Origin: Clostridia bacterium
GTDB lineage: Bacteria > Bacillota > Clostridia > Christensenellales > Aristaeellaceae
Assembly (NCBI GenBank): GCA_017550035.1
Contig: JAFYLS010000092.1
Span: forward strand, 1 to 64,000
Reading direction: 5' to 3'
DNA: 64,000 nt
Made by a program: the position numbers and the translations under genes. Below, piece after piece: positions 1 through 64,000 of this stretch (the stretch's first letter is position 1; each line of letters opens with the position of its first letter). The notes under the pieces are model-generated. The model was not told where the DNA came from and searched no databases. It saw only the letters and a list, made by a program, of their open reading frames with translations.

Positions 1-172
1 CGTGGGTCAGAAGCCCGAGGGCTGGGATTTGGCCGACTGGGTGCTGAGCAAGTACCAGACCGAGGAAGACCGCAAGGTGATGTTCGACGCCTATCTCTAC
101 GCCGCCGACGCCGCCAGGGCTGTGGTCACCAAGGGCGTGGACAAGGCCATGAATCTGTTCAATAAAAGATAA
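1..172 (+). CDS. C-terminal fragment of an unrecognised protein
   Basis: An open frame runs in from the left edge (first full codon at base 2) and stops with TAA at 170-172, giving the last 56 residues. The piece is charged and predicted helical (…GWDLADWVLSKYQTEEDR…AYLYAADAARAVV…LFNKR). There is no signal or membrane segment. It is followed 17 bases later by a double-hairpin repeat rather than by another gene. I do not recognise the family; the true start lies outside the window. Confidence 0.6.
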   Translation, partial: VGQKPEGWDLADWVLSKYQTEEDRKVMFDAYLYAADAARAVVTKGVDKAMNLFNKR

Positions 173-189
173 TACCTCAAGGGACGTTT

Positions 190-296
190 GTGGGGGTTAT
201 GCACCCCCACGCCCCTCACCAGGGTCCTGAGGACCCTGGACCCGCCGTATTGGTCATGGTTGTTTCCCTTCGGTTTCAGGTGTTTCCCAATGCAGC
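190..296 (+). repeat. Family A double-hairpin element, copy A1
   Basis: Hairpin 1 (190-210) is GTGGGGGT-tatgc-ACCCCCAC-like and hairpin 2 (220-238) is CAGGGTCC-tga-GGACCCTG. They are joined by GCCCCTCAC and followed by GACCCGCCGTATTGG (239-253) and, 30 bases on, TTTCCCAATGCAGC. The ATTGG and CCAAT boxes can pair as a third stem. It lies just downstream of the plus-strand gene ending at 172. Confidence 0.7.
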
Positions 297-349
297 TATG
301 ACGGAACGGAGATGGCAAAAGCCTCCCTTTCGACAAGGAAGACTTCCAA

Positions 350-708
350 AAGGCCCCCTTGTTGAAAGGGGGCTCCCGCGCAGCGGGTGGGGGATTGGTT
401 TTCTTCTATATATTGTAATGAGGTGTCGAAATGTCGATCCGCAGTTTTTCTCCGGTTTCCGGAGAAAAACGTAAACCTTCTTCAAAAAAGGAGCCGAGAG
501 AGCGAGCTCTCTCGCGTCCTTTTATTGAAGAAGAAGGCGCAGCGGCGCAAAGCGCCGGCTGCACCGGCGGATCGGGCGCCGTGCCGTGCCCGGACCCGGT
601 TTCGCCCAAGTTGGCATAAATAAACACTCCATCCCACGACATGATGGATGTATGAAACCAATCCCTCAGTCACCTTCGGTGACAGCTCCCTTTCAACAAG
701 GGAGCCTT
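350..708. repeat. MITE-like segment with inverted arms and internal hairpins
   Basis: The left arm (350-402) and right arm (654-708) are inverted copies of one another. Read outward from the core, each goes GAAACCAATCCC, a short tight hairpin (CCCGC-tgc-GCGGG-type on the left, GTCACC-ttc-GGTGAC on the right), then a CCCTTTCAACAAGGG hairpin. The core has a perfect hairpin at 444-470 (GTTTTTCTCCGG…) and a long one at 477-533 whose outer arms CTTCTTCAA/TTGAAGAAG and inner CGAGAGAGC/GCTCTCTCG both pair. Near 598-640 is a B-like box pair in plus orientation (GTTTCGCCC … ACTCCATCCCACGAC). No transposase and no convincing gene are present in the 763-base gap 173-935. Confidence 0.55.
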
Positions 709-775
709 CAATTCCTCCGCCGCTTCTTTTCGCTCATATTGGCGCAAAGAAAAACGCCGCGCCTCGGCAAGTAAC

Positions 776-935
776 ATGTCGGGGGACGGCGTTTTCATTT
801 ATTCAAGTTAGTCGAAAATGGCTGCCGGCACTGCCGGCTCGGGAGACGGAGTGTTTTTTGATTCGATTTGGTCGAAATGGAGAGGTCCAGGAGGCTTAGC
901 CTCCTGGTAGGGTTCCAAGGGGCAAGGCCCCTTGG
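776..935 (-). repeat. Hybrid A/B hairpin element abutting the PII gene stop
   Basis: On the minus strand, directly after the TAA of the PII-like gene, comes hairpin CCAAGGGGC/GCCCCTTGG (915-935), spacer AACCCTA, hairpin CCAGGAGGCT/AGCCTCCTGG (887-907), then CTCCATTTCGACC and CACTCCGTCTCCCGAG (to about 841). A second B unit follows immediately: hairpin GCCGGC-agt-GCCGGC (about 824-838), CCATTTTCGAC, and CGCCGTCCCCCGACATG (to 776). This joins A-type double hairpins to B-type tails. Confidence 0.65.
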
Positions 936-1601
936 TTAGATCTTCATGGCGTGCTCCACCGGCATGGCGTGAATCAGCGCCTGCGCCTTGCTGCGCAGAC
1001 CGAATTCCTTGTTGACGGCGGTCATGATGTTAGGCGCATCCTTCTTGGGCGCCAGAATGAGCAGCAGTTCCTTTTCCTGGTTCAGCTCCACGCCCAATGT
1101 TTCTTCCGGGGTGGTGCCGCTGGCAAGGCGTGCCTTGATGACCGTGCCGCCGCGGGCGCCTGCCTGACGGGCGGTGTGCATCACCTGATCGGTAAAGCCC
1201 AGATTGACGGAGATGCAGATGAGGGAATTATCGGAATTGTAGTTCATGTTGGAACCTCCCGTGGTTTCAATGGCAGCGGTGGGCTGCACCATCATGGAAA
1301 GCAAATTACTGATGGCGGTGGTCTTCAGCAGCAGGATCAGCCCGTGAATACGGCCGATCTGCAGAAATGCGCTGTGCAGATTGCCAAGCAGTTTCTGGGC
1401 CACGCTTTCTGTGGCGAAGGAAATCACAATGTCCTTGTCCGTGGTGCCAAGACCCAGAATATCCAGAATTTCAGAGGGCGCCGTGCCGCGGCCCAGGCAC
1501 TGGTAATGCACGGGAATGCCGGACTTGCGCAGCTTGGAAATGAGCATGTGCCCGTGTTCCTGCTGCACGATGGACAGAATCATCTGTACACGTTCGCTCA
1601 T
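936..1601 (-). CDS. Tandem PII-like signalling protein
   Basis: This 221-residue soluble protein looks like two PII/GlnK-type ferredoxin-like halves. Residues about 1-105 and 115-221 each start with a strand-helix unit and the second half carries the clear PII pattern (…ARQAGARGGTVIKARL…, then an EKELLLIL strand). PII proteins are about 112 residues, so this is double length. Its ATG overlaps the stop of the upstream DUF1538 gene by four bases (ATGA), so the two are translationally coupled. The likely role is a ligand-sensing regulator of the neighbouring membrane protein, by analogy with GlnK-AmtB pairs. That regulatory link is inference; no tyrosine-modification loop typical of GlnB is evident. 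Confidence 0.75.
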   Translation of the reverse strand: MSERVQMILSIVQQEHGHMLISKLRKSGIPVHYQCLGRGTAPSEILDILGLGTTDKDIVISFATESVAQKLLGNLHSAFLQIGRIHGLILLLKTTAISNLLSMMVQPTAAIETTGGSNMNYNSDNSLICISVNLGFTDQVMHTARQAGARGGTVIKARLASGTTPEETLGVELNQEKELLLILAPKKDAPNIMTAVNKEFGLRSKAQALIHAMPVEHAMKI

Positions 1602-3127
1602 GCTTCAGCACCTCCCATATCATCATAGAAGAGGATCACGTCGTCATTGTCCGCAATATGGCTGTGCATATTCTTGCGGCCCAGCTTATGGCGAATTTCG
1701 CTGACCAGACCGATCACCTGAATGGTGATGAGGGGCGTCATGGCTACCATGGCCACAATGCCAAAGCCGTCGGCCAGCAGATTGCCGCCCAGCGTTCTGC
1801 AGGCGCCCAGCGCGAAGGGAAGAATGAACGTGGTGGTCATGGGTCCGCTGGCTACGCCGCCGGAGTCAAAGGCGATACCGGTGTAAATTTTCGGCACAAA
1901 GAAGCTGATGGTCAGCGATAAAACATAGCCTGCGATCAAAAAGCCCGTCAGCGGAATGCCGAACAGAATGCGCGCCATGGACAGCATCACGGAAATGCTC
2001 ACGCCGATGCTGAGCCCCAGGCCAATGCTTCTCTGGCTGATGCGTCCGTTGGAAACTTCTGCCACCTGACGTTTGAGCACGTGCACCGCGGGCTCTGCCG
2101 CAACGGTGAAAAAGCCGATCAGCGCGCCTACGGGCAGCAGCCACCAGCGGGTGCCGCCGTCAGCCAGCGAGGCGCCCAGCAGCTGGCCTGCCGGCATGAA
2201 GCCTATGTTGGCGCCGGTGAGGAAGGCCACCAGTCCCACATAGGTATACACAAGGCCCAGGCCCAAACGCATCAGCTGATGCCAGCTGTAACGGCGGAAA
2301 AGGATCTGGAATACAATGAACACGCCCACCATGGGCAGGAAGGCGACGGATACTTCGCGGGCATAATGGGGAATGGCTTCCATGAACAAACGGAAGGCTT
2401 CCTGTGTGGTGGCGGCTTCCAGAATGATAGCCGCTTCGGAAACAGGTTCGGGCTTGTAGAAAATGCTCAGCAGCAGCACGGACAGAATGGGGCCCACCGA
2501 GCACAGGGCAATGAGACCGAACGAGTCGTTGCCGGCGTGCTTGTCGCCGCGGATGGAGGCCATACCGGCGCCCAGCGCCATGATGAAGGGCACGGTGATA
2601 GGGCCTGTGGTAACGCCGCCGGAGTCAAAGGCCAGGGGCAGAAAATCATTCGGCGCAAAAATGGCAACGATGCCCACCAGCAGGTAGAAAAAGATCAGCA
2701 GCCGGTTCAGGCGCAGACCCTTGTGGGTACGCAGCATGGCAACCACCAGGAAAAGGCCCACGCCGATTGCCACGGACAGGATCAGCACCATGTTGGGCAC
2801 GGAGGGAATCTGCTGTGCCAGCACAGTCAGGTCCGGCTCGGCCACGGTAATCAGCACACCCAGCGCAAAACAGCAGATGAGAGACACCCACAGTTTTTTG
2901 CTTTTGTTCAGCTGCACGCCGATGCCTTCGCCCAGGGGCTGCATGGACATGTCCGCACCCATGGCAAACAGGCTCATGCCGCCGATGAGCAGCAGTGAGC
3001 CGAAGATAAAGACCACCATGACGCCGGCATTGAGCGGCGCCAGGGTAATGCTGAGCACAAGAACAATGGCTGTTATGGGAAGTACCGAGAACAGGGATTC
3101 GTTCAGTCGGTCGAGCAGCAGCTTCAA
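1598..3127 (-). CDS. DUF1538 double-domain membrane protein
   Basis: A 509-residue polytopic membrane protein made of two repeats. Each repeat has an AFDSGGV motif, at about residues 166-172 and 419-424, followed by TTGPITVPF or ASGPMTTTF, and an AEP motif near the start of a membrane segment (TVAEPDL, TVAAEPAV). This duplicated layout is the DUF1538 signature. Relatives (UmpA/UmpB of Halomonas) have been reported as cation/proton antiporter components; the substrate here is unknown. I place the start at the TTG (3127-3125), preceded by GGAGGTG five bases upstream; the longer frame to 3178 has no ribosome site. The gene is coupled to the PII-like gene by a four-base overlap. The C-terminus is hydrophilic and acidic. 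Confidence 0.82.
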   Translation of the reverse strand: MKLLLDRLNESLFSVLPITAIVLVLSITLAPLNAGVMVVFIFGSLLLIGGMSLFAMGADMSMQPLGEGIGVQLNKSKKLWVSLICCFALGVLITVAEPDLTVLAQQIPSVPNMVLILSVAIGVGLFLVVAMLRTHKGLRLNRLLIFFYLLVGIVAIFAPNDFLPLAFDSGGVTTGPITVPFIMALGAGMASIRGDKHAGNDSFGLIALCSVGPILSVLLLSIFYKPEPVSEAAIILEAATTQEAFRLFMEAIPHYAREVSVAFLPMVGVFIVFQILFRRYSWHQLMRLGLGLVYTYVGLVAFLTGANIGFMPAGQLLGASLADGGTRWWLLPVGALIGFFTVAAEPAVHVLKRQVAEVSNGRISQRSIGLGLSIGVSISVMLSMARILFGIPLTGFLIAGYVLSLTISFFVPKIYTGIAFDSGGVASGPMTTTFILPFALGACRTLGGNLLADGFGIVAMVAMTPLITIQVIGLVSEIRHKLGRKNMHSHIADNDDVILFYDDMGGAEA

Positions 3128-3289
3128 ACCCTCACCTCCGGGGAAATCTGTGAATAGAAAGCGGGTCAATTTGCACAAATATGCCCACGTTTTTTCCTAT
3201 TATATATTATACAAGATGAAAGGGTTTGAAGCAAGGCAGGCATACGGAGAATTTTTGTATACAACGCACCAAAAAGTGGCAGCAATGCG

Positions 3290-4417
3290 TCATCCCCGGG
3301 CAATGTCCCAAACGGCGCGGATCAGCGCTTCTATTTCGTCCTCAGTGTTGTAGGGACCGATGCCTGCCCGCACTGCGCCACGCTCCAGCGTACCCAGATA
3401 AGTGTGGATGCTGGGTGCGCAGTGCAGCCCGCCCCGGAGCGCAAATCCCTTCCCTGCCAGCAAATCTGCCGCTTCGCCGCTGGCAAGGTCGCCGATGTTG
3501 AAAGCGCACACGGCAGTGCAGGGGGCATGTTTGCTGCCGTATACCGTTACGCCGGGGATCTTTTCCAGTCCCGTCCGCAGCACCTTGAGCAGGTGCTGTT
3601 CGTACATGCCCATGGCGCCCATGTGATTGTGCACAAACTTGACGCCCTGCAAAAGCCCGGCAATGGCAGGCAGCGGCGGCGTGCCGCTTTCCAATAGATC
3701 GGGCATCATATCCGGCTGCTCCATGGATTCGCTCATGCTGCCCGTGCCGCCTGTGCGCAGCGGTCTCAGGGCAATCTCCCTGCACACATACAGCGCTCCC
3801 ACCCCCATGGGGCCCATCAGCCCTTTGTGGCCGGGCAGGGCAATCATGTCCGCATCAATCCGGGTCAGGTCTTCCCGCCCGGCGGTCTGTGCGGCGTCCA
3901 GCAGCAGGGGAATGCCGTAGCGGTGCAGTTCATCTGCAATTTCCCCGGCCGGCTGAATCACGCCCGTCACGTTCCCGCCGTGGCACAGCACGCACAGCGC
4001 CGTGTTTCCCGTAATGTGTTTGCCAATGCTTGCGGGGTCGATGCGCCCGTTTCCGTCCGGCATCAGCGTTTTCAGGGTGATCTGCCCCTGTTTTGCCAGC
4101 GTGGTCAGGGGACGCATCACGGCATTGTGTTCGGCGTAGGAAACCAGCACCTCATCTCCCCTGTGCAGAAAACCCCGGATGGCGGTGTTCAGCGCATCGG
4201 TGCAGCCGGAGGTGAAGGCAATTCTGCTTTCATCCTGCTTGCCCAGCAGCTGACTTAAACGCCGGCGGCAGTTTTCCATAATGCGCCCGCCTGCGATGGC
4301 CCCCGGATGCCCGCCCCGGCCGGGATTGCCTGCAATATGTGTCATCACGCCGCTGACCGCCTTTGCCACTTCGGGGGGCTTGGGGTAGGTGGTGGCGGCG
4401 TTGTCCAGATAGATCAT
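3290..4417 (-). CDS. Cysteine desulfurase family protein (class V aminotransferase)
   Basis: PLP-dependent enzyme of 375 residues resembling the NifS/SufS-like group that removes sulfur (or selenium) from cysteine. The N-terminus MIYLDNAATTYPKP is typical. The PLP lysine is K198 in LPGHKG, and the catalytic cysteine is C333 in RGGLHCAPSIHTYLGT, followed by the family's GAVRAGIGPYNT signature. The start is the ATG at 4417-4415 behind GGAGGG; the frame is open further upstream but that part has no homology. It is transcribed away from a DUF3343 gene 108 bases away, and in many Firmicutes these two go together. Precise acceptor unknown. Confidence 0.88.
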   Translation of the reverse strand: MIYLDNAATTYPKPPEVAKAVSGVMTHIAGNPGRGGHPGAIAGGRIMENCRRRLSQLLGKQDESRIAFTSGCTDALNTAIRGFLHRGDEVLVSYAEHNAVMRPLTTLAKQGQITLKTLMPDGNGRIDPASIGKHITGNTALCVLCHGGNVTGVIQPAGEIADELHRYGIPLLLDAAQTAGREDLTRIDADMIALPGHKGLMGPMGVGALYVCREIALRPLRTGGTGSMSESMEQPDMMPDLLESGTPPLPAIAGLLQGVKFVHNHMGAMGMYEQHLLKVLRTGLEKIPGVTVYGSKHAPCTAVCAFNIGDLASGEAADLLAGKGFALRGGLHCAPSIHTYLGTLERGAVRAGIGPYNTEDEIEALIRAVWDIARG

Positions 4418-4525
4418 GCTGCGCCCTCCTTCCCTGTAGGGTATGTGAGGAAAAGGGAGGGTATGCCCCATGCACGGCGCGGCAGAAAAAGGCATACACT
4501 GAACTGTGGAAAAGGAGGCATTCAA

Positions 4526-4792
4526 ATGGGTATAGAAAGCTTTCCCATTGCGGCGCTGCGTTCCCGTCAGGCGGTGCTGCGGCTGGATTCCATGCTCCGC
4601 AGAGCGGGTGCAAGAACGGAAATCGTATCCACGCCCCGGCAGGTGGCCATCGGCTGCGGGCTGTCTTTGCGGTTTGATATGAAGGATCTGCCATTGGTGA
4701 AACAGTATCTGCAGGGGCAGGAGCAGGCGCTGATCGGACTGTACCGGGTGGAGAACGTATCGGGCCGGGTGCATGTGACGCCGCTCAATTGA
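4526..4792 (+). CDS. DUF3343 putative Se/S-carrier-like protein
   Basis: An 88-residue protein with the DUF3343 pattern: an N-terminal strand-helix (LRSRQAVLRLDSMLRRAG), then STPRQVAIGCGLSLRFD with its single conserved Cys, and a C-terminal helix-strand. Proteins of this family are thought to shuttle selenium or sulfur and are found next to cysteine desulfurases, as here (divergent). Start ATG at 4526 is preceded by AAGGAGGC at good distance; the frame upstream is open but overlaps the divergent promoter region. Function is inferred from family and context. Confidence 0.75.
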   Translation: MGIESFPIAALRSRQAVLRLDSMLRRAGARTEIVSTPRQVAIGCGLSLRFDMKDLPLVKQYLQGQEQALIGLYRVENVSGRVHVTPLN

Positions 4793-4831
4793 GGGAATCA
4801 GCGGAAGAATTGCAAATTTTTTACGAAAAAG

Positions 4832-4860
4832 TTGCACGATTGACACAAAGTTGGTATACT
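4832..4860 (+). promoter_or_regulatory. Sigma-A-type promoter of the MoxR operon
   Basis: -35 TTGCAC (4832-4837), 17-base spacer, extended -10 TGGTATACT with TATACT at 4855-4860. Transcription would begin near 4867, which rules out ATG codons before that point as starts of the MoxR gene. Confidence 0.7.
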
Positions 4861-4934
4861 GTCCTTGGGAATGGGGAGAAAAACATCTTTCATTTTCAGA
4901 AGAACCCGTTCCGGGAAAGGAGTACCCTTTCAGT

Positions 4935-5981
4935 ATGGAAAGCAACCGACGCATGGCGCGCAGAAGCGCCCGGGAACAGCATACAGAAACTGCTTATCAC
5001 GAGGATTATCCGGTGAATGCTGCAAACACCCTGGAAAATCCCCGTCCGCTGGTGCATGCCCTGCAGCAGAATATCCGCAAGGCCATCGTGGGCAAGGACG
5101 AGGCCATTGAACTGATGCTCATCGCCCTGATTTGCCGGGGACATGTGCTGATTGAAGATGTGCCGGGCGTGGGCAAAACCACGCTGGTTTCCGCGCTGGC
5201 CAAATCGCTGCAGTGCACGTTCAAGCGCATCCAGTTCACGCCGGACGTAACCCCTTCCGATGTGACCGGTTTTACCATGGTGAATATGAAAACGGGCGAT
5301 ATGGAATTTAAGCCCGGCGCTGTCATGAGCCAGATTGTGCTGGCGGACGAAATCAACCGCACCTCTCCCAAGACCCAGAGCGCGCTGCTGGAGGTCATGG
5401 AAGAAGGTCAGGTCACGGTGGACGGTGTTACCCGCCAGCTGCCCCGTCCTTTTATGGTCATGGCCACCCAGAACCCGGTGGATTTCGTGGGCACCTATCC
5501 CCTGCCCGAAGCGCAGATGGACCGCTTCCTTCTGAAGATCGCCATCGGCTATCCTTCCATTGAGGAGGAAATGGACGTACTGGAACGCTACACCGCATCC
5601 GTTACCCCCATGCAGACCATGACGCCTGTGTGCGGCGCGGAGGATGTGACTGCGCTGCAGGAACAACTGGGCAATGTGTACTGCAGCCGGGAAGCCCGCA
5701 GCTATGTGGCGCAGATCGTGTCCGGCACCAGGTCCCATCCTGCTTTGCAGCTGGGCGTCAGTCCCCGCGGCGGCATTGCGCTGCTTCGCGCCAGTCAGGC
5801 CAGCGCCATGCTCATGGGAAGGGATTATGTGCTGCCTGAGGATATCCGCCGCATGGCGCTTCCTGTGCTGACCCACCGTTTGATCCTTACCCCCGAAAGC
5901 CGCATGAAGGGCATTCTGCCCGAACAGGTGCTGCACCAGATCATTGCAGCCACGCCCGTGCCTGCGGGGCGTCAGGTATGA
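4935..5981 (+). CDS. MoxR-family AAA+ ATPase
   Basis: A 348-residue AAA+ ATPase of the MoxR group, chaperone-like proteins usually acting on partners carrying vWA or DUF58 domains. Walker A is EDVPGVGKTT, Walker B is IVLADEINR, sensor 1 is MATQNPVDFVGTYPLPEAQ, followed by the MoxR C-terminal lid (GVSPRGGIALLRASQA). The start ATG at 4935 has GGAAAGGAG about 12 bases upstream and lies downstream of the mapped promoter. It is the first gene of a three-gene operon; its stop overlaps the start of the DUF58 gene by four bases. An alternative start is the GTG near 5012. Confidence 0.92.
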   Translation: MESNRRMARRSAREQHTETAYHEDYPVNAANTLENPRPLVHALQQNIRKAIVGKDEAIELMLIALICRGHVLIEDVPGVGKTTLVSALAKSLQCTFKRIQFTPDVTPSDVTGFTMVNMKTGDMEFKPGAVMSQIVLADEINRTSPKTQSALLEVMEEGQVTVDGVTRQLPRPFMVMATQNPVDFVGTYPLPEAQMDRFLLKIAIGYPSIEEEMDVLERYTASVTPMQTMTPVCGAEDVTALQEQLGNVYCSREARSYVAQIVSGTRSHPALQLGVSPRGGIALLRASQASAMLMGRDYVLPEDIRRMALPVLTHRLILTPESRMKGILPEQVLHQIIAATPVPAGRQV

Positions 5982-7120
5982 CGCGCCGGGGCGGTGCGCT
6001 TTTAGCCGTCACGCTGACGGCCTTTTTGTGTGCCCTGTCCACGGGCAGCCGGCTTTATTATTGCATTGCGCTGTGCTTTTTGCTGGTTCTGGCAACGGGG
6101 CTTGTTTCTCTGCCTTTGATGAAGCGTTTGATCCGGGTGGAATGTACGCTGTCCCCCTATAGCGTCAATCGCGGGGAAAGCGCCAAATTGCAGATCCGTA
6201 TTGTCAACCGCTGTTTGTGGCCGCTGAAATCGCTCTGTGTGCAGGTGCGTATGGGCGATGTGGTGACCGAGCGTCAGGTAAAGCTTTTTCCTATGCGGGA
6301 AAGCAGCCTTACGGTGGAACTGCCTGGTGTGCATGTGGGTGCATTTCTGTGCGGTGTGGAAGGCGCTTTTGCTGAGGATATATTTGGTGTGGTGAAGGCA
6401 AGCATCCGTCATGATGAAAAAGAGATGCTTCTTTCTCTTCCCCTTTCCTTCCCGGTGGAGGAAATCACTTTTTCCCCCGGCGATACGGGCAAGGCCGCCC
6501 TCACCCGGGCCCAGGAAGACTACACATCCCCCGAAGATGTGCGCGCCTATATCCCCGGCGATGCCATGAAGCGCATCCACTGGAAGCTTTCCTCCCGCAA
6601 AGGAGAAATGCTGGTGCGCCGCTACGAAACGCCCGCCCCGCCCGATACGCTGATTCTGGTGGATCAGCGTGCGCCGCAGCATGAAGAAACGGAAAAGGCC
6701 CTGTATCTCAGGGATGCGGTGTGCGAAACGGCGGTTGCGGTTGCAGATATGCAGCTTCGCGATCAAAGCCCCGTCCGCGCGCCTTTTTACGGGCGGTATG
6801 CCAATGAATTTGCTGCCGATCAGGCAGTGAACGTGAATTATCTCAAGGAAATGCTGGCGCTGCAGCCCTTTGACGGGCAGGAGGATTTTGCCCGTACGCT
6901 GCAATTGGAACTCAGGCGCATGGGGCGCACGGGCGCGGTGATCGTGATCACCACATATCTCACGCCCAATGTAGTGGAAGCCATCAGCCGCATCCGGCGC
7001 ATGGGCCCCCATGTGCGTTTGTATCTGGTTTCCTTTGACCCTGAAAACGAGACGCTGCAGCCCTTTGTGGGGCAATTGCAGCACCATCTGGTGGAGGTTT
7101 GCTATGTCACGCCCGCTTGA
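5978..7120 (+). CDS. DUF58 domain protein, membrane anchored
   Basis: A 380-residue protein with two N-terminal membrane helices (about residues 7-45), an extracytoplasmic-like beta region, and the DUF58 core with its signature YIPGDAMKRIHWKLSSRKGE near residues 188-207, followed by a vWA-like Rossmann fold (DTLILVDQRAP). DUF58 proteins are partners of MoxR ATPases and transglutaminase-like proteins, forming a conserved three-gene module of unknown exact role. Starts on the ATGA overlap with the MoxR stop; its 3' end overlaps the next gene by 17 bases. Confidence 0.9.
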   Translation: MTRRGGALLAVTLTAFLCALSTGSRLYYCIALCFLLVLATGLVSLPLMKRLIRVECTLSPYSVNRGESAKLQIRIVNRCLWPLKSLCVQVRMGDVVTERQVKLFPMRESSLTVELPGVHVGAFLCGVEGAFAEDIFGVVKASIRHDEKEMLLSLPLSFPVEEITFSPGDTGKAALTRAQEDYTSPEDVRAYIPGDAMKRIHWKLSSRKGEMLVRRYETPAPPDTLILVDQRAPQHEETEKALYLRDAVCETAVAVADMQLRDQSPVRAPFYGRYANEFAADQAVNVNYLKEMLALQPFDGQEDFARTLQLELRRMGRTGAVIVITTYLTPNVVEAISRIRRMGPHVRLYLVSFDPENETLQPFVGQLQHHLVEVCYVTPA

Positions 7121-9413
7121 CAGGCAGGCGTTTTTGAAACGCCTTGCATGGAATGTGCCCGTGTCCGCGCTGGGTGCGTGGGGCTTGGCGGAGATTTATT
7201 TTGCCGCGCTGCCTGCAGGCGGTGTGCCCGTCTATTTCCTGCCCCTTGCAGCGCTTTTGATGTGCCTGGTGCTGGGGCTTTTTGACGTATTGCTGAGCAG
7301 AAAAGGCAAGCTCATCGCCGCTGCCGCATTTTTGCTGGCGGAAGGCACTTTGTTTTTTTTGAACCGCGGTTTTGCGCATGCCGTTTACCGGGCAGTATGG
7401 TCCATGGGACTGGGCTTTTCCGGGCTTGAGGGGGCCATGCTGCCCTACGGCGGGGAACTGGCGCTTTTGTTGTCGCTGATTTTTTCCATGGTGTCCTATT
7501 CGCTTGTGCGGGAAAATCAGTTTCCCCTGGCCATGGGCTGCCATTTGCCCGTACTGGCAGCAGGCGTGTACCTGACGGGCGGGGAAACCTTCCTCTATGT
7601 GCTGCCCGTGCTGCTTAGCCTTTTGTGCATGCTGTCGGGGATGAACGGCAGGAGGCTTTCCGCCGTTTTGATTTCGGCGGTCATGGTGGGTGCAGCGTTC
7701 CTGATTACGCCGCGGGAAGAAAATGTGACCGTTGCGCCCCTCAAGCAGACGGCGGATGAAATCCGCAACCTGTTCGAGGACTATTTCTTCTTCACCGATA
7801 CCCGGGAAAGTTTCTCCATGCACAGTGCAGGCTATCAGCCGCTGAAGGAGCGTCTGGGCGGGGAAGCCAGCCCCGGGCAGGAGGCTGTGATGCAGGTGGA
7901 AGGCGCGCCCAACGCCGCCATATACCTGCGTGCCTCTTCCATGAACACCTATACCGGCCTTAACTGGTACGATACCCTGTCCGGCAGGCGGTACCTGTAT
8001 ACATCCCGCTCTTTTGAGGATTTGCGCCGGGAGATTTTTGATGAGGCGCGTCCATTTGCAGGCGAAACGGAAACGCAGACCGTTTCCGTCACGATGCTTG
8101 ATCAAGGGACGACCACGCTGTTTGTGCCCCAGCGGCTGAGGCACTTGAGCACCCTTTCCGACCGCATGGTGCCCTATTACAACGATGCGGGGGAAGTGTA
8201 CATCACCCGCAATGTATCGGCGCAGGATGCCTACACGGCGGCGTATCTGCCGCTGGATGTTACCCGGAATGCCACCCGGCAGATGATCAGGGAAAATCTG
8301 CTGACTCCTGATGCAAACATGGCAGCTGTGCAGGAAAACTATTTGACCGTGCCGCCCCATATCCAGCAGGAAGTGTGGGATATTGCTTCTCGGGTCACGG
8401 AAGGGTTGGCCGATCCTCTGGAAAAAGCGCTGGCCATCCGCAATTATCTGCAGCAAAATTACACGTATGAACTGAAGGTGGGCGAGCCGCCTTCTTCGGT
8501 GGACTTTGTGGCCTATTTCCTGCTGGGTCCGGATAAAGCGGGCTACTGTACCTATTTTGCTTCGGCCCAGACCATTTTGTGCCGTATGGCAGGGGTGCCC
8601 GCCCGGTATGTGGTGGGATACCTGGCCAATACGGATGAAAACGGGCAGGCGCTGCTGACAGATAAGGATGCCCATGCATGGACCGAAGTGTACTTGAACG
8701 GCTTTGGCTGGCTCACGCTGGACGCAACGCCGGGCAACCAGCAGTCATCGCAGGATGAACAGGGCGATGGGCCGGAAGAAGGAAATGACCCTGTCCCTAC
8801 GCCTACCCCCACCCCCACGCCGACGCCCGAACCGGATACGCCGGATGCAACGCCTACGCCTGAACCTGTGGAACAACCTGAAACACCTACCCCCGAACCT
8901 ACCCAAACCCCTGAAGTCGAGCCGGAAGAGGATGTTACCCCGCCGCCGGAGGAACAGCCGCCCGAGGATGAGGATGAACCCGGCAATGACCGCCGCGCAT
9001 GGTGGTGGTGGCTGCTTGCACTGCTGCTGATGGTGCTGCTTGCGCTGTGGATGAAAGTGTCTTCGCCCGAAAACCGGGCAAAGCGGCATCCGGAAATGGC
9101 GGGCGCTGTCTATGCCGATGGGTGCCTGCTGCTGCTCCGCGCCATGAAGCTGCGCAGAGGCAGGCAGGAAACGCTGTCCGAGTTTGCCATCCGGTGTGAG
9201 CAGGCATGCGGTGTGCCGCTGAGAAATTTCTTCGCCGTGCTTGCCCGCAGCGTATATGCCAGACAAAGCTCCCATAACCGCTGCATGGATGCCCGCACTG
9301 CGGAAAATGCTTACCGCATGCTGCTGAGGGCATGCCGCCGGCGTCATAAAGCGTTTATGCGGCTTCATATGGCAGTGCGCCGCAACAGGCGGTATTCACT
9401 GCCGCGCTTCTGA
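7104..9413 (+). CDS. TgpA-like membrane transglutaminase-domain protein
   Basis: A 769-residue protein with five or six N-terminal membrane helices (about residues 10-200), an extracytoplasmic region, and a transglutaminase-like core with the catalytic triad visible: C482 (GYCTYFASA), H524 (DAHAWTEVY) and D540 (LTLDATPG). A Pro/Thr linker (PTPTPTPTPEP repeats, then an acidic stretch) leads to one more membrane helix (WWWWLLALLLMVLLALW) and a cytoplasmic tail of about 115 residues of DUF4129 type. Start ATG at 7104 follows GTGGAGG. It is the last gene of the MoxR-DUF58 operon and ends before a strong terminator. Likely a cell-envelope protein-modifying enzyme or protease-like hydrolase. Confidence 0.9.
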   Translation: MSRPLDRQAFLKRLAWNVPVSALGAWGLAEIYFAALPAGGVPVYFLPLAALLMCLVLGLFDVLLSRKGKLIAAAAFLLAEGTLFFLNRGFAHAVYRAVWSMGLGFSGLEGAMLPYGGELALLLSLIFSMVSYSLVRENQFPLAMGCHLPVLAAGVYLTGGETFLYVLPVLLSLLCMLSGMNGRRLSAVLISAVMVGAAFLITPREENVTVAPLKQTADEIRNLFEDYFFFTDTRESFSMHSAGYQPLKERLGGEASPGQEAVMQVEGAPNAAIYLRASSMNTYTGLNWYDTLSGRRYLYTSRSFEDLRREIFDEARPFAGETETQTVSVTMLDQGTTTLFVPQRLRHLSTLSDRMVPYYNDAGEVYITRNVSAQDAYTAAYLPLDVTRNATRQMIRENLLTPDANMAAVQENYLTVPPHIQQEVWDIASRVTEGLADPLEKALAIRNYLQQNYTYELKVGEPPSSVDFVAYFLLGPDKAGYCTYFASAQTILCRMAGVPARYVVGYLANTDENGQALLTDKDAHAWTEVYLNGFGWLTLDATPGNQQSSQDEQGDGPEEGNDPVPTPTPTPTPTPEPDTPDATPTPEPVEQPETPTPEPTQTPEVEPEEDVTPPPEEQPPEDEDEPGNDRRAWWWWLLALLLMVLLALWMKVSSPENRAKRHPEMAGAVYADGCLLLLRAMKLRRGRQETLSEFAIRCEQACGVPLRNFFAVLARSVYARQSSHNRCMDARTAENAYRMLLRACRRRHKAFMRLHMAVRRNRRYSLPRF

Positions 9414-9463
9414 CGGAGACCTTTGAAACAGAAATCCCGTTGTTCCTTCCCTGAATAAAAATG

Positions 9464-9507
9464 ACCCCATCTTCCCGCATGGCAGGGAGATGGGGTTTTG
9501 TTTTTGA
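9464..9507 (+). terminator. Intrinsic terminator of the MoxR operon
   Basis: CCCCATCT and AGATGGGG arms, with inner CCC/GGG, followed by TTTTGTTTTT. Confidence 0.85.
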
Positions 9508-9578
9508 GAGGAATCGTGTTGCCGATCGAAATAGATGTGGCGAAGCCGTATGACCAGAACATGAAGCCCCGAACAGGT

Positions 9579-9635
9579 CGTGGGACGGAGATGTGGGAAA
9601 CAGGTGTTGGTCGAAAAGGAAGTGGCAACGCCACC
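9579..9635 (-). repeat. Family B element after the aldo/keto reductase stop
   Basis: On the minus strand the TAA at 9638-9636 is followed after one base by hairpin GTGGC-gtt-GCCAC (9634-9622), then TTTTCGACC (about 9617-9609) and ATCTCCGTCCCACGACC (to 9578). This is the B arrangement seen after other minus-strand genes. A weaker second GATCGAAAT box lies near 9522. Confidence 0.6.
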
Positions 9636-10817
9636 TTAGCCGAAAATTTTGAAAATCTTTACGGCTTTGCGGGCGGTTTTGTATAACAAGCCTTCCATGT
9701 CGTCGGCGGCTTCCTTCAGCTTTTCCCGGATGGGCAGGTGCTGGGGGCAGTGGCTTTCGCATTTGCCGCAGCCGATGCAGTTGGAAGCGGAGGTGGCATT
9801 TTTGCGGAAAGCGGTGCACATGGCATATTCGATCAATCCGCGGGTCTTATCTTCGGTATGGCGGCGGTTGTAGGCGGCAAAGGTGCCGGGAATGTCCACG
9901 TTCCTGGGGCAGGGCATGCAGTAGCCGCAGCCGGTGCAGCCCACCTTCATTCTGGCATTGATGGCGGCGACTACCTGACGCAGCATCGTCTGGTCTTCTT
10001 CCGTCATGGCGCCGATTTGGGTATCGGAAGCCGTCTGCATGTTTTCTTCCAGCATTTCCATGCTGTTCATGCCGCTGAGCACGCAGGTCACTTCTTTCTG
10101 GTCCCACAGCCAGCGCAGCGCCCATTGAGCCGGGGTGCGCTGTACAGCGGCGTTTTCAAACAGCTTCATGGCTTCTTTGGGCAGATTGCGCACCAGTTTG
10201 CCGCCGCGCAGCGGCTCCATGATGATGACGGGCAGCCCTTTTGCATGGGCGTGGTTCAGCCCGCGGCGCCCTGCCTGGCTGTTTTCGTCCATGTAATTGT
10301 ACTGGATCTGACAAAAATCCCAGTCGTAGGCGTCCACCAGACGGCAGAAAGTGTCGCTGTTTCCGTGATAGGAAAAGCCCACCTGACGGATTTCGCCTGT
10401 GCGCTTTTTTTCTTCCAGCCATTCTTTGACGCCCAGAGCGCACATTTTATCCCAGGTGGCGGTGTCCGTCAGCATGTGCATCAGGTAATAATCCACATGG
10501 TCTGTGCGCAGGCGCTTAAGTTCTTCCCGGAACAGCTTTTCCATGCCCTCCCGGCTGCGGATCAGGTAATGGGGCAGCTTGGTGGCAATATAGACCTGAT
10601 TGCGCACGTTGTTTTTTTCCAGAATTTCGCCCAGCGCGCTTTCGCTGCCGGGGTAAATATAGGCTGTATCAAAATAGTTGACGCCGTTTTGGATGGCGTG
10701 CATGATCTCCTTTTCGGTTTCTTCCATGTCGATGCGCCCCATCTTCTGGGGAAAACGCATGCATCCGAAACCCAGTGCGGATACGGAATTGCCGTATTTA
10801 TCCAAGCGGTACTGCAT
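9636..10817 (-). CDS. Aldo/keto reductase with C-terminal 4Fe-4S domain
   Basis: A 393-residue oxidoreductase. The N-terminal TIM barrel (to about residue 280) has the AKR start (GFGCMRFP), the catalytic Asp/Tyr region NYFDTAYIYPGSE, Lys in ATKLP, and NADPH-binding segments. The C-terminus holds a ferredoxin-like unit with CTGCGYCMPCP and CIGCGKCESHCP, enough for 4Fe-4S cofactors. Such AKR-ferredoxin proteins are common in anaerobes and act as NAD(P)H or ferredoxin-linked reductases of unknown substrate. It is monocistronic, with its own promoter upstream. Confidence 0.92.
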   Translation of the reverse strand: MQYRLDKYGNSVSALGFGCMRFPQKMGRIDMEETEKEIMHAIQNGVNYFDTAYIYPGSESALGEILEKNNVRNQVYIATKLPHYLIRSREGMEKLFREELKRLRTDHVDYYLMHMLTDTATWDKMCALGVKEWLEEKKRTGEIRQVGFSYHGNSDTFCRLVDAYDWDFCQIQYNYMDENSQAGRRGLNHAHAKGLPVIIMEPLRGGKLVRNLPKEAMKLFENAAVQRTPAQWALRWLWDQKEVTCVLSGMNSMEMLEENMQTASDTQIGAMTEEDQTMLRQVVAAINARMKVGCTGCGYCMPCPRNVDIPGTFAAYNRRHTEDKTRGLIEYAMCTAFRKNATSASNCIGCGKCESHCPQHLPIREKLKEAADDMEGLLYKTARKAVKIFKIFG

Positions 10818-10844
10818 CTGAATTACGCCTCTCTTTCGAGGAAT

Positions 10845-10873
10845 ATCCTATCACAGCGGCACAGGGATTGCAA
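10845..10873 (-). promoter_or_regulatory. Promoter of the aldo/keto reductase
   Basis: Minus strand TTGCAA (10873-10868), 17-base spacer, TAGGAT (10850-10845) preceded by TGTGA. Confidence 0.6.
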
Positions 10874-10904
10874 TACAGCGGAGTTATACACAGAAAAACA
10901 CAGA

Positions 10905-10933
10905 AAACAAAAACCCCGCAGAAAACTGCGGGG
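10905..10933 (-). terminator. Terminator of the small membrane protein gene
   Basis: Minus strand CCCCGCAG-tttt-CTGCGGGG followed by TTTTTGTTTTC. Confidence 0.85.
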
Positions 10934-10947
10934 CAGCACAGCGTGAA

Positions 10948-11295
10948 TCATTCCAGAACCAAAGACTTTCTCTTTCCGTTCTTGTTCACGGGGTATTCAC
11001 GGATGCGGGTGACATAATCCAGATTGATGGCTTCGGTCTTTCCCTTGTTTTCGATGAGCAGCGCGCCATCCAGCACTTCCAGAATCACGCCTTCTGCATG
11101 ATGGGTAACGTCCATGGTATAAATGATGCAGTCTTTTCCGATAAAGCGTTTGGCCAGTTCAAGCATTTCCTTTGTTCCTCCGTTCTTATGTCGCTTTTTC
11201 ATTTCCATTACATTGCGGGCAGCCCTGGTTCTTCTTCCACTGGAAAAACAGATGAGAATCAGTATGAGAATAATAATCAGCCCCAAACTATCCAA
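10948..11295 (-). CDS. Small membrane-anchored protein of unknown function
   Basis: A 115-residue protein: one N-terminal membrane helix (LGLIIILILILICF), a basic stretch (RRTRAARNVMEMKKRHK), then a compact beta-rich cytoplasmic domain (FIGKDCIIYTMD…GVILEVLDGALLIENKGKTEAINLDYVTRIREYP). The layout recalls YajC, but the sequence does not match YajC motifs. The C-terminal domain resembles small Clostridia proteins that I know only as hypothetical. AAGGAGGTG precedes the ATG. It has its own extended -10 promoter and terminator, so it is expressed alone, divergently from the AI-2E-family transporter. Confidence 0.7.
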   Translation of the reverse strand: MDSLGLIIILILILICFSSGRRTRAARNVMEMKKRHKNGGTKEMLELAKRFIGKDCIIYTMDVTHHAEGVILEVLDGALLIENKGKTEAINLDYVTRIREYPVNKNGKRKSLVLE

Positions 11296-11380
11296 AGTGT
11301 CACCTCCTTCTTGGATGTTGCATGCCAGATCACCGGAAAAGCGTTCTTTCCGGTTGATTTATTCTTTTTCCTGTCTCAGC

Positions 11381-11386
11381 AGTATA
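11381..11386 (-). promoter_or_regulatory. Extended -10 of the small membrane protein gene
   Basis: Minus strand TGCTATACT; the -35 region is poor (TTTCTT at 17 bases). Faces away from the extended -10 at 11494. Confidence 0.4.
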
Positions 11387-11493
11387 GCATATCGCCGCTG
11401 AAAAAGAAAGTATGTGTACACGACATTTTTGCTTTCCTTGGAAAAAAACGTAAATTTCACCTGCAGATTCTATTTATATGGCGGAAAGTGTGG

Positions 11494-11499
11494 TATACT
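11494..11499 (+). promoter_or_regulatory. Extended -10 of the AI-2E-family transporter gene
   Basis: TGGTATACT with weak -35 (TATTTA at 17 bases). It excludes the ATG near 11478 as a start. Confidence 0.45.
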
Positions 11500-11531
11500 G
11501 TATGTCGATAAGAGAAAGGGCAGGTGCCTGT

Positions 11532-12749
11532 ATGAAACATGAATGGAAAAACTATATCCGCGTAGGTGTAACCGCTTTCGTGGTGTATTTGTGCATTCGC
11601 CATTGGGGCGATGCGCTGAAGGGCGTGGGTACGCTGTGGAAAGCCATGGAGCCGGTGATCATCGGCTTTGTGCTGGCGTATATTCTGAATATTCTTATGA
11701 GCTTCTATGAGAAGCTGATTTTCGGTCATGGCAGAAAAAAGCTGAAGCTTTTTGCCGGGAAGAATCAGAAGCCTTCTTCCCCGAGGAAGGCGTCCGGCAG
11801 CGGAAAATTCAAGGCGTTCCTGTACAAGCGGAGCGTGGCGGTCAGCCTGCTTCTGGCGGCACTGACCCTGGTTTTGCTGATCACCCTGATCCTGGTGCTG
11901 GTGGTGCCGCAGCTGATTGCCTGTATTGAACTGCTGATCGAAAAAATGCCCGGCGCCATGGACAACGTGTTCCAGTCGCTGATGAACAATGAATGGCTCC
12001 GGGAAAAGGGCTGGCTGGACGAAATTCAGGTGTTCCTGCAGGAGTTTGACTGGCAGGCCCGTCTGAGGCAGTTTTCCTCCGTCATTACCAGCAGTCTGGG
12101 CGGCGCGGTCAACTTCCTGACCACCACCATTACCAGCACGGTATCCGGTGTGGTCACAGCCTTCCTTGCCATCATTTTTGCCTTCTATATGCTGGCGGGC
12201 AAAGAACGCCTGCTGCGGCAGATGAATGCCTTGGTGGACCGCTTCATTTCCCCCGCCCGGGCGAAAAAGACCCGCTATGTGTTTCATGTGATGCACGACT
12301 GCTTCAGCCGCTACATCGTAGGTCAGTGCACCGAAGCGGTCATTCTGGGCGCCTTGTGTACGCTGGGCATGATCGTGCTGGGCATCCCCTATGCCACCAT
12401 GATCGGCGCGCTGATCGCCTTTACCGCCCTCATTCCCATTGCGGGCGCCTATATCGGCGCGGGCGTGGGCGCCTTTATGATCTTGACGGTGGACCCTGTG
12501 CAGGCGCTGATTTTTGTGGTGTTCCTCATTATTCTGCAGCAGCTGGAAGGCAATTTGATCTATCCCAAGGTTGTGGGTTCTTCCATCGGCCTGCCCGGTA
12601 TGTGGGTGCTGCTGGCGGTCACGCTGGGCGGCAGTTTGATGGGCATTCTGGGCATGCTGCTGTTTGTGCCGCTGACAGCGGCTGTGTACCGCATCCTTCG
12701 CGAAGTGGTGCAGAATACTTCGCCGCTGATGGAAAATAAAGTTGAATAA
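11532..12749 (+). CDS. AI-2E family transporter
   Basis: A 405-residue membrane protein of the AI-2 exporter/TqsA family (PF01594), with about eight membrane helices. An N-terminal pair (residues about 12-55) precedes a basic cytoplasmic loop, then helix RSVAVSLLLAALTLVLLITL, a soluble stretch, and the C-terminal bundle with the family pattern GIPYATMIGALIAFTALIPI and LEGNLIYPKVVGSSIGLP. Substrate unknown; some members are Na+(Li+)/H+ antiporters rather than AI-2 exporters. Start ATG at 11532 follows GGGCAGGTG; upstream in-frame ATGs overlap the promoter. Confidence 0.88.
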   Translation: MKHEWKNYIRVGVTAFVVYLCIRHWGDALKGVGTLWKAMEPVIIGFVLAYILNILMSFYEKLIFGHGRKKLKLFAGKNQKPSSPRKASGSGKFKAFLYKRSVAVSLLLAALTLVLLITLILVLVVPQLIACIELLIEKMPGAMDNVFQSLMNNEWLREKGWLDEIQVFLQEFDWQARLRQFSSVITSSLGGAVNFLTTTITSTVSGVVTAFLAIIFAFYMLAGKERLLRQMNALVDRFISPARAKKTRYVFHVMHDCFSRYIVGQCTEAVILGALCTLGMIVLGIPYATMIGALIAFTALIPIAGAYIGAGVGAFMILTVDPVQALIFVVFLIILQQLEGNLIYPKVVGSSIGLPGMWVLLAVTLGGSLMGILGMLLFVPLTAAVYRILREVVQNTSPLMENKVE

Positions 12750-12785
12750 GTGTAAATTGTTTTTGACAGCGGCGGCATAAATCCC

Positions 12786-12814
12786 TTGCGAATTGCATAA
12801 GGATGCGCTATACT
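12786..12814 (+). promoter_or_regulatory. Promoter of the TetR-type regulator
   Basis: TTGCGA (12786-12791), 17-base spacer, TATACT (12809-12814). The start region is followed by AAGGAG and ATG at 12850. Confidence 0.65.
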
Positions 12815-12849
12815 GTATAAGCGATACTTTTTTATACAAGGAGAAGCTT

Positions 12850-13395
12850 ATGAAGACGGACGCTCGTATTCTTCACACCCGGAAGGCGCTGCGCAATGCA
12901 TTGCTGAGCCTGCTTCCTGAAAAGTCCGTGGATACACTTACCGTGAAGGAAGTATGTGAAAAGGCCAATGTAAGCCGCGCTACTTTCTATAAGCATTACA
13001 AGGATTGTTTCGATCTGCTCAAACAGATGGAAAGCTGCATGCTGGAAAAATATCTCCATGCCCTGAACATCACCAACCCTGTGGACGTGAATCAGCTGGC
13101 AGAAGCGGTATATGATATGGTGGCGGAAAACCATGAACTGTTTCAGCTGGTGTATACCGATCCCCGCCATGAACAGCGAATTCAGTTCCTCATCAGCAAG
13201 GCGCATGATCCCTGCATCAACTGCTGGAAGAACATGCTCAAAAATATTACCGATACCGAACTGGAAGTGCTGTTCAGCTTTATTGCCAACGGTCTGGTGA
13301 ACACCATGGCCACGCTGTACGGCAAAATGGAAAAGGATGTGCTGGTTTCCCTGCTGCGGGGTATCATGCATCAGTGTATGGAAAAATACCTGTAA
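12850..13395 (+). CDS. TetR/AcrR family transcriptional regulator
   Basis: A 181-residue regulator. The N-terminal TetR helix-turn-helix is clear: TRKALRNALLSLLPEKSVDTLTVKEVCEKANVSRATFYKHYKD (recognition helix SRATFYKHY, residues about 41-49). The C-terminal part fits the TetR_C group of DhaS-like Firmicute regulators. Start ATG at 12850 has AAGGAG seven bases upstream. It follows the AI-2E-family gene by 100 bases but has its own promoter; whether it controls that transporter is unknown. Confidence 0.9.
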   Translation: MKTDARILHTRKALRNALLSLLPEKSVDTLTVKEVCEKANVSRATFYKHYKDCFDLLKQMESCMLEKYLHALNITNPVDVNQLAEAVYDMVAENHELFQLVYTDPRHEQRIQFLISKAHDPCINCWKNMLKNITDTELEVLFSFIANGLVNTMATLYGKMEKDVLVSLLRGIMHQCMEKYL

Positions 13396-13441
13396 TCAAA
13401 GAATGGTGTCCCGCGGGTAGATACCTGCCGGAACTTTACAA

Positions 13442-13486
13442 AACCCCGTCGCCCGACATGCTGCTTGCCGGATGACGGGGTTTTTG
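13442..13486 (+). terminator. Terminator of the TetR-type regulator
   Basis: ACCCCGTC and GACGGGGT arms with a 23-base loop region that can pair further, then TTTTTG. Confidence 0.8.
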
Positions 13487-13529
13487 TTTGGATGAGTTTG
13501 CGCGCTGGGGAAATGACCTTTCGGTATTT

Positions 13530-13634
13530 GGTGCATTAGGAAGGGGTTTGCCTGAAAGGAAATCGATGTGAGCAATACGGCAGGGTGCAGGGAATTTCAT
13601 TCCCTGCCCGGGGTTTGGGGACAGCGTCCCCAAA
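13530..13634 (-). repeat. Family A double-hairpin element, copy A3
   Basis: Minus strand: hairpin TTTGGGGAC/GTCCCCAAA (13634-13614), spacer CCCCGGG, hairpin CAGGGAAT/ATTCCCTG (13606-13588), then CACCCTGCCGTATTGC and, further on, CCTTCCTAATGCACC (to 13530). It lies beyond the terminator of the DMT-transporter gene. Box bases are slightly degraded compared with A1 and A4. Confidence 0.6.
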
Positions 13635-13636
13635 GG

Positions 13637-13668
13637 AAAAGCCGCTCCGGAGGGAGCGGCTCTTTTGT
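13637..13668 (-). terminator. Terminator of the DMT transporter gene
   Basis: AGCCGCTCC and GGAGCGGCT arms with a three-base loop and a short T-run on both sides; could act on either strand. Confidence 0.7.
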
Positions 13669-13680
13669 TTCTGAAAAGGA

Positions 13681-14595
13681 TTATTCGCCTTCGATGACGG
13701 CCAGCATCAGCACACCCACGATGATGATGGTGATGAACAGATACTGCTTCTTCGTCAGCTTTTCCTTCAGGAAGATACGGGAGAGGATCAGGGACACCAC
13801 GCACACAGAGGACAGGATGGGGGCGGCGATGGCGCCGTTGCCGCTCATGGCGTATACGTAGGTCAGCTGACCGGCGGTTTCGCACACGGCGGCCAGGGTC
13901 TTATCCTTCTGCTGCTTCAGGCTGCCGAAGGGCACGCGCTTGATCATCATGAAGATGAGCATCACCAGGCCCACCAGCGCGAAGGTCAGTTCGTAGGATA
14001 CGTTGGCTACCAACTCGATGTTGTCCGCATTGATGCCGATGAGGGGACTACTTTCCAGTTCCAGGAAGTAGATATCCAGCACGCAGCCCACAGCGTCAAT
14101 GAAGGCGTACAGGAAGGGCATGCAGAAGGCGATCACAGCCAGCTTCTTGCCCAGATGCTTGCGGCGGGTGGTTTCGCCGTGGTTTTCCAGATAGCCGATG
14201 CCAACCACGCCGATCATGATGATCACAATGGCGATGCCGGCGGGCAGGGAGATCATTTCGCCCAGCACGATGACGCACAGCAGCGAGCACAGCGCGCCGG
14301 AGGTGTTTTCGATGGGGTCGGAAATGGATTCTTCAATGAAGCGCATGCCGAAGAAAGAGAACGCCATGGACAGGATGTAGCAGGCGGATACCGGCAGGTA
14401 GGCGATCAGGTTCTTGAAATTGTAGCCGATATCTTCGGTCAGCAGGGTGTACACGGCGTGCAGACCCATCACGGCGCCCACCAGCACGCAGATCTTCAGG
14501 TGGCTGTACTTTTCACGTTCGACAGCACCCTTTTTGTAAAACAGTTCAGCAAGACCCCACAAAAGCGTGGTAGCCAGAGTATAAACAAGCCACAT
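13681..14595 (-). CDS. DMT-superfamily (EamA-like) membrane transporter
   Basis: A 304-residue protein with about ten membrane helices in two EamA-like halves. The first begins MWLVYTLATTLLWGLAELFY and the second around the LTFALVGLVMLIFMMI helix, closing with LFITIIIVGVLMLAVIEGE. The conserved Glu/Pro pattern SISDPIENTSGAL is seen at the end of helix 4. The substrate cannot be told. Start ATG at 14595 follows GGAGG; the longer open frame to 14721 reads through the leader. A perfect-spaced promoter 200 bases upstream leaves a long untranslated leader. Confidence 0.82.
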   Translation of the reverse strand: MWLVYTLATTLLWGLAELFYKKGAVEREKYSHLKICVLVGAVMGLHAVYTLLTEDIGYNFKNLIAYLPVSACYILSMAFSFFGMRFIEESISDPIENTSGALCSLLCVIVLGEMISLPAGIAIVIIMIGVVGIGYLENHGETTRRKHLGKKLAVIAFCMPFLYAFIDAVGCVLDIYFLELESSPLIGINADNIELVANVSYELTFALVGLVMLIFMMIKRVPFGSLKQQKDKTLAAVCETAGQLTYVYAMSGNGAIAAPILSSVCVVSLILSRIFLKEKLTKKQYLFITIIIVGVLMLAVIEGE

Positions 14596-14792
14596 AGTTT
14601 TTTTCCTCCGTATTTTTGTAAAAGAGTGGGGGTTCAAAACAGCGGCTTTTTCATGGAGAGCCCATGGCCAGGATAATAATGGTCTCCCGACGCAACCCTG
14701 CGCTGGATACGTCCATCGCACTTTCTCCTCATTTTCGTGGAATTTCCGGATCTGCCTGCGCTGCAGAAAGAGGCTGCAGCCGGAAGAACGGC
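14596..14792 (-). other. Long 5' leader of the DMT transporter gene
   Basis: About 197 bases separate the predicted transcription start from the ATG. The leader can form GCTGCAG/CTGCAGC (around 14759-14780), an AGCGCAGGGTTGCGT stem, and CATGG/CCATG (about 14652-14666) near the ribosome site. There is no T-run, so control, if any, would be translational. I could not match it to a known riboswitch. Confidence 0.35.
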
Positions 14793-14798
14793 AGGCTT

Positions 14799-14827
14799 AT
14801 TGTAGCAGAAAATGGAATATTTTGCAA
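14799..14827 (-). promoter_or_regulatory. Promoter of the DMT transporter gene
   Basis: Minus strand TTGCAA (14827-14822), 17-base spacer, TACAAT (14804-14799). Confidence 0.65.
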
Positions 14828-14909
14828 ATATAAATTAAAATGTACATTAACATCTTGTGTGTTCAACAAATCAAGACTAAATGCGCCTGATCGCGCACGG
14901 TGCCGCATA

Positions 14910-15359
14910 TCAGAACAATTCGCCCCGGACCGCTCCTTTTTCGATGGTCAATACGGCAAAATGCCCGTCCATGGCGGAGCCGGGATTCAAAAGCAGCACG
15001 CCGTCTTCTTCCCGCAGGAAGGGTCTGTGGGTGTGGCCGAACAAAGCCGCTTTTGCCTCTGCCCGGATGGCGGCTGCCTTCAGTTCGTAAAGACCGCTCT
15101 TTACGTTGAACGCATGCCCGTGGGTCATCAGCACGGTCACGCCGTCAAAATCAGGGGTGAAAACCGTGCCTTTGTCCCAGTCGCAGTTGCCGGGAGTGGC
15201 ATACAGGGGCGGCAGAGACGCTTCGTAGGGCTTCATATCCCGGTACCCGTCGCCCAAATGCACCACATAGTCAAACTTCCCCGTGCTTTCCGCCTTCATC
15301 AGCACGGTGCCCAGTTTGGCAGCATAGCCGTGGCTGTCGCTGAGAACCAGAATGCGCAT
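14910..15359 (-). CDS. YfcE/MJ0936-type metallophosphoesterase
   Basis: A 149-residue phosphodiesterase-like enzyme. Metal-binding motifs are in order: LSDSHG, HLGDGYRD, PGNCDWDKG, THGHAFNVK and LFGHTHRP, all five of the calcineurin-like fold. Family members cleave phosphodiester bonds in vitro; the natural substrate is unclear. The ATG at 15359 overlaps the preceding stop (TGATG); a GTG one codon earlier is possible. It is the last gene of the sdaAB-sdaAA-GNAT-rph/rdgB operon. Confidence 0.9.
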   Translation of the reverse strand: MRILVLSDSHGYAAKLGTVLMKAESTGKFDYVVHLGDGYRDMKPYEASLPPLYATPGNCDWDKGTVFTPDFDGVTVLMTHGHAFNVKSGLYELKAAAIRAEAKAALFGHTHRPFLREEDGVLLLNPGSAMDGHFAVLTIEKGAVRGELF

Positions 15360-16678
15360 CACAGTTCCTCTTTCAGGATGGGCAGCATCTGCTGCATGGC
15401 GCGGGCGCGGTGGGAGATCTTGTTCTTTTCTTCATCCGGCATTTCGGAGAAGGTGCGGCCGTCCAGATATTCAAAGTAAGGATCGTAGCCGAATTCCCGA
15501 TTTCCGCGGGGTTCGGTGGTCACAAGACCGGGACAGGCGCCGGTCACCACGCGGGTCTTGCCAAAGGGCGTGCTCAGCGCCATGGCGCACACGAACTGCG
15601 CCGTGCGTTCAGGCATGGGAATGTCCTTCATATTTTCCATCAGCATGCGGTTGTTGGCGGCGTCATCGCCGTGCCAGCCGCAGTAGCGGGCGCTGTGCAC
15701 GCCGGGTGCGCCGTCCAGAGCATCCACAGCCAGACCGCTGTCGTCCGCCAGGGCGGCATAGCCCGTCTGTTTGGTGACGAATTCTGCCTTGATGGCGGCG
15801 TTGGCTTCAAAGGTTTCGCCGTCTTCCACCGCTTCGCCGGTAACGCCCGCTTCCTTCATGGACAGCACGGTGTAGCTGTCGCCCAGCATTTCGGAAAGCT
15901 CAATGATCTTGTGACGGTTGTTGCTGGCCAGCACCAGCGTGCGCTTGGGGCAGATGTGTTTGGCGCGTTCGCCCAGCGCACGGCGCTGCAGCGCCTGCAA
16001 TTGGGCAATGCCGGCTTCGCCCAGATCCAGCAATTGTTCCAGTTCATCCCGGGTAAAAGCGCGGCCTTCGCCGGTGCCCTGCAGTTCGGCCATGGCGCCC
16101 GTTTCGTCCATGACGAAGTTCATGTCGGTTTCTGCGGCGCTGTCTTCAATGTAGCACAAATCCAGGCAGGCTTCGCCTTCGCACACGCCGGCGCTGACGG
16201 CCGCAATCTGGTGCACGATGGGGCTTTCCTTCAGTTTGCCCTGCTTGATCAGTTTATCCACGGCGCAGACCAAAGCCACAAAGCCGCCGGTGATGGAGGC
16301 GGTGCGGGTGCCGCCGTCGGCTTCCAGCACGTCGCAGTCGATGGTGATGGTGCGTTCGCCCAGCCACTTGCGGTCCACTGCCTGACGGAGCGCACGGCCG
16401 ATGAGGCGGCCGATCTCCACGCCGCGACCATCCTTCTTGATGCCGTCGCGCTGCTTGCGGCGGCCGGTGGAAGCGGGCAGCATGGCGTATTCCGCCGTCA
16501 CCCAGCCTTCGCCCTTGCCGCGCAGGAAGGGAGGCACGCTTTCATCAATGGACGCGGTGCAGATCACCTTGGTGCCGCCGGTGGAAATCAGGCAGCTGCC
16601 GTCTGCAGTGGAAACAAAGTCACAGATAATCTCATGGGGGCGCAGTTCGTCATGGGCCCGTCCGTCTGCACGAATCAT
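15359..16678 (-). CDS. rph-rdgB: Fused ribonuclease PH and XTP/dITP pyrophosphatase
   Basis: A 439-residue two-enzyme protein. Residues 1 to about 240 are ribonuclease PH, which trims tRNA 3' ends with phosphate (MIRADGRAHDELRP, YAMLPASTGRRKQRDG, EADGGTRTASITGG). Residues about 243-439 are the RdgB/HAM1 nucleotide house-cleaning enzyme that hydrolyses XTP and dITP (TLVLASNNRHKIIEL, ALADDSGLAVDALDGAPGVHSARY in part, REFGYDPYF). No stop or ribosome site separates them. The same gene pair is adjacent in many Firmicutes and fused in some. It sits 22 bases after the GNAT gene and overlaps the phosphodiesterase. Confidence 0.95.
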   Translation of the reverse strand: MIRADGRAHDELRPHEIICDFVSTADGSCLISTGGTKVICTASIDESVPPFLRGKGEGWVTAEYAMLPASTGRRKQRDGIKKDGRGVEIGRLIGRALRQAVDRKWLGERTITIDCDVLEADGGTRTASITGGFVALVCAVDKLIKQGKLKESPIVHQIAAVSAGVCEGEACLDLCYIEDSAAETDMNFVMDETGAMAELQGTGEGRAFTRDELEQLLDLGEAGIAQLQALQRRALGERAKHICPKRTLVLASNNRHKIIELSEMLGDSYTVLSMKEAGVTGEAVEDGETFEANAAIKAEFVTKQTGYAALADDSGLAVDALDGAPGVHSARYCGWHGDDAANNRMLMENMKDIPMPERTAQFVCAMALSTPFGKTRVVTGACPGLVTTEPRGNREFGYDPYFEYLDGRTFSEMPDEEKNKISHRARAMQQMLPILKEEL

Positions 16679-16700
16679 GGCAGGATTCTCCTTTCGTATA

Positions 16701-17873
16701 TCAGAAGGGTTCGGTCAATTGTACGCTGAAAGCGGGGAAGCTCTTGCGGATCAAATCTTCGTTCCGGTGAATTTCAATATCTTCGCGGTACATCAGGCAG
16801 CTTTCCACCGTTTCGGCGCCCAGCGCCAGGACAGAAAGGGCCTGAATGGAAAGCGTCATGTCGCAATCGCCGTCCTCGACCTTTTCGCATTTCACGGTAT
16901 CGTGGACGGTGACGCGGTAGACGCCGTTGTTTTCTTCCAGCACGTCGCCGGTAACGCGGAAGGTGAGCGTGCCTTTTTCGGGCCAGGGGCGGTTTTCCAT
17001 GCACCAGATGATGTCTACAAGACGGGCCATGCCGTGGCAGTTCAGCACCCGCTCGATCTCATAGGGCTCGGCAAAGAACATGAACGTGTTAAAGTTCTGG
17101 GGTGCCAGCCAGCACAGGTGGAAGCCCTGCGGCGCCAGCGCCTTGAGGAAACCCATCAACCCCCGCAGCGCCTTTTGAGAGGTGTAGGCGATATCGCGGA
17201 TGCCGTAGGCCGGAGCGTCCTTGTGGCGGATGGAAGCGTAGATCACATAGCCTTCGGGGCTGCCCGATTCATCGTACCACAAATAGGTGTATACCCGTTC
17301 CTTGTAGGGATCCTTGTTCAGGTACCGGTCCCACTTGCCTTCGCGGTCGCAGGCCAGGTTCATGTTTTTCGTATAGGCTTTCCAGATGCGGGAGAAAACC
17401 TGTTCATCCATGGGGGCAAAGCACTGCTTCGCTTCGCCGATGGAGGGGAAGGCCGTCAGCTTTTCCATGGGAATCACCAGATTCTGGGCGCGGCAGCACT
17501 GTTCAAAACCGAACTTGCGGTAGAAAATGTGGCTGAAGGGATAGAGCCCTGCCAGCTTATCGCCCCGTTGTTTGGCATCCTGAAGCATAAAGGTGATCAG
17601 CTTGCGCATATGACCGCCGCGGCGGGATTCGGGCAGGCTTGCCACGCCGCCTACAGCCGCCATGGGCACATACTGCCCGAAATAATTTACGCTGTGGGGC
17701 GGGGCGCACAGGGTAGCCGCCATGTGACCGTCTTCCTGCACGGCGCCGTAGAAATATTCGTGGTCATGACCGCTTTCGTTCAGGGATTCCTGAAAATTCT
17801 GGAAATGGAAGGCCTGAGCCATGATGCGGCCGGCGGCCATCATTTCATCCGCACGGATCTTTCTGTATTCCAT
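16701..17873 (-). CDS. GNAT acetyltransferase with Eis-like layout
   Basis: A 390-residue protein matching Eis-type enzymes: an N-terminal GNAT domain with acetyl-CoA loop VASLPESRRGGHMRKLI and GLYPFSHIFYRKFGFE, a second GNAT-like region, and a C-terminal SCP2-like domain. Eis relatives acetylate aminoglycosides, polyamines or lysines; the substrate here is unknown. Lies 9 bases after sdaAA, within the serine-deaminase operon. ATG at 17873 is preceded by GAGGTGAC. Confidence 0.82.
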   Translation of the reverse strand: MEYRKIRADEMMAAGRIMAQAFHFQNFQESLNESGHDHEYFYGAVQEDGHMAATLCAPPHSVNYFGQYVPMAAVGGVASLPESRRGGHMRKLITFMLQDAKQRGDKLAGLYPFSHIFYRKFGFEQCCRAQNLVIPMEKLTAFPSIGEAKQCFAPMDEQVFSRIWKAYTKNMNLACDREGKWDRYLNKDPYKERVYTYLWYDESGSPEGYVIYASIRHKDAPAYGIRDIAYTSQKALRGLMGFLKALAPQGFHLCWLAPQNFNTFMFFAEPYEIERVLNCHGMARLVDIIWCMENRPWPEKGTLTFRVTGDVLEENNGVYRVTVHDTVKCEKVEDGDCDMTLSIQALSVLALGAETVESCLMYREDIEIHRNEDLIRKSFPAFSVQLTEPF

Positions 17874-17882
17874 TTTGTCACC

Positions 17883-18722
17883 TCATCGTTTGCACATGCT
17901 GGGACAGGCGGCGCATCCGCCTTCGCCCGTTTCGCGAAGGGAAGGAGGCAGCGCATCGCCTACCTGCTTCATGGCGTCGATCACTTCATCGGGGGGAATG
18001 GGACAGGGAATGCAGCTCAGTGCCAGATCGGCGGCCACCAGCGCGCCTGCCACGCCGGATACATTGCGGAACACGCAGGGCACTTCCACCAAGCCCTGCA
18101 CAGGATCGCACACCAGCCCCATCACGTTCATCAGGGCAAAGCCGACGGCGTCAAACACCTGCTTTACACTGCCGCCCCTGAGATACACCGCCGCTGCAGC
18201 AGCCATGGCTGCCGCGCTGCCGCATTCTGCCTGACAGCCGCCCTGAGCGCCGGAAACGCTGGCCCGGTTGGCGATCACGTCGCCCACCACACCGGCCACG
18301 ATCAGCCCGTCGCACAGCTGACGGTCGGTAAAGCCGTAATCCTCCTGCAAGGTCAGCAGCAATGCGGGCAAAATGCCGCATGCGCCGGCTGTGGGCGCGG
18401 CGACGATACGGCCCATGACGGCGTTGCATTCCGCAATGGCCAGCGCCCGGGCGCCGGCTCTTCCCAGCATGCCGCGGGTGGCAGTTTTGCCGTTCAAAAG
18501 GGATTCACGGTATTTATAGGCCTGTCCGCCGGTCAGGCCGCTCATGGAACGGCGGTCGGGGTCAAAGCCTTCTTCCGCCGCCTGGCGCATCACTTCCAGA
18601 GCGTTCTGCATTCTTGCATAGATGGTTTCCTTGTCCCCTTCATCTTCCATCACAGCCAGTTCGGGCAGGGACAGGTGCTTTTCCATGCAGGTATTTTCCC
18701 ACCATTTCAGTGCATATTCCAT
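17883..18722 (-). CDS. sdaAA: L-serine dehydratase, iron-sulfur dependent, alpha subunit
   Basis: A 279-residue alpha subunit that, with the beta subunit just upstream, converts L-serine to pyruvate and ammonia. The family signatures are RMSGLTGGQAYKY-like (SMSGLTGGQAYKYRESLL), AAPTAGACGILPA, SVSGAQGGCQAECG and GLVCDPVQGLVEVPC; the Cys-rich tail CIPCPIP and CAACPSMC helps hold the 4Fe-4S cluster. AAGGAGG precedes the ATG at 18722. The gene order beta-alpha with a 15-base gap is the usual Clostridia arrangement. Confidence 0.95.
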   Translation of the reverse strand: MEYALKWWENTCMEKHLSLPELAVMEDEGDKETIYARMQNALEVMRQAAEEGFDPDRRSMSGLTGGQAYKYRESLLNGKTATRGMLGRAGARALAIAECNAVMGRIVAAPTAGACGILPALLLTLQEDYGFTDRQLCDGLIVAGVVGDVIANRASVSGAQGGCQAECGSAAAMAAAAAVYLRGGSVKQVFDAVGFALMNVMGLVCDPVQGLVEVPCVFRNVSGVAGALVAADLALSCIPCPIPPDEVIDAMKQVGDALPPSLRETGEGGCAACPSMCKR

Positions 18723-18737
18723 GGTTTCACACCCTCC

Positions 18738-19397
18738 TTACACCTTTTCCAGCGATATGGCACGCTGAATGCCCGGAATGCTTTTGAGCGCATCCAGCGT
18801 GGCAGGGTAAATCACATCGTCCATTTCAAGGGCCATCACGGCTCTGCCGCCCACGCTTTCGCGGAACACGCGCATGGTGGCAATGTTCAGATTTTTCTGT
18901 CCCAGTACGCGGCTCACTTCGGCAATCACGCCGGGCACGTCCCGATGGAAAATGACCAGTGTGTGCTGCTTTCCACGGAACCCGGCTTCCAGACCGTTGA
19001 TGGTCTCCACCCGGATTTCGCCGCCGCCGATACTGGCAGCCTGCACCACAATTTCACTGCCGGATTTTCCCCACAGGTGCAATCTTATGGTATTGGGGTG
19101 GGCATCTTTCAGCTCGGTAGGCACAAAGGAAAAGGCCATGCCCCTGTCTCTTGCAATGTTCAGCGCATTGCGCAGGTCCGGATGATCCACCGCCATGTCG
19201 AGCAGCCCGCCGATGACGGCGCGGTCCGTGCCGTGGCCGATGTACGTTTTGGCAAAGGAGCCGTGCAGATAAATTTCTGCACGCACCACTTCATCGTCCA
19301 GCAAACGTTTTGCCATGCGCCCGATGCGCGCCGCACCTGCCGTATGGCTGGAACTGGGTCCGATCATCACCGGTCCGATAATATCAAACAGATTCAT
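18738..19397 (-). CDS. sdaAB: L-serine dehydratase, iron-sulfur dependent, beta subunit
   Basis: A 219-residue beta subunit. The N-terminal domain starts with the typical IGPVMIGPSSSHTAGAARIG and contains YLHGSFAKTYIGHGTDRA; the C-terminal ACT domain begins near residue 145 (HTLVIFHRDVPGVIAEVSRV). GGAGGC lies upstream of the ATG. It is the first gene of a five-gene operon driven from the promoter at 19432-19460. Confidence 0.95.
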   Translation of the reverse strand: MNLFDIIGPVMIGPSSSHTAGAARIGRMAKRLLDDEVVRAEIYLHGSFAKTYIGHGTDRAVIGGLLDMAVDHPDLRNALNIARDRGMAFSFVPTELKDAHPNTIRLHLWGKSGSEIVVQAASIGGGEIRVETINGLEAGFRGKQHTLVIFHRDVPGVIAEVSRVLGQKNLNIATMRVFRESVGGRAVMALEMDDVIYPATLDALKSIPGIQRAISLEKV

Positions 19398-19431
19398 ATT
19401 TGCCTCCGTATGAGCGCAATTTTCTACCTAC

Positions 19432-19460
19432 ATTATACCTGCCAGAGCCGGGCTTGACAA
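19432..19460 (-). promoter_or_regulatory. Promoter of the sdaAB operon
   Basis: Minus strand TTGTCA (19460-19455), 17-base spacer, TATAAT (19437-19432). Confidence 0.7.
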
Positions 19461-19506
19461 GGTGGCTGTGCACTTTCGTTTTAACATATCCGCAGCCATG
19501 CTCAAT

Positions 19507-19552
19507 CAGAAAACCCCGTCCTTCCGCTGAACAAAAATCGGAAAGACGGGGG
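19507..19552 (-). terminator. Terminator of gdhA
   Basis: Minus strand CCCCGTCTTTCCG and CGGAAGGACGGGG arms (one mismatch), then TTTTCTG. Confidence 0.8.
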
Positions 19553-19595
19553 AAATTACGGCGTCTGTTTCCGGGCAAACCTGCGCCGGATGGGA

Positions 19596-20969
<1,374 letters not shown>

Positions 20970-21000
20970 TCAGATAAGGGGTTGATTACAAACCGAATCT

Positions 21001-21029
21001 ATTTTATACACGGACATAAACAAAATCAA
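21001..21029 (-). promoter_or_regulatory. Promoter of gdhA
   Basis: Minus strand TTGATT (21029-21024), 17-base spacer, TAAAAT (21006-21001). The -35 box is the distal arm of the lysA terminator, so the two signals share bases. Confidence 0.6.
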
Positions 21030-21049
21030 CCGCGCAGGGCGGTTGATTC
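21021..21049 (-). terminator. Terminator of lysA
   Basis: Minus strand AATCAACCG and CGGTTGATT arms with a seven-base loop, followed by TTGTTT. Confidence 0.7.
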
Positions 21050-21068
21050 TGTTCTTTATCTGTATTCT

Positions 21069-22307
21069 TTACAGCAATGTGGCAAAGTAATCCTCCGGGG
21101 TTTCGGCGCGGCGGATCATGCGGAAGGTGCCGTCTTCCCTGTACAGGATCTCCGCGCAGCGGAGGCGTCCGTTGTACTGGTAGCCCATGGCCAGCCCGTG
21201 AGCGCCCGTATCGTGGATGACCATCAGATCGCCCATGTTGGCCTTGGGCAGCATGCGGTCTACGGCGAACTTGTCGTTGTTTTCGCACAGTGCGCCCGTT
21301 ACGTCATAGAGCGTATCGCAGGCGTCGTTTCGCTTGCCGCACAGATGAATATGGTGATACGCGCCGTACATGGCGGGGCGCATCAGGCAGCTGGCGCAGG
21401 CGTCCACGCCCAGGTACCGCTTGTGAATATCCTTTTCGTGCATCACGCGGGTCACAAGCCACCCGAAGGGGCCCGTCATGAAGCGGCCAAGCTCCGTTTT
21501 GATGGCTACGCCGGAATCCTTTCCCAGCACTTCTTCGTAGCACTTGCGCACGTTTTCGCCGATGCGGAAAATGTTGCTGTCTTCCTGACCGGGGTAGTAG
21601 GGAATGCCAACGCCGCCGGACAAATTGGCAAAGGAGAAGGCAAGGTCCGTTTCCTGCTCCAGTTCTTTACCCAGTTCAAACACGATTTTCGCCAGCGTGG
21701 GATAGTAGCTTTCTTCCGTGGTGTTGCTGGCCAGGAAGGAATGGATGCCGAATTTTTTGACGCCCATCTCTTTCAGGCGGAGCAGCGCCTGCGTCATCTG
21801 CGCCCGGGTGATGCCGTACTTGCTGTCGCCGGGCTGGCCCATGATGGCGCCGCCCAGATTGAATTCTCCGCCGGGGTTGTAGCGCAGGCACACTTCTTCC
21901 GGAATGCCGCCGAAATCCCGGAGGGTATCAATATCCGAAATATCGTCCAGATTGATATAAGCGCCCAGCTTCCGGGCATGGAGGAATTCTTCGGGCGGCA
22001 TGGCATTGGCAGAGAACATGATGTCCTCCCCTGCAAAGCCCATCTTTTCGGCCATGATCAGCTCCACTTCGCTGGAACAGTCCAAACCGCAGCCTTCCTG
22101 CTGGAAAATTTCCAGAATACGGGGGTTGGGCAGCGCCTTCACGGCAAAATATTCCTTGAAAGGAGCAAAGGAAAAGGCTTCCTTCATGTCGCGAATGCGC
22201 TGACGGATGCCCTTTTCATCATACAGGTGGAAAGGCGTGGGAAACTGCTGTGCTGCAGCGGCAAATATATCATCGGACAAAGAAAAATTCGGCACGGAAC
22301 ATGACAT
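21069..22307 (-). CDS. lysA: Diaminopimelate decarboxylase
   Basis: A 412-residue PLP enzyme of fold type III that makes L-lysine from meso-DAP. The PLP lysine is in KEYFAVKALPNP, the substrate loop in CLDCSSEVE-like GLDCSSEVELIMA, the glycine loop in NLSGGVGIPYYP, and the second active-site Cys in DACASCLMRPAMYGAYHH; CENNDKFA and HDTGAHG follow. I use the ATG at 22307, although AGAAAGG lies directly against it; a GTG four codons later would have better spacing. The longer frame upstream runs through the promoter and is not used. Confidence 0.9.
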   Translation of the reverse strand: MSCSVPNFSLSDDIFAAAAQQFPTPFHLYDEKGIRQRIRDMKEAFSFAPFKEYFAVKALPNPRILEIFQQEGCGLDCSSEVELIMAEKMGFAGEDIMFSANAMPPEEFLHARKLGAYINLDDISDIDTLRDFGGIPEEVCLRYNPGGEFNLGGAIMGQPGDSKYGITRAQMTQALLRLKEMGVKKFGIHSFLASNTTEESYYPTLAKIVFELGKELEQETDLAFSFANLSGGVGIPYYPGQEDSNIFRIGENVRKCYEEVLGKDSGVAIKTELGRFMTGPFGWLVTRVMHEKDIHKRYLGVDACASCLMRPAMYGAYHHIHLCGKRNDACDTLYDVTGALCENNDKFAVDRMLPKANMGDLMVIHDTGAHGLAMGYQYNGRLRCAEILYREDGTFRMIRRAETPEDYFATLL

Positions 22308-22397
22308 CCTTTCTCTATTGCGGACAGGCGTGCAGGGCACGCGTTTAGCTTTTTGCTCTGTGCAGAACATGCCAAACGGGCATGCTGCACGAGAGTC

Positions 22398-22426
22398 ATT
22401 ATACTGCCCGGCTACGGTAGGCGCAA
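22398..22426 (-). promoter_or_regulatory. Promoter of lysA
   Basis: Minus strand TTGCGC (22426-22421), 17-base spacer, TATAAT (22403-22398). The 84-base leader contains a GTGCAG/CTGCAC hairpin but is too short for a lysine riboswitch. Confidence 0.65.
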
Positions 22427-22454
22427 TGTATTTTGTGCAAAAGCACATCAAAAA

Positions 22455-22496
22455 AACACCCCCGTCCCTCACACGTTTACGCTGCGGGGACGGGGA
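22455..22496 (-). terminator. Terminator of the DUF3048 gene
   Basis: Minus strand CCCCGTCCCC and GGGACGGGG arms, then GTGTTTTTTTGA. Confidence 0.8.
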
Positions 22497-22527
22497 TGTT
22501 GATTTGTTTGGGATGGTCTAACAAGGG

Positions 22528-23604
22528 TTATTCGTATTTTACATCCAGGAACTTGTCGCTGGCCAGAATGATCCAGCTTTTGCCGCGCTGAAGGGAAATT
22601 TCATTGCCTTCGCTGTCAAAAAACACGGTGCGGTGGTTGATGTCGTCGCGCACCCAGTAGCCCTGCACATGCACGCCGTTCATGAAGAAATCGGCGTTGC
22701 CCTCGCCCACCTCGGTCAGGAGAGGACGGTTACCTGTGCCGTCGTAATACTTCAGGGTGGTCCACTGGATGATCAGGTTTTCATAGGCCAGGGTTTCAGA
22801 GGGGTTCTTTTCGTCCACGTAGGGCTTGTTGTCCTCCGTGATGTAGCGCAAATAGGCGTTCTTTTCTGCATCGAACCGATAATAGGCGTTGCTGTGGCCG
22901 CTGCCGAAATCCGTTTCCACATAGGCGGCACTGTCGCCGCTGGCGGGGAGATCGGCAAACAGGAAGGGGCGCTCGGGGAAATCGTAGCCGGATTCGTTTA
23001 GATAGCTGACCAGCTCGGTCATCTGCAATTGATGGTGATGGGGGCTCTTGCGATCCTCGCGGCTGGAATTGAAGGCGCTGCCGTTGCTGCCCTGCAGATT
23101 GAAGGCCAGGTTGACGCTTTGGTCATACACGCCCAATTGGCGGATGCGGGTGAACACGTTGGAGCCGCTGGCTTCCTGACCGCCGCAGAATACCCACGCT
23201 GCATCCCATTCCTGACGCATTTCAGCGTGCATGATACGGGCGGAGCGCACGGGACCCACGGTGTCGGGGTGCTCGTTCATGAACAGCGCCATGAGGCGGG
23301 TGTAGCCCAGCCGGTCGATGGGCATTTCGTACACGATGTCCGCCTTGCCGATGCCCCACTGGGGACGAGCCTGCTTGATGTTGTCCACATTCACCAGCAC
23401 GGGGATATATTCGCCTGTCCAGCTTTCGCCGGTGGTGGGGCTTTCACCTTCAATCACGGGGTTCACATCCCAGGTGCCTTCGGCGTTCTGTCCCTGGGGC
23501 ACAATGCCGCGGTCGCCAGATGCGTCCACTTGGGTCAATGCAAGGGCGTTCACGCTGCCAAGCAGCAGCACAAGGGTCAAAACAAAAGCAAAAATTCTTT
23601 TCAT
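22528..23604 (-). CDS. Secreted DUF3048 domain protein
   Basis: A 358-residue exported protein. The N-terminus is a clear signal peptide (MKRIFAFVLTLVLLLGSVNALA). DUF3048 hallmarks are visible: IPVLVNVDNIKQARPQWGI, ADIVYEMPIDRLGYTRLMALF, PDTVGPVRSARIMH in the first domain and DFFMNGVHVQGYWVRDD with GKSWIILAS near the end. Bacillus YerB belongs here; the role is unknown but envelope-linked. It has its own terminator; upstream lies a repeat element rather than a clear promoter. Confidence 0.88.
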   Translation of the reverse strand: MKRIFAFVLTLVLLLGSVNALALTQVDASGDRGIVPQGQNAEGTWDVNPVIEGESPTTGESWTGEYIPVLVNVDNIKQARPQWGIGKADIVYEMPIDRLGYTRLMALFMNEHPDTVGPVRSARIMHAEMRQEWDAAWVFCGGQEASGSNVFTRIRQLGVYDQSVNLAFNLQGSNGSAFNSSREDRKSPHHHQLQMTELVSYLNESGYDFPERPFLFADLPASGDSAAYVETDFGSGHSNAYYRFDAEKNAYLRYITEDNKPYVDEKNPSETLAYENLIIQWTTLKYYDGTGNRPLLTEVGEGNADFFMNGVHVQGYWVRDDINHRTVFFDSEGNEISLQRGKSWIILASDKFLDVKYE

Positions 23605-23696
23605 AGGTACTCCTTTGTCTACTTGATTGGGTCTTCCGCATAAACAACGAGGAAAGACTTTCTTTTATTCCACACAATTTCCATTTCTCCTTCTTT

Positions 23697-23797
23697 GCGG
23701 GACGCTGTCCCGCGCCCTGCAAGGGGACTGAGTCCCCTTGACCCCGCCGTATTGGATGTCACAATGTCTCTTTGGCAAGATGGCTTCCCAATGCTGC
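23697..23797 (+). repeat. Family A double-hairpin element, copy A4
   Basis: Hairpin GCGGGAC-gct-GTCCCGC (23697-23713), spacer GCCCTG, hairpin CAAGGGGAC/GTCCCCTTG (23720-23740), then ACCCCGCCGTATTGG (23741-23755) and CTTCCCAATGCTGC (to 23797). It sits between the divergent DUF3048 and argS genes, so it is not at the 3' end of a plus-strand gene here; it lies upstream of the argS promoter. Confidence 0.7.
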
Positions 23798-23836
23798 TTC
23801 TGGGCGCAGGCAGGCTTTGTGTCTTTTCATCGCCCC

Positions 23837-23865
23837 TTGAAAGTGCAGAAAAAGTGTGATAAGAT
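23837..23865 (+). promoter_or_regulatory. Promoter of argS
   Basis: TTGAAA (23837-23842), 17-base spacer, TAAGAT (23860-23865) with TGA extension. It excludes an upstream start at 23856. Confidence 0.65.
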
Positions 23866-23897
23866 ATAGAATGAATTTTTATGTTTGTAAGGATGGG

Positions 23898-25619
23898 ATG
23901 AAACGTATGGATATGCGTTTGAGTATTGCCGAACTGGTCAAAAAAGCCATCGGGGAAGCCTACCCCAATGCACAGGGCGTGCCGGAAGATCTGGGTGCGC
24001 TGCTGGAAGTGCCCCCGGAAAAGGAAATGGGCGATTTTGCTTTCCCCTGTTTTAAGCTGAGCAAGGCGCTGCGCATGGGCCCGCCCATGATCGCCAAGAC
24101 CCTTGCCGAACATATCAACGCCCCCGAAACTGCCCGTGTGGAATGTGTGGGCGGTTATCTGAACTTCTTTTTCAACCGTGAAAACTTTGCCCGCCAGCTG
24201 ATGCAGGTGGTGATGGCCGCTCCCGAAAAGTGGGGCAGCTCCGAAGAAGGCAAGGGCAAAACCGTGTGTCTGGACTATTCCTCCATCAACATCGCCAAGC
24301 GCTTCCACATCGGCCATCTGAGCACCACGGTGCTGGGCAACGCCCTCAAGCGCATCTACGATTTCCTGGGCTGGAAAACGGTGGGCATCAACCATCTGGG
24401 CGACTGGGGCACCCAGTTTGGCAAGATGGTGTGCGCCTACAAAAAGTGGGGCGTGAAGGAAGAAGTGGAAAAGCACGGCGTGGAAGAAATGACCCGCCTG
24501 TATGTGCGCTTCCATGAAGAATGCGAAAAGGATCCGGCGCTGGAGGATGAAGGCCGCGCATGGTTCAAGAAGATCGAAGAGGGCGATGAAGAGGCTCTCA
24601 GCATCTTCCGCTGGTTCAAGGAAGTGACCCTCCGCGACGCCATGAAGGTATATAATTTGCTGGGCGTGGAATTTGACAGCTATGCCGGCGAAAGCTTCTA
24701 TGTGGACAAGACCGACCGCGTGGTGAACGATCTGAAGGATAAGGGTCTGCTGGAAGAATCCGAAGGCGCACTGGTGGTAAACCTGGAAGAGGAAAAAATG
24801 CCTCCCTGCCTGATCATCAAGCGTGACGGCACCACCATTTACGCTACCCGCGACCTGGCTGCCATCTACTACCGCAAGGATACCTATAACTTTGACAAGT
24901 GCCTGTATGTGGTGGCCTACCAGCAGGACCTGCACTTCCGCCAGATCTTCAAGGTGATGGAAAAGGCCGGTTATGACTGGGCCAAGGACGGCCTCATTCA
25001 CGTGGCATTCGGCATGGTTTCCTACGAAGGCCAGACGCTGGCCACCCGTTCCGGCCACGTGGTGTATCTGGAAGACCTGTTGCAGCGCGCTCAGGAAAAG
25101 GCGCTGGATATCATCAGGGAAAAGTCTCCTGCGCTGGATAACAAGGAAGATGTGGCCCGTCAGGTGGGCATCGGCGCTGTGGTGTATTCCACCTTGCAGA
25201 ACAACCGCATCAAGGATATCGACTTCTGGTGGGACCGTGCACTGAACTTTGACGGCGAAACCGGTCCCTATGTGCAGTACACCTACGCCCGCTGCTGCTC
25301 CATTTTGCGCAAGGCGCCGGAAAACCTGCCTGCACCCGATTACAGCGCCCTGTGCGATGATGAAGCCCAGCACCTGCTGCGCCTCATCTCCCGCTTCCCC
25401 GAAGCGGTCAGCGAAGCGTGCCTGCGCAACGAACCCTCCATGGTCACCCGCGCCACCACCGAAATCGCCAAGGCTTACAACAAGTATTATTACGAACACC
25501 GCATTCTGGACGGCACCGAAAACGAAGTGGCCGCCCGTGTGGAAGTGACCAGGGCCGCTCAGGCTATCATCAAGACCGGTCTGTATCTGATCGGTGTGGA
25601 AGCGCCCGAACGCATGTAA
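23898..25619 (+). CDS. argS: Arginyl-tRNA synthetase
   Basis: A 573-residue class I synthetase, full length. The HIGH motif reads FHIGHLSTT (residues about 135-143) after DYSSINIAKR; the N-terminal tRNA-binding domain and the C-terminal anticodon domain ending with TGLYLIGVEAPERM are present, and the KMSKS position has the degenerate LATRSGHVVYLEDLL typical of many ArgRS. The ATG at 23898 has AAGGA upstream; another ATG three codons later is possible. dapF follows after 61 bases with no terminator, so co-transcription is likely. Confidence 0.96.
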   Translation: MKRMDMRLSIAELVKKAIGEAYPNAQGVPEDLGALLEVPPEKEMGDFAFPCFKLSKALRMGPPMIAKTLAEHINAPETARVECVGGYLNFFFNRENFARQLMQVVMAAPEKWGSSEEGKGKTVCLDYSSINIAKRFHIGHLSTTVLGNALKRIYDFLGWKTVGINHLGDWGTQFGKMVCAYKKWGVKEEVEKHGVEEMTRLYVRFHEECEKDPALEDEGRAWFKKIEEGDEEALSIFRWFKEVTLRDAMKVYNLLGVEFDSYAGESFYVDKTDRVVNDLKDKGLLEESEGALVVNLEEEKMPPCLIIKRDGTTIYATRDLAAIYYRKDTYNFDKCLYVVAYQQDLHFRQIFKVMEKAGYDWAKDGLIHVAFGMVSYEGQTLATRSGHVVYLEDLLQRAQEKALDIIREKSPALDNKEDVARQVGIGAVVYSTLQNNRIKDIDFWWDRALNFDGETGPYVQYTYARCCSILRKAPENLPAPDYSALCDDEAQHLLRLISRFPEAVSEACLRNEPSMVTRATTEIAKAYNKYYYEHRILDGTENEVAARVEVTRAAQAIIKTGLYLIGVEAPERM

Positions 25620-25680
25620 CAAATGCTTTCCCTGCATCATATACTGACCAAGAACCCCGAATGTAAAGGAGGTCGCGCCT

Positions 25681-26514
25681 GTGAAGTTTACCAAAATGCA
25701 CGGCATCGGCAACGATTACATCTACGTGAACTGCTTTGAAGAAGTGGTGACCGATCCCAGCCGCATGGCGCTGGTGATGAGCAAGCAGCACTTCGGCGTG
25801 GGCTCGGACGGTCTGGTGCTCATCGAACCGGATGACAGCGCAGACTTTGGCATGCGCATCTTCAACAGCGACGGCAGCGAAGCCGAAATGTGCGGAAACG
25901 CCCTGCGCTGCATTGGCAAGTATGTGTACGAACGGGGCATGACGAATAAAACGCAGATCACCGTGAACACCAAGGGCGGTCTGAAGGTGCTGGAGTTGCA
26001 TGTGGAGGATGGCAAGGTGGTTTCTGTTACGGCGGACATGGGTTCTCCCGAACTGACCCCCGGCAACATTCCCACCACGCTGACCGGCGATCTGGTGCTC
26101 AAGCACCGTTTGCAGATCCTGGGCCAGACCTACTTTATCACCTGCGTGAACATGGGCAACCCCCACGCCGTCATTTTTGTGCGGGATCCCGAAGTGGTCA
26201 ATCTTCCCGAAATCGGCCCCATCATTGAAAACCATCCCCTGTTCCCCCGCCGCACCAATGTGGAATTCGTCCGCATCATTGACCGCGGCATTCTGCAGAT
26301 GCGCGTGTGGGAGCGCGGCGCCGGCGAAACGCTGGCCTGCGGCACGGGCGCCAGTGCGGCGCTGGTGGCGGCAGTGCTGGGCGGGCTGTGCGACCGCAGC
26401 GTGCAGATGAAGCTGACCGGCGGCAACCTGAATTTGACCTGGAATGCCGAAGACAACCACGTGTACCAGACCGGTCCTGCCGCCTTTGTCTTTGACGGCA
26501 CCTGGATCGAATAA
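25681..26514 (+). CDS. dapF: Diaminopimelate epimerase
   Basis: A 277-residue enzyme that epimerises LL-DAP to meso-DAP. Both active-site cysteines are visible, in EMCGNALRC and LACGTGASAA, and the N-terminus FTKMHGIGNDYIYVN is typical. Start is GTG at 25681, preceded by AAAGGAGG nine bases upstream. It works between DapL (28.8 kb) and LysA (21.1 kb) in the same pathway, but each has separate transcription. A strong terminator follows. Confidence 0.96.
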   Translation: MKFTKMHGIGNDYIYVNCFEEVVTDPSRMALVMSKQHFGVGSDGLVLIEPDDSADFGMRIFNSDGSEAEMCGNALRCIGKYVYERGMTNKTQITVNTKGGLKVLELHVEDGKVVSVTADMGSPELTPGNIPTTLTGDLVLKHRLQILGQTYFITCVNMGNPHAVIFVRDPEVVNLPEIGPIIENHPLFPRRTNVEFVRIIDRGILQMRVWERGAGETLACGTGASAALVAAVLGGLCDRSVQMKLTGGNLNLTWNAEDNHVYQTGPAAFVFDGTWIE

Positions 26515-26532
26515 TACAAAGCGAAAGCAATC

Positions 26533-26570
26533 AAAATCCCTGCTGCAAAACATGCGGCAGGGATTTTTTC
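26533..26570 (+). terminator. Terminator of argS-dapF
   Basis: AATCCCTGC and GCAGGGATT arms with further GC pairs, then TTTTTTC. Confidence 0.85.
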
Positions 26571-26596
26571 TGTATTCGGGTTGTAAATGCGTCGGA

Positions 26597-28555
26597 TCAA
26601 TGGACGGCTTTGTAGAACCACACGTCGCCGCAGCGTTTGTCCAGCACCACCTGAATGCCTTCCATCAGCTCCGCGCCAGTGTAGCGCCAGGTCTTTTTTG
26701 CTTCTGCAGATTCCAGCGTATAAACCGTTTCCGGCTGCAGTCCCTTCAGGCACACACGGAAGGTGTTTTCTTGGGCGGTAGATCCGTTCAGCAGGTGCAG
26801 GATACCGGCGTTTTCCTCCGTGTCATGGAACTGGGCGGCATAAAAATCATCGGAGCACTTGCGGCACTCGGTCAGAGGATAGTAATCCGTGCCGATCAGA
26901 TAGCCGGCAGCTCTGCGCCAGATTTTCTGCATGTCGATGGCCAGCTGATAGGTTTCTTTATCCGCATCAAATCGGATGCCGTCGGTCAATGCCGGCGTCA
27001 TGGCCACGTAATAGGAAAAGCGGTCCGGCTTGTACCGGGTCTGGCTGTAGGTACCGTCCGGCGCGCACCAGTTCTGGTTGTGAGCCCGGAAGTAGGGGAT
27101 CCATTCATGCATCTGCCGGTGCTGCTTGAGCTTGATGGGATGGTTGCCGTAGCCGATATCCGTGTAATGCAGCGTCACGGCGCGGCGCATGGTTTCAATA
27201 TCGTTGCGGCGTCCGCCGCCTGCGCAGGAATCAATGAGCAGTCCGGGGTTGCGCGCAAGCAAGGTATCCCAGTAGAGGTAATACCCCTGAATGTGCTGGT
27301 TTTCCATGGCGCCGATGCGGTCTTCCGTTTCGGCTTCTTCCCAGAAGAACCCGATGGAATAGTTGAAATCCTGCCGGTAGATGCCCACGCCGTATTCCTT
27401 AATGAGGGCATCCACATGCTCGATCATGTAATTGCAGCAGTCGGGATCGCCCAGGTTCACGGCTCTGTAATCCTGATCCACGCCGTCCCGGTGCCAGTGC
27501 AAAAGCCATTCGGGGTGTTCCCTGTCTATTTGGGAATCTTTGTAGGCACGCTCGGGTTCAAACCACAGCAGCAGTTTCAGATTCAGTTCTTTGCACTTTT
27601 CTCCTACCGGCTTGAGGCCGTTGGGGAAGCGCTGGGGATTGGCGTACCAGTTGCCCACCTTGAACCAGTCAAAATCGCAGGGATACCAGCCGGCGTCGAT
27701 CCACCACACGTCCGGACGCAGACCGTTGCGGATATAGGTTTCCATGGCGGCGATCTGGGTCTTTTCCGTAGCGCCGGTAAATTCGGACAGGCCTTCTTCG
27801 CCGATCAGGTGTACGCAGCACATGGGCTTTGGCGCTTTGCCCAGCGGTCTGGGCATGACGTGGGCGGCATGGAAGCGGCGCCAGGTATTTCGGCCGCTGT
27901 CATCTCCGCCGTCATAGGCAAGCAGCAGCACCATGGGTGTACGCATGGTTTCGCCGGGATGCACCGTCATATGGCAGCGCTTTTGCCCGCACAGGAGACG
28001 GATTCCTTCCTCCGTTTCTGTAAGCGTTGCCGTCCATGTGCCCGACCAGCCGATGGCAATATTCACGCCCCAGGATGCAAACCTGAGCCGCATATAGGGG
28101 AAGGCGCCGTTGCAGGAGGTGCCGTCCCCGCAGGGGGCAAGGGTGAGGCCGGTTTTGTCAACGGGCGTTTCCCACCATTCGTAACCGGCTTCCGTGCAGG
28201 TATCGCCGTTTCCGTGATAGAGCACGGCGCCCGTATCCCGAATCACGCCGCCGATGCGGATGTCTTCCAGTATGGGAGAATTTTCTTTTCCCTTGTTGGT
28301 GAAATAGGCAGTATATTCTGCTGCGGCAAAATCGTGGTAGGTGCGGCACACCATGCGCACGGTGACCTGTTCGGGGCTCCGGCCTGTTACTACGGTTTCG
28401 GTTATGTTCGCATCTTCATTCCGCACCTGCACGGTGGGATGCCATGCGTCCGGAATGCCATGGATGGTTTTTCCGCCATATGAAAACTGCAGGGGCAATG
28501 CTGCAGGGTCCTGCTGCGCAAGCAGTCCCCGGTCACGCACAGAAGCGCTGTTCAT
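26597..28555 (-). CDS. Alpha-galactosidase, GH36-like
   Basis: A 652-residue glycoside hydrolase without a signal peptide, so cytoplasmic. An N-terminal beta-sandwich (to about residue 240) precedes a TIM barrel with WWIDAGWYP, LLLWFEPERA, the nucleophile D396 in GIYRQDFNYS, and the acid/base Asp at the end of IDSCAGGGRRND (about residue 452). The catalytic barrel matches GH36/GH-D; the usual KWDxNR nucleophile motif is YRQDFN here, so substrate preference may differ from classical melibiase. It is expressed alone from a perfect-spaced promoter, with no transporter next to it. Confidence 0.85.
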   Translation of the reverse strand: MNSASVRDRGLLAQQDPAALPLQFSYGGKTIHGIPDAWHPTVQVRNEDANITETVVTGRSPEQVTVRMVCRTYHDFAAAEYTAYFTNKGKENSPILEDIRIGGVIRDTGAVLYHGNGDTCTEAGYEWWETPVDKTGLTLAPCGDGTSCNGAFPYMRLRFASWGVNIAIGWSGTWTATLTETEEGIRLLCGQKRCHMTVHPGETMRTPMVLLLAYDGGDDSGRNTWRRFHAAHVMPRPLGKAPKPMCCVHLIGEEGLSEFTGATEKTQIAAMETYIRNGLRPDVWWIDAGWYPCDFDWFKVGNWYANPQRFPNGLKPVGEKCKELNLKLLLWFEPERAYKDSQIDREHPEWLLHWHRDGVDQDYRAVNLGDPDCCNYMIEHVDALIKEYGVGIYRQDFNYSIGFFWEEAETEDRIGAMENQHIQGYYLYWDTLLARNPGLLIDSCAGGGRRNDIETMRRAVTLHYTDIGYGNHPIKLKQHRQMHEWIPYFRAHNQNWCAPDGTYSQTRYKPDRFSYYVAMTPALTDGIRFDADKETYQLAIDMQKIWRRAAGYLIGTDYYPLTECRKCSDDFYAAQFHDTEENAGILHLLNGSTAQENTFRVCLKGLQPETVYTLESAEAKKTWRYTGAELMEGIQVVLDKRCGDVWFYKAVH

Positions 28556-28620
28556 GCTGTTCTCCTTTTGTACGCGGGATGCGGTTGTATAACCGCACTG
28601 CCGCTGTTTTTGCTATCCAC

Positions 28621-28649
28621 ATTATAGTACAGAAAGCAGATCCGTACAA
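28621..28649 (-). promoter_or_regulatory. Promoter of the alpha-galactosidase gene
   Basis: Minus strand TTGTAC (28649-28644), 17-base spacer, TATAAT (28626-28621). A GCGGTT/AACCGC hairpin lies in the leader at about 28584-28600. Confidence 0.7.
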
Positions 28650-28727
28650 TTGCCTTTGCGGGAAATATTCCTTCTGCCGGGCGCAGCGGCGTCATGCAAG
28701 AAAGACAATTTTAGTACGAAAAGGGCA

Positions 28728-28755
28728 TTGCATTTCCCTGCAGGCTTGATAGAAT
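28728..28755 (+). promoter_or_regulatory. Promoter of dapL
   Basis: TTGCAT (28728-28733), 16-base spacer, TAGAAT (28750-28755), with TTGA just before the -10. Confidence 0.55.
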
Positions 28756-28808
28756 AGAAAAGCAGTTTACAAACTAAAACAGTTTTGTTATTTTTTGGAG
28801 GAATATTT

Positions 28809-30029
28809 ATGAAACTCAATCCTCATATTGCCGCGCTGCCCGCAGGTTATCTTTTTGCGGAGATCGCCAAGCGCGTAAAAATGTATTCTCAGGAGCATCC
28901 CGAAGCGGATATCCTGAAGCTGGGCATCGGCGATGTGACCCGTCCTTTAAGCGCCTATGTGGCAGGCAAAATGGCGGATGCCGCTGCCGCCATGGCGACC
29001 AAAGAAGGCTTCCATGGCTACGGACCGGACTACGGCTATGATTTTTTGATCAATACCATTATCGAGCATGATTACGTCCCCTATGGCGTGAACCTGACAG
29101 AGGAGGAAGTGTTTATTTCCGACGGCGCCAAGTCGGACGTGGGTAATTTGCAGGAGCTGTTTGCACCGGACGCTGTGATCGCCGTGACCGATCCTGTCTA
29201 TCCCGTGTATGTGGATTCCAATGCCATGGCGGGCCGCCTGGGCGAATATCAGGACGGCAAGTGGAGCCGTCTTGTCTACCTTCCCTGCAATGCAGAAAAC
29301 GGCTTTGTGCCTTCCGTGCCCGAAGAACATGTGGACGTGATCTACCTGTGCTATCCCAATAACCCCACCGGGACCGTTTTGACCAAAGAACAGTTGAAGC
29401 CTTTTGTGGATTATGCGCTCCGGAACGATGCGGTCATCGTGTGTGACAGCGCCTACAAGGCCTTCATTACTACCGAAAACGTGCCCCACTCCATTTATGA
29501 AGTGGAGGGCGCCGAAAAGTGCGCTATCGAGTGCTGCTCCTTCAGCAAAACGGCCGGCTTCACCGGCGTGCGCTGCGGCTATATGGTCATTCCCAAGGCG
29601 CTGATGGGCGACGTGAACGGCGAAAAGATTTCCCTCAACCGTATGTGGCAGCGCCGCTCTTCCACCAAGTTCAACGGTGTCAGCTTCCCTGTGCAGGTGG
29701 CTTCCGCTGCCGTATATGACGAACAGGGCTGGCAGGAAGTGATGGAATCCATCGCCGCCTATCGGGAGAATGCCCGCATCATCCGCGAAGGTCTGGAAAA
29801 GGCCGGCTGCACGGTGTTCGGCGGCGTGGATTCTCCCTATGTGTGGATGAAGACACCAAACGGCATGAAGTCCTGGGACTTTTTCGATCTGCTGCTGACC
29901 AAGGCCCATGTGGTGGGTACGCCCGGCGAAGGCTTTGGCCCCTCGGGCGAAGGCTACTTCCGCTTAACGGCCTTCAACACCAAAGAAAACACCATCGAAG
30001 CCGTGCGCCGCATCGTCAGCGTGCTGTAG
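28809..30029 (+). CDS. dapL: LL-diaminopimelate aminotransferase
   Basis: A 406-residue class I/II aminotransferase that makes LL-DAP directly from tetrahydrodipicolinate and glutamate, bypassing the succinyl or acetyl steps. Matches include the N-terminus NPHIAALPAGYLFAEIAKRV, KLGIGDVTRPL, the segment EVFISDGAKSD, YPNNPTGTVL, and the PLP-lysine region CCSFSKTAGFTGVRCGY. ATG at 28809 follows TTGGAGG. The enzyme explains why no dapD/dapE/patA homologue is needed for the DapF and LysA seen nearby. Confidence 0.94.
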   Translation: MKLNPHIAALPAGYLFAEIAKRVKMYSQEHPEADILKLGIGDVTRPLSAYVAGKMADAAAAMATKEGFHGYGPDYGYDFLINTIIEHDYVPYGVNLTEEEVFISDGAKSDVGNLQELFAPDAVIAVTDPVYPVYVDSNAMAGRLGEYQDGKWSRLVYLPCNAENGFVPSVPEEHVDVIYLCYPNNPTGTVLTKEQLKPFVDYALRNDAVIVCDSAYKAFITTENVPHSIYEVEGAEKCAIECCSFSKTAGFTGVRCGYMVIPKALMGDVNGEKISLNRMWQRRSSTKFNGVSFPVQVASAAVYDEQGWQEVMESIAAYRENARIIREGLEKAGCTVFGGVDSPYVWMKTPNGMKSWDFFDLLLTKAHVVGTPGEGFGPSGEGYFRLTAFNTKENTIEAVRRIVSVL

Positions 30030-30090
30030 GTGAATGAAGGAATGTAAGCAAACGCCTTTCCGCGGAGGGTTTATCCAATATCGAAAAAAG

Positions 30091-30128
30091 ACGAGCATCC
30101 GACGAATATGCCGGGTGCTCGTTTGCTT
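30091..30128 (+). terminator. Terminator of dapL
   Basis: ACGAGCATCC and GGGTGCTCGT arms (one G-T pair), then TTGCTTAT; the T-run is weak. Confidence 0.55.
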
Positions 30129-30248
30129 ATGCATCTGTCCAAAGGGAATGCACCGGTGCGTATCATGGCGCGTTTCTGAAATGCCGGACAGCATGCCGTT
30201 GGTGCTGCCCGGTAAACTGAAACCTTTTTTCGTTTGCCAAAGCATCGT

Positions 30249-30959
30249 TTATTTCCGCTGCAGCCATCCTCTGAAAAGGCCTCCCTGAAATATGGAAATA
30301 ATGAAAAAGAAGATGTCTGCAACCAGAATAAACAGAAATGAGGGCAGAAGAATGCGGGTGAACTTTACCCCGCAGGCAGTTCCTTTGTTAACAGCGGCCC
30401 CCATGCGCAGGCAATAGAAGAAGGCGCCCAGGCTGAAAAACAGAATGATCGCCAACTGCTGTGCAAAAATGGGCAATGCCGCAGTGAATCCGGCTACGGC
30501 TGTATTCAATACAAACAGGCCGGCATAAACAAAAAACAAAATCCGCATGACATTGAGCATCACACCTCCGCCAATGCCGACGCCGCCGCACCACTGAAAA
30601 TGGCACCGCTTACAAAAGTTTTCAAACACCTGCATCAGGGGTCTGTTCTGGCATCCCTCAATAAAGCCGCCGTTGGAAACTACATACACATTCAGGTGAA
30701 TATTGTGCTCTGTGCAGTATGTTTCCATTTCTTTCATAAAGGCAAGCATCTGCGAAGGCACGCCATCCACGTAAAGGGGCAGACCAAAGACCACGTGATC
30801 GGCATCCTGGATGCTTTTCAATACGCGCTCATGGTCGCCTGCATGACGCACCTGTTCCCTCACAACTTCGCCCCGGACAAAAAGGCGGACAATTCCAAGA
30901 AGATAGGAGGATACGCTCAATTTCTTTTTGGGACTGCCGTTTATGAATACCGTTTTCAT
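30249..30959 (-). CDS. Flavodoxin-fold NADPH:FMN reductase with membrane tail
   Basis: A 236-residue protein. The N-terminal half (to about residue 140) is a flavodoxin-like NAD(P)H:FMN oxidoreductase fold: MKTVFINGSPKKKLSVSS, HVVFGLPLYVDGVPSQM, VVSNGGFIEGCQN. The second half has three or four hydrophobic helices (MRILFFVYAGLFVLNTAVAG, QLAIILFFSLGAFFYCL, ILLPSFLFILVADIFFFIIS). The membrane extension is unusual for this family and may tether a flavin reductase. It overlaps the upstream flavoprotein gene by four bases. Confidence 0.75.
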   Translation of the reverse strand: MKTVFINGSPKKKLSVSSYLLGIVRLFVRGEVVREQVRHAGDHERVLKSIQDADHVVFGLPLYVDGVPSQMLAFMKEMETYCTEHNIHLNVYVVSNGGFIEGCQNRPLMQVFENFCKRCHFQWCGGVGIGGGVMLNVMRILFFVYAGLFVLNTAVAGFTAALPIFAQQLAIILFFSLGAFFYCLRMGAAVNKGTACGVKFTRILLPSFLFILVADIFFFIISIFQGGLFRGWLQRK

Positions 30960-31447
30960 AACGCCATACCCTCCAATTCATTTGGATTTGCTATATATCG
31001 GAATTCATACGCACTGTATCCGTAATTCAAAGCATTTCTTTCTGCCATATAACGGAAAGTGTTCATTTCATCCGTTGTCATGTCGCCGTAAGCATAGACG
31101 GTGAGTTTCTTCTTTTTTCCGTAGCGAAGCGTATGATGCATCTGCTTACCGCGATATGTACTAAAAGGAGTGGACCCCCCAATGCTTCGGTCCAATACGT
31201 TTTTGATGGACGGACTATAACTGCCGTAATGATTTTCTGTTATGATGATTAGTTCATCTGCCTTGCCGATTGTGCGGCATACCGTCTGCAGCGTATCTTT
31301 CATGTAACATTGTGCCGGATGCTTCGTCCAGCAACCGAAACACCCCTGACAAGGCGCATATTTTCCATCAGCATGGATCACATTTTCGCATTTGTTTCTG
31401 AAGAGCAAATCGTAAGACTCACCTAAATCATGAAGAATGGTTTTCAT
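30956..31447 (-). CDS. Flavodoxin-family NAD(P)H-dependent oxidoreductase
   Basis: A 163-residue flavodoxin-like protein. It has a Cys-rich loop CQGCFGCWTKHPAQC after the first strands (a pattern shared with multimeric flavodoxin WrbA-like proteins), then DELIIITENHYGSYSPSIKNVLDRS for FMN binding. The usual N-terminal GSPR phosphate loop is shortened: the protein begins MKTILHDLGESYDL, so the start could be truncated relative to family members of about 180-200 residues. It is translationally coupled to the membrane-tailed flavoprotein downstream. Confidence 0.72.
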   Translation of the reverse strand: MKTILHDLGESYDLLFRNKCENVIHADGKYAPCQGCFGCWTKHPAQCYMKDTLQTVCRTIGKADELIIITENHYGSYSPSIKNVLDRSIGGSTPFSTYRGKQMHHTLRYGKKKKLTVYAYGDMTTDEMNTFRYMAERNALNYGYSAYEFRYIANPNELEGMAL

Positions 31448-31538
31448 TTCTTTTTCCTTTCACAGTACAGACTGCTTATGATATGCAAACATGAAAACAT
31501 GAAAACGGAAGTTTACTGCATTCATTCTATCATAACCA

Positions 31539-31585
31539 AATCAAAGCAGCAAGCCGCACATACTGGCAGGCTTGCTGCTTTGATT
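31539..31585 (-). terminator. Long perfect hairpin downstream of purR
   Basis: A 17-bp perfect stem (AATCAAAGCAGCAAGCC and its complement) with a 13-base loop. The T-run after it is short, but the stem is strong enough to act as terminator for purR and insulate the flavoprotein pair. Confidence 0.55.
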
Positions 31586-31700
31586 GAACAGTTTCATTTA
31601 CTGCAGGCGAGGCGCGGTCACAATGGAATGAGAAGGACAACCCTTTCCCATCATCCCCGCGGCGCAAATGCGTTTTAGTATGACAGTGCAGCGTTTTCGG

Positions 31701-32513
31701 TTACACAACCCAGTCCGCCGGGCGCACCACGTGGTTTTCGCCGGGCTTCAGATCGGACATGAGCATCAGGCACTTTTCGCCGTTGATCAGGTGGGCGGTG
31801 GGATTTTCAAGGCCCAGCACAAAGCAGATGCCGGATACCGTGACGTTGAACTCCTTCATCAGTTCCACCATGCCGTTTGCCGTGCCGCCACCGCGCATGA
31901 AATCGTCCACGATCAGGCAGCGGCTGCCTTCCTTCACCGCACGGCGGGAAAGGCTCATGGTTTCAATGTTGCCCGAGCCGGACAGGTAGGAAATGTTCAC
32001 CGCGCTGCCTTCGTACACCTTGGTGGTGCGGCGGGCGATGATGAGGGGCACGTTCAGCGCCTGCGCCGTCATCAGCGCCACGGGGATGCCTTTGGTTTCC
32101 ATGGTCAGCACGAAATCCACAGGGGTCTGGTAATAGGCGCCGGCGATCAATTTGCCCATGCCGGATACATATTCCGGGTCCGCCAGAATATCGGAAAAAT
32201 ACAGGAAGCCGCCGGGCAGCAGACGGGAAGGGTCCATCAGCTTCCGGCAGATATCCTCCACAAAGGCGCGCTGAGGGCCGCCCACCTGAATGGGGCGGTA
32301 GCGTACGCCGCCGGCAGCGCCGGTCACCGTTTCCAGACGGCCCAGCTGGAATTTTTTCATGGTGTCTTCCAGAATGGCCACGTCCTCCGATACGGTGGAT
32401 TTGGCGGTCTTGAACATATCGCAGAAGTAGCCCAGGGTAAAAATACGGTTGGGTGCGGCGGTGAGAATCTGGGTCATCGCAGCCAACCGCTCGTTGCGCT
32501 TGATTTTTTCCAT
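31701..32513 (-). CDS. purR: Pur operon repressor
   Basis: A 270-residue PurR of the Firmicute type. The N-terminal winged helix (RNERLAAMTQIL…TAKSTVSEDVAILED) is followed by a PRPP-binding phosphoribosyltransferase-like domain (SRCLIVDDFMRGGGTANGM), where PRPP acts as inducer rather than substrate. It should regulate purine synthesis and salvage genes, none of which is in the window. Two PurBox-like sites overlap and flank its own -35, suggesting self-control. Confidence 0.94.
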   Translation of the reverse strand: MEKIKRNERLAAMTQILTAAPNRIFTLGYFCDMFKTAKSTVSEDVAILEDTMKKFQLGRLETVTGAAGGVRYRPIQVGGPQRAFVEDICRKLMDPSRLLPGGFLYFSDILADPEYVSGMGKLIAGAYYQTPVDFVLTMETKGIPVALMTAQALNVPLIIARRTTKVYEGSAVNISYLSGSGNIETMSLSRRAVKEGSRCLIVDDFMRGGGTANGMVELMKEFNVTVSGICFVLGLENPTAHLINGEKCLMLMSDLKPGENHVVRPADWVV

Positions 32514-32607
32514 GGTGAACGCCTCCGGGTCATCAGGTATCGTACGGGTTTCATATTCCCGTGAAGTACAAAAAAAGACTTGGCAATGAAAACTGCCCGC
32601 TCAGCAT

Positions 32608-32636
32608 ATTATAGCACGGAAAGCCGAATATTAAAA
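32608..32636 (-). promoter_or_regulatory. Promoter of purR
   Basis: Minus strand -10 TATAAT (32613-32608); the -35 is weak (TTTTAA at 32636-32631, 17-base spacer). Confidence 0.5.
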
Positions 32637-32664
32637 GACCCGAAAACGAGAAATGTTCGGAAAA
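32632..32664 (-). promoter_or_regulatory. Putative paired PurBox of purR
   Basis: AATGTTCGGAAAA (32652-32664) matches the complement of the PurBox consensus AWWWCCGAACWWT at 12 of 13 bases. A weaker inverted partner centred on CCCGAAAAC (about 32638-32646) overlaps the -35. Inverted paired boxes are the known arrangement in Bacillus pur promoters. Confidence 0.5.
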
Positions 32665-32750
32665 TTTTCACATTTTTCGAGGGATGGGCATAGGATGAAG
32701 GAAGAAAGGGGGAAGAACTTCTTTCAAGCCCGTACCGGAGCGTGAAAAAT

Positions 32751-33218
32751 ATGACCAGTGGTATGAAACAGGTGAAGCGGGGCGAAATCTATTATGCGGA
32801 TCTGGACCCCGTGAAAGGATCGGAGCAGGGCGGGATGCGCCCGGTGCTGATCATCCAGAATGATCTGGGAAACCGCTTTTCCCCTACGGTGATCGTGCTG
32901 CCCCTGACCAGCCGGATGAACAAAGCGCCGCTCAGGACCCATGTAACGGTGCATCCGCCCATGGGCGGGCTGCAGAAAAGTTCGGTCATCCTGTGCGAGC
33001 AGGTGCGGACGCTGGAAAAAAAGCGGCTGTGCCGCTATGTGGGCGTTTTGCGTCCGGATAAAATGCGGCAGGTGGAGCAGGCGCTGCTCATTGCCGTAGG
33101 GGGCATTGACAAAGGGGAATACGCCCCCTACAATAAAGAGGAAAGCGAAAGAATAGATGTGAATGAGGAAATAACGAAAAAGGAACAGACAGACCATGAA
33201 GGAACAGTGGAAGAATAA
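32751..33218 (+). CDS. PemK/MazF-family endoribonuclease toxin-like protein
   Basis: A 155-residue protein with the MazF fold: VKRGEIYYADLDPVKGSEQGGMRPVLIIQND, VIVLPLTSRMNKAPLRTHV, then SSVILCEQVRTLEKKRL. MazF toxins are usually about 115 residues; this one has a charged 35-residue tail (EESERIDVNEEITKKEQTDHE). ATG at 32751 follows GGAG by ten bases. No antitoxin gene is visible upstream, unlike mazEF; instead the 3' end overlaps the BirA-HAD gene by 23 bases. It may be a housekeeping EndoA-like RNase with an antitoxin elsewhere, or an orphan. Confidence 0.85.
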   Translation: MTSGMKQVKRGEIYYADLDPVKGSEQGGMRPVLIIQNDLGNRFSPTVIVLPLTSRMNKAPLRTHVTVHPPMGGLQKSSVILCEQVRTLEKKRLCRYVGVLRPDKMRQVEQALLIAVGGIDKGEYAPYNKEESERIDVNEEITKKEQTDHEGTVEE

Positions 33219-34575
33219 AGAAATCAGCGGCATTGCCTGCCGTCATTATATGGAAACGGATTCTACCAACGCTGTCATCAAGCGCCTGATCCGGGAGGAT
33301 GAGGCGCCTTTGCCCCTGCCTTTTTGCGTGTATGCCGATCAGCAGACTGCCGGGCGCGGGCGCATGGACCGCACCTTTGTGTCTCCCGGCGGCGGCTTGT
33401 ATATGAGCGTGCTGCTGCCTGCGCAAGATGCAGAAAAAGCGTATCAGCTCACGCCCCTTGCGGCAGTGGCGGTGCTCCGTGCACTGAAGGAACTCCATGT
33501 TGCGGATGTGAAGATCAAGTGGGTGAACGATCTTTATCTTCGCGATAGGAAAATCTGCGGTATTTTGTGCGAAGGCGTACAGTTCAATGACGGAAAAAGC
33601 GGCGTGATTGTGGGAATCGGCGTGAATCTAAAGACGCCGGAAGGCGGATTCCCCTCCGAAGCAGGTGCTGCCGGCGCGCTGGACAGAGAGGACATCACCC
33701 GCAATCAGCTGCTGAAAAAGATCCTTTCCCACCTGCAAAAAGCGGTGCCCGGCGGTCCTTGCGAATGGAGCGATTATGAAAGCAACAGCCTGCTGAATTT
33801 CCGGCATGTGGTTTGCCGGCTGGGCAACAGGGAACTCAGCGGTTTTGTCAAAGGCATTGGCAAACAATATGAACTGCTTCTGGAAACGGAAGACGGCGAA
33901 ACGCATGCCGTCAACTGCGGGGAAGTGACCAAAGTGCGGCCCATGGCCCGCGCGGCGTTCTTTGATTTTGACGGCACCATGCGCCCGGGCGACAGCATTG
34001 TGCCCTATGTGGCGTTCGTGCGTAAAAAGAAAAAAATGCCCCGGTGGCAGTATGTGCTGGTGCTGCTCAGCACGGCAGGCTATCTCTTGCGCATCCTTCC
34101 CTCCACCGTGCCCAAGACGGCGGCGCTTCGTTTCCGCAAGCGCCTGACCGAAGAAGAAAACCGTGCGCTGGATATGGAATTTGCCAGGTTCCTCATCGAC
34201 AGTGCGTATCCTGTGGCGCTGAAACAGTGGAGCAATTATCAAAAGGCAGGCCATCAAATGGTGGTGCTCAGCGCCAGTACGGAAAATTATATGCGTTTTG
34301 TGGCAGAATTGCTGGAGGCCGATGCGCTGCTCTGTACGCCCATCGATGGGGACGGCAAGGTGCGTCATAACTGCCACGGCAAGGATAAAGTGGTGCGGGC
34401 GGAGGAATATGCAGCCAAAGAGAACATCTCTCTGGAGGAATCCTGCGCCTTTGGCGACAGCGGCAGTGATATTTATATCCTCACCCGGGTGGGCGACGGC
34501 TTTGCCGTGAATGCCAAACAAAAACTGCTCAAAAAGATCCGGGGGAAGGATATTTCGTCCGTCTCCTGGCGCTGA
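33196..34575 (+). CDS. birA: Biotin-protein ligase fused to a HAD-IB phosphatase
   Basis: A 459-residue fusion. Residues 1 to about 250 are a group I biotin ligase without the N-terminal DNA-binding domain: STNAVIKRL, the biotinoyl-AMP loop GRGRMDRTF, IKWVNDLYL with the active Lys, GIGVNLK, and the C-terminal SH3-like part. From about residue 253 a complete HAD-IB (SerB-like) phosphatase follows: FFDFDGTMRPGD, LSASTENY, GDSGSDIYIL. The reading frame is continuous. BirA charges biotin carboxylases; the phosphatase substrate is unknown. The gene starts inside the MazF-like gene, suggesting translational coupling. Confidence 0.88.
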   Translation: MKEQWKNKEISGIACRHYMETDSTNAVIKRLIREDEAPLPLPFCVYADQQTAGRGRMDRTFVSPGGGLYMSVLLPAQDAEKAYQLTPLAAVAVLRALKELHVADVKIKWVNDLYLRDRKICGILCEGVQFNDGKSGVIVGIGVNLKTPEGGFPSEAGAAGALDREDITRNQLLKKILSHLQKAVPGGPCEWSDYESNSLLNFRHVVCRLGNRELSGFVKGIGKQYELLLETEDGETHAVNCGEVTKVRPMARAAFFDFDGTMRPGDSIVPYVAFVRKKKKMPRWQYVLVLLSTAGYLLRILPSTVPKTAALRFRKRLTEEENRALDMEFARFLIDSAYPVALKQWSNYQKAGHQMVVLSASTENYMRFVAELLEADALLCTPIDGDGKVRHNCHGKDKVVRAEEYAAKENISLEESCAFGDSGSDIYILTRVGDGFAVNAKQKLLKKIRGKDISSVSWR

Positions 34576-34616
34576 TGCACGATTGCGGCGCAAGGTGCCC
34601 GTCAAGTGAAAAAAGA

Positions 34617-34662
34617 AACCCCGCCCTGCGGCAGAAAGTTTGCCGCGGGCGGGGTGTTTTTT
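34617..34662. terminator. Bidirectional terminator between birA-HAD and serine hydrolase
   Basis: ACCCCGCC/GGCGGGGT outer and TGCGGCA/TTGCCGC inner arms, T-run TTTTTTC on the plus side and TTTCTTTTTT on the minus side. Confidence 0.85.
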
Positions 34663-34720
34663 CGTTCGGATGGGAAAAAGCAAAAATTCAGCGGCGGGAA
34701 AAAAGTGTTCCCGGGAAAGG

Positions 34721-35557
34721 TCAAAGCGTCAGGTCCGCCAGATACTTCTGCACATCCATCCCGTGACGCTTTTCGTCAAAGGCGTGCCAGGCGAAGGCGG
34801 CGCGGTGCGTCCGGGAATAGGCGATGCCCTGCCCGTACATGCCCATTTTACCCCGAAGGGTATCGCTCATGGGCGTCAGTTCGTAGTTTCTGTTTTCCAC
34901 CAGATTCACCCAGGCTTCGGAAAGAATGCGCTGCCCTTGCCAAACGCCTTTGTTCAAATACAGGGCGCTCAGCTTCACATTGTCTTCCGCGCCGGTATAC
35001 AACCCGGTGGCGCCCATGGGGAAGTCCAGGGGACACCGGCTCCAGGCGATCTCCTGAAAGCCCAGAGGCTCAATGAGCCGTTTGCGGAGGAAGGAATCCA
35101 TCTTCTCTCCGCATACGTGATCCACTGCCCGGGAAAGCAGATAAAACCCGGCGTCCGTATACTGAAAATGGCTGCCCGGGCTGTAGGGACGGGGAAAGTT
35201 CAGCGCCAGCTGCAGGTAGTCCTGGGACGGATAGGTATTCACGTTTTCCACGTCGATGTCCAGATGCCCCTGTCCGTAGCCGATGCGATGGGTCAGTGCA
35301 TGCTCGATCGTCACGTTTTTCCATGCGGGGTCGTGAAGAATATCTCCCAGGGAATCCCCTACGTCCAGCTTTCCTTCGTCCCACAGTAAACCGATGGCGG
35401 TAGTCGTAAAGGCCTTGGCCACGGAATATCCGTTGTGACACCGGGTACAGGGCTGGAAACGGTGAAACTGCAGGCCTTCTTCCTTTGTCCACATGGCAAA
35501 ACCGTACAGGTTTGCATTCAATTGGGAAAGATCACGGATGATCCGGTCAAACTGCAT
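34721..35557 (-). CDS. Serine beta-lactamase-like hydrolase
   Basis: A 278-residue class C beta-lactamase/esterase-type protein. The SxxK motif is SVAKAF (near residue 47) and a YTD motif follows at the expected YxN place (QYTDAGFYLLS); the third motif appears as HAFDE rather than KTG-like HxG. No signal peptide is present, so it is probably a cytoplasmic esterase or peptidase rather than a lactamase. ATG at 35557 is preceded by AAGGAG. Confidence 0.78.
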   Translation of the reverse strand: MQFDRIIRDLSQLNANLYGFAMWTKEEGLQFHRFQPCTRCHNGYSVAKAFTTTAIGLLWDEGKLDVGDSLGDILHDPAWKNVTIEHALTHRIGYGQGHLDIDVENVNTYPSQDYLQLALNFPRPYSPGSHFQYTDAGFYLLSRAVDHVCGEKMDSFLRKRLIEPLGFQEIAWSRCPLDFPMGATGLYTGAEDNVKLSALYLNKGVWQGQRILSEAWVNLVENRNYELTPMSDTLRGKMGMYGQGIAYSRTHRAAFAWHAFDEKRHGMDVQKYLADLTL

Positions 35558-35636
35558 GGCAAAATCTCCTTTTGTGCTTCTGTGGTTACAGTACCACAAT
35601 CGGCAGATGAATACAAGTTCCCATGGCAACAAAAAA

Positions 35637-35663
35637 ACCGCTTCCGGAAAAAGGGAAGCGGCT
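35637..35663 (-). terminator. Hairpin terminator of the two-component operon
   Basis: Minus strand AGCCGCTTCC and GGAAGCGGTT arms, then TTTTTTG. Confidence 0.8.
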
Positions 35664-35686
35664 TTGTAAGTGTATATTTGGGGTGA

Positions 35687-37219
35687 TCAGCCCTGATGCA
35701 GGGGAATTTCCACAATGAAGCTGGTGCCCTTGCCCTCTTCGCTTTCCACGCGGATGGCGCCGCCGTGGAGCAGCACCAGCTGATGCACGATGGAAAGGCC
35801 CAGACCCGTACCGCCGCTTTCGCGGCTGCGGGCTTTATCCACCCGGTAGAAGCGGTCGAAGATATGGGGCAGGTTTTCCTTGGCAATGCCGGGGCCGTTG
35901 TCCGTCACCGTCAGGAGGGCGTCGCGGCCTTCCTTGACCAGCGTCACTTTGATTTGGCCGCCCTGCTGCGTGTACTTGACGGCATTTTCCATCAGGTTGT
36001 AGATCACCTGATTGAGCTTGCTCTTATCGGCATACAAGTCGCAGGGATCGCCAAGGGTCAGCAGGATCCTCTGGTTCTTTTGCTGGGCAATGGGTTCCAG
36101 GCGGTGAGCCGTTTCCTTGCACAGCGCGGCGATGGACACGTTTTCCCGTGTCAGCTTCACGCTCTGGCTGTCCATCTGCACCAGCGTCAGCAGATCGCTG
36201 ACGATGGTGGAAAGCCGGTCGATTTCCTTGTTGATATCCGTCATGAACTCGGTGCGCAGGTCCCTGTCCATATCCGGCTGATAGATCAGTGATTCGATCA
36301 TGATCTTCATGGTGGCCAGGGGCGTTTTCAGTTCATGGCTGGCATTGCTGACAAAGCTGTTGCGGCTCTGGTCCAGCGTTTCCAGCTTTTCGCTCATGGA
36401 GTTGAAGGCGCGGGCAAGTTCCCGCATTTCTCCCGAGCCCTTTTCACTGACGCGGGCGGAAAAATCGCCTTTGGACATGCGCTGAATACCGCGCCTGAGA
36501 CCGGTGATGGGGGCGGTGAACCAATGGGAAAAGGCGCCGCTGCAAAGCAGCGCTGCGGCAGCGACCAGAAGGAAAATGACCATCATCTGGTCCTGAAGGA
36601 GGTACAGCCGATCCATCATGGCGTCCACCGGGGAAATGAGCAGCAGTACGCCGATGATGCTGCTTTCATGCACCACGGCGGCGGCGCAGTAGCTTTCCCA
36701 CTGGCCCTGATTGCGGGAGAGAAACAGCATGCTGTCCGTATCCAGCTTTTCACCCGTCTGCACATCGCGGATGCCGTAATCCACCTGATTGCCCAATACC
36801 AGAATGCTTTTCACTTCGCTGACGGGAAAAAGCTGCCCGTTCAGCGTGCCGTGCGTATCCAATTGCACCTTGCCGTTTTCATCCAGCAGCAGCACACGCC
36901 CGCCCATTTCGCTGCCGGATAAAAGCATTTCGTGCCGGAGAGCATCCATATCCCGTCCGCGCAGGGAGGGAGACAGCCTTTCCGCCAGTATTTCCAGTTG
37001 TGCGCGGTCGTTGGTAATGCGTTCTTCAAACAAAAAGTCGCCTACCATGCGGCTCAGCGAGCTTGCCATTACATAAAAGGACAGCCCGACGATCAGCAGG
37101 AAGGCGAGCAAAATGCGCACACGGATGCCGGAAAGGGGATTTTTAATCTTTATCGGTGAAATAGTAGCCCACTCCCCACTTGGTGAAGATGAACTCGGTC
37201 TGGGCGGGATTGCGTTCAA
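35687..37219 (-). CDS. HAMP-domain sensor histidine kinase
   Basis: A kinase of up to 510 residues. Membrane helix 1 (VRILLAFLLIVGLSFYVMA), an extracellular sensor of about 130 residues, helix 2 (VIFLLVAAAALLCSGAF), HAMP, DHp with SNASHELKTPLATMK, and HATPase with NLMENAVKYT, DNGPGIAKENLPHIFDRF, GGTGLGLS. The start is uncertain: the frame opens with TTG at 37219 inside the response-regulator gene, but no good ribosome site is there, and an internal GTG just before helix 1 (around 37115) is possible. It pairs with the upstream regulator, as in PhoR/WalK-type systems; the signal is unknown. Confidence 0.88.
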   Translation of the reverse strand: MNAIPPRPSSSSPSGEWATISPIKIKNPLSGIRVRILLAFLLIVGLSFYVMASSLSRMVGDFLFEERITNDRAQLEILAERLSPSLRGRDMDALRHEMLLSGSEMGGRVLLLDENGKVQLDTHGTLNGQLFPVSEVKSILVLGNQVDYGIRDVQTGEKLDTDSMLFLSRNQGQWESYCAAAVVHESSIIGVLLLISPVDAMMDRLYLLQDQMMVIFLLVAAAALLCSGAFSHWFTAPITGLRRGIQRMSKGDFSARVSEKGSGEMRELARAFNSMSEKLETLDQSRNSFVSNASHELKTPLATMKIMIESLIYQPDMDRDLRTEFMTDINKEIDRLSTIVSDLLTLVQMDSQSVKLTRENVSIAALCKETAHRLEPIAQQKNQRILLTLGDPCDLYADKSKLNQVIYNLMENAVKYTQQGGQIKVTLVKEGRDALLTVTDNGPGIAKENLPHIFDRFYRVDKARSRESGGTGLGLSIVHQLVLLHGGAIRVESEEGKGTSFIVEIPLHQG

Positions 37220-37835
37220 TCTTTTCGCGCAGGCGGCGGATATGCACGTCTACCGTACGGGCATCGCCCATGTAGTCGTACTTCCACACGGTTTCCAGCA
37301 TCACTTCGCGGGAGAATACCTTGCCCCGGTTGGTGATGAAGAGCTGCAGCAGGTCAAACTCCTTGGCGGTGAGGCGGATATCCTTGCCGCCCAAAGTGAC
37401 GCTGCGGTTCACCACGTTCACTTCCATATCGTGCACGCGGATCACCTTGCGGTCTTCCTGCTGGGCAGGCTGACTGGCGCGGCGCAGAATGGTCTTGATG
37501 CGGGCCTTCACTTCCAGAATGTTGAAAGGCTTGGTCATGTAGTCGTCCGCACCGTATTCCAGGCCCAGAATCTTGTCCATGTCTTCGCCCTTGGCGGTGA
37601 GCATGATGATGGGCACATTGCTGTTTTCACGGATGCGCTGGCACACCTGAATGCCGTCCATCTTGGGCAGCATCACGTCCAGCAAAATCAGATCCACCTG
37701 GTTTTCCAGAAAAACCTTCAGCGCTTCTTCGCCGTCGGTGGCGGTCATGATTTCATACCCTTCCTGTTCCAGGGTATAGCGCAGACCTTTCAGAATCAAC
37801 GGTTCGTCGTCTACCAGCAGAATTCTTTTGGCCAC
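37143..37835 (-). CDS. OmpR/PhoB-type response regulator
   Basis: A 230-residue regulator. The receiver has DDEP, the phosphorylated Asp in DLILLDVMLPKMDG, and KPF; the C-terminal winged helix has LTAKEFDLLQLF and DARTVDVHIRRLREKI. I choose GTG at 37835, nine bases from AGGAAGG; the ATG three codons earlier lies directly on that site. It is the first gene of the regulator-kinase operon, and its 3' end overlaps the kinase frame. Confidence 0.93.
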   Translation of the reverse strand: MAKRILLVDDEPLILKGLRYTLEQEGYEIMTATDGEEALKVFLENQVDLILLDVMLPKMDGIQVCQRIRENSNVPIIMLTAKGEDMDKILGLEYGADDYMTKPFNILEVKARIKTILRRASQPAQQEDRKVIRVHDMEVNVVNRSVTLGGKDIRLTAKEFDLLQLFITNRGKVFSREVMLETVWKYDYMGDARTVDVHIRRLREKIERNPAQTEFIFTKWGVGYYFTDKD

Positions 37836-37915
37836 AGTATTCATCCTTCCTGTATAAGCACGCCCGCTGCGGGCTGCGAAAGCATCTTTTGCACATTGCA
37901 CCAATGTACGCTCCT

Positions 37916-37945
37916 ATTTTACACTGTTTTCATTACAAAAATCAA
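37916..37945 (-). promoter_or_regulatory. Promoter of the two-component operon
   Basis: Minus strand TTGATT (37945-37940), 18-base spacer, TAAAAT (37921-37916). Confidence 0.5.
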
Positions 37946-38047
37946 GTATTTCGCAATCTTTTCTACATAATTTTGGACATTTTTTCCTTCGTGGAAGCCG
38001 ATTCGTAAAAGGTGCGTAAAAAATACAGGCTGCAGGGGGGCTTTGGC

Positions 38048-38077
38048 TTGACTTCATTGCCTGAAACATGCCATAAT
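38048..38077 (+). promoter_or_regulatory. Promoter of the LRR protein-miaA operon
   Basis: TTGACT (38048-38053), 18-base spacer, CATAAT (38072-38077). AGGAGGTG precedes the ATG at 38105. Confidence 0.55.
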
Positions 38078-38104
38078 AAACCGTTTACAGGAGGTGTTTT
38101 ATAG

Positions 38105-39025
38105 ATGAAAAAATGGCTGCCCGTTTTGATGGCTTTGCTGCTTGTGCTGCCCCTTTGCGCCTTTGCGGAGGAAGCGGCTGAAGAAACCGTGGAAATGATT
38201 AAGCTGAGCAAAAAACTGGAAGTGCCCATCGACACGGAATACGTGGACTTCGGCACGGAAAAGATCGGCAGTGATCAGTTTGATAAATTGATCGCCAATT
38301 TGCAGAAAATGCCCAACCTGAAGAAGGTGGACATGTTTGAATCTCCCGTGTGGAAGAGCCACATTGAAAAGTTTGTGGCGGCGCTGCCGGATGTGGAATT
38401 CGGCTGGACCATGCGCTTTGCCGAGCACACCATCCGCACGGACGCCACGGCCTTTTCCACGCTCCACAACAACAAGAGCGAAACCCACAGCAGCCGTCAC
38501 TGGGATATTCTCAAATACTGCAAAAATCTGGTGGCGCTGGATCTGGGGCACAACAGCATTGATGATATTTCCTTTATTGCCGATATCCCCTCCCTCAAGG
38601 TGCTGATTCTGGCCTGCAACTATATCGAGGACATTACGCCCCTTGAAAACCACCCCAATCTGGAATACATTGAACTGTTCAAAAACAGGGTGAAGGATGT
38701 GAGCGTGCTTGCGAGCATGCCCAACCTGATCGATTTGAACCTGTGCTACAACTACATCGAGGATTACAGCCCCCTGTACGAAATGAAGCAGCTGGAGCGG
38801 CTGTGGCTGTATAACTCCAACAATTACATGACCAGCAAGCCTGTGCCCATGGACATTGTAAACGGGCTCAAGGAAGCGCTGCCCAATACCCATATCGACT
38901 ATGAAAACTACTCCACCGGCGGCGGCTGGCGCGAACATGACCGTTATTTTGTGATCTATGAAATGTTCAAGAATGGCACCTACATCCCCTTTGCATCCTC
39001 TACCGAAACTGCCGAGGCTGAATAA
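38105..39025 (+). CDS. Secreted leucine-rich-repeat protein
   Basis: A 306-residue exported protein. Signal peptide MKKWLPVLMALLLVLPLCAFA, then a region of about 110 residues, then internalin-like repeats of 22 residues: NLVALDLGHNSIDDISFIAD, SLKVLILACNYIEDITPLEN, NLEYIELFKNRVKDVSVLAS, NLIDLNLCYNYIEDYSPLYE. The end is acidic (SSTETAEAE) with no cell-wall anchor. Its stop codon abuts the miaA ATG (TAAATG), so a secreted protein is co-transcribed with a tRNA enzyme. Binding partner unknown. Confidence 0.85.
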   Translation: MKKWLPVLMALLLVLPLCAFAEEAAEETVEMIKLSKKLEVPIDTEYVDFGTEKIGSDQFDKLIANLQKMPNLKKVDMFESPVWKSHIEKFVAALPDVEFGWTMRFAEHTIRTDATAFSTLHNNKSETHSSRHWDILKYCKNLVALDLGHNSIDDISFIADIPSLKVLILACNYIEDITPLENHPNLEYIELFKNRVKDVSVLASMPNLIDLNLCYNYIEDYSPLYEMKQLERLWLYNSNNYMTSKPVPMDIVNGLKEALPNTHIDYENYSTGGGWREHDRYFVIYEMFKNGTYIPFASSTETAEAE

Positions 39026-39925
39026 ATGGAAAAACTGATTGTCATTCTGGGCACCACGGCGGCCGGTAAAAGCGATATCGGCATCCGTCTGGCGCAGAAG
39101 TTTAACGGCGAGATCATTTCCGCCGATTCCCGGCAGGTGTTCCGGGGGCTGGATTTGGGCAGCGGCAAGGTGACGAAGGAAGAACAAGAGATGGTGCCCC
39201 ATCACCTCATTGACGTGTGCAATCCCGGGGATTTCTATTCCATGGCGGATTTCCAGAAGCAGGCCTATCGCTGCATTGACGAAATTGCCGCCCGCGGGAA
39301 GGTGCCGTTTATGGTGGGCGGAACCGGTCTGTATGTGGATTCGGTCACTGAAGGCTATCAGCTGTCCGATAAGATGCCGGACCTTGCCTATCGCGCCGAA
39401 CTGGAAAAGCTGACCACCCCGGAACTGTATGACATGCTCATGGAAAAGCTGCCCGGTCATGAAGTGGACGCCAGCAACCGCAACCGCGTGATGCGCGTAT
39501 TGGAAAAGCTCCACGACGGCGATGATGCGCTGCCGAAAAAGCAGCAGAGGTACGACTGCCTGCTGCTGGGCGTGAACTGGGAACGTGAAGTGCTGAAACA
39601 GCGCATTGACGAGCGGCTGGAAAGACGGTTCCAAATGGGCATGGTGGACGAGATCAAGGGTCTCATCGACAATGGCGTATCCACCGAATTCCTTCTGGGA
39701 TTGGGTCTGGAATACCGGTATATCACCCAGTATGTGCTGGGCGAAATTGCCACCATGGAGGAACTGACGGAGGAACTGGGCAAGGCCATCAAGCGGTTCG
39801 CCCGCCGGCAGATGACCTGGTTCCGCCGCCATGGACAGAACATTCACTGGCTGGATATGACAAAAGATCCGGATGCCGAGGCGGAAGCGCTGATCCGGGA
39901 CTTTTTGGGGGAGGGTGATTGCTGA
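39026..39925 (+). CDS. miaA: tRNA dimethylallyltransferase
   Basis: A 299-residue enzyme adding the isopentenyl group to A37 of tRNAs reading UNN codons. The P-loop GTTAAGKSDIGIRLA, SADSRQVFRGLDLGSGKV, PHHLIDVCNPGDFYSMADF, MVGGTGLY, and the C-terminal FARRQMTWFRR motif are all there. It begins directly after the LRR stop and overlaps the next small gene by one base. No mutS/mutL or hfq neighbours are present. Confidence 0.95.
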   Translation: MEKLIVILGTTAAGKSDIGIRLAQKFNGEIISADSRQVFRGLDLGSGKVTKEEQEMVPHHLIDVCNPGDFYSMADFQKQAYRCIDEIAARGKVPFMVGGTGLYVDSVTEGYQLSDKMPDLAYRAELEKLTTPELYDMLMEKLPGHEVDASNRNRVMRVLEKLHDGDDALPKKQQRYDCLLLGVNWEREVLKQRIDERLERRFQMGMVDEIKGLIDNGVSTEFLLGLGLEYRYITQYVLGEIATMEELTEELGKAIKRFARRQMTWFRRHGQNIHWLDMTKDPDAEAEALIRDFLGEGDC

Positions 39926-40173
39926 TGGGCAGAAAGCAGCGGTTGACCGCTTATGATATCGCCCGCTATTCCGAAACGGAGGAAGGGCGGAAATATCTGG
40001 AATATAACGAAAAAGTAGGCGGAGAGCCTTTGGGACTGATGGTGCCCATCGGATATCCGCACGGCGTGGAAGAAATGGGCGGCGTGATCGCCGTGTATGA
40101 GGAATGCATCCGGCAGGGCGTCACCTGGGAAAAACTGCTGCATTTCAAAATTCCAAAGGGCGTCATTATGTAA
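39925..40173 (+). CDS. Small protein of unknown function
   Basis: An 82-residue soluble protein starting at an ATG overlapping the miaA stop (TGATG), preceded by GGGGGAGGGTG. It is Tyr/Glu-rich (RYSETEEGRKYLEYNEKVGGEPLG in part) and ends in a predicted helix followed by a short strand (KIPKGVIM). Coupled to miaA, it may be a co-expressed accessory protein. I do not recognise a family. Confidence 0.65.
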   Translation: MGRKQRLTAYDIARYSETEEGRKYLEYNEKVGGEPLGLMVPIGYPHGVEEMGGVIAVYEECIRQGVTWEKLLHFKIPKGVIM

Positions 40174-40215
40174 AAAGACGATCGATGGCAAATACACAGA
40201 AAGAAGGCAAACGAT

Positions 40216-41232
40216 ATGAAAACGATTGAGTATATCCAGCAGCTGCTGGCTATTCCCTCCCCTACAGGCTATACGAAAAACGTGGCGAATCAGCTGTGCG
40301 CATGGCTCAAGGAGATGGGCTATCAGCCCCGCGTGACCCGCAAGGGGCTGGTCTGGTGCGATCTGTGTCAGGGCGAGGGTGAAGGGCTGCTTCTGTCCGC
40401 CCATGTGGATACCCTGGGCGCCATGGTGCGTTCCGTCAAGGGCAACGGCCGTATCCGCTACACCAAGGTGGCTTCCGGCGCCGATACCACCGTGGAAACG
40501 GAAAACGTGCTCATCCACACCCGGGACGGCCGCACCTACACCGGCACCGTGCAGAGCTGCCATGCCAGTCAGCATGTGTTCCCCCGCATGGCCGGCGAAG
40601 AACGCAATGACGAAACGCTGGAAATTGTGCTGGATGAAGTGGTGCATTCTGCAAAAGATGTGGAAAATCTGGGCATCGAAACGGGCTGCTTTATTTCCTG
40701 GGAACCCCGCACGGTGGTCACCGAATCCGGTTTCGTCAAGAGCCGCTTTCTGGACGATAAGGCCAGCGCCGGCATCCTGCTGAAGATCGCCGAAGAAATT
40801 GCTTCCGGTGAACTGAAGCCTGCCCGCCCCGTCAGCATCATGTTTACCGTGCATGAAGAAATTGGCCACGGCGCCAGCATGAAGCTGCCCGAAAATATCG
40901 GCGATCTCATTGCTGTGGACATGGGCTGCGTGGGCAACGACCTCAAGTGCGATGAAACCATGGTGTCCATCTGCGTGAAGGATTCCGGCGGCGCCTACAA
41001 TTATGATCTGGTCAGCGATCTGATCGCCATCGCCAAGGAAAATGAACTGCGCTATGCCGCAGACGTGTACCCCAGCTACGGCTCTGACGCCGGCGCTTCT
41101 CTCCGCAGCGGCAACGACGTGCGCCATGCCTGCATCGGCCCCGGCGTGTTTGCTTCCCACGGTTATGAACGCACCCACCTTCTGGGTATTGAAAACACCG
41201 AAATGCTGCTGAAAAAGTACATGGTCCGCTAA
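40216..41232 (+). CDS. M42-family metallo-aminopeptidase
   Basis: A 338-residue peptidase/glutamyl-aminopeptidase or endoglucanase-like M42 protein. The dinuclear metal ligands are visible in order: H (LLSAHVDTLG), D (SRFLDDKASAG), the catalytic EE (TVHEEIGHGA), D (AVDMGCVG), and H (FASHGYERTH). Members trim free peptides from the N-terminus in the cytoplasm. It lies 42 bases after the small protein gene and ends at a terminator. Confidence 0.92.
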   Translation: MKTIEYIQQLLAIPSPTGYTKNVANQLCAWLKEMGYQPRVTRKGLVWCDLCQGEGEGLLLSAHVDTLGAMVRSVKGNGRIRYTKVASGADTTVETENVLIHTRDGRTYTGTVQSCHASQHVFPRMAGEERNDETLEIVLDEVVHSAKDVENLGIETGCFISWEPRTVVTESGFVKSRFLDDKASAGILLKIAEEIASGELKPARPVSIMFTVHEEIGHGASMKLPENIGDLIAVDMGCVGNDLKCDETMVSICVKDSGGAYNYDLVSDLIAIAKENELRYAADVYPSYGSDAGASLRSGNDVRHACIGPGVFASHGYERTHLLGIENTEMLLKKYMVR

Positions 41233-41297
41233 GCGCAGGAAATAGCAGCATTAGAACAAAAGAATACATAAACGATTACTAAAAGATTACTAAAAGA

Positions 41298-41338
41298 CCC
41301 CCTTCGCGCATAGCATGTGATGAGCGGAGGGGGTTTTT
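41298..41338 (+). terminator. Terminator of the M42 gene, enclosing a ribosome site
   Basis: CCCCCTTCGC and GCGGAGGGGG arms, then TTTTTG. The distal arm holds GGAGGGGG, the ribosome site of the next small gene. Confidence 0.7.
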
Positions 41339-41340
41339 GT

Positions 41341-41544
41341 ATGAATCCGAAGGAAAATGGTTCCAGTATCGGCAGCCGGTGCTATCCTTCCCGGAGCAGC
41401 CGATGGCTCCGGGCGCTGGGGTTTGTGCTGATGGCGTTGGGCGCAGTGCTCATTTTGTTCTGTGTGCCTTATTGGGCGTGGTGGGCGCTGCTGGGTGCGG
41501 TGCTCATTGCGGTGGGCTTTTTGCTGACCCGCTGGGGTCAATAG
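41341..41544 (+). CDS. Putative small membrane protein
   Basis: A 67-residue protein: a short polar N-terminus with a basic patch (RCYPSRSSRWLRA), then two hydrophobic helices (LGFVLMALGAVLILFCVPYW, AWWALLGAVLIAVGFLLT) and a final RWGQ. GGAGGGGG is seven bases before the ATG and inside the terminator stem of the upstream gene, so translation would need read-through transcripts in which the stem is opened. Similar tiny two-helix proteins exist in Clostridia but have no known role. Confidence 0.5.
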   Translation: MNPKENGSSIGSRCYPSRSSRWLRALGFVLMALGAVLILFCVPYWAWWALLGAVLIAVGFLLTRWGQ

Positions 41545-41707
41545 GAAGGGAGTGTGTGATCGGGTATGGCCATGCGTGTGATCTGCGTGCGTGCGCCCCG
41601 GGGCATCCGGAGTCTGCTCAGGCTGTTTGTCAGCAGGAAAAGAACTGCCTGAAACGGGCGGTTTTTCTGAACAATTTGTCTTCTGAACGTGTAGCTGCCT
41701 GCAAAGG

Positions 41708-41748
41708 AAAACCCCGTTTGCCGACTGTTTTGCCGGAAACGGGGTTTT
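41708..41748. terminator. Bidirectional terminator between small membrane gene and ABC ATPase
   Basis: AAAACCCCGTTT/AAACGGGGTTTT outer and GCCG/… inner arms; A- and T-runs on both sides. Confidence 0.8.
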
Positions 41749-41793
41749 GAATTTTTTCAGAATAACCATTCAGCGGAGAATGGTTTGGTTGTT

Positions 41794-42885
41794 TCAAATG
41801 TTCTGGAAGGGGGCGTCGTGGAACAGGTGCCCATGGAAAATATCCCAGCACAGGAAAACCTTGTCCCCGGTTTCCCACTTGCGGTGTCCGCCGAAGGTTT
41901 CGGCGCGGCGGCTCACGGGCACAATGTCGCCGCTGGGCAGCGTAACCTGCAGCGTTTCTTCGCCGAAAGCATGCTGTATACCCGTTATTTCGCCGCACAG
42001 GTTCTGCCCGAAGGGCTGGGGAGACTTGAAGGCATGCAGCCGATCGGCGCGGATCATGAAGATCATATCATCTTCCACATCCGTGTCTTCGGGACACAGG
42101 CAATCCAGTGTCATACCCTTTACATCCAGCGCACATTTTTTGTGCACAGGGGCATCAGCTTCCTTTTCGGCGGGGTCTTTTTTGCTCTTTTTATCCTTCT
42201 GAACGCCGCTTACCGTGCCGCGGAGCACAGCGCAGTCGCCAAACCGGGCCATGATTTGGGGTGCGGCAGGGTGATCCATCAATTCTTCCGGCGTACCCAG
42301 CTGCAGGATGCGTCCGTCGTGCAGAAAGGCAATGCGGTCTGCGGTATACAGCGCATCGCTCACATTCCGGGCGGTGTAGATCACCGTCATGCCGTTTTCC
42401 AGCATCAGGGTTTTCAGCGCAAAGTGCATATCGCGCATCATGCAGGGCATATCCAGCAGCAGCACGCCCGGACGGGTGGCTACGGCGCAGGCGGCGCTCA
42501 GCAGTTCCTTTTCGCCGTGGGACAGGTTTTCGCAGCGGGTGAAGCGGAAATCTTCCAGACGGAACACCGTCAGCAGTCTGTCCAGCCGGGACTGAGTCAG
42601 CGCTTTATCCGTACCCCGGATTTTCAGCGCGCGGAGCAGGTTTTCCTCCGTGGTCAGGCGGGGGGAGAGCGCTTCTTCCGTGGCCATGCGCACATAATGC
42701 AAATGGCTCTGGCCGCGGCTGGGCGCAAGGATACCTGCCAGAATACGCAGCAGCGTGGTTTTGCCGCTGCCCGTATCGCCCAGCAGGCAGATGATTTCGC
42801 TTTCTTTTCGCGGCAATGAAATATCGCGAAGCAGCATGCGCCCTTCGATGTGATGCCAGATATGTTCGCAAAGCATGCGCTGCAT
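41794..42885 (-). CDS. ABC-type ATP-binding protein with degenerate catalytic motifs
   Basis: A 363-residue MalK/PotA-like ATPase with a C-terminal TOBE-type regulatory region. Walker A is intact (LLGDTGSGKTT), but the signature is LSHGEKE, Walker B reads VLLLDMPCM with Met where the catalytic Glu should be, and the H-loop position reads TARN without His. These losses predict poor or no hydrolysis. No permease or substrate-binding gene is adjacent. It may be a regulatory or pseudo-ATPase, or a subunit of a remote transporter. Confidence 0.85.
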   Translation of the reverse strand: MQRMLCEHIWHHIEGRMLLRDISLPRKESEIICLLGDTGSGKTTLLRILAGILAPSRGQSHLHYVRMATEEALSPRLTTEENLLRALKIRGTDKALTQSRLDRLLTVFRLEDFRFTRCENLSHGEKELLSAACAVATRPGVLLLDMPCMMRDMHFALKTLMLENGMTVIYTARNVSDALYTADRIAFLHDGRILQLGTPEELMDHPAAPQIMARFGDCAVLRGTVSGVQKDKKSKKDPAEKEADAPVHKKCALDVKGMTLDCLCPEDTDVEDDMIFMIRADRLHAFKSPQPFGQNLCGEITGIQHAFGEETLQVTLPSGDIVPVSRRAETFGGHRKWETGDKVFLCWDIFHGHLFHDAPFQNI

Positions 42886-42932
42886 GGCATTCTCCCCTTA
42901 TGTATCGTTTGTTGGTAAAAAGAAAAATGGAC

Positions 42933-42963
42933 AAAAAGGGAGGGGCGTTGCCTCTCCCTTTTG
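42933..42963 (-). terminator. Terminator of the DUF1858-ferritin-like pair
   Basis: Minus strand AAAAGGGAGAGGC and GCCCCTCCCTTTT arms, then TGTCC; A/T-rich on both flanks. Confidence 0.7.
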
Positions 42964-42986
42964 ATGTGCATTGGACGGGTGCGCTT

Positions 42987-43460
42987 TTAAGCGTCCATTT
43001 CGCGAAGCCGGGTGTTGAGCGAATGCAGATGCATGCTTTCTTCCCGGGCGATCTTCATGAGCGCCTGCGCGGCGTCCGTTTCGCCGGCTTCTTCCAGCGC
43101 CTTGCCCATGGATTCATAAAAGGTCTGGGCCCCCTGTTCCTGAGAGGCGGCATAGGCAATAAGCCCCCTGGGTGAATCAAAAGCCCCAAGACGCTGGGCT
43201 TCCACCAGACCGCCGGTAAACAGAGCATCCGCCGCCTTTGCGCTGAGCAATGCCTGGTCTTCCTGAGAGGGGAAGTATTCGCCGCTGAGCTGGGTAAACC
43301 GGCGCAGATGCTCTTTTTCCTCCCGCAGGATGGCGCTGATCTGGGCGTGCATGCCTTGCTGCTGACCAAAGAGCATCAGCGCGCGTTCATACAGCCGGAT
43401 GGCGCGGCTTTCCATTTCGCGGGCGGTGAAAAAGGCTTCTTCCGCTGCACGCAGGTTCAT
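42987..43460 (-). CDS. Ferritin-like (rubrerythrin-type) diiron protein
   Basis: A 157-residue all-helical protein. Four helices carry the diiron pattern: E in AREMESRAIRLYERAL, EEKEH (ExxH) in LREEKEHLRRF, E in SQEQGAQTFYESM, and EESMH (ExxH) in AREESMHLHSL. There is no rubredoxin domain at the C-terminus. It likely handles oxygen or peroxide stress or stores iron. The start is one base after the DUF1858 stop, an operon with a redox-disulfide protein. Confidence 0.8.
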   Translation of the reverse strand: MNLRAAEEAFFTAREMESRAIRLYERALMLFGQQQGMHAQISAILREEKEHLRRFTQLSGEYFPSQEDQALLSAKAADALFTGGLVEAQRLGAFDSPRGLIAYAASQEQGAQTFYESMGKALEEAGETDAAQALMKIAREESMHLHSLNTRLREMDA

Positions 43461-43461
43461 C

Positions 43462-43671
43462 TTACTTCTGCTCCGCCAGGAAAGCGTTCAGCTGATGCAC
43501 CAGTTCATCCACGTTGGCGCCGTGGGCGGCACAGGCGTCTTCCAGGGATTCGGCGGTGGCATGGGGGCAGCCCAGGCAGTGCATGCCGAACTCCATCAGG
43601 ATGCGGGCGGTGCCGCGATGAATATTGAGTACCTGGCCGATGGCCATGTCCTTGGTGATGGTCAGTTCCAT
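43462..43671 (-). CDS. DUF1858 putative redox-disulfide protein
   Basis: A 69-residue DUF1858 protein with the family core ILMEFGMHCLGCPHATAESL (CxxC) and TITKDMAIGQVL. These domains are also found fused to hybrid-cluster proteins and are thought to be redox switches. The ATG at 43671 has GGAGG nine bases upstream; the TTG at 43677 is too close. Its partner is the diiron protein downstream. Confidence 0.85.
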   Translation of the reverse strand: MELTITKDMAIGQVLNIHRGTARILMEFGMHCLGCPHATAESLEDACAAHGANVDELVHQLNAFLAEQK

Positions 43672-43780
43672 GATCAATTACCTCCGGTATTGCGATGATA
43701 GGCAAACGGATATAAAACCCGTACCTTCACATGATAAAACGGTTTTGGGTGGTTGTCAATAGTGTTTGCCGGTGAAAGGC

Positions 43781-44713
43781 TTACTCTTCCCGGTCAAAAT
43801 TCAGCGTGCGTCCTACCACGTACAGGGGGCGTCCGCGCACGTCATCGTAAATGCGGCCGATGTATTCGCCGGCAATGCCCACGCAGATCAGCACGTTACC
43901 TGCCAGCAGCATCAGCAGCGCAGCAAGCCACCACGAGCCGCCGTGCACGCCAAAGAGCAGGCACACAATCAGCACAAAGGCAAGGAAGCAGGCGGCAAAA
44001 ACCCAGCCAAGGCCGCACAGCCAGGCCGCTTTCAGCGGGGTGACGGAGAAACTGAACACGCCGTCGGCAGCCAGCTTCAGCATTTTCTTCAACGGATAGT
44101 GGGTCTCGCCGGCGAAGCGCTTGTCCCGGTCATAGAGGAAGGCTTCCTGCTTGAAGCCGGCCCAGGCAAACATGCCGCGCAGGAAACGGGCATGCTCGGG
44201 CATGGAACGAATCACGTCCGCCACCTGCTTGTCCACCAGGCGGAAATCGCCGGTATCCCGGGGCACCATGCCCTTGGTGAGCTTGTTGAGGCTCTTGTAG
44301 TAAACGCTGGCGGTGAATTTCTTAAAGAAGGTTTCGCCGTCCCGCTTTTTGCGCTTGCCGTACACTACCTGCGCGCCATCCTTCCAGCGCTTGGCCATTT
44401 CGGGGATCACTTCCGGGGGATCCTGCAAATCGGCGTCGATGATGACGATGGCGTCGCCGGATGCGTAGTCGAGACCTGCACTGACGGCGATCTGGTGACC
44501 GCCGTTGCGGGCAAACATGACGGCTTTGGCGTTCCTGTCTTCACGGCAGATGTCTTCCAGAATTTCACCGGTTTTGTCCCGGGAACCGTCGTTCACGTAG
44601 ATCAGTTCGTAGCTTTCGCCCATGTCCTGCATCACCTTGGTCATGCGGCGATGAGTTTCGCGGAGTACTTCCTGCTCGTTGTAGCAGGGGATGATGATGG
44701 AATATACCGGCAT
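43781..44713 (-). CDS. GT2 membrane glycosyltransferase (GtrB/DPM1-like)
   Basis: A 310-residue enzyme. The N-terminal GT-A domain has SIIIPCYNEQEVL, YVNDGSRDKTGE, the DxD-type IIDADLQDPPE, and ARNGGHQIAVSAG; two C-terminal membrane helices (AAWLCGLGWVFAACFLAFVL, AALLMLLAGNVLICVGIAG) follow. Homologues transfer a sugar to undecaprenyl phosphate. Start ATG at 44713 with GGAGG upstream. The gene stands alone between repeats. Confidence 0.9.
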   Translation of the reverse strand: MPVYSIIIPCYNEQEVLRETHRRMTKVMQDMGESYELIYVNDGSRDKTGEILEDICREDRNAKAVMFARNGGHQIAVSAGLDYASGDAIVIIDADLQDPPEVIPEMAKRWKDGAQVVYGKRKKRDGETFFKKFTASVYYKSLNKLTKGMVPRDTGDFRLVDKQVADVIRSMPEHARFLRGMFAWAGFKQEAFLYDRDKRFAGETHYPLKKMLKLAADGVFSFSVTPLKAAWLCGLGWVFAACFLAFVLIVCLLFGVHGGSWWLAALLMLLAGNVLICVGIAGEYIGRIYDDVRGRPLYVVGRTLNFDREE

Positions 44714-44729
44714 TTTGCAACCTCCTTTT

Positions 44730-44805
44730 GCAGGGGGATGATCCCCCTGCACCCCGCCATGTTGGTCATGGTTGGGTGCAATTGTTGGCATTTTCCCAAT
44801 GCTGC
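44730..44805 (+). repeat. Family A element, single-hairpin copy A5
   Basis: Hairpin GCAGGGGGAT/ATCCCCCTGC (44730-44750), then ACCCCGCCATGTTGG (44751-44765) and TTTTCCCAATGCTGC (44791-44805). It has only one hairpin and lies upstream of the GT2 start. Confidence 0.65.
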
Positions 44806-44821
44806 GAAGTGGATGGGTCAT

Positions 44822-45003
44822 GGCGGCATTGGGAAGCGATCTGTGCAGAATGGAATGAACAAAGTCCAATGTTACAGGGTCAAGGGTACTCGGTTCTTTT
44901 GCAGCATTGGGAAACTGCTGTTCAGAATGGAATGAATAAAGTCCAATACTGTGAGGTCCAGGAGGCTCAGCCTCCTGGTGGGTGTTTGAGGGTGAAACCC
45001 TCA
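44822..45003 (-). repeat. Family A double-hairpin element, copy A6, with duplicated tail
   Basis: Minus strand, right after the TGA of the NYN gene: hairpin TGAGGGT/ACCCTCA (45003-44987), spacer AACACCCAC, hairpin CCAGGAGGCT/AGCCTCCTGG (44978-44958), then AGTATTGGACTTTATTCATT and TTTCCCAATGCTGC (to 44901). The tail is then repeated with a period of about 79 bases (ACATTGGACTTTGTTCATTC … CTTCCCAATGCCGCC, to 44822). Confidence 0.7.
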
Positions 45004-45993
45004 TCAAAGCATGCGGATGAGCATGTTTTTCTGTTCGTCCATTTCCAAAGCCAGGGCCTTATCCTTTTCCAGTTGCTTGAGCACGTCGGAAAAACGCTTG
45101 AAGCCAATGGCTTTTTCACTGAATTCGGGATAGGCGGCGGTAATGTCCGCCTTGAGGATGGAGGGGTTCACGCGCTGGAAGCCGTCATCCTTGTAATGGC
45201 GCAATTGTTCGGTAAAAATCTGCGCCCAGTTATCCCGGTTGATTTCGACCTGTTTGGCGGTGCTTTCTTCGGCTACCAGCGAAACCAGCACGTTGAAATT
45301 ATCGTTCTTGATGCGGATGGTGCCGAACTTCTGGCTCATTTTGGTGAGCAGTTTTCCGAAGGTGGCGCAGCCATGGCTCTTTTCGTTGAAATCAGGCCGC
45401 AGACGGAGCAGTACGCCCTTGAGCTCGCTGGCGTACATTTCGTCCTCGTCCTGCTCGCCCAGAATGTCTTCCAGCAGCTTGTTCAGCGCGGCATCGTCCA
45501 GCGGTTCGTCCTTATTGGCTGCATTGCGCTTGCCCCGCTGCTTGCGGTTGGATGCGTTCACCGTTTCCAGAAACTGGAATTCGTTGCAGGCGTTGATGAA
45601 AATGGAGGAGGCTACTTCGCTGCGGGAAATGCCCAGCACGAATTTGCCCATGCTCTTCAAGCGGCCTACCAAAGGCGTGTAATCGCTGTCGCCGGATACG
45701 ATGCAGAAGGAATCGATCAGCGGGTTGGTATACGCCACTTCCAGCGCATCCAATACCAGCAGAATATCCGCATTGTTTTTCTGCGCCACGCCGTGACGCA
45801 GGGAGGGGACCACGGTAAAGGTGTTGCTGAGCAGAATTTCCTTCAAATCGGAAAAATGGTCGGTGTAGCCGTACACCTTGCCAAGCAATATATCGCCGCG
45901 GATTTTTACTTTTTCCAGAATGTTCAGCAGCGTGGCGGCCTTGGCGCCGCAGTTTTCCAAATCCACAAACAAAGCAAAACGGGATGTGCTCAC
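45004..45993 (-). CDS. NYN-domain protein with OST-HTH/LOTUS C-terminus
   Basis: A 329-residue protein. The N-terminal NYN (DUF88/LabA-type, PIN-fold) domain has acidic residues in FALFVDLENCG, KNNADILLV, and IVSGDSDYTPLVGRL, as in RNA-processing nucleases. From about residue 195 there are one or two OST-HTH/LOTUS-like units, thought to bind RNA, ending at the alanine-rich tail …MDEQKNMLIRML. Start GTG at 45993 follows AAAGGAAC. Its target RNA is unknown. Confidence 0.85.
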   Translation of the reverse strand: MSTSRFALFVDLENCGAKAATLLNILEKVKIRGDILLGKVYGYTDHFSDLKEILLSNTFTVVPSLRHGVAQKNNADILLVLDALEVAYTNPLIDSFCIVSGDSDYTPLVGRLKSMGKFVLGISRSEVASSIFINACNEFQFLETVNASNRKQRGKRNAANKDEPLDDAALNKLLEDILGEQDEDEMYASELKGVLLRLRPDFNEKSHGCATFGKLLTKMSQKFGTIRIKNDNFNVLVSLVAEESTAKQVEINRDNWAQIFTEQLRHYKDDGFQRVNPSILKADITAAYPEFSEKAIGFKRFSDVLKQLEKDKALALEMDEQKNMLIRML

Positions 45994-46131
45994 AATAAAA
46001 GTTCCTTTCGGGCAAATAAAATGAAAAAATGAAAACAACAAGGGGAAAGGCGCCCATCCCCTTCCGCGCGTATGCATCGGACAGGCGAAAAGGCGCCCTT
46101 TCGTACTATTTGAATGGATAAAACAAAGGGG

Positions 46132-46896
46132 TTACTGCTGTTCGCTGCCGATGATGGACATGGTGCTGCGGATATGATCAAACACATTCTTGTAGCTGGA
46201 ATTGAACCAGCCGGGGGCACGGTATTCCATGGTCAGCAGCAGATTGTTGTCCATCAGCGCCATCTGCACGCGGCCGCGCACGATGGTGCCGTCCAGCAGC
46301 ACGCCGCGGTAGTCGGAGTAGAAGCCGTCCTTACCCAGCATCTTGCGGGCGGTGGGGTCGGTGGTGGACCAATCGCTAAAGTTGTACTGGCCCAGCAGCG
46401 CCAGTTCGTTCTGAATGTCGTTCTTCACGTTGTCCAGCTTATGATCGCTGCTGACGCTGGCCAGCTTCAGCGTGATGGTGGCGTTTACGTTGTCCAGCGT
46501 GTTGGGATCGGTAAAGATCACGGTGCCGGATACGCTGTCGTCCCGGACAAAATTGCCCGGAATTTCAAACTGGATGCCCAGCTGTTCCACCTGCGTTTTC
46601 ACATAGGTGAAGGTCAGTTCGGGGCGGGGGGTAGGCGTAGGCATGTCTACCGGATCCAGAGGCACGGGGGACGCGCCGGCGTACTGGCTGACTTCCTGAG
46701 GCACGAAAATGGGAGCATCGGTATGTTCGGGCGCATCCGTGGGCAGCAGCGTGGGCACTGCGTCCAGCGCGCTCTTCTGGGTGGGTTCGGTGGTGGGGAA
46801 AGTCTGATCCTTGCCGCCTGCGCAGCCGCAGAGCGCCAGTGCCAGCGCCAGAAGCAGCACCGTCAAAAGCACCTTTTTCATAGAAATCTGTTTCAT
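46132..46896 (-). CDS. Lipoprotein of unknown function
   Basis: A 254-residue lipoprotein with the lipobox LALCGC (Cys about 25). A low-complexity linker (TTEPTQKSALDAVPTLLP; PTPTPRPE) precedes a folded domain of about 150 residues (FEIPGNFVRDDSVSGTVIF … NLLLTMEYRAPGWFNSSYKN). ATG at 46896 with AAGGAGGT eight bases upstream. I do not recognise the C-terminal domain; it resembles surface-exposed beta-rich domains. Confidence 0.75.
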   Translation of the reverse strand: MKQISMKKVLLTVLLLALALALCGCAGGKDQTFPTTEPTQKSALDAVPTLLPTDAPEHTDAPIFVPQEVSQYAGASPVPLDPVDMPTPTPRPELTFTYVKTQVEQLGIQFEIPGNFVRDDSVSGTVIFTDPNTLDNVNATITLKLASVSSDHKLDNVKNDIQNELALLGQYNFSDWSTTDPTARKMLGKDGFYSDYRGVLLDGTIVRGRVQMALMDNNLLLTMEYRAPGWFNSSYKNVFDHIRSTMSIIGSEQQ

Positions 46897-46967
46897 ACAG
46901 GGAACCTCCTTAACCGGCATCTGTTCATAGAACGAATAACCGGGCAAATCCTATGCAGGTTAACCAT

Positions 46968-46996
46968 ATTGTAACAATTATGAAGCACTTCGTCAA
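46968..46996 (-). promoter_or_regulatory. Promoter of the lipoprotein gene
   Basis: Minus strand TTGACG (46996-46991), 17-base spacer, TACAAT (46973-46968). Confidence 0.7.
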
Positions 46997-47004
46997 GGAC
47001 AAAC

Positions 47005-48018
47005 TTACAGCAGTCCGTCGTAGGCCTTCTGCGCATCGATGCCGAAAGCAGCATCCCCGTTTTCTTCGGATGCGGCAGGATAGTTGGGGTGATACACCCG
47101 GCGGTCCAGCGACCAGATTTTTTCGGAGAAGGCGCCGGCGGGCGTACGCTTGACCACCGCTTCCATTTCGTTCATCTTGGCGTCCATGTCGTCGATCATG
47201 TGCAGCATTTCCGCTTCGGGGAACATGGGCGGCTTGGGAGAGCCGAATTCGGGCACGGCATGATGGCTGATGACCATATGGGAAAGCAGCACCACGCATT
47301 CGTCTCCCGCAACGCCTGCATTCTGGGCAGCCGTGCGCACCTGCGCCACGCCGTCCACCAGATGGCCAAGCAGAATGCCGTCCCGGGTGTAGTCCGTCAC
47401 ATTGCCTGCATCGTCCGATACCATTTCGATGGTCTTGCTCAGGTCATGGGCAATGACGCCGGCGCAGAGCAGATCCCCGTTCAGGAAGGGGTAAAGGGGC
47501 AAAAGCGCTTTGGCGGCGCGGAGCATGCTGGTGGTGTGGTGCAACAGACCGCTGCGCTCTGCGTGGTGCAGACGCTGTGCTGCGGGGAAATAGAGCAGCT
47601 TATCGCCCGTCATGCGAATCAGTTCCCGCATCAGTTTTTTGAGCGGTTCCCACTGCATGTTTTCAATGGTATCCTGAATTTCCTTCAGCATTTTTTCGGG
47701 CTTTTCGGGTGCACAGGGCATCAGCAGGGAAAGGTCCGCATCGTCATCATCCTGCTTATCCCGCATGCGCTCCACACGCATCTGCAGCCGGCCGTTGTAT
47801 TCCTGAATGGTGCAGCGCACTTTTACCACGCTGCCCACCTTGGGCGGATTGACAGAGCCGTCCCACATTTTGGCGTTCAAATCGCCGGATTTGTCGCACA
47901 GCGTCATATCCAGATACTTGCTGCCGTTGGAGGAGGTGCGCTGTTCGGCCATGCGCACCAGAAGAAAACCTTCAAAGCGCATGTCCTTCTGCAGGGAGGA
48001 AACAGGAAGCTGATTCAT
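47005..48018 (-). CDS. yhaM: 3'-5' exoribonuclease YhaM-like HD-domain protein
   Basis: A 337-residue protein matching YhaM: an N-terminal OB fold (SKYLDMTLCDKSGDLNAKMWD), then an HD phosphohydrolase domain with AERSGLLHHTTSML, the HD in GVIAHDLSKTIE, and LLSHMVISHH. YhaM degrades RNA 3'-to-5'. Start ATG at 48018. Upstream in the same direction comes dnaB with a 344-base hairpin-rich gap. Confidence 0.88.
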   Translation of the reverse strand: MNQLPVSSLQKDMRFEGFLLVRMAEQRTSSNGSKYLDMTLCDKSGDLNAKMWDGSVNPPKVGSVVKVRCTIQEYNGRLQMRVERMRDKQDDDDADLSLLMPCAPEKPEKMLKEIQDTIENMQWEPLKKLMRELIRMTGDKLLYFPAAQRLHHAERSGLLHHTTSMLRAAKALLPLYPFLNGDLLCAGVIAHDLSKTIEMVSDDAGNVTDYTRDGILLGHLVDGVAQVRTAAQNAGVAGDECVVLLSHMVISHHAVPEFGSPKPPMFPEAEMLHMIDDMDAKMNEMEAVVKRTPAGAFSEKIWSLDRRVYHPNYPAASEENGDAAFGIDAQKAYDGLL

Positions 48019-48059
48019 GGAATGTAAGTACCTTTCTGACAGTAATATTGAAAAAATAA

Positions 48060-48362
48060 CAAACAGATCGTGTGACGGAGAGCCTCTTTTCACACGAGCA
48101 GGTCTACATAAAAATCCGCAGCGGCGGCATGTACGCCGCGAGGAGAAATTTTCAGGAGGCGAGCTTGTCCCGCTGGATGAAAATTTCATTCCTTTCAGAT
48201 TTTGCGGCCGTGGCGATGCCACAGCAAAATCTGCAAAAAGCGAACGAAAGCCCGCTTTCGTTCGGAGGCGCTTAAGCGCCATGGTTCCACGGAAGCAGCA
48301 GGCCGCGGGACGGCGCCGGATGGCGGTCAATGCGGTCGAAATGGGGGCCGGGCACTGCCCGG
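48060..48362 (-). repeat. Chain of six to seven hairpins between dnaB and yhaM
   Basis: Read on the minus strand from the dnaB stop: CCGGGC-agt-GCCCGG (48362-48348, B type, then CCCATTTCGACC), GGCGCTTAAGCGCC (about 48280-48267), CGAACGAAAGC/GCTTTCGTTCG (about 48264-48241), AGATTTTGC…GCAAAATCT with inner GTGGC/GCCAC (about 48234-48198), GAAATTTTC/GAAAATTTC (about 48188-48146), GCGGCG/CGCCGC (about 48141-48121), and CGTGTG/CACACG (about 48099-48070). No gene is convincing here. Confidence 0.6.
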
Positions 48363-49718
48363 TTAGTCTTGTACCAAGCCGCCGCCTGCCAGGTTGTCAA
48401 ACAGCGTGTATTCGCCCAGCCACGCCACCTTGATGGTGCCCAGAGGGCCGTTACGCTGCTTGGCCACGATGACTTCGGCCACGTTCTTTTCTTCGATGGT
48501 GTCATCGTAGTAGGCTTCGCGGTGCAGGAACATACAAACGTCGGCGTCCTGCTCAATAGAACCGGAGTCGCGAAGGTCGCTCAGCATGGGTTTTTTTACG
48601 GCACGCTGCACGTTGGCACGGGAAAGCTGAGCCAGCGCGATGAGCGGAACCTTCAGCTCCAGCGCAATGGCCTTCAGGTTACGGGAAATTTCGCTGACTT
48701 CCAGCTGACGGTTTTCCACCTTGCCGTCGGCCGCCATCAGCTGCATGTAGTCGATGACGATCAGGTCAAGGCCCTTGTCCATCATCAACCGGCGGCAGCG
48801 GGAACGGACCTGGGAAGGGGTCAGACCGGCGGTATCGTCAATGTACACATGGCTGGCGGACAGGGGGCCAAGGCTTCGCGCCAGTTTCACCCAGTCTTCA
48901 TCGCGCAGCGTACCCTGACGCACGGACTGCATGTTGACCCTGGCATCGCCGCAGAGCATACGCAGTGCGATCTGCTCGCGGGGCATTTCCAGCGAAAACA
49001 CGGCAATGCGCTTCTTTTTCAGCGCCGCGTGGGTGGCCACGTTGATGGCGAAGCTGGTTTTACCCATGGACGGGCGTGCGCCGATCAAGATCAGTTCGCC
49101 GCCGTGAAGGCCGGTGAGCAGATTGTCCAGATCGTAAAAGCCGGTGGGCACGCCGCTGACGCCGCCCTTGAGCTTGGCATATTCTTCGATCTGGGCGAAG
49201 GTGTTGAGCAGCACCTCGCTGATGGGCTTGAGCGTATCCGCGCCCGTGCGGCGCATGGCAATATCAAAAATCTTTTTTTCGGCCTGGTTGAGAATGACGG
49301 GCAGGTCTTCCTCCTGTGCAAAGGACATTTTTTCAATGTCCCTTCCCGCTTCAATCAGGTGACGCAAAGTGCTCTTTTCCTGCACGATGCGGATGTAGTA
49401 GCGCACGTTGGCGGTGGAAGGTACAAACTGGATCAGGTCGATCAGGTATTCCACGCCGCCAATGCCCGTCAGGCTGCCTTTTTTGCTCAGCTCCGCATCC
49501 ATGGTGACCAGGTCCACCGCCATGCTCACACGGTTCAATTCCAGCGCGGCGTTGAAAATGGTCTGATGGGCAGGGGTAAAAAAGTCCTCGGGCTTGAGGT
49601 TTTCGGCCGCTGCCATCATGGCGGAAGAATCCTGCATGATGGCGCCCAGGACACTGCGTTCGGCATCCAGATTATGGGGCATCTGCGTGCGCTGCAGCAT
49701 GTAAGCGCTTTCGCTCAT
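48363..49718 (-). CDS. dnaB: Replicative DNA helicase
   Basis: A 451-residue DnaB/DnaC-type hexameric helicase. An N-terminal helical domain (MPHNLDAERSVLGAIMQD) precedes a RecA-like motor with Walker A GARPSMGKT, Walker B LDLIVIDYMQLM, and ALAQLSR. It unwinds DNA at the replication fork. It follows rplI by 53 bases, the classic Firmicute rplI-dnaB pair. Its TAA is the first part of a family B hairpin element. Confidence 0.97.
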   Translation of the reverse strand: MSESAYMLQRTQMPHNLDAERSVLGAIMQDSSAMMAAAENLKPEDFFTPAHQTIFNAALELNRVSMAVDLVTMDAELSKKGSLTGIGGVEYLIDLIQFVPSTANVRYYIRIVQEKSTLRHLIEAGRDIEKMSFAQEEDLPVILNQAEKKIFDIAMRRTGADTLKPISEVLLNTFAQIEEYAKLKGGVSGVPTGFYDLDNLLTGLHGGELILIGARPSMGKTSFAINVATHAALKKKRIAVFSLEMPREQIALRMLCGDARVNMQSVRQGTLRDEDWVKLARSLGPLSASHVYIDDTAGLTPSQVRSRCRRLMMDKGLDLIVIDYMQLMAADGKVENRQLEVSEISRNLKAIALELKVPLIALAQLSRANVQRAVKKPMLSDLRDSGSIEQDADVCMFLHREAYYDDTIEEKNVAEVIVAKQRNGPLGTIKVAWLGEYTLFDNLAGGGLVQD

Positions 49719-49771
49719 TTACTATCACTTTCTTTCCGTCTTTTGAAAAGGGGAAATGGACCGGCGCAGCG

Positions 49772-50218
49772 TTATTCGCAGGTCACCACGATTTTCATCT
49801 TGGCGGAAATTTCGGGGTACAGCTTTACCACGCACTCGTATTCGCCGGTGGCGCGGATGGTTTCAGAAAGGTCGATCTTTTTCTTGTCCACAGTCACGCC
49901 GTGCTGCTTTTCCAGAGCGGCAGCCACTTCAGCGGCGGTGATGGAGCCGTACAGACGGCCCTGAGAGCCGCCCTTGCCCACCACGGAAATTACCTTGCCG
50001 CGCAGGGATGCGGCCTTCTTGTCCGCTTCCTGACGGCGTTCCATTTCGCGCTGGCGTTCGGCGGCGCGCTTGCGTTCAATTTCCTTGGCAGCGCCGGCGG
50101 TGGCTTCCACAGCCAGCTTCTTGGGGAAGAGGAAGTTGCGGGCGTAGCCGTCGGATACGTTGTGGATTTCGTCCTTTTTGCCCATTCCTTTTACGTCGGC
50201 AAGCAGAATCACTTTCAT
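49772..50218 (-). CDS. rplI: 50S ribosomal protein L9
   Basis: A 148-residue L9, full length. The N-terminal rRNA-binding domain [21 protein letters not shown]…[10 protein letters not shown] is nearly consensus; a long helix joins the C-terminal domain (…[20 protein letters not shown]). ATG at 50218 with AAGGAGG upstream. Within the DUF2232-rplI-dnaB run. Confidence 0.97.
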
Positions 50219-50232
50219 TGTATATATCCTCC

Positions 50233-51423
50233 TTAAGGGTTAATATCGTCATCGTCGTCGAAGGGGTAATGGTTTTCGTCGTCCGGGGGACGGCGCAGGG
50301 GACGCAGCATGCGCATGTTGGTCAACTGGTCCAACAGGCCAAGAATGATCAGCGTGTTGGGGAACGCCAGCGTCAGCACGATGGGAAGACCCACCCGCCA
50401 CTGGTAGCGGGAGCCTTTCTTCTGCTGCACAAAGTTCAGCGTGGCAAGGCCCTGAATGGAAAATACCACGGTGAACAGGCTGTAGAACATCTGGCCCAGC
50501 ATGGCAAAGGCGGTGTTGTCCGAGGAGATGAGGAAATATCCAAGTCCCAGGATGCCGATGCGCAGCCCCCAGGGACGGGGCAGATGCCACAGGGAAATGT
50601 GGGGAATGCGCTTTTCTTTCAGCGTGGCTTCCAGCGTGGCGGGTTCCTCGGGAAGGTCAAACACCCTGCCGGAGCGGCGGCGGAACTTTTCCTGCTGCTT
50701 TTCTTCTGCGGACATGGCATTGCGCTCCGCGCGGTGACGGGGCCACAGCCAGCACAGAAGGCCGGTTTCCACGCTGTGGGAAATGAGCATGCCGGGCAGC
50801 AGCGCGGTAAGCAGGTTTTCTGCCAGCATGCGCACGGCGAGCAGCAATTCGGCTTTGGCAGCGGCGCTCAGCATATAGGTGCCGTTTTCGGCCAGGGTGA
50901 CGGCGTCTTTGGCCAGCTCACTGCTCAAAGGCAGCAGGCCGTAATTGGCCATGGAGATGAGCACCATATCGCCCAGCTCGTTATCGGCAAGCAAAGCGGC
51001 AACGCTTTCCCCTGCCTTGAAAAACAATTCTCCGCCTACGCGGGCATTCAGGAGCAGGAAGATGGCCGTCTGGCTCAGCAACTGACACAGAATCAGTGCG
51101 GGCGCGGCGTAAAGGGGTTTCGCCTTCCGGGCTTTAAGCAGCAGATACATCAGGAAGGTGGGCAGGAGATACCCCGCCGTTACATAAGCGCCGGGCGCGC
51201 CAAACACCACATACATGCCGCCCAGGGAAAAAAGCAGGCAGATGCCTGCGGGCACGATGCCCTGGTTCTTGGCAATGGTGCACAGCGCCACGCAGCCTAC
51301 CATGTACAGCACCATCAGGCTCCACAGGGAAAAGGGCGTAAAGCAGGCCATAAACAAAAGGAAAAACAAAAGCAGCGTAATATAGGTGCCTTTTTGGGCA
51401 CGGAACAGAGGCAGATCGGTCAT
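50233..51423 (-). CDS. DUF2232 (YybS-like) membrane protein
   Basis: A 396-residue membrane protein with about eight hydrophobic helices and a long cytoplasmic insertion ([22 protein letters not shown]). It ends in an acidic tail ([10 protein letters not shown]). DUF2232/YybS proteins commonly precede rplI in Firmicutes, often with gdpP between; gdpP is absent here. It may act in energy-coupling or envelope transport, but the role is unknown. ATG at 51423 follows AAGGAG; 14 bases separate its stop from the rplI start. Confidence 0.78.
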
Positions 51424-51516
51424 CAAATTCTCCTTCCGATGAGAAATGCTGCAAGGCATTCCCCTCCATCTTTATTGTACCCGTTTCCCTGTACGCTGTC
51501 AATGGATGGGGCGGCA

Positions 51517-51546
51517 TTGACAAGGGTTGGGGGATGATTTTATAAT
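51517..51546 (+). promoter_or_regulatory. Consensus promoter of the FRG-domain gene
   Basis: TTGACA (51517-51522), 18-base spacer, TATAAT (51541-51546); both boxes are perfect. Confidence 0.75.
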
Positions 51547-51598
51547 AAATAAAGGAACAAAGGATGAAACAAACCCTATGCCGGAGGAGGAAAAAGCG

Positions 51599-52447
51599 GT
51601 GCGCGAAGTAGTGATCCGCAACTGGGACGATTTGCAGCGGGAGATTTTTGAGGGCGTGTGGGACCCGGTCATCATGCGTTACCGCACCAATTGCGTGTAC
51701 CGCGGCATGGCCGTTGAAACCTGGGGCCTTTCCCATTCGCTGCACCGGGCCTGCGCACATGATCTGACGCTGGAAAATCAGATGCTGCGTTCTTTCCGCA
51801 AGTACGGCTATGCCGATTTGAGCACCGTGCATTCCTTCTGGCAGATGCTGGCCATGGCGCAGCAGTTTGGTTTGCCCACGAGACTGCTGGACTGGAGCTA
51901 TTCTCCGCTGGTGGCCGCCCATTTTGCCACCGAGGATCAGGATTTGTACGATCAGGACGGCATTATCTGGTGTGCGGATATTGACCGGATGAACGCCCAC
52001 TTACCCGCGGCACTGCAAAGCATGCTGGAAAAAGAGCGGGGCAATATTTTCACCATGGAAATGATGGATAAGCTGAGCGGGGATTTTGATGCTCTGAAGG
52101 CGCTGGAGGAAAATGAAAAGCCCTTCACGCTGTTTTTTGAACCTGCCAGCGCCGTGAACCGCATTGCCAACCAGTATGCGCTGTTTTCTGTGTGCAGCCG
52201 GGCTGAAACCAAGATCAGCGATGTGGGCTGCGGAGAAGACGCTGAAAACAACTGTTTCAAGCGCATCATCATTCCCAAGGAAGTAAAATTGGAGATCCGG
52301 GACAAACTGGACTACATCAACATTTCCGAACGCATGATTTATCCCGGCCTTTCCGGCATCTGCAAATGGATCACCCGCCGCTATGCCAATTTGGGCCCCA
52401 GGTACAATGTACCCCCCGTGCAGGAGGATGAAAGCGCACCTGTATAA
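51599..52447 (+). CDS. FRG-domain protein
   Basis: A 282-residue protein with the FRG domain: NCVYRGMAVETWGLSHSLHRA (FRG/YRG box), then QMLAMAQQFGLPTRLLDWSYSPLVAAHFAT. The C-terminal part is charged with no known fold. The GTG at 51599 has GGAGGAGG eight bases upstream; an ATG at 51578 in the same frame has a weaker site. FRG domains occur alone and in some defence and toxin proteins, but the activity is unknown. A consensus promoter suggests strong expression. Confidence 0.75.
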   Translation: MREVVIRNWDDLQREIFEGVWDPVIMRYRTNCVYRGMAVETWGLSHSLHRACAHDLTLENQMLRSFRKYGYADLSTVHSFWQMLAMAQQFGLPTRLLDWSYSPLVAAHFATEDQDLYDQDGIIWCADIDRMNAHLPAALQSMLEKERGNIFTMEMMDKLSGDFDALKALEENEKPFTLFFEPASAVNRIANQYALFSVCSRAETKISDVGCGEDAENNCFKRIIIPKEVKLEIRDKLDYINISERMIYPGLSGICKWITRRYANLGPRYNVPPVQEDESAPV

Positions 52448-52477
52448 CATACGGGAAACAGGAATTTCAATACAAAA

Positions 52478-52518
52478 AACGGGATGGATGCTGACGATCC
52501 GTCCCGTTCTTTCTTTTT
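52478..52518. terminator. Terminator between the FRG gene and mreB
   Basis: AACGGGA/TCCCGTT outer and GGAT/ATCC inner arms, then CTTTCTTTTTTG on the plus strand; A-run on the other flank for mreB. Confidence 0.75.
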
Positions 52519-52544
52519 TGCTTTTGTATTGTATGCTGCGCTGC

Positions 52545-53570
52545 TTATTTGCGCATCTGGTTGCGGCTGCCGATAAAGCGGCCGTATTCGCTCCAGTTTT
52601 CCAGCGTCAGACCGCAGCCGCGGGCTACACATTCGTGGGCGTTTTCGGCTACCCGGCAGTCAATTTTCAGCGTCTTGCTGACAGCCTGGGAAATCATGCT
52701 CAGGTGGGCGCCGCCGCCGGTCAATACGATGCCGTTGTCAAAAATATCGGCAGCCAGCTCGGCGGGGGTCTGCTCCAGCACGGCGTGAATGCTTTCCATC
52801 AGTTCTTCCAGCGGGCCTTCAATGGCTTCGGTCACTTCGTCGGAGGTGATGCGCAGCACTTTGGGCAGACCGGAGATCAGGTTGCGGCCGGTTACTTCCA
52901 TGTAAAGCTGTTCGGGCAATTGCAAAGCGGAACCGATGTTCACTTTCAGGTCTTCGGCAGTCATTTCGCCGATGAGCATGTTGTGCTTGAGGCGGATATA
53001 TTTGATGATGGCGTCGTCCAGTTTATCTCCGCCGATTTTCACGCTGTCGCGCAGCACGCAGCGGCCCTTGGAGATGACGGCAATTTCCGTCATGCCGCCG
53101 CCGATATCCACCACCATGGAGCCGTAGGTTTCGCCCACGGGCAGTCCTGCGCCGATGGCAGCCGCCATGGGGCGTTCCATCAGATGGGTGCGGCGGGCGC
53201 CTGCGGAAAACAGGCTGGCGGTGATGGACTGACGTTCCACTTCGTTCACGCCGGCAGGCAAAGAAAGCACCACGCGGGGGCCGCCGAGGAACAGCCTTTT
53301 GCCTACCACCTGCTGCACAAAGTAGTTGAGCATGCCGGTAGCCATGGCAAAATCGTCAATGGTGCCGTTTCTTAAAGGCCGCATGGCCACGATGTTGCTG
53401 GGCGTACGTCCCAGCATGCGGTAGGCTTCATGCCCCACAGCCAGCACGGCGCGGCTTTCGCGGTCGAAGGCGATGACGGCCGGTTCGTCCAGCACAATGC
53501 CCTTGTTTTTGCCGTAGATCACTACACTGGCGGTGCCAAGATCCACGCCGATATCCATTACCTGAGCCAT
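52545..53570 (-). CDS. mreB: MreB/Mbl-type rod-shape actin homologue
   Basis: A 341-residue bacterial actin. ATP-binding motifs are DIGVDLGTASVVIY (phosphate 1), VVDIGGGMTEIAVIS (phosphate 2), and GIVLTGGGAHLSMI (adenosine). It polymerises at the membrane and guides cell-wall synthesis. Encoded alone, without mreC/mreD, so it may be an Mbl/MreBH paralogue. The ATG is 280 bases from the predicted transcription start. Confidence 0.93.
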   Translation of the reverse strand: MAQVMDIGVDLGTASVVIYGKNKGIVLDEPAVIAFDRESRAVLAVGHEAYRMLGRTPSNIVAMRPLRNGTIDDFAMATGMLNYFVQQVVGKRLFLGGPRVVLSLPAGVNEVERQSITASLFSAGARRTHLMERPMAAAIGAGLPVGETYGSMVVDIGGGMTEIAVISKGRCVLRDSVKIGGDKLDDAIIKYIRLKHNMLIGEMTAEDLKVNIGSALQLPEQLYMEVTGRNLISGLPKVLRITSDEVTEAIEGPLEELMESIHAVLEQTPAELAADIFDNGIVLTGGGAHLSMISQAVSKTLKIDCRVAENAHECVARGCGLTLENWSEYGRFIGSRNQMRK

Positions 53571-53855
53571 TGGAAAAGTCTCCTTAACAGGGGAACGCAG
53601 TATTGTTTGCCTTCAGTAAGGCGTTCTTTGCGCGCTCCGTCCAACTTCTATTTCGACGTTTGCCGGAAAAATCCTCTTTTTGCCTTTCGGAACGGCATGT
53701 AATCTCCACTTTGAAACAAAAAAAGAGGGAAATATGGCGGTTATCTACCACTTTTATCGAAAAACGTCGTCTTTCGTGCGGGAAAAATGAATGCGAAATA
53801 CCACCAGCAGAAAAACGGATCGCTTGGAAGCGGTATGGGCGGCATTTCCAACCAC
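53571..53855 (-). other. Long leader of mreB
   Basis: About 280 bases of untranslated leader. It contains two AAAGTGG motifs, in AAAAGTGGTAGATAACC (about 53754-53738) and CAAAGTGGAGATTAC (about 53716-53702), followed by an ATG of a 16-codon frame that ends with TAG. Such boxes resemble MraZ-binding AAAGTGG repeats. No protein-coding gene otherwise. Confidence 0.4.
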
Positions 53856-53884
53856 ATTGTAAAAGATTTCCTTCCGGATGTCAA
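53856..53884 (-). promoter_or_regulatory. Promoter of mreB
   Basis: Minus strand TTGACA (53884-53879), 17-base spacer, TACAAT (53861-53856). Confidence 0.75.
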
Positions 53885-53943
53885 CTTGAGACATGGCAAA
53901 GAAAAACATGCATAGAATGGGGGTGAAACAGGGCGCAATGCGC

Positions 53944-53972
53944 TTGACATGTGTTAGTTAGTCTGGTATAAC
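53944..53972 (+). promoter_or_regulatory. Promoter of the ZIP transporter gene
   Basis: TTGACA (53944-53949), 17-base spacer, TGG-extended TATAAC (53967-53972). Confidence 0.75.
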
Positions 53973-54019
53973 AGGAAGGGTTTTTCTGAGGATTTCCTAT
54001 TAAGAGGCGAGGTTTGCTT

Positions 54020-54721
54020 ATGAACACTTTGACGGTATTGGCAGCGGCTTTTATTTCCGGCGTGGTGGGTACGGGTCTTGGCGGACTCATCGGCGTGATT
54101 TTTCCCCGGGTTTCCGATTTGACGCTCAAACGCATGCTCAGCGCTACGGCAGGATTGATGCTGTCCATTGTATGTGTGGAACTGCTGCCGGAAAGCATGC
54201 ACCATTCCGTTTTGTGGAGCTGCCTGGGGTTGGTGACCGGCGTGGCATTGATGCTGCTGCTCTCTCCCCTGATCCGGGAAGATAACGATAAATCCCGCAC
54301 GGGCAAACTGGTGGGCGCAGGCATTGCACTGCATAATTTCCCCGAAGGGCTGGCCATCGGCGCCGGCATGGCAGGCTCGGGGCTTCTGGGAATCAGTCTG
54401 CTGCTTACCATTGCGCTGCATGATATTCCCGAGGGCATGGCCATGGCCATTCCGCTGCGCGAAGGCGGATCGGGCCGCAAAAAGGCGGTGCTGGCATCCA
54501 TCATCAGCGGTGTGCCCATGGTGCTGGGAGCGCTGGTGGGCGTGCTGATCGGCGGTGTGGGCGATTCTGCGCTGGCCTTCTCTCTGGCGCTGGCAGGCGG
54601 CGCCATGCTGCAGGTTACCTGCTGCCAGCTGATTCCCGAAAGCGCGGACAAAAATACCGGCACTTTCCTGATGTACGGCATTCTCTTTGGCACGGCAGTA
54701 TGCTTTTTCCTGCATGTGTGA
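54020..54721 (+). CDS. ZIP-family divalent metal transporter
   Basis: A 233-residue transporter with eight helices. The metal-binding motifs in helices 4 and 5 are intact: GIALHNFPEGLAIG and IALHDIPEGMAMAIPL. ZIP/ZupT members import zinc, iron or other divalent metals. ATG at 54020 follows GAGGCGAGG. A TGATATAAT box overlaps its stop and may start the next gene. Confidence 0.9.
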   Translation: MNTLTVLAAAFISGVVGTGLGGLIGVIFPRVSDLTLKRMLSATAGLMLSIVCVELLPESMHHSVLWSCLGLVTGVALMLLLSPLIREDNDKSRTGKLVGAGIALHNFPEGLAIGAGMAGSGLLGISLLLTIALHDIPEGMAMAIPLREGGSGRKKAVLASIISGVPMVLGALVGVLIGGVGDSALAFSLALAGGAMLQVTCCQLIPESADKNTGTFLMYGILFGTAVCFFLHV

Positions 54722-54727
54722 TATAAT
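54719..54727 (+). promoter_or_regulatory. Extended -10 of the DUF368 gene
   Basis: TGATATAAT overlaps the stop codon of the ZIP gene (TATAAT 54722-54727); the -35 is poor. Confidence 0.4.
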
Positions 54728-54780
54728 GAAAAAAGACCTGTACGGGTCTGATGCTTTGATAACAGGAGAAGGATAAAACA

Positions 54781-55674
54781 ATGAAAAATATGAAAAAATG
54801 GCTTCTGGATGTGCTGCGCGGCATGGTGATCGGCGTGGCCAACATTATTCCCGGTGTGTCCGGCGGCACCATGATGGTGTCCATGGGCATCTATGACACG
54901 CTGATCTACTGCATCACCCACCTTTTCAAGCAGCTGAAAAAGAGCCTGCTCACCCTGCTGCCCTACGGCGTGGGCATTGTGGCGGCGCTGGCCGGCCTTT
55001 CCTTTATCATCACCGGCTGCATGGACCGCTTCCCCCTGCCCACGGCCTGCATGTTCATCGGCCTCATTCTGGGCGGCGTGCCTGCCATCTGGAAGGAAAT
55101 GAAACACGAAAAGAAGGGTGCTGTCGGCATGGTGCTGCTGATTTTGTCCTTCGCGCTGATCGTGGGCATGCAGCTGATGAAAACCGAAAACGTGGCAGTC
55201 ATTGAGCTGAGCCTGCTGGAAGTTATGAAATTGCTCCTCTTTGGCTGCATTGCTTCCGCCACCATGGTCATCCCCGGCGTGTCCGGCAGCATGATTCTGA
55301 TGATCCTGGGCTATTACCGCCCCGTGATCGACGCCATCAAGGGCACCATGACGGCGCTGCAGGCGCTGGACTTTGCCGGCGTGTTTGCCAATGTGGGCAT
55401 TCTGCTGCCCTTCGGTGCGGGCGTTGTGGTGGGTATTTTTGCCATCGCCAAGCTGATCGAATGGCTGCTGCATAAGGCCAAGGGCCCCACCTACTGCGTG
55501 ATCATGGGTCTGGTCATTTCTTCTCCCGTGGTGGTTTTGATGGAAGCTTTCGCCAACGGCGCCGTGCTGACCTTTGGCACCGTGGTGTGCTCTGTAGTTA
55601 CCCTTGGCGCCGGCTATGCCGTGGCGTACATCATGAGCCGTCTGGACGAAAAGGTGGAAAAGAGCAAGGCGTAA
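54781..55674 (+). CDS. popT: DUF368 (PopT-type) undecaprenyl-phosphate translocase
   Basis: A 297-residue membrane protein. The duplicated core motifs are IGVANIIPGVSGGTMMV near the N-terminus and MVIPGVSGSMILMILG at about residue 160; about nine helices are seen. DUF368 proteins were reported as flippases recycling undecaprenyl phosphate across the membrane. It fits with mreB and the envelope genes nearby. ATG at 54781 follows AGGAGAAGG. Terminator downstream. Confidence 0.9.
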   Translation: MKNMKKWLLDVLRGMVIGVANIIPGVSGGTMMVSMGIYDTLIYCITHLFKQLKKSLLTLLPYGVGIVAALAGLSFIITGCMDRFPLPTACMFIGLILGGVPAIWKEMKHEKKGAVGMVLLILSFALIVGMQLMKTENVAVIELSLLEVMKLLLFGCIASATMVIPGVSGSMILMILGYYRPVIDAIKGTMTALQALDFAGVFANVGILLPFGAGVVVGIFAIAKLIEWLLHKAKGPTYCVIMGLVISSPVVVLMEAFANGAVLTFGTVVCSVVTLGAGYAVAYIMSRLDEKVEKSKA

Positions 55675-55699
55675 AAACGCATAGCACAGACAAAATATA

Positions 55700-55728
55700 A
55701 AAGCGGCTGGTAAAGCCGCTTTTTTTGT
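55700..55728 (+). terminator. Terminator of the DUF368 gene
   Basis: AAGCGGCT-ggtaa-AGCCGCTT followed by TTTTTTG; weaker on the minus strand. Confidence 0.85.
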
Positions 55729-55755
55729 TAGCTATTTTGTTTACGTTTTTGCCGA

Positions 55756-56502
55756 TCAGTTTTCGGGACGGATGAGGATGAGGGGGGTCAGTTCGTCGCC
55801 CTGACCGGAGGGATTGTCGTGCATGGCGTCCTGAATCTGCTCGTCGGTGAGGGGGAAACCCTTGCACTTGCCCAACTGATCCTGCTGGATGTCGTTGGCG
55901 TCCATCAGCACCACGGGAATGCCCGTCTTGGCGTAGAGTTCATCGCACAGTTCCACGGGGTTTTCGGGGTTGATCAGCGCCAGCTGCTTGTACACGTCAA
56001 AGCTGGAGCGGAAGTAGAAGCCGTCAATGCCGCCCACGCCCTTGCCGCACACCTTGTAGAACACGCCTTTGATGCCAAAGGGTTTCGTCAATGCGGAGCA
56101 CACCACGGCCAGCAGCACCCGGGGCAGACCGCACAGGTCAATGACCAACTGCAGCTTGTAGGGTTCGTGCATGCCAACGCCGGTGTGGTTGATGGCGGCA
56201 AAGCGCCACAGGAAATTGGCCCAGAAGCCGGGCTTTACTTCTTCACGGGTGCGCACGCTTTCCACGCACATGCACATGACCTTGGCGCCGAAGGAGAGCA
56301 TATCGCCTTCCTGATAGAGGGGGCGCACATACTTTTCCACCAGTGCAGCCTGGTCTTCGCCGCGCTGCACAAAGTGGGTCTGGATGGCCAGGCGGCGGTA
56401 CTTACGGCCGTCCTTGCCTTCCACCACGCCGCGGTCGAAATAGGTAACGCCGTTTTCTTCGCGGCGCTGTTCTTCTAAATTACGGGACGGAATGATGCCC
56501 AT
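55756..56502 (-). CDS. CofE-like (F420-0:gamma-glutamyl ligase family) protein
   Basis: A 248-residue protein of the Firmicute group annotated as coenzyme F420-0:L-glutamate ligase-like: GFWANFLWRFAAINHTGVGM, ALTKPFGIKGVFYKVCGKGVGGIDGF, IPVVLMDANDIQ. No other F420 genes are present, so the real substrate is probably not F420. ATG at 56502 with GGAGG eight bases upstream; the ATG before it is part of that site. Confidence 0.72.
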   Translation of the reverse strand: MGIIPSRNLEEQRREENGVTYFDRGVVEGKDGRKYRRLAIQTHFVQRGEDQAALVEKYVRPLYQEGDMLSFGAKVMCMCVESVRTREEVKPGFWANFLWRFAAINHTGVGMHEPYKLQLVIDLCGLPRVLLAVVCSALTKPFGIKGVFYKVCGKGVGGIDGFYFRSSFDVYKQLALINPENPVELCDELYAKTGIPVVLMDANDIQQDQLGKCKGFPLTDEQIQDAMHDNPSGQGDELTPLILIRPEN

Positions 56503-56570
56503 TGTACTTTCCTCCATAAGACTGCAAAGCAGCCTTTTTCTTCCTTAGGATTAACCTATTTTACAACGCT

Positions 56571-57743
56571 TTATGCGTCCTTGTCAATTGATGATGCATC
56601 TTTGCTGCCGGGAGATGGCAGCAGTTCTTTTCCTTTTTTCTGGATATTGCTGACCAGCGTCCTCAGCGCGGCTTCCCCCAGGTCCACCATCAGCCTGAGC
56701 ACTTTGTCCTTGTGCTCCTTATCTACCGTGCGGAGGGATTTTACCATCTGCGGCAGGGCGCTAAAGAATGCGGCGGGCGCATCCCGAAGGGTTCTTGCGT
56801 CCATGTGGGAAAGCGTTTCAAACACTTCCCGGAGAAATTCTTCCCGCTGGGTTTCGGAAAGGCTGTTCAGGAAATCGCGGGCCACTACGGTCATGTATTC
56901 GCTGTAAGGGGTCATGCCTTCTGCCCGGATCAAGCGGTTTCCCACCACCTGCCAGGTAAAGGCGTCGTGCTGCAAAAGGCCCAGGGCTTTTGCTTCCACC
57001 ACGGCGGAAATGTTTTCCTCCTGTTCCAGAAGCCTTCCCACCACCGAACTTTCCGGCAGTATGATGCGTACTTTATCCCGGATATCGGCAGTGTCCAGAG
57101 ATTGGCGAAGCGCCCGGGAAAAGCCGGGGCCGTCCAGATTGGCAATGCGGTCAATGCGGCTGCGGATGCTTTCGTCTGCTTTGCAGGCGGCAAAGACCGA
57201 AAGGTTTCCGCCTTTGGAATGTCCTGTCAAAAGCAGTTTTCCCGTCAGCAGCGGAGACAGCATGCTCAGGTATTCCGCTGATCGCACCTGGGCAGGAATG
57301 GGGTCGCTGAGCGCCATGAGCAGATCTTCCTTCCAGCCGGTCACGGAATCGTCCGTGCCGCGGAAGGCGATCACGTTCATTTCCCCGGGCAAAAGAAAAC
57401 AGATGGCGGCGAACTGGGTCTCTTCCGTCAGTTCATCCACATAGGCGCACAGGGGAATATCCCGGTATCGGGGCGCTTGCGCACAGGTTTCCAGCAGCGT
57501 GCGCAGATTTTTCCACATAAAGCTGTGCTGATGGATGCGCTTGCCTTCGCTGTCGTATTCCAACAGCCTTTGTGCAGCTGACTGCAGCGTGACATAATGG
57601 GGAAACAGTTTCAGCGTGGGCACAAAGGGACCGAAGGAAATGTAGGCAAGCTGGGAAAACAATAGTTCATCCACTTCGCCGACCGGGCACTGGTCAAAGG
57701 AAAGGTCGCCGCGCCAGTGCACATAATCAATCAGGTTGGGCAC
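56571..57743 (-). CDS. DUF2974 lipase-like alpha/beta hydrolase
   Basis: A 390-residue cytoplasmic protein. The family N-terminus NLIDYVHWRGDLSFDQ is clear, followed by the nucleophile elbow TGHSKGGNLS (Ser about 185), with Asp and His candidates further on (IANLDGPGF, LLQHDAFTW). The C-terminal 110 residues are helical and charged. GTG at 57743 is ten bases after GGAGGTG; an earlier GTG overlaps that site. DUF2974 proteins are lipase-like with unknown substrates. Confidence 0.85.
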   Translation of the reverse strand: MPNLIDYVHWRGDLSFDQCPVGEVDELLFSQLAYISFGPFVPTLKLFPHYVTLQSAAQRLLEYDSEGKRIHQHSFMWKNLRTLLETCAQAPRYRDIPLCAYVDELTEETQFAAICFLLPGEMNVIAFRGTDDSVTGWKEDLLMALSDPIPAQVRSAEYLSMLSPLLTGKLLLTGHSKGGNLSVFAACKADESIRSRIDRIANLDGPGFSRALRQSLDTADIRDKVRIILPESSVVGRLLEQEENISAVVEAKALGLLQHDAFTWQVVGNRLIRAEGMTPYSEYMTVVARDFLNSLSETQREEFLREVFETLSHMDARTLRDAPAAFFSALPQMVKSLRTVDKEHKDKVLRLMVDLGEAALRTLVSNIQKKGKELLPSPGSKDASSIDKDA

Positions 57744-57797
57744 GGAAAGAATCACCTCCGTGACGATGGGGAATCGGGGGAATCAATATGCGCTGTG

Positions 57798-59798
57798 TTA
57801 TTCCAGGGTGTTCTGTTCGTCCAGCAGCTTCTGCACATCGGCAAAGTAGGTGTTCACTTCAGCATCTGTCAGCTTCATGCGCCTGGCCAGCATGGAGACG
57901 ATTTTTTTCGGGCGTACTCTTGCGTAATACTTGACGGCGTCCACGTTCTGGCGCCATTCCTTCATGGTCAGGTAAGGCCAGCGTTCATTCTGCCGGGGCA
58001 GGATCTCTTCCAGTATATTCTCCCAGGGCTCAAACTTGCTTTCTACATAGGGCCACAGGAAGCTGCTTTCCAGCATTTCAGCAAACCGGCGCAGGAACTT
58101 GTCCTTCATTTCAGGTACCCGCAGCAGTGCGTTCAGCGGCTCGTGGCGGAAAGCCTGAATGGGCCGGTTCAGATCCTTGATGTAGTTTTCAAGGGGCGCG
58201 GCATCCATGGACAGGAAGCCTGCTTCCACGTCAAAGAGCAGATATTTCCATTTTTCGCCGGGGATGCGGTACATGCGCACGTTGGTAATATCGTAATTGC
58301 CGATGATGATCTCAAAGGCGGCGTGGGTGAACAGGGAATCTACATCCAGCCGGTCCAGCACATACTCAAGGTTTTCCGGTACGTTCAGATCTTTTGTTTT
58401 GCAGAATTCGCACAGCGCCAGCCAGTCTTCGTTGGAGCCGTTTTGCACATAGGCGTCGGAGCCGGTGCGGGCCAGAATGTCAATGTTATCCACCGTGTCT
58501 TCATCGGTATAGGGCACGTTTTCCCACGCGGCTACGAAATGCTTGTTGATCTTTTCACGCAGGTTGTAGTGGCCCCAGTATTCGCCGTTGATGTATACCT
58601 GAATGGGAAGGGCGTCCTGATAGATGATATCCAGCTTTTCCGCAAGGGAGGTAAACACCACGTCTCTCAGGCGGGTGGAAAAGGCGTCCGAATTGGTGGA
58701 GCGGAGGAGGATGGATTTGTAGCTGTCGTAATCCCGGTTGGGGAAGGGGTTAAAGTAGAAGCGGTCTTCACCGAAGGCGTCCCGGGCATAGAGGGCAATG
58801 GATTTCTGGCTGTTCTGCCTGGCGCTGTGGCCGGATGCGGTGAAGGTGCCCATCTGGTTGATGAGGCACATGCCGTTTTCATCAAAATATTCGATGTGGA
58901 TGGGATATTCCCATTCTTTTTCGTAATTGGGAACGCTGCCCGTGCCTTTGCTCAAGGCGCCGGTTTTCTGGTCAAAGAGGTATTTGTTGTCCGTGGTCAG
59001 GCACACCACCGCAACGGGCGAGGAATCATTGAGCAGGTAGGTGGCGGCAGCCGTCTGGGAGGGTACGCGCCCGTTTTCAAAGGCAATGACGCGCAGGGAT
59101 GCGGTGTCTTTGAGGGTCAAACCTTCCGCAGGAAAAACGGGGCTTGTTTCGGTGGGCGTTTCGCCGTTTAAGGTATAGTGCAGCGTCTGGGTGGGTCTGC
59201 CTGCCGCAAACACCGTGACGCTGTCTTCATAAAAACCGCCGGGGGTCATAATGACGGGTTCGTCCGCCCGGGCCATAAATACCGTATCTGCGTTCTTTTT
59301 GCCCGGCGTCTGCTGGGCAAAAAAGCCTGTTTCTCCTTCTGCCGTTACGCCGTAGGAGACGTTGCCGTACTGACGGGGGAAGGAAAAACGCTGCATCAAG
59401 GCGCCGCTGTCGGTGGACAAGATCACATCATCGCCATCGACGGACAGCTTGAAGCTGGCGTAGTATTCGCCGTTTTTGCCCTTGTCCATGTCTTCGCCCG
59501 TGCAGTAGACCAGCAGGCTTTCGCCTTTTTTCAGCTTCACGTTTTCGGGGAACTGCCACAGGAGCGTGTTGTTGATATCGTCGCTCAGGTACCAGCCTGA
59601 AAGATCCCAGGTTTCATTGGAGGGGTTGGTGATTTCCACCCAGTCATAGGCGTGTTCGTTTTTATAGGTGCCGTTTTGCGCCATGATTTCGCTGATGTAG
59701 GGGCTTTCCGCCGCCTGTGCAAAAACAGGTGCACAGGAAAGAAGCGTGCACAGGCACAGCAAAAGAGCAGTCAGACGCTTGCAAACCGTGTTCATCAT
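57798..59798 (-). CDS. Secreted CotH-kinase-family protein with lamin-tail domain
   Basis: A 666-residue exported protein. After the signal peptide (LTALLLCLCTLLSCAPVFAQA) there is a lamin-tail domain (residues about 30-140; YISEIMAQNGTY, DWVEITNPSNETWDLSGWYLS), a chitobiase/FN3-like unit (TLHYTLNGETPTE), and a CotH kinase domain (residues about 290-600; SILLRSTNSDAFSTRLRD, INGEYWGHYNLREKI, KYLLFDVEAGF). CotH kinases phosphorylate spore-coat proteins in Bacillus; secreted ones are common in gut Clostridia. The ATG at 59798 has AGGAAA upstream. Confidence 0.88.
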   Translation of the reverse strand: MMNTVCKRLTALLLCLCTLLSCAPVFAQAAESPYISEIMAQNGTYKNEHAYDWVEITNPSNETWDLSGWYLSDDINNTLLWQFPENVKLKKGESLLVYCTGEDMDKGKNGEYYASFKLSVDGDDVILSTDSGALMQRFSFPRQYGNVSYGVTAEGETGFFAQQTPGKKNADTVFMARADEPVIMTPGGFYEDSVTVFAAGRPTQTLHYTLNGETPTETSPVFPAEGLTLKDTASLRVIAFENGRVPSQTAAATYLLNDSSPVAVVCLTTDNKYLFDQKTGALSKGTGSVPNYEKEWEYPIHIEYFDENGMCLINQMGTFTASGHSARQNSQKSIALYARDAFGEDRFYFNPFPNRDYDSYKSILLRSTNSDAFSTRLRDVVFTSLAEKLDIIYQDALPIQVYINGEYWGHYNLREKINKHFVAAWENVPYTDEDTVDNIDILARTGSDAYVQNGSNEDWLALCEFCKTKDLNVPENLEYVLDRLDVDSLFTHAAFEIIIGNYDITNVRMYRIPGEKWKYLLFDVEAGFLSMDAAPLENYIKDLNRPIQAFRHEPLNALLRVPEMKDKFLRRFAEMLESSFLWPYVESKFEPWENILEEILPRQNERWPYLTMKEWRQNVDAVKYYARVRPKKIVSMLARRMKLTDAEVNTYFADVQKLLDEQNTLE

Positions 59799-59848
59799 GT
59801 TTCATTTCCTTTTATATACTGTTTGCGGAGGTATTACGGCAAAGAGAA

Positions 59849-60133
59849 TTACAGATACCGTTCGTTGATGGATTTCTTCGCGTCGGGATCAATATATTCC
59901 ACTTCCATGCGGTCAAAGGGTACATCTTCCAGAAAATGCTCCTTCAGGAAGCGGGTCTGGGAGAATTCTTCCCAGTCCCTTTCGTGCCGGGAAAGCACCA
60001 TGGGCCGGGTAACATCCAGTTTGTGGCATGCCGCATCCAAAGCGTCCTGCCATTCTTCGTGACTACAGGGTACGGTAAAATCCCGATCAATGCGGGTGCG
60101 CTTCATGAGCCGCACCCAGATGCCGCCTGCCAT
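59849..60133 (-). CDS. Conserved small protein of unknown function
   Basis: A 94-residue soluble protein with a Trp/Arg-rich start (GGIWVRLMKRTRIDRDFTVPC) and a conserved-looking end (FLKEHFLEDVPFDRMEVEYIDPD). AAGGAG is nine bases before the ATG. It lies 50 bases upstream of CotH in the same direction. I think similar proteins occur in other Clostridia, but I know no function. Confidence 0.7.
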   Translation of the reverse strand: MAGGIWVRLMKRTRIDRDFTVPCSHEEWQDALDAACHKLDVTRPMVLSRHERDWEEFSQTRFLKEHFLEDVPFDRMEVEYIDPDAKKSINERYL

Positions 60134-60180
60134 AGATCAATACTCCTTTGATGATGCAGTCTGTTATGATCATGCTGTTT

Positions 60181-60333
60181 TGTGCCGCAGGGAAAGATGG
60201 TCTTTGGCACTGTCTGAAATGGGGTCTGGGCCCTGCCCGCTTAGTCCATGCTGCCGCAGACGACAAACATGTCGTGTGACGGAGAATTTAGGATTGCACA
60301 ACATGGTCGAAAATGGCTGCGGGCCCTGCCCGC
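60181..60333 (-). repeat. Two family B elements after rsmE, one with a copied gene end
   Basis: Directly after the rsmE TAA: hairpin GCGGGC-agg-GCCCGC (60333-60319), CCATTTTCGACC, and TTCTCCGTCACACGACATG (to about 60269). Then GCGGCAGCATGGACTAA, a near copy of the last 16 bases of rsmE with its stop (60256-60241), another GCGGGCAGGGCCCAG hairpin, and CCCCATTTCAGAC (to about 60212). Confidence 0.65.
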
Positions 60334-61056
60334 TTAGTCCATGTTGCCGCTGAGCGCCATGATGCCGATGATGGCGGCAAGGCCGGCCGTCTCGGTGCGG
60401 AAAATGCGGGGACCCAGGGTGACGCACTGCGCGCCGGCGGCTGTCATTTGTGCTACTTCCTCTGCGCTCATGCCGCCTTCCGGACCGATCACAACGGCAA
60501 TGTCCCGGGGGAAACTTCCGCCTTTTTCATACAGCGCTTTCAGGCCGTTTCCTTCCTGGTCTTCCCAGGGAATGAGGGTCATTTCGTGCTTCGGAATGAG
60601 AGAAAGCAGCTGCTTGAGGGTAATGGGCGCGCCGATTTCGGGGCACAGGGCGCGGAAAGACTGCTTGGCTGCTTCGTGGGCAATGCGCTGACAGCGCTGC
60701 ACCTTTTTGTCCGCATCCTTATTTTCCCACTTGCTTACGCACCGGGGCATGCTGACGGGCACGATGCGGCGGACGCCGGCTTCGGTGCATTTTTGCACGA
60801 TGTAGTCCATTTTATCGCCCTTGGGGATGCCCTGATACAGCGTGATGCGCACGCTGGCTTCGGTGGTGGGCAGTTTTTCCATGAGCTCAAATTCGCCGCT
60901 CAGGGTAAATTCCGAGGCGTACAGTTCGCCGTCCAGAATGAGGGTGATGCTTTCCCCTTCTTTCAGGCGCATCACGCTTTTCGCATGGTGCATTTCATCC
61001 TGATCCAGCCGTGCGTGGCGTTCGTCCATACCCGGCTGAGCAAAAAAACGGGGCAT
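60334..61056 (-). CDS. rsmE: 16S rRNA m3U1498 methyltransferase
   Basis: A 240-residue SPOUT methyltransferase. The N-terminal PUA-like part has HHAKSVMRLKEGE; the knotted C-terminal domain has VVIGPEGGMSAEEVAQM and the SAM loop LGPRIFRTETAGLAAI. It methylates U1498 of 16S rRNA. GGGAGG precedes the ATG at 61056. In many Firmicutes it follows prmA, which is not present here. Confidence 0.95.
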   Translation of the reverse strand: MPRFFAQPGMDERHARLDQDEMHHAKSVMRLKEGESITLILDGELYASEFTLSGEFELMEKLPTTEASVRITLYQGIPKGDKMDYIVQKCTEAGVRRIVPVSMPRCVSKWENKDADKKVQRCQRIAHEAAKQSFRALCPEIGAPITLKQLLSLIPKHEMTLIPWEDQEGNGLKALYEKGGSFPRDIAVVIGPEGGMSAEEVAQMTAAGAQCVTLGPRIFRTETAGLAAIIGIMALSGNMD

Positions 61057-61219
61057 AAAAACCTCCCGGAAAGTCAGAATATTTTTCGTTCACGCCTTAT
61101 TTTATCAGAAAAAGCGATGCTTGAAAAGGGGGCGCACCGCTATGGGTGGTGGAGGAAAGCGGATGCTGTGCGCAACATATGCCAATATGAAAAAAAGTTC
61201 AAAAATATTTGAAAAATGC

Positions 61220-61248
61220 TTGCATTTTGATACGGTGCGTGCTATAAT
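61220..61248 (+). promoter_or_regulatory. Promoter of rpsT
   Basis: TTGCAT (61220-61225), 17-base spacer, TATAAT (61243-61248). Confidence 0.75.
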
Positions 61249-61294
61249 AACCAATGCTTGTCTGAGCAAAGCATTTACCAGGAGGTGAAGGAAG

Positions 61295-61564
61295 TTGCCT
61301 AATATTAAGTCCGCTATGAAGCGCGTGAAGGTTTCCGAAAAGAAGAATCTGCGGAATCGTATGGTGAAATCTGGTGTGAAGACCGCTGTGAAGAAGTACT
61401 ACGCGGCCCTGAACGAGGGCGTTGCCCCCGCCAGCGCGCAGCTGAGCGCCACCACCTCCGCTGTCGATAAAGCGGTTGCCAAGGGTGTTATGCACAAGAA
61501 CGCTGCCAATCGCAAGAAGGCGCGTATGGCCCTGGCTCTGCAGAAGGCTTCTGCCAACGTGTAA
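61295..61564 (+). CDS. rpsT: 30S ribosomal protein S20
   Basis: An 89-residue basic helical S20: PNIKSAMKRVKVSEKKNLRN at the start and KGVMHKNAANRKKARMALAL near the end are typical. The start codon is TTG (61295), as in several other rpsT genes, where a weak start and autoregulation limit translation; AGGAGGTGAAGG lies just upstream. Strong promoter and two terminators. Confidence 0.96.
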   Translation: MPNIKSAMKRVKVSEKKNLRNRMVKSGVKTAVKKYYAALNEGVAPASAQLSATTSAVDKAVAKGVMHKNAANRKKARMALALQKASANV

Positions 61565-61587
61565 TCTTAACGGCTTCTGAGCCGAAC

Positions 61588-61620
61588 AAAAACCCCGTGG
61601 AGTTTTCCACGGGGTTTTTT
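61588..61620 (+). terminator. Terminator of rpsT
   Basis: AACCCCGTGGA/TCCACGGGGTT arms with short loop, then TTTTTT. Confidence 0.88.
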
Positions 61621-61665
61621 GATGGTTTCACCGGATTCTTCAGGCAGCATTGCTGACTGCCATTG

Positions 61666-61710
61666 CCCGTCTCCCCTGACATGGAAGCTGTCGGGAGACG
61701 GGATTTTTCG
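61666..61710 (+). terminator. Second terminator-like hairpin after rpsT
   Basis: CCCGTCTCCC and GGGAGACGGG arms, 17-base loop, then ATTTTTCGTTTG. The distal arm matches the CCGTCTCCCGAC box of family B in reverse. Confidence 0.6.
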
Positions 61711-61812
61711 TTTGAAAAGCAGTTGCAGGCCATGTGTAGTCAGGGGAGATACTGCTGTATCTGCCGACAGGCCGAAACTGGCTGGCGCACTGCCGCCTGG
61801 CTGGTTTGGTTG

Positions 61813-61968
61813 GCGAATGCACCTCGTCGGGAGACGGAGCTGCTGTACCCGCCAACAGGGTCGAAAGAACGTGACGAAGTCACTGTTTATCATGCGAATG
61901 CACCTCGTCGGGAGACGGAGCTGCTGTACCCGCCAACAGGGTCGAAATAGTTCGGCGGTTCAACCGCC
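61813..61968 (-). repeat. Tandem family B element with exact 54-base copies
   Basis: Two copies with period 81 (starting at 61813 and 61894) share 54 identical bases, from GCGAATGCACC… to …CAGGGTCGAAA. On the minus strand each reads CGACCCTG…, then CTCCGTCTCCCGACGAGG. The hairpins differ: GGCGGTTGAACCGCC (61968-61954, directly at the spoVT stop) for one and GTGAC-ttc-GTCAC (61883-61871) for the other. A worn third copy lies at about 61744-61790. Confidence 0.7.
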
Positions 61969-62523
61969 TCACTGTTCCATTTGGCGGCCAACGATGCCTG
62001 CGGCGGTCTCAGCTACCTTGATCTCGGTGTCGCCCATGCGCGCGCCCTGTTCCCGGGAAAGCAAAAGCACTGCGCCGATGGCCTCGCCGTCGGCAATGAT
62101 GGGCGACATCACCTGTGCCGTGTAGCCGCTCACGTCTTCTTCCGTGGTCACAGCCAGGGCTTTTCCTCCCATGGACTTGGAAAAGGTCATGGTCTGCCGG
62201 TTCTGGATGGCGCTTTCCAGATCATGGCTGATAGGCTTGTCCCAAAGCTCCTTCTTGCTCACGCCGCTGGCGGCTACCACCTGATCCCGGTCCACGATGC
62301 AGGCAATGTGCCCCAGTGACCGAAACAGGCTTTCGGTGTAATCCTTGGCAAAGGACTGCATTTCGCCGATGGGAGAATATTTCTTCAAAATGACCTCGCC
62401 GTCCCGATCGGTGTAGATCTCCAGCGGGTCGCCCTCGCGGATACGCAGGGTGCGGCGGATTTCTTTGGGTATGACGACGCGTCCCAGTTCGTCAATTCTT
62501 CGTACAATACCGGTTGCTCTCAT
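61969..62523 (-). CDS. spoVT: Stage V sporulation protein T
   Basis: A 184-residue SpoVT. The N-terminal AbrB-like swapped-hairpin DNA-binding domain (MRATGIVRRIDELGRVVIPKEIRRT…EGDPLEIY) is consensus; a C-terminal GAF-like domain (SLGHIACIVDRDQVVAASGV) follows. SpoVT tunes forespore gene expression, so this organism is, or descends from, an endospore former. ATG at 62523 follows AAGGAG. Confidence 0.93.
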   Translation of the reverse strand: MRATGIVRRIDELGRVVIPKEIRRTLRIREGDPLEIYTDRDGEVILKKYSPIGEMQSFAKDYTESLFRSLGHIACIVDRDQVVAASGVSKKELWDKPISHDLESAIQNRQTMTFSKSMGGKALAVTTEEDVSGYTAQVMSPIIADGEAIGAVLLLSREQGARMGDTEIKVAETAAGIVGRQMEQ

Positions 62524-62563
62524 GGGTGATCGCTCCTTCAACATGGTATGGATATTACAGGTC

Positions 62564-62592
62564 TATTGTGAGAAAAACGGAGAATTTTATAC
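62564..62592 (-). promoter_or_regulatory. Candidate forespore (sigma-G-like) promoter of spoVT
   Basis: Minus strand GTATA (62592-62588), 17-base spacer, CACAATA (62570-62564), close to the sigma-G consensus GMATR-N18-CATWMTA. Confidence 0.35.
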
Positions 62593-62689
62593 CCGGTGGC
62601 AGCGCTTCCACATTGAGGAAAATCATGATGTCTTTTATTTTGATCTGGAACAAGCGGCTCGTTTTGTTTGGCTTGAGGGATGATTGACC

Positions 62690-63360
62690 TCATCTGGCAG
62701 GAGCGGGCGAGGGGGCATGGTTCAAATACGAAATGCTTGCAAATGTAAAAATGTTATTGTATAATATGAAGGAATGATTGTAACAGTTGCATTTACGCCG
62801 GTTATTATATGCAACTGAAAATCTGTCTGCGGCCAATGAAGGTATATTGCTCGGAAATGGCCCATCATATACATATGCCAAGTTGGTACTCTTGACGGAT
62901 ACGGAACTTGAAAGCATTAGGCCGGACATAATCATTCCGGATAAGAGCTACCGTTGCGGCGCCTGAGTTTTAAGAGGGCGTGCAGCGGTTATTGGCATTT
63001 ATCCTGCTGTGTTCAGGCGTTTTCTGCTCCGATATTCACCGGGTGAAGAAACGGTGGGACAGGGTGGAAAAAACGGATAGATTTACTGTGCGCACCAGCG
63101 TGGGAAGCGCCGCTGTCCGTTGGTCGTTGATATGATGGAGCAGCTGAAATTTTCTGCGGCATGGATGCTGTGGAAAATGAAATTGAAGACGCTGCCGACT
63201 ATCGATATTTTCTGAACGCAGGTTTACAACCGGCTCAAAGTTTGTCATGCGGAAGATCATCCTATCCGAATGACGGCGGAAATTGCAACAGAACGGCGCG
63301 ATGCCGAAATATAATTAAGATGAACCATCTGCGGTGAAAAACGCGGGAGGGGGTACTTAA
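62690..63360. pseudogene. Gene-poor stretch, probably decayed coding sequence
   Basis: About 670 bases with no frame carrying a convincing start, ribosome site and codon use. The plus strand from about 62780 to 62965 reads as a 60-residue frame without a start codon (…YATENLSAANEGIL… then TYAKLVLLTDTELESIRPD…), closing with TGA. Beyond it, only short fragments of mixed frames are seen (for example …CGMDAVENEIEDAADYRYF…). The AT content is higher than in the neighbours. Likely remains of one or more horizontally acquired or dying genes. Confidence 0.4.
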
Positions 63361-63366
63361 CTGAAT

Positions 63367-64000
63367 ATGAAAGAAGTACTGAAAAAAGTATGCGAAGCGT
63401 TCCGGATCAAAGGGATGTTTGTTTCCTATGAAGAACTGAAGGTGGGCAACATCAACAAGACCTACCGTGTCACCTACCGTCAGAAGGATGATACGCTGAA
63501 AGACTTCATCGTGCAGCGCATCAACACCAATGTGTTCAAGGATCCTGTGGCGGTGATGAACAACATCGACCTGGTGACGGAATACATGCGGGATGAAGCA
63601 CCCGAAAAGAACGTGCTGCACTTCCATCATACCCGGGACCGCAAAACCTACATCTTTGATGAGGATGGGGGTTTTTGGCGTCTTTTCAGTTATTTCAACA
63701 GCACCACCTATAACCTGCCGGAGAACCCTGAGATCGTAAAGAACGCCGGTAAGGCTTTCGGCGAATTCCAGATGATCCTGGGCGACTTTGACGCCTCTCA
63801 GCTGACCGAGACCATTCCGGATTTCCACAATACCCGCAAGCGCTTTGAAAAGATGGAGGCGGATATCGCTGCTGATCCCTATGGTCTGGTGAAAGACGTG
63901 CAGGAAGAGATCGACTACATCCTGTCGGTGAAGGACAAGGCCTGCACGCTGGTGGACATGCTGGCAAAGGGCGAACTGCCCCTGCGCGTGACTCATAACG
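63367..64000 (+). CDS. Phosphotransferase (NahK/aminoglycoside-kinase-like), 5' part
   Basis: The frame runs from ATG at 63367 off the right edge (211 codons seen). The N-lobe has VGNINKTYRVTYRQKDDTLKDFIVQRIN (nucleotide-binding sheet with the Lys replaced by a QRIN motif as in N-acetylhexosamine kinases), WRLFSYFNSTTYNL hinge, and GELPLRVTHN, which begins the catalytic HxD/HND loop. Relatives phosphorylate N-acetylhexosamines, often near glycan use genes. GGGAGGGGG lies upstream at a long distance of 13 bases; a CTG two codons earlier is possible. Confidence 0.85.
   Translation, partial: MKEVLKKVCEAFRIKGMFVSYEELKVGNINKTYRVTYRQKDDTLKDFIVQRINTNVFKDPVAVMNNIDLVTEYMRDEAPEKNVLHFHHTRDRKTYIFDEDGGFWRLFSYFNSTTYNLPENPEIVKNAGKAFGEFQMILGDFDASQLTETIPDFHNTRKRFEKMEADIAADPYGLVKDVQEEIDYILSVKDKACTLVDMLAKGELPLRVTHN

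Follow-up and report, generated by a model that had tools for sequence, protein, structure and literature searches.

Hairpins between dnaB and yhaM: a probable copy of a small mobile element that enters genomes at terminator stem-loops

The hairpin array between dnaB and yhaM

The window, the whole stretch of 64,000 nucleotides analysed here, carries dnaB and yhaM on the minus strand with an array of hairpins between the two genes (Table 1). Inspection of sequence and fold recovered every stem named in the original prediction for 48060-48362, and the array is confirmed as real. It surpassed shuffled controls on both strands: across 48020-48362 the minus strand folds at -129.7 kcal/mol compared with a shuffled mean of -105.9 kcal/mol (z -4.66; none of 100 shuffles was as good), and the plus strand reached a z of -5.32. 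An element within the array is also present between dnaB and yhaM in the sister species, where it lies directly behind the dnaB stop codon and the stretch 48282-48362 is missing. The array had been taken as one unit; the element proper covers about 183 nt (~48099-48281, on the minus strand and in the sense of dnaB), and the hairpin on the dnaB side at 48326-48362 (CCGGGCAGTGCCCGGCCCCCATTTCGACCGCATTGA, minus strand) belongs to a second interspersed repeat, which matches the same genome at more than ten other places. This second repeat, which here separates the dnaB stop codon from the element, is missing at the locus in the sister species. The dnaB side of the array also holds the stem CCGGGCAGTGCCCGG at 48348-48362.

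Table 1. Features of the dnaB–yhaM locus and modules of the window copy
Feature	Position	Strand	Basis
dnaB, upstream gene	48363..49718	-	ORF of 451 aa; relatives by tblastn; stop codon 48363-48365
Stretch between dnaB stop and element	48282..48362	-	outside element; absent in sister species
Module 1, short stem GGCGC/GCGCC, GGCGCTTAAGCGCC	48268..48281	-	sequence; counterparts in other copies
Module 2, long perfect stem of variable sequence, CGAACGAAAGC/GCTTTCGTTCG	48241..48264	-	fold; differs in other copies
Module 3, two-storey stem CAGATTTTGC..GTGGC/GCCAC..GCAAAATCTG, conserved loop UGU..ACGGCC	48196..48233	-	covariation
Linker AAAGGAAT, conserved	48188..48195	-	alignment A1
Module 4, A/T-rich stem GAAATTTTCA/TGAAAATTTC	48145..48187	-	covariation
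Module 5, UCCUCG-stem-CUGCGGA; GCGGC/GCCGC, outer UCC/GGA	48115..48144	-	conservation, covariation
Presumed 3' tail ..GACCTG	48099..48114	-	sequence; weak, tail profile 0.2, not above chance
Last hairpin TCGTGTGA/TCACACGA	48067..48098 (stem 48068-48097)	-	fold
yhaM, downstream gene	47005..48019	-	ORF and context

Copies of the element are about 180-260 nt long and comprise five or six hairpins in a fixed order: modules 1, 2 and 3, the linker AAGGAAU, modules 4 and 5 and often a variable hairpin, module 6. The last hairpin of the window array may represent module 6 or else be native to the locus. The loop of module 3 takes another form in genome G007 and its kin; module 4 contains a UCC/UCC internal loop, an inner stem with a G.U pair and an (A)CAAG loop; and module 5 is the most widely conserved module of the element. 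One copy (L286) has an extra multi-hairpin insert nested in the module 4 loop. In the window copy CTTTTTG follows module 2, and no conserved T run was found after any module across the copies compared, which rules out module 2 as a general terminator. In two other copies the first hairpin consists of the last gene codons, the stop codon and their inverted copy (L098, 1425-1455, GAGGAGGGC-TAAAAC-GCCCTCCTC; L120, 1475-1500, AAGCTGTAAC-CA-GTTACAGCTT), a hint of snap-back copying.

The supposed likeness of the array to positions 444-560 proved superficial. The covariance model of the element has no match in that stretch, which possesses its own closing stem, and kinship was ruled out. Positions 430-610 (plus strand) hold a hairpin array of a different interspersed family (z -9.5), with the closing stem CGATCCGC/GCGGATCG and variable stems, present at about eleven places in the same genome and at least 13 in the sister species; the copies viewed are not placed behind stop codons. 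A further motif, GTCCCCCGACATG, occurs at 775-787 (minus strand) and 13448-13460 (plus strand), is overrepresented in the window (seven occurrences versus 2.0 expected from shuffles, with two mismatches) and is also found in the flanks of element copies L003 and L027.

Occurrence of the element and its filled and empty sites

A search of the window's own genome with the region returned two more long copies (94% over 122 nt and 82% over 163 nt), and the covariance model identified four clear copies and, next to one of these, a weaker and partial match. A search of 60 relatives added copies from G001 (the sister species), G007, G012, G022 and G057. The model matched 76 of 150 genomes of the family and 28 of its 50 genera, often many times per genome, and its matches extend to further families within the order; among 397 genomes from elsewhere in the phylum it gave one weak match. 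The named dnaB relatives obtained by tblastn are uncultured Clostridia, several of them from ruminant gut and some labelled Christensenella or Christensenellaceae. A core-pattern search of IMG/VR retrieved three contigs with four copies in phage late operons, all four in sense, behind major head, tape-measure, portal and major tail genes. One of these contigs (L219) carries two copies in a single late operon (2262-2368 and 6967-7096), behind the portal and major tail protein genes. Blastn against annotated phage and plasmid collections returned no match to the element. No Rfam 15 family reached the gathering score over the window element or 20 further loci, and relaxed thresholds brought nothing credible either. 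Neither the element nor duplicated terminators are described in the open-access literature compared, which included the main text of a human-microbiome survey with thousands of candidate RNA motifs (PMC8040213), where the element does not appear. The element, carried by many Clostridia of the gut and a few of their phages, is apparently a family undescribed so far.

dnaB and yhaM abut in distant relatives and are separated by the element in both congeners; in a more distant genome, apparent modules 1-3 of another sequence stand behind dnaB. Further filled and empty orthologous sites come from two genera, in genomes that are mostly drafts and with terminators that are predicted. The pgk-tpiA, VanY, recA, pfkB and obg sites are filled in one congener and empty in the other, and in the filled alleles the element begins 0-1 nt behind the stop codon. 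Empty alleles of pgk, VanY, recA and pfkB have about 12-27 nt between stop and terminator, and for pgk, VanY and recA this terminator is found downstream of the element in the filled allele. ychF is followed by a whole copy here and by a deletion remnant in the congener, and groES-groEL, oppB-oppC and other sites are filled in G007 and empty in its congeners. Near-identical copies lie at contig ends in several genomes.

The search for a mobilising gene found none. Among the copy-bearing genomes scanned, Y1_Tnp is present in G007 and absent from G000, G001, G011, G012, G030, G092, G141 and G173; a Y1 transposase as partner was ruled out by its absence from most of these genomes. A candidate composite transposon at L122, where two inverted copies surround a long ORF, was rejected by eye, as the ORF resembles a repeat-rich surface-type protein and no transposase.

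Position behind genes, flanking stem-loops and covarying stems

According to our own codon-usage gene caller, a rough tool, the upstream gene is co-directional in 62 of 84 copies. In 58 same-strand copies, phages included, the first hairpin follows the stop codon at a median distance of 4 nt, and at 10 nt or less in 52. The ten copies from the window's genus all lie in sense; copy-rich genomes are mixed, and their antisense copies score on the covariance model as well as the sense ones. The upstream genes are diverse and include ychF, obg, recA, a pfkB-type kinase, a VanY-type peptidase and methionyl-tRNA synthetase. This sense bias and tight spacing behind the stop codon would also be expected of a cis-acting RNA useful to the host, with the array protecting the upstream mRNA at its 3' end or setting a processing point that uncouples the next gene, and mobility being secondary. 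Such a role, which is compatible with a mobile element and does not exclude one, draws further support from the uniform sense orientation in the window's genus and behind phage late genes, and from internal loops that are conserved and G.U pairs that are fixed on the sense strand. However, presence at most sites varies between congeners, no function is common to the upstream genes, antisense copies fit the model equally well in copy-rich genomes, and insertion at terminators would by itself produce a sense bias with no benefit needed. We consider a primary cis-acting function possible, if unlikely.

Flanking direct repeats scoring at least 16 were detected in nine of the 106 copies with both flanks, compared with none of 315 mismatched flank pairs. 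The repeat of L027 is a module 2 stretch; the other eight copies (L029, L060, L061, L278, L282, L283, L286 and L295), of which seven come from genus g12 and one from g7, are each bracketed by a terminator-like stem-loop that is specific to the locus and 18-32 nt long. The upstream stem-loop runs into the element and the downstream one into a T-rich tail in seven of the eight, the T run being absent from L295; both neighbour genes of L029 are called on the other strand. Seven of these bracketed copies measure 250-256 nt between the repeats and one, with a nested extra module, 295 nt. Their ends are common, CTGGGCATCGACAAAG.. and ..TTGTTGATGATCTG, except for the tail of L060, and a hairpin directly follows the tail TTGTTGATGATCTG in nearly all high-scoring cases. 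No terminal inverted repeats were evident, end complementarity being at shuffle level in seven of the eight and one match above it in L282, and no frame between the repeats exceeded 98 aa. Stem-loop duplication is not seen in phage copies or in those of the window's genus; in that genus, either the upstream duplicate was lost or insertion differs.

The duplications also bear on whether the element is an ordinary BOX-like repeat that inserts at random and is spared by selection between a stop codon and a terminator or ribosome-binding site. The life style would be that of BOX and RUP, which are small, structured, polymorphic and co-transcribed with their neighbours (PMC3049150), and insertion does the least harm in the space that follows a stop codon. 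Random insertion does not, however, predict the duplication of exactly one stem-loop, terminal inverted repeats are missing, and the element always starts immediately behind the stop at pgk, VanY, recA and pfkB despite the longer spacer offered there. This explanation is therefore distinctly doubtful.

The fold is maintained by paired changes. The first alignment showed changes on both sides in 19 of 33 pairs, with few pairs broken. For 90 distinct matches, 96% of cells pair and 30 of 33 pairs changed on both sides, counts that lean towards the model because the alignment was fitted to it. None of 500 shuffles attained any of five covariation measures, sliding the partner by one column lowered pairing from 96% to 46-55%, and slid-structure controls overall reached 33-55%. 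The covariation thus goes beyond shuffles and slid controls, as in a structured RNA; a folded single DNA strand would leave the identical signal, and action of the element as RNA is a candidate role. The suggestion that the array might be a third family or a structured RNA was borne out insofar as the family is distinct and its structure is kept by covariation; what it describes is a dispersed, modular and probably mobile element rather than a local RNA. Neither of the refuting outcomes set for that suggestion, folding no better than shuffles or a lack of conservation in relatives sharing the dnaB-yhaM order, was observed.

G.U pairs account for about 0.5% of cells, two fixed G.U positions set aside, and identical whole modules recur at different loci, such as module 2 behind ychF and obg, so that many of the double changes probably arose when whole hairpins were replaced and not step by step. 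Stems could accordingly be kept by a mutational process, either quasipalindrome correction by template switching or hairpin replacement by recombination between copies, and not by selection on shape, which would account for the near absence of intermediate states, G.U or mismatched, on the way between G-C and A-U pairs as well as for the shared module 2. It would not keep the asymmetric internal loops, the linker and the hairpin order, all conserved across families of the order, and we judge it improbable. A local regulatory RNA or attenuator of a dnaB-yhaM operon, to which the location on the strand of both genes and the CTTTTTG of the window copy might point, is hardly credible given the occurrence of the element behind many unrelated genes and between other gene pairs, the lack of an Rfam match and the lack of a conserved T run behind any module.

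Proposed insertion at terminators and comparison with known systems

Dispersed copies with defined ends, presence or absence at orthologous sites, stem-loop duplications, the bias in position and sense, covarying stems and shared modules, all read from sequence, suggest that the array is probably one instance of a mobile element, non-coding and non-autonomous, which enters at terminator stem-loops and thereafter forms a 3' UTR. The element would settle immediately 3' of genes, at or beside an intrinsic terminator and mostly in sense, and the eight bracketed copies, with the arrangement stem-loop, element, stem-loop with T run, may be taken as the freshest. Cuts at both feet of a terminator hairpin that is extruded or exposed by transcription would leave a stagger of one stem-loop, the fill-in of which would duplicate the stem-loop. 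An enzyme acting in trans would move the element, and its shape may be kept since it must fold for recognition or copying. Because a stem-loop stands on both sides, we propose that the element is transcribed as the 3' UTR of the upstream gene while termination persists. Template switching of replication at the hairpin could yield the same duplication trace. A bolder version, which we put forward tentatively, is that the insertion machinery reads hairpin shape, enters any intrinsic terminator, duplicates the whole stem-loop of whatever length or sequence and preserves termination, making the element a transcribed 3' UTR module that phages take up too; it may move via a folded single-stranded intermediate.

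The element is a small structured repeat that is spread over several families within one order and is also present in some phages; its shape is kept while nearly every stem position changes. If structure-guided terminator insertion is true, it would provide a further route, beside group IIC introns, into transcripts without harm to host genes. Its sites offer ready material on how hairpin arrays behind stop codons alter operon expression, and the element itself is a lead towards a putative mobilising enzyme.

Group IIC introns insert beside the stem-loops of intrinsic terminators, oriented with transcription, and stem-loop duplication is not expected of them. The element shares their preference for terminators but differs in its size of about 250 nt, in having no reverse transcriptase and in matching no Rfam intron, with no family at gathering score for the window and the 20 further loci. 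With MITEs it has in common that it is short, non-coding and multi-copy and varies in presence between related genomes; unlike them, it has neither terminal inverted repeats nor a short fixed target duplication. REP/BIME sequences are likewise palindromic repeats behind genes, presumed non-autonomous and served by a REP-associated Y1 transposase (PMC3733652). The element is a much larger ordered array, and the cognate Y1 transposase is missing from most copy-bearing genomes, namely the eight listed above, and present in G007. BOX elements of Streptococcus pneumoniae have terminal inverted repeats as in an insertion sequence and are nearly confined to pneumococcus and its close kin (PMC3049150). 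Like BOX, the element is small, non-coding, modular, highly structured and polymorphic, with many intergenic copies and expected co-transcription. It is set apart in its features by the lack of inverted-repeat ends, by modules 1-6 of other sequence, by its occurrence in several families and phages and by the stem-loop duplications. In its way of working the element is comparable to BOX and other small structured repeats, but it falls outside the BOX group.
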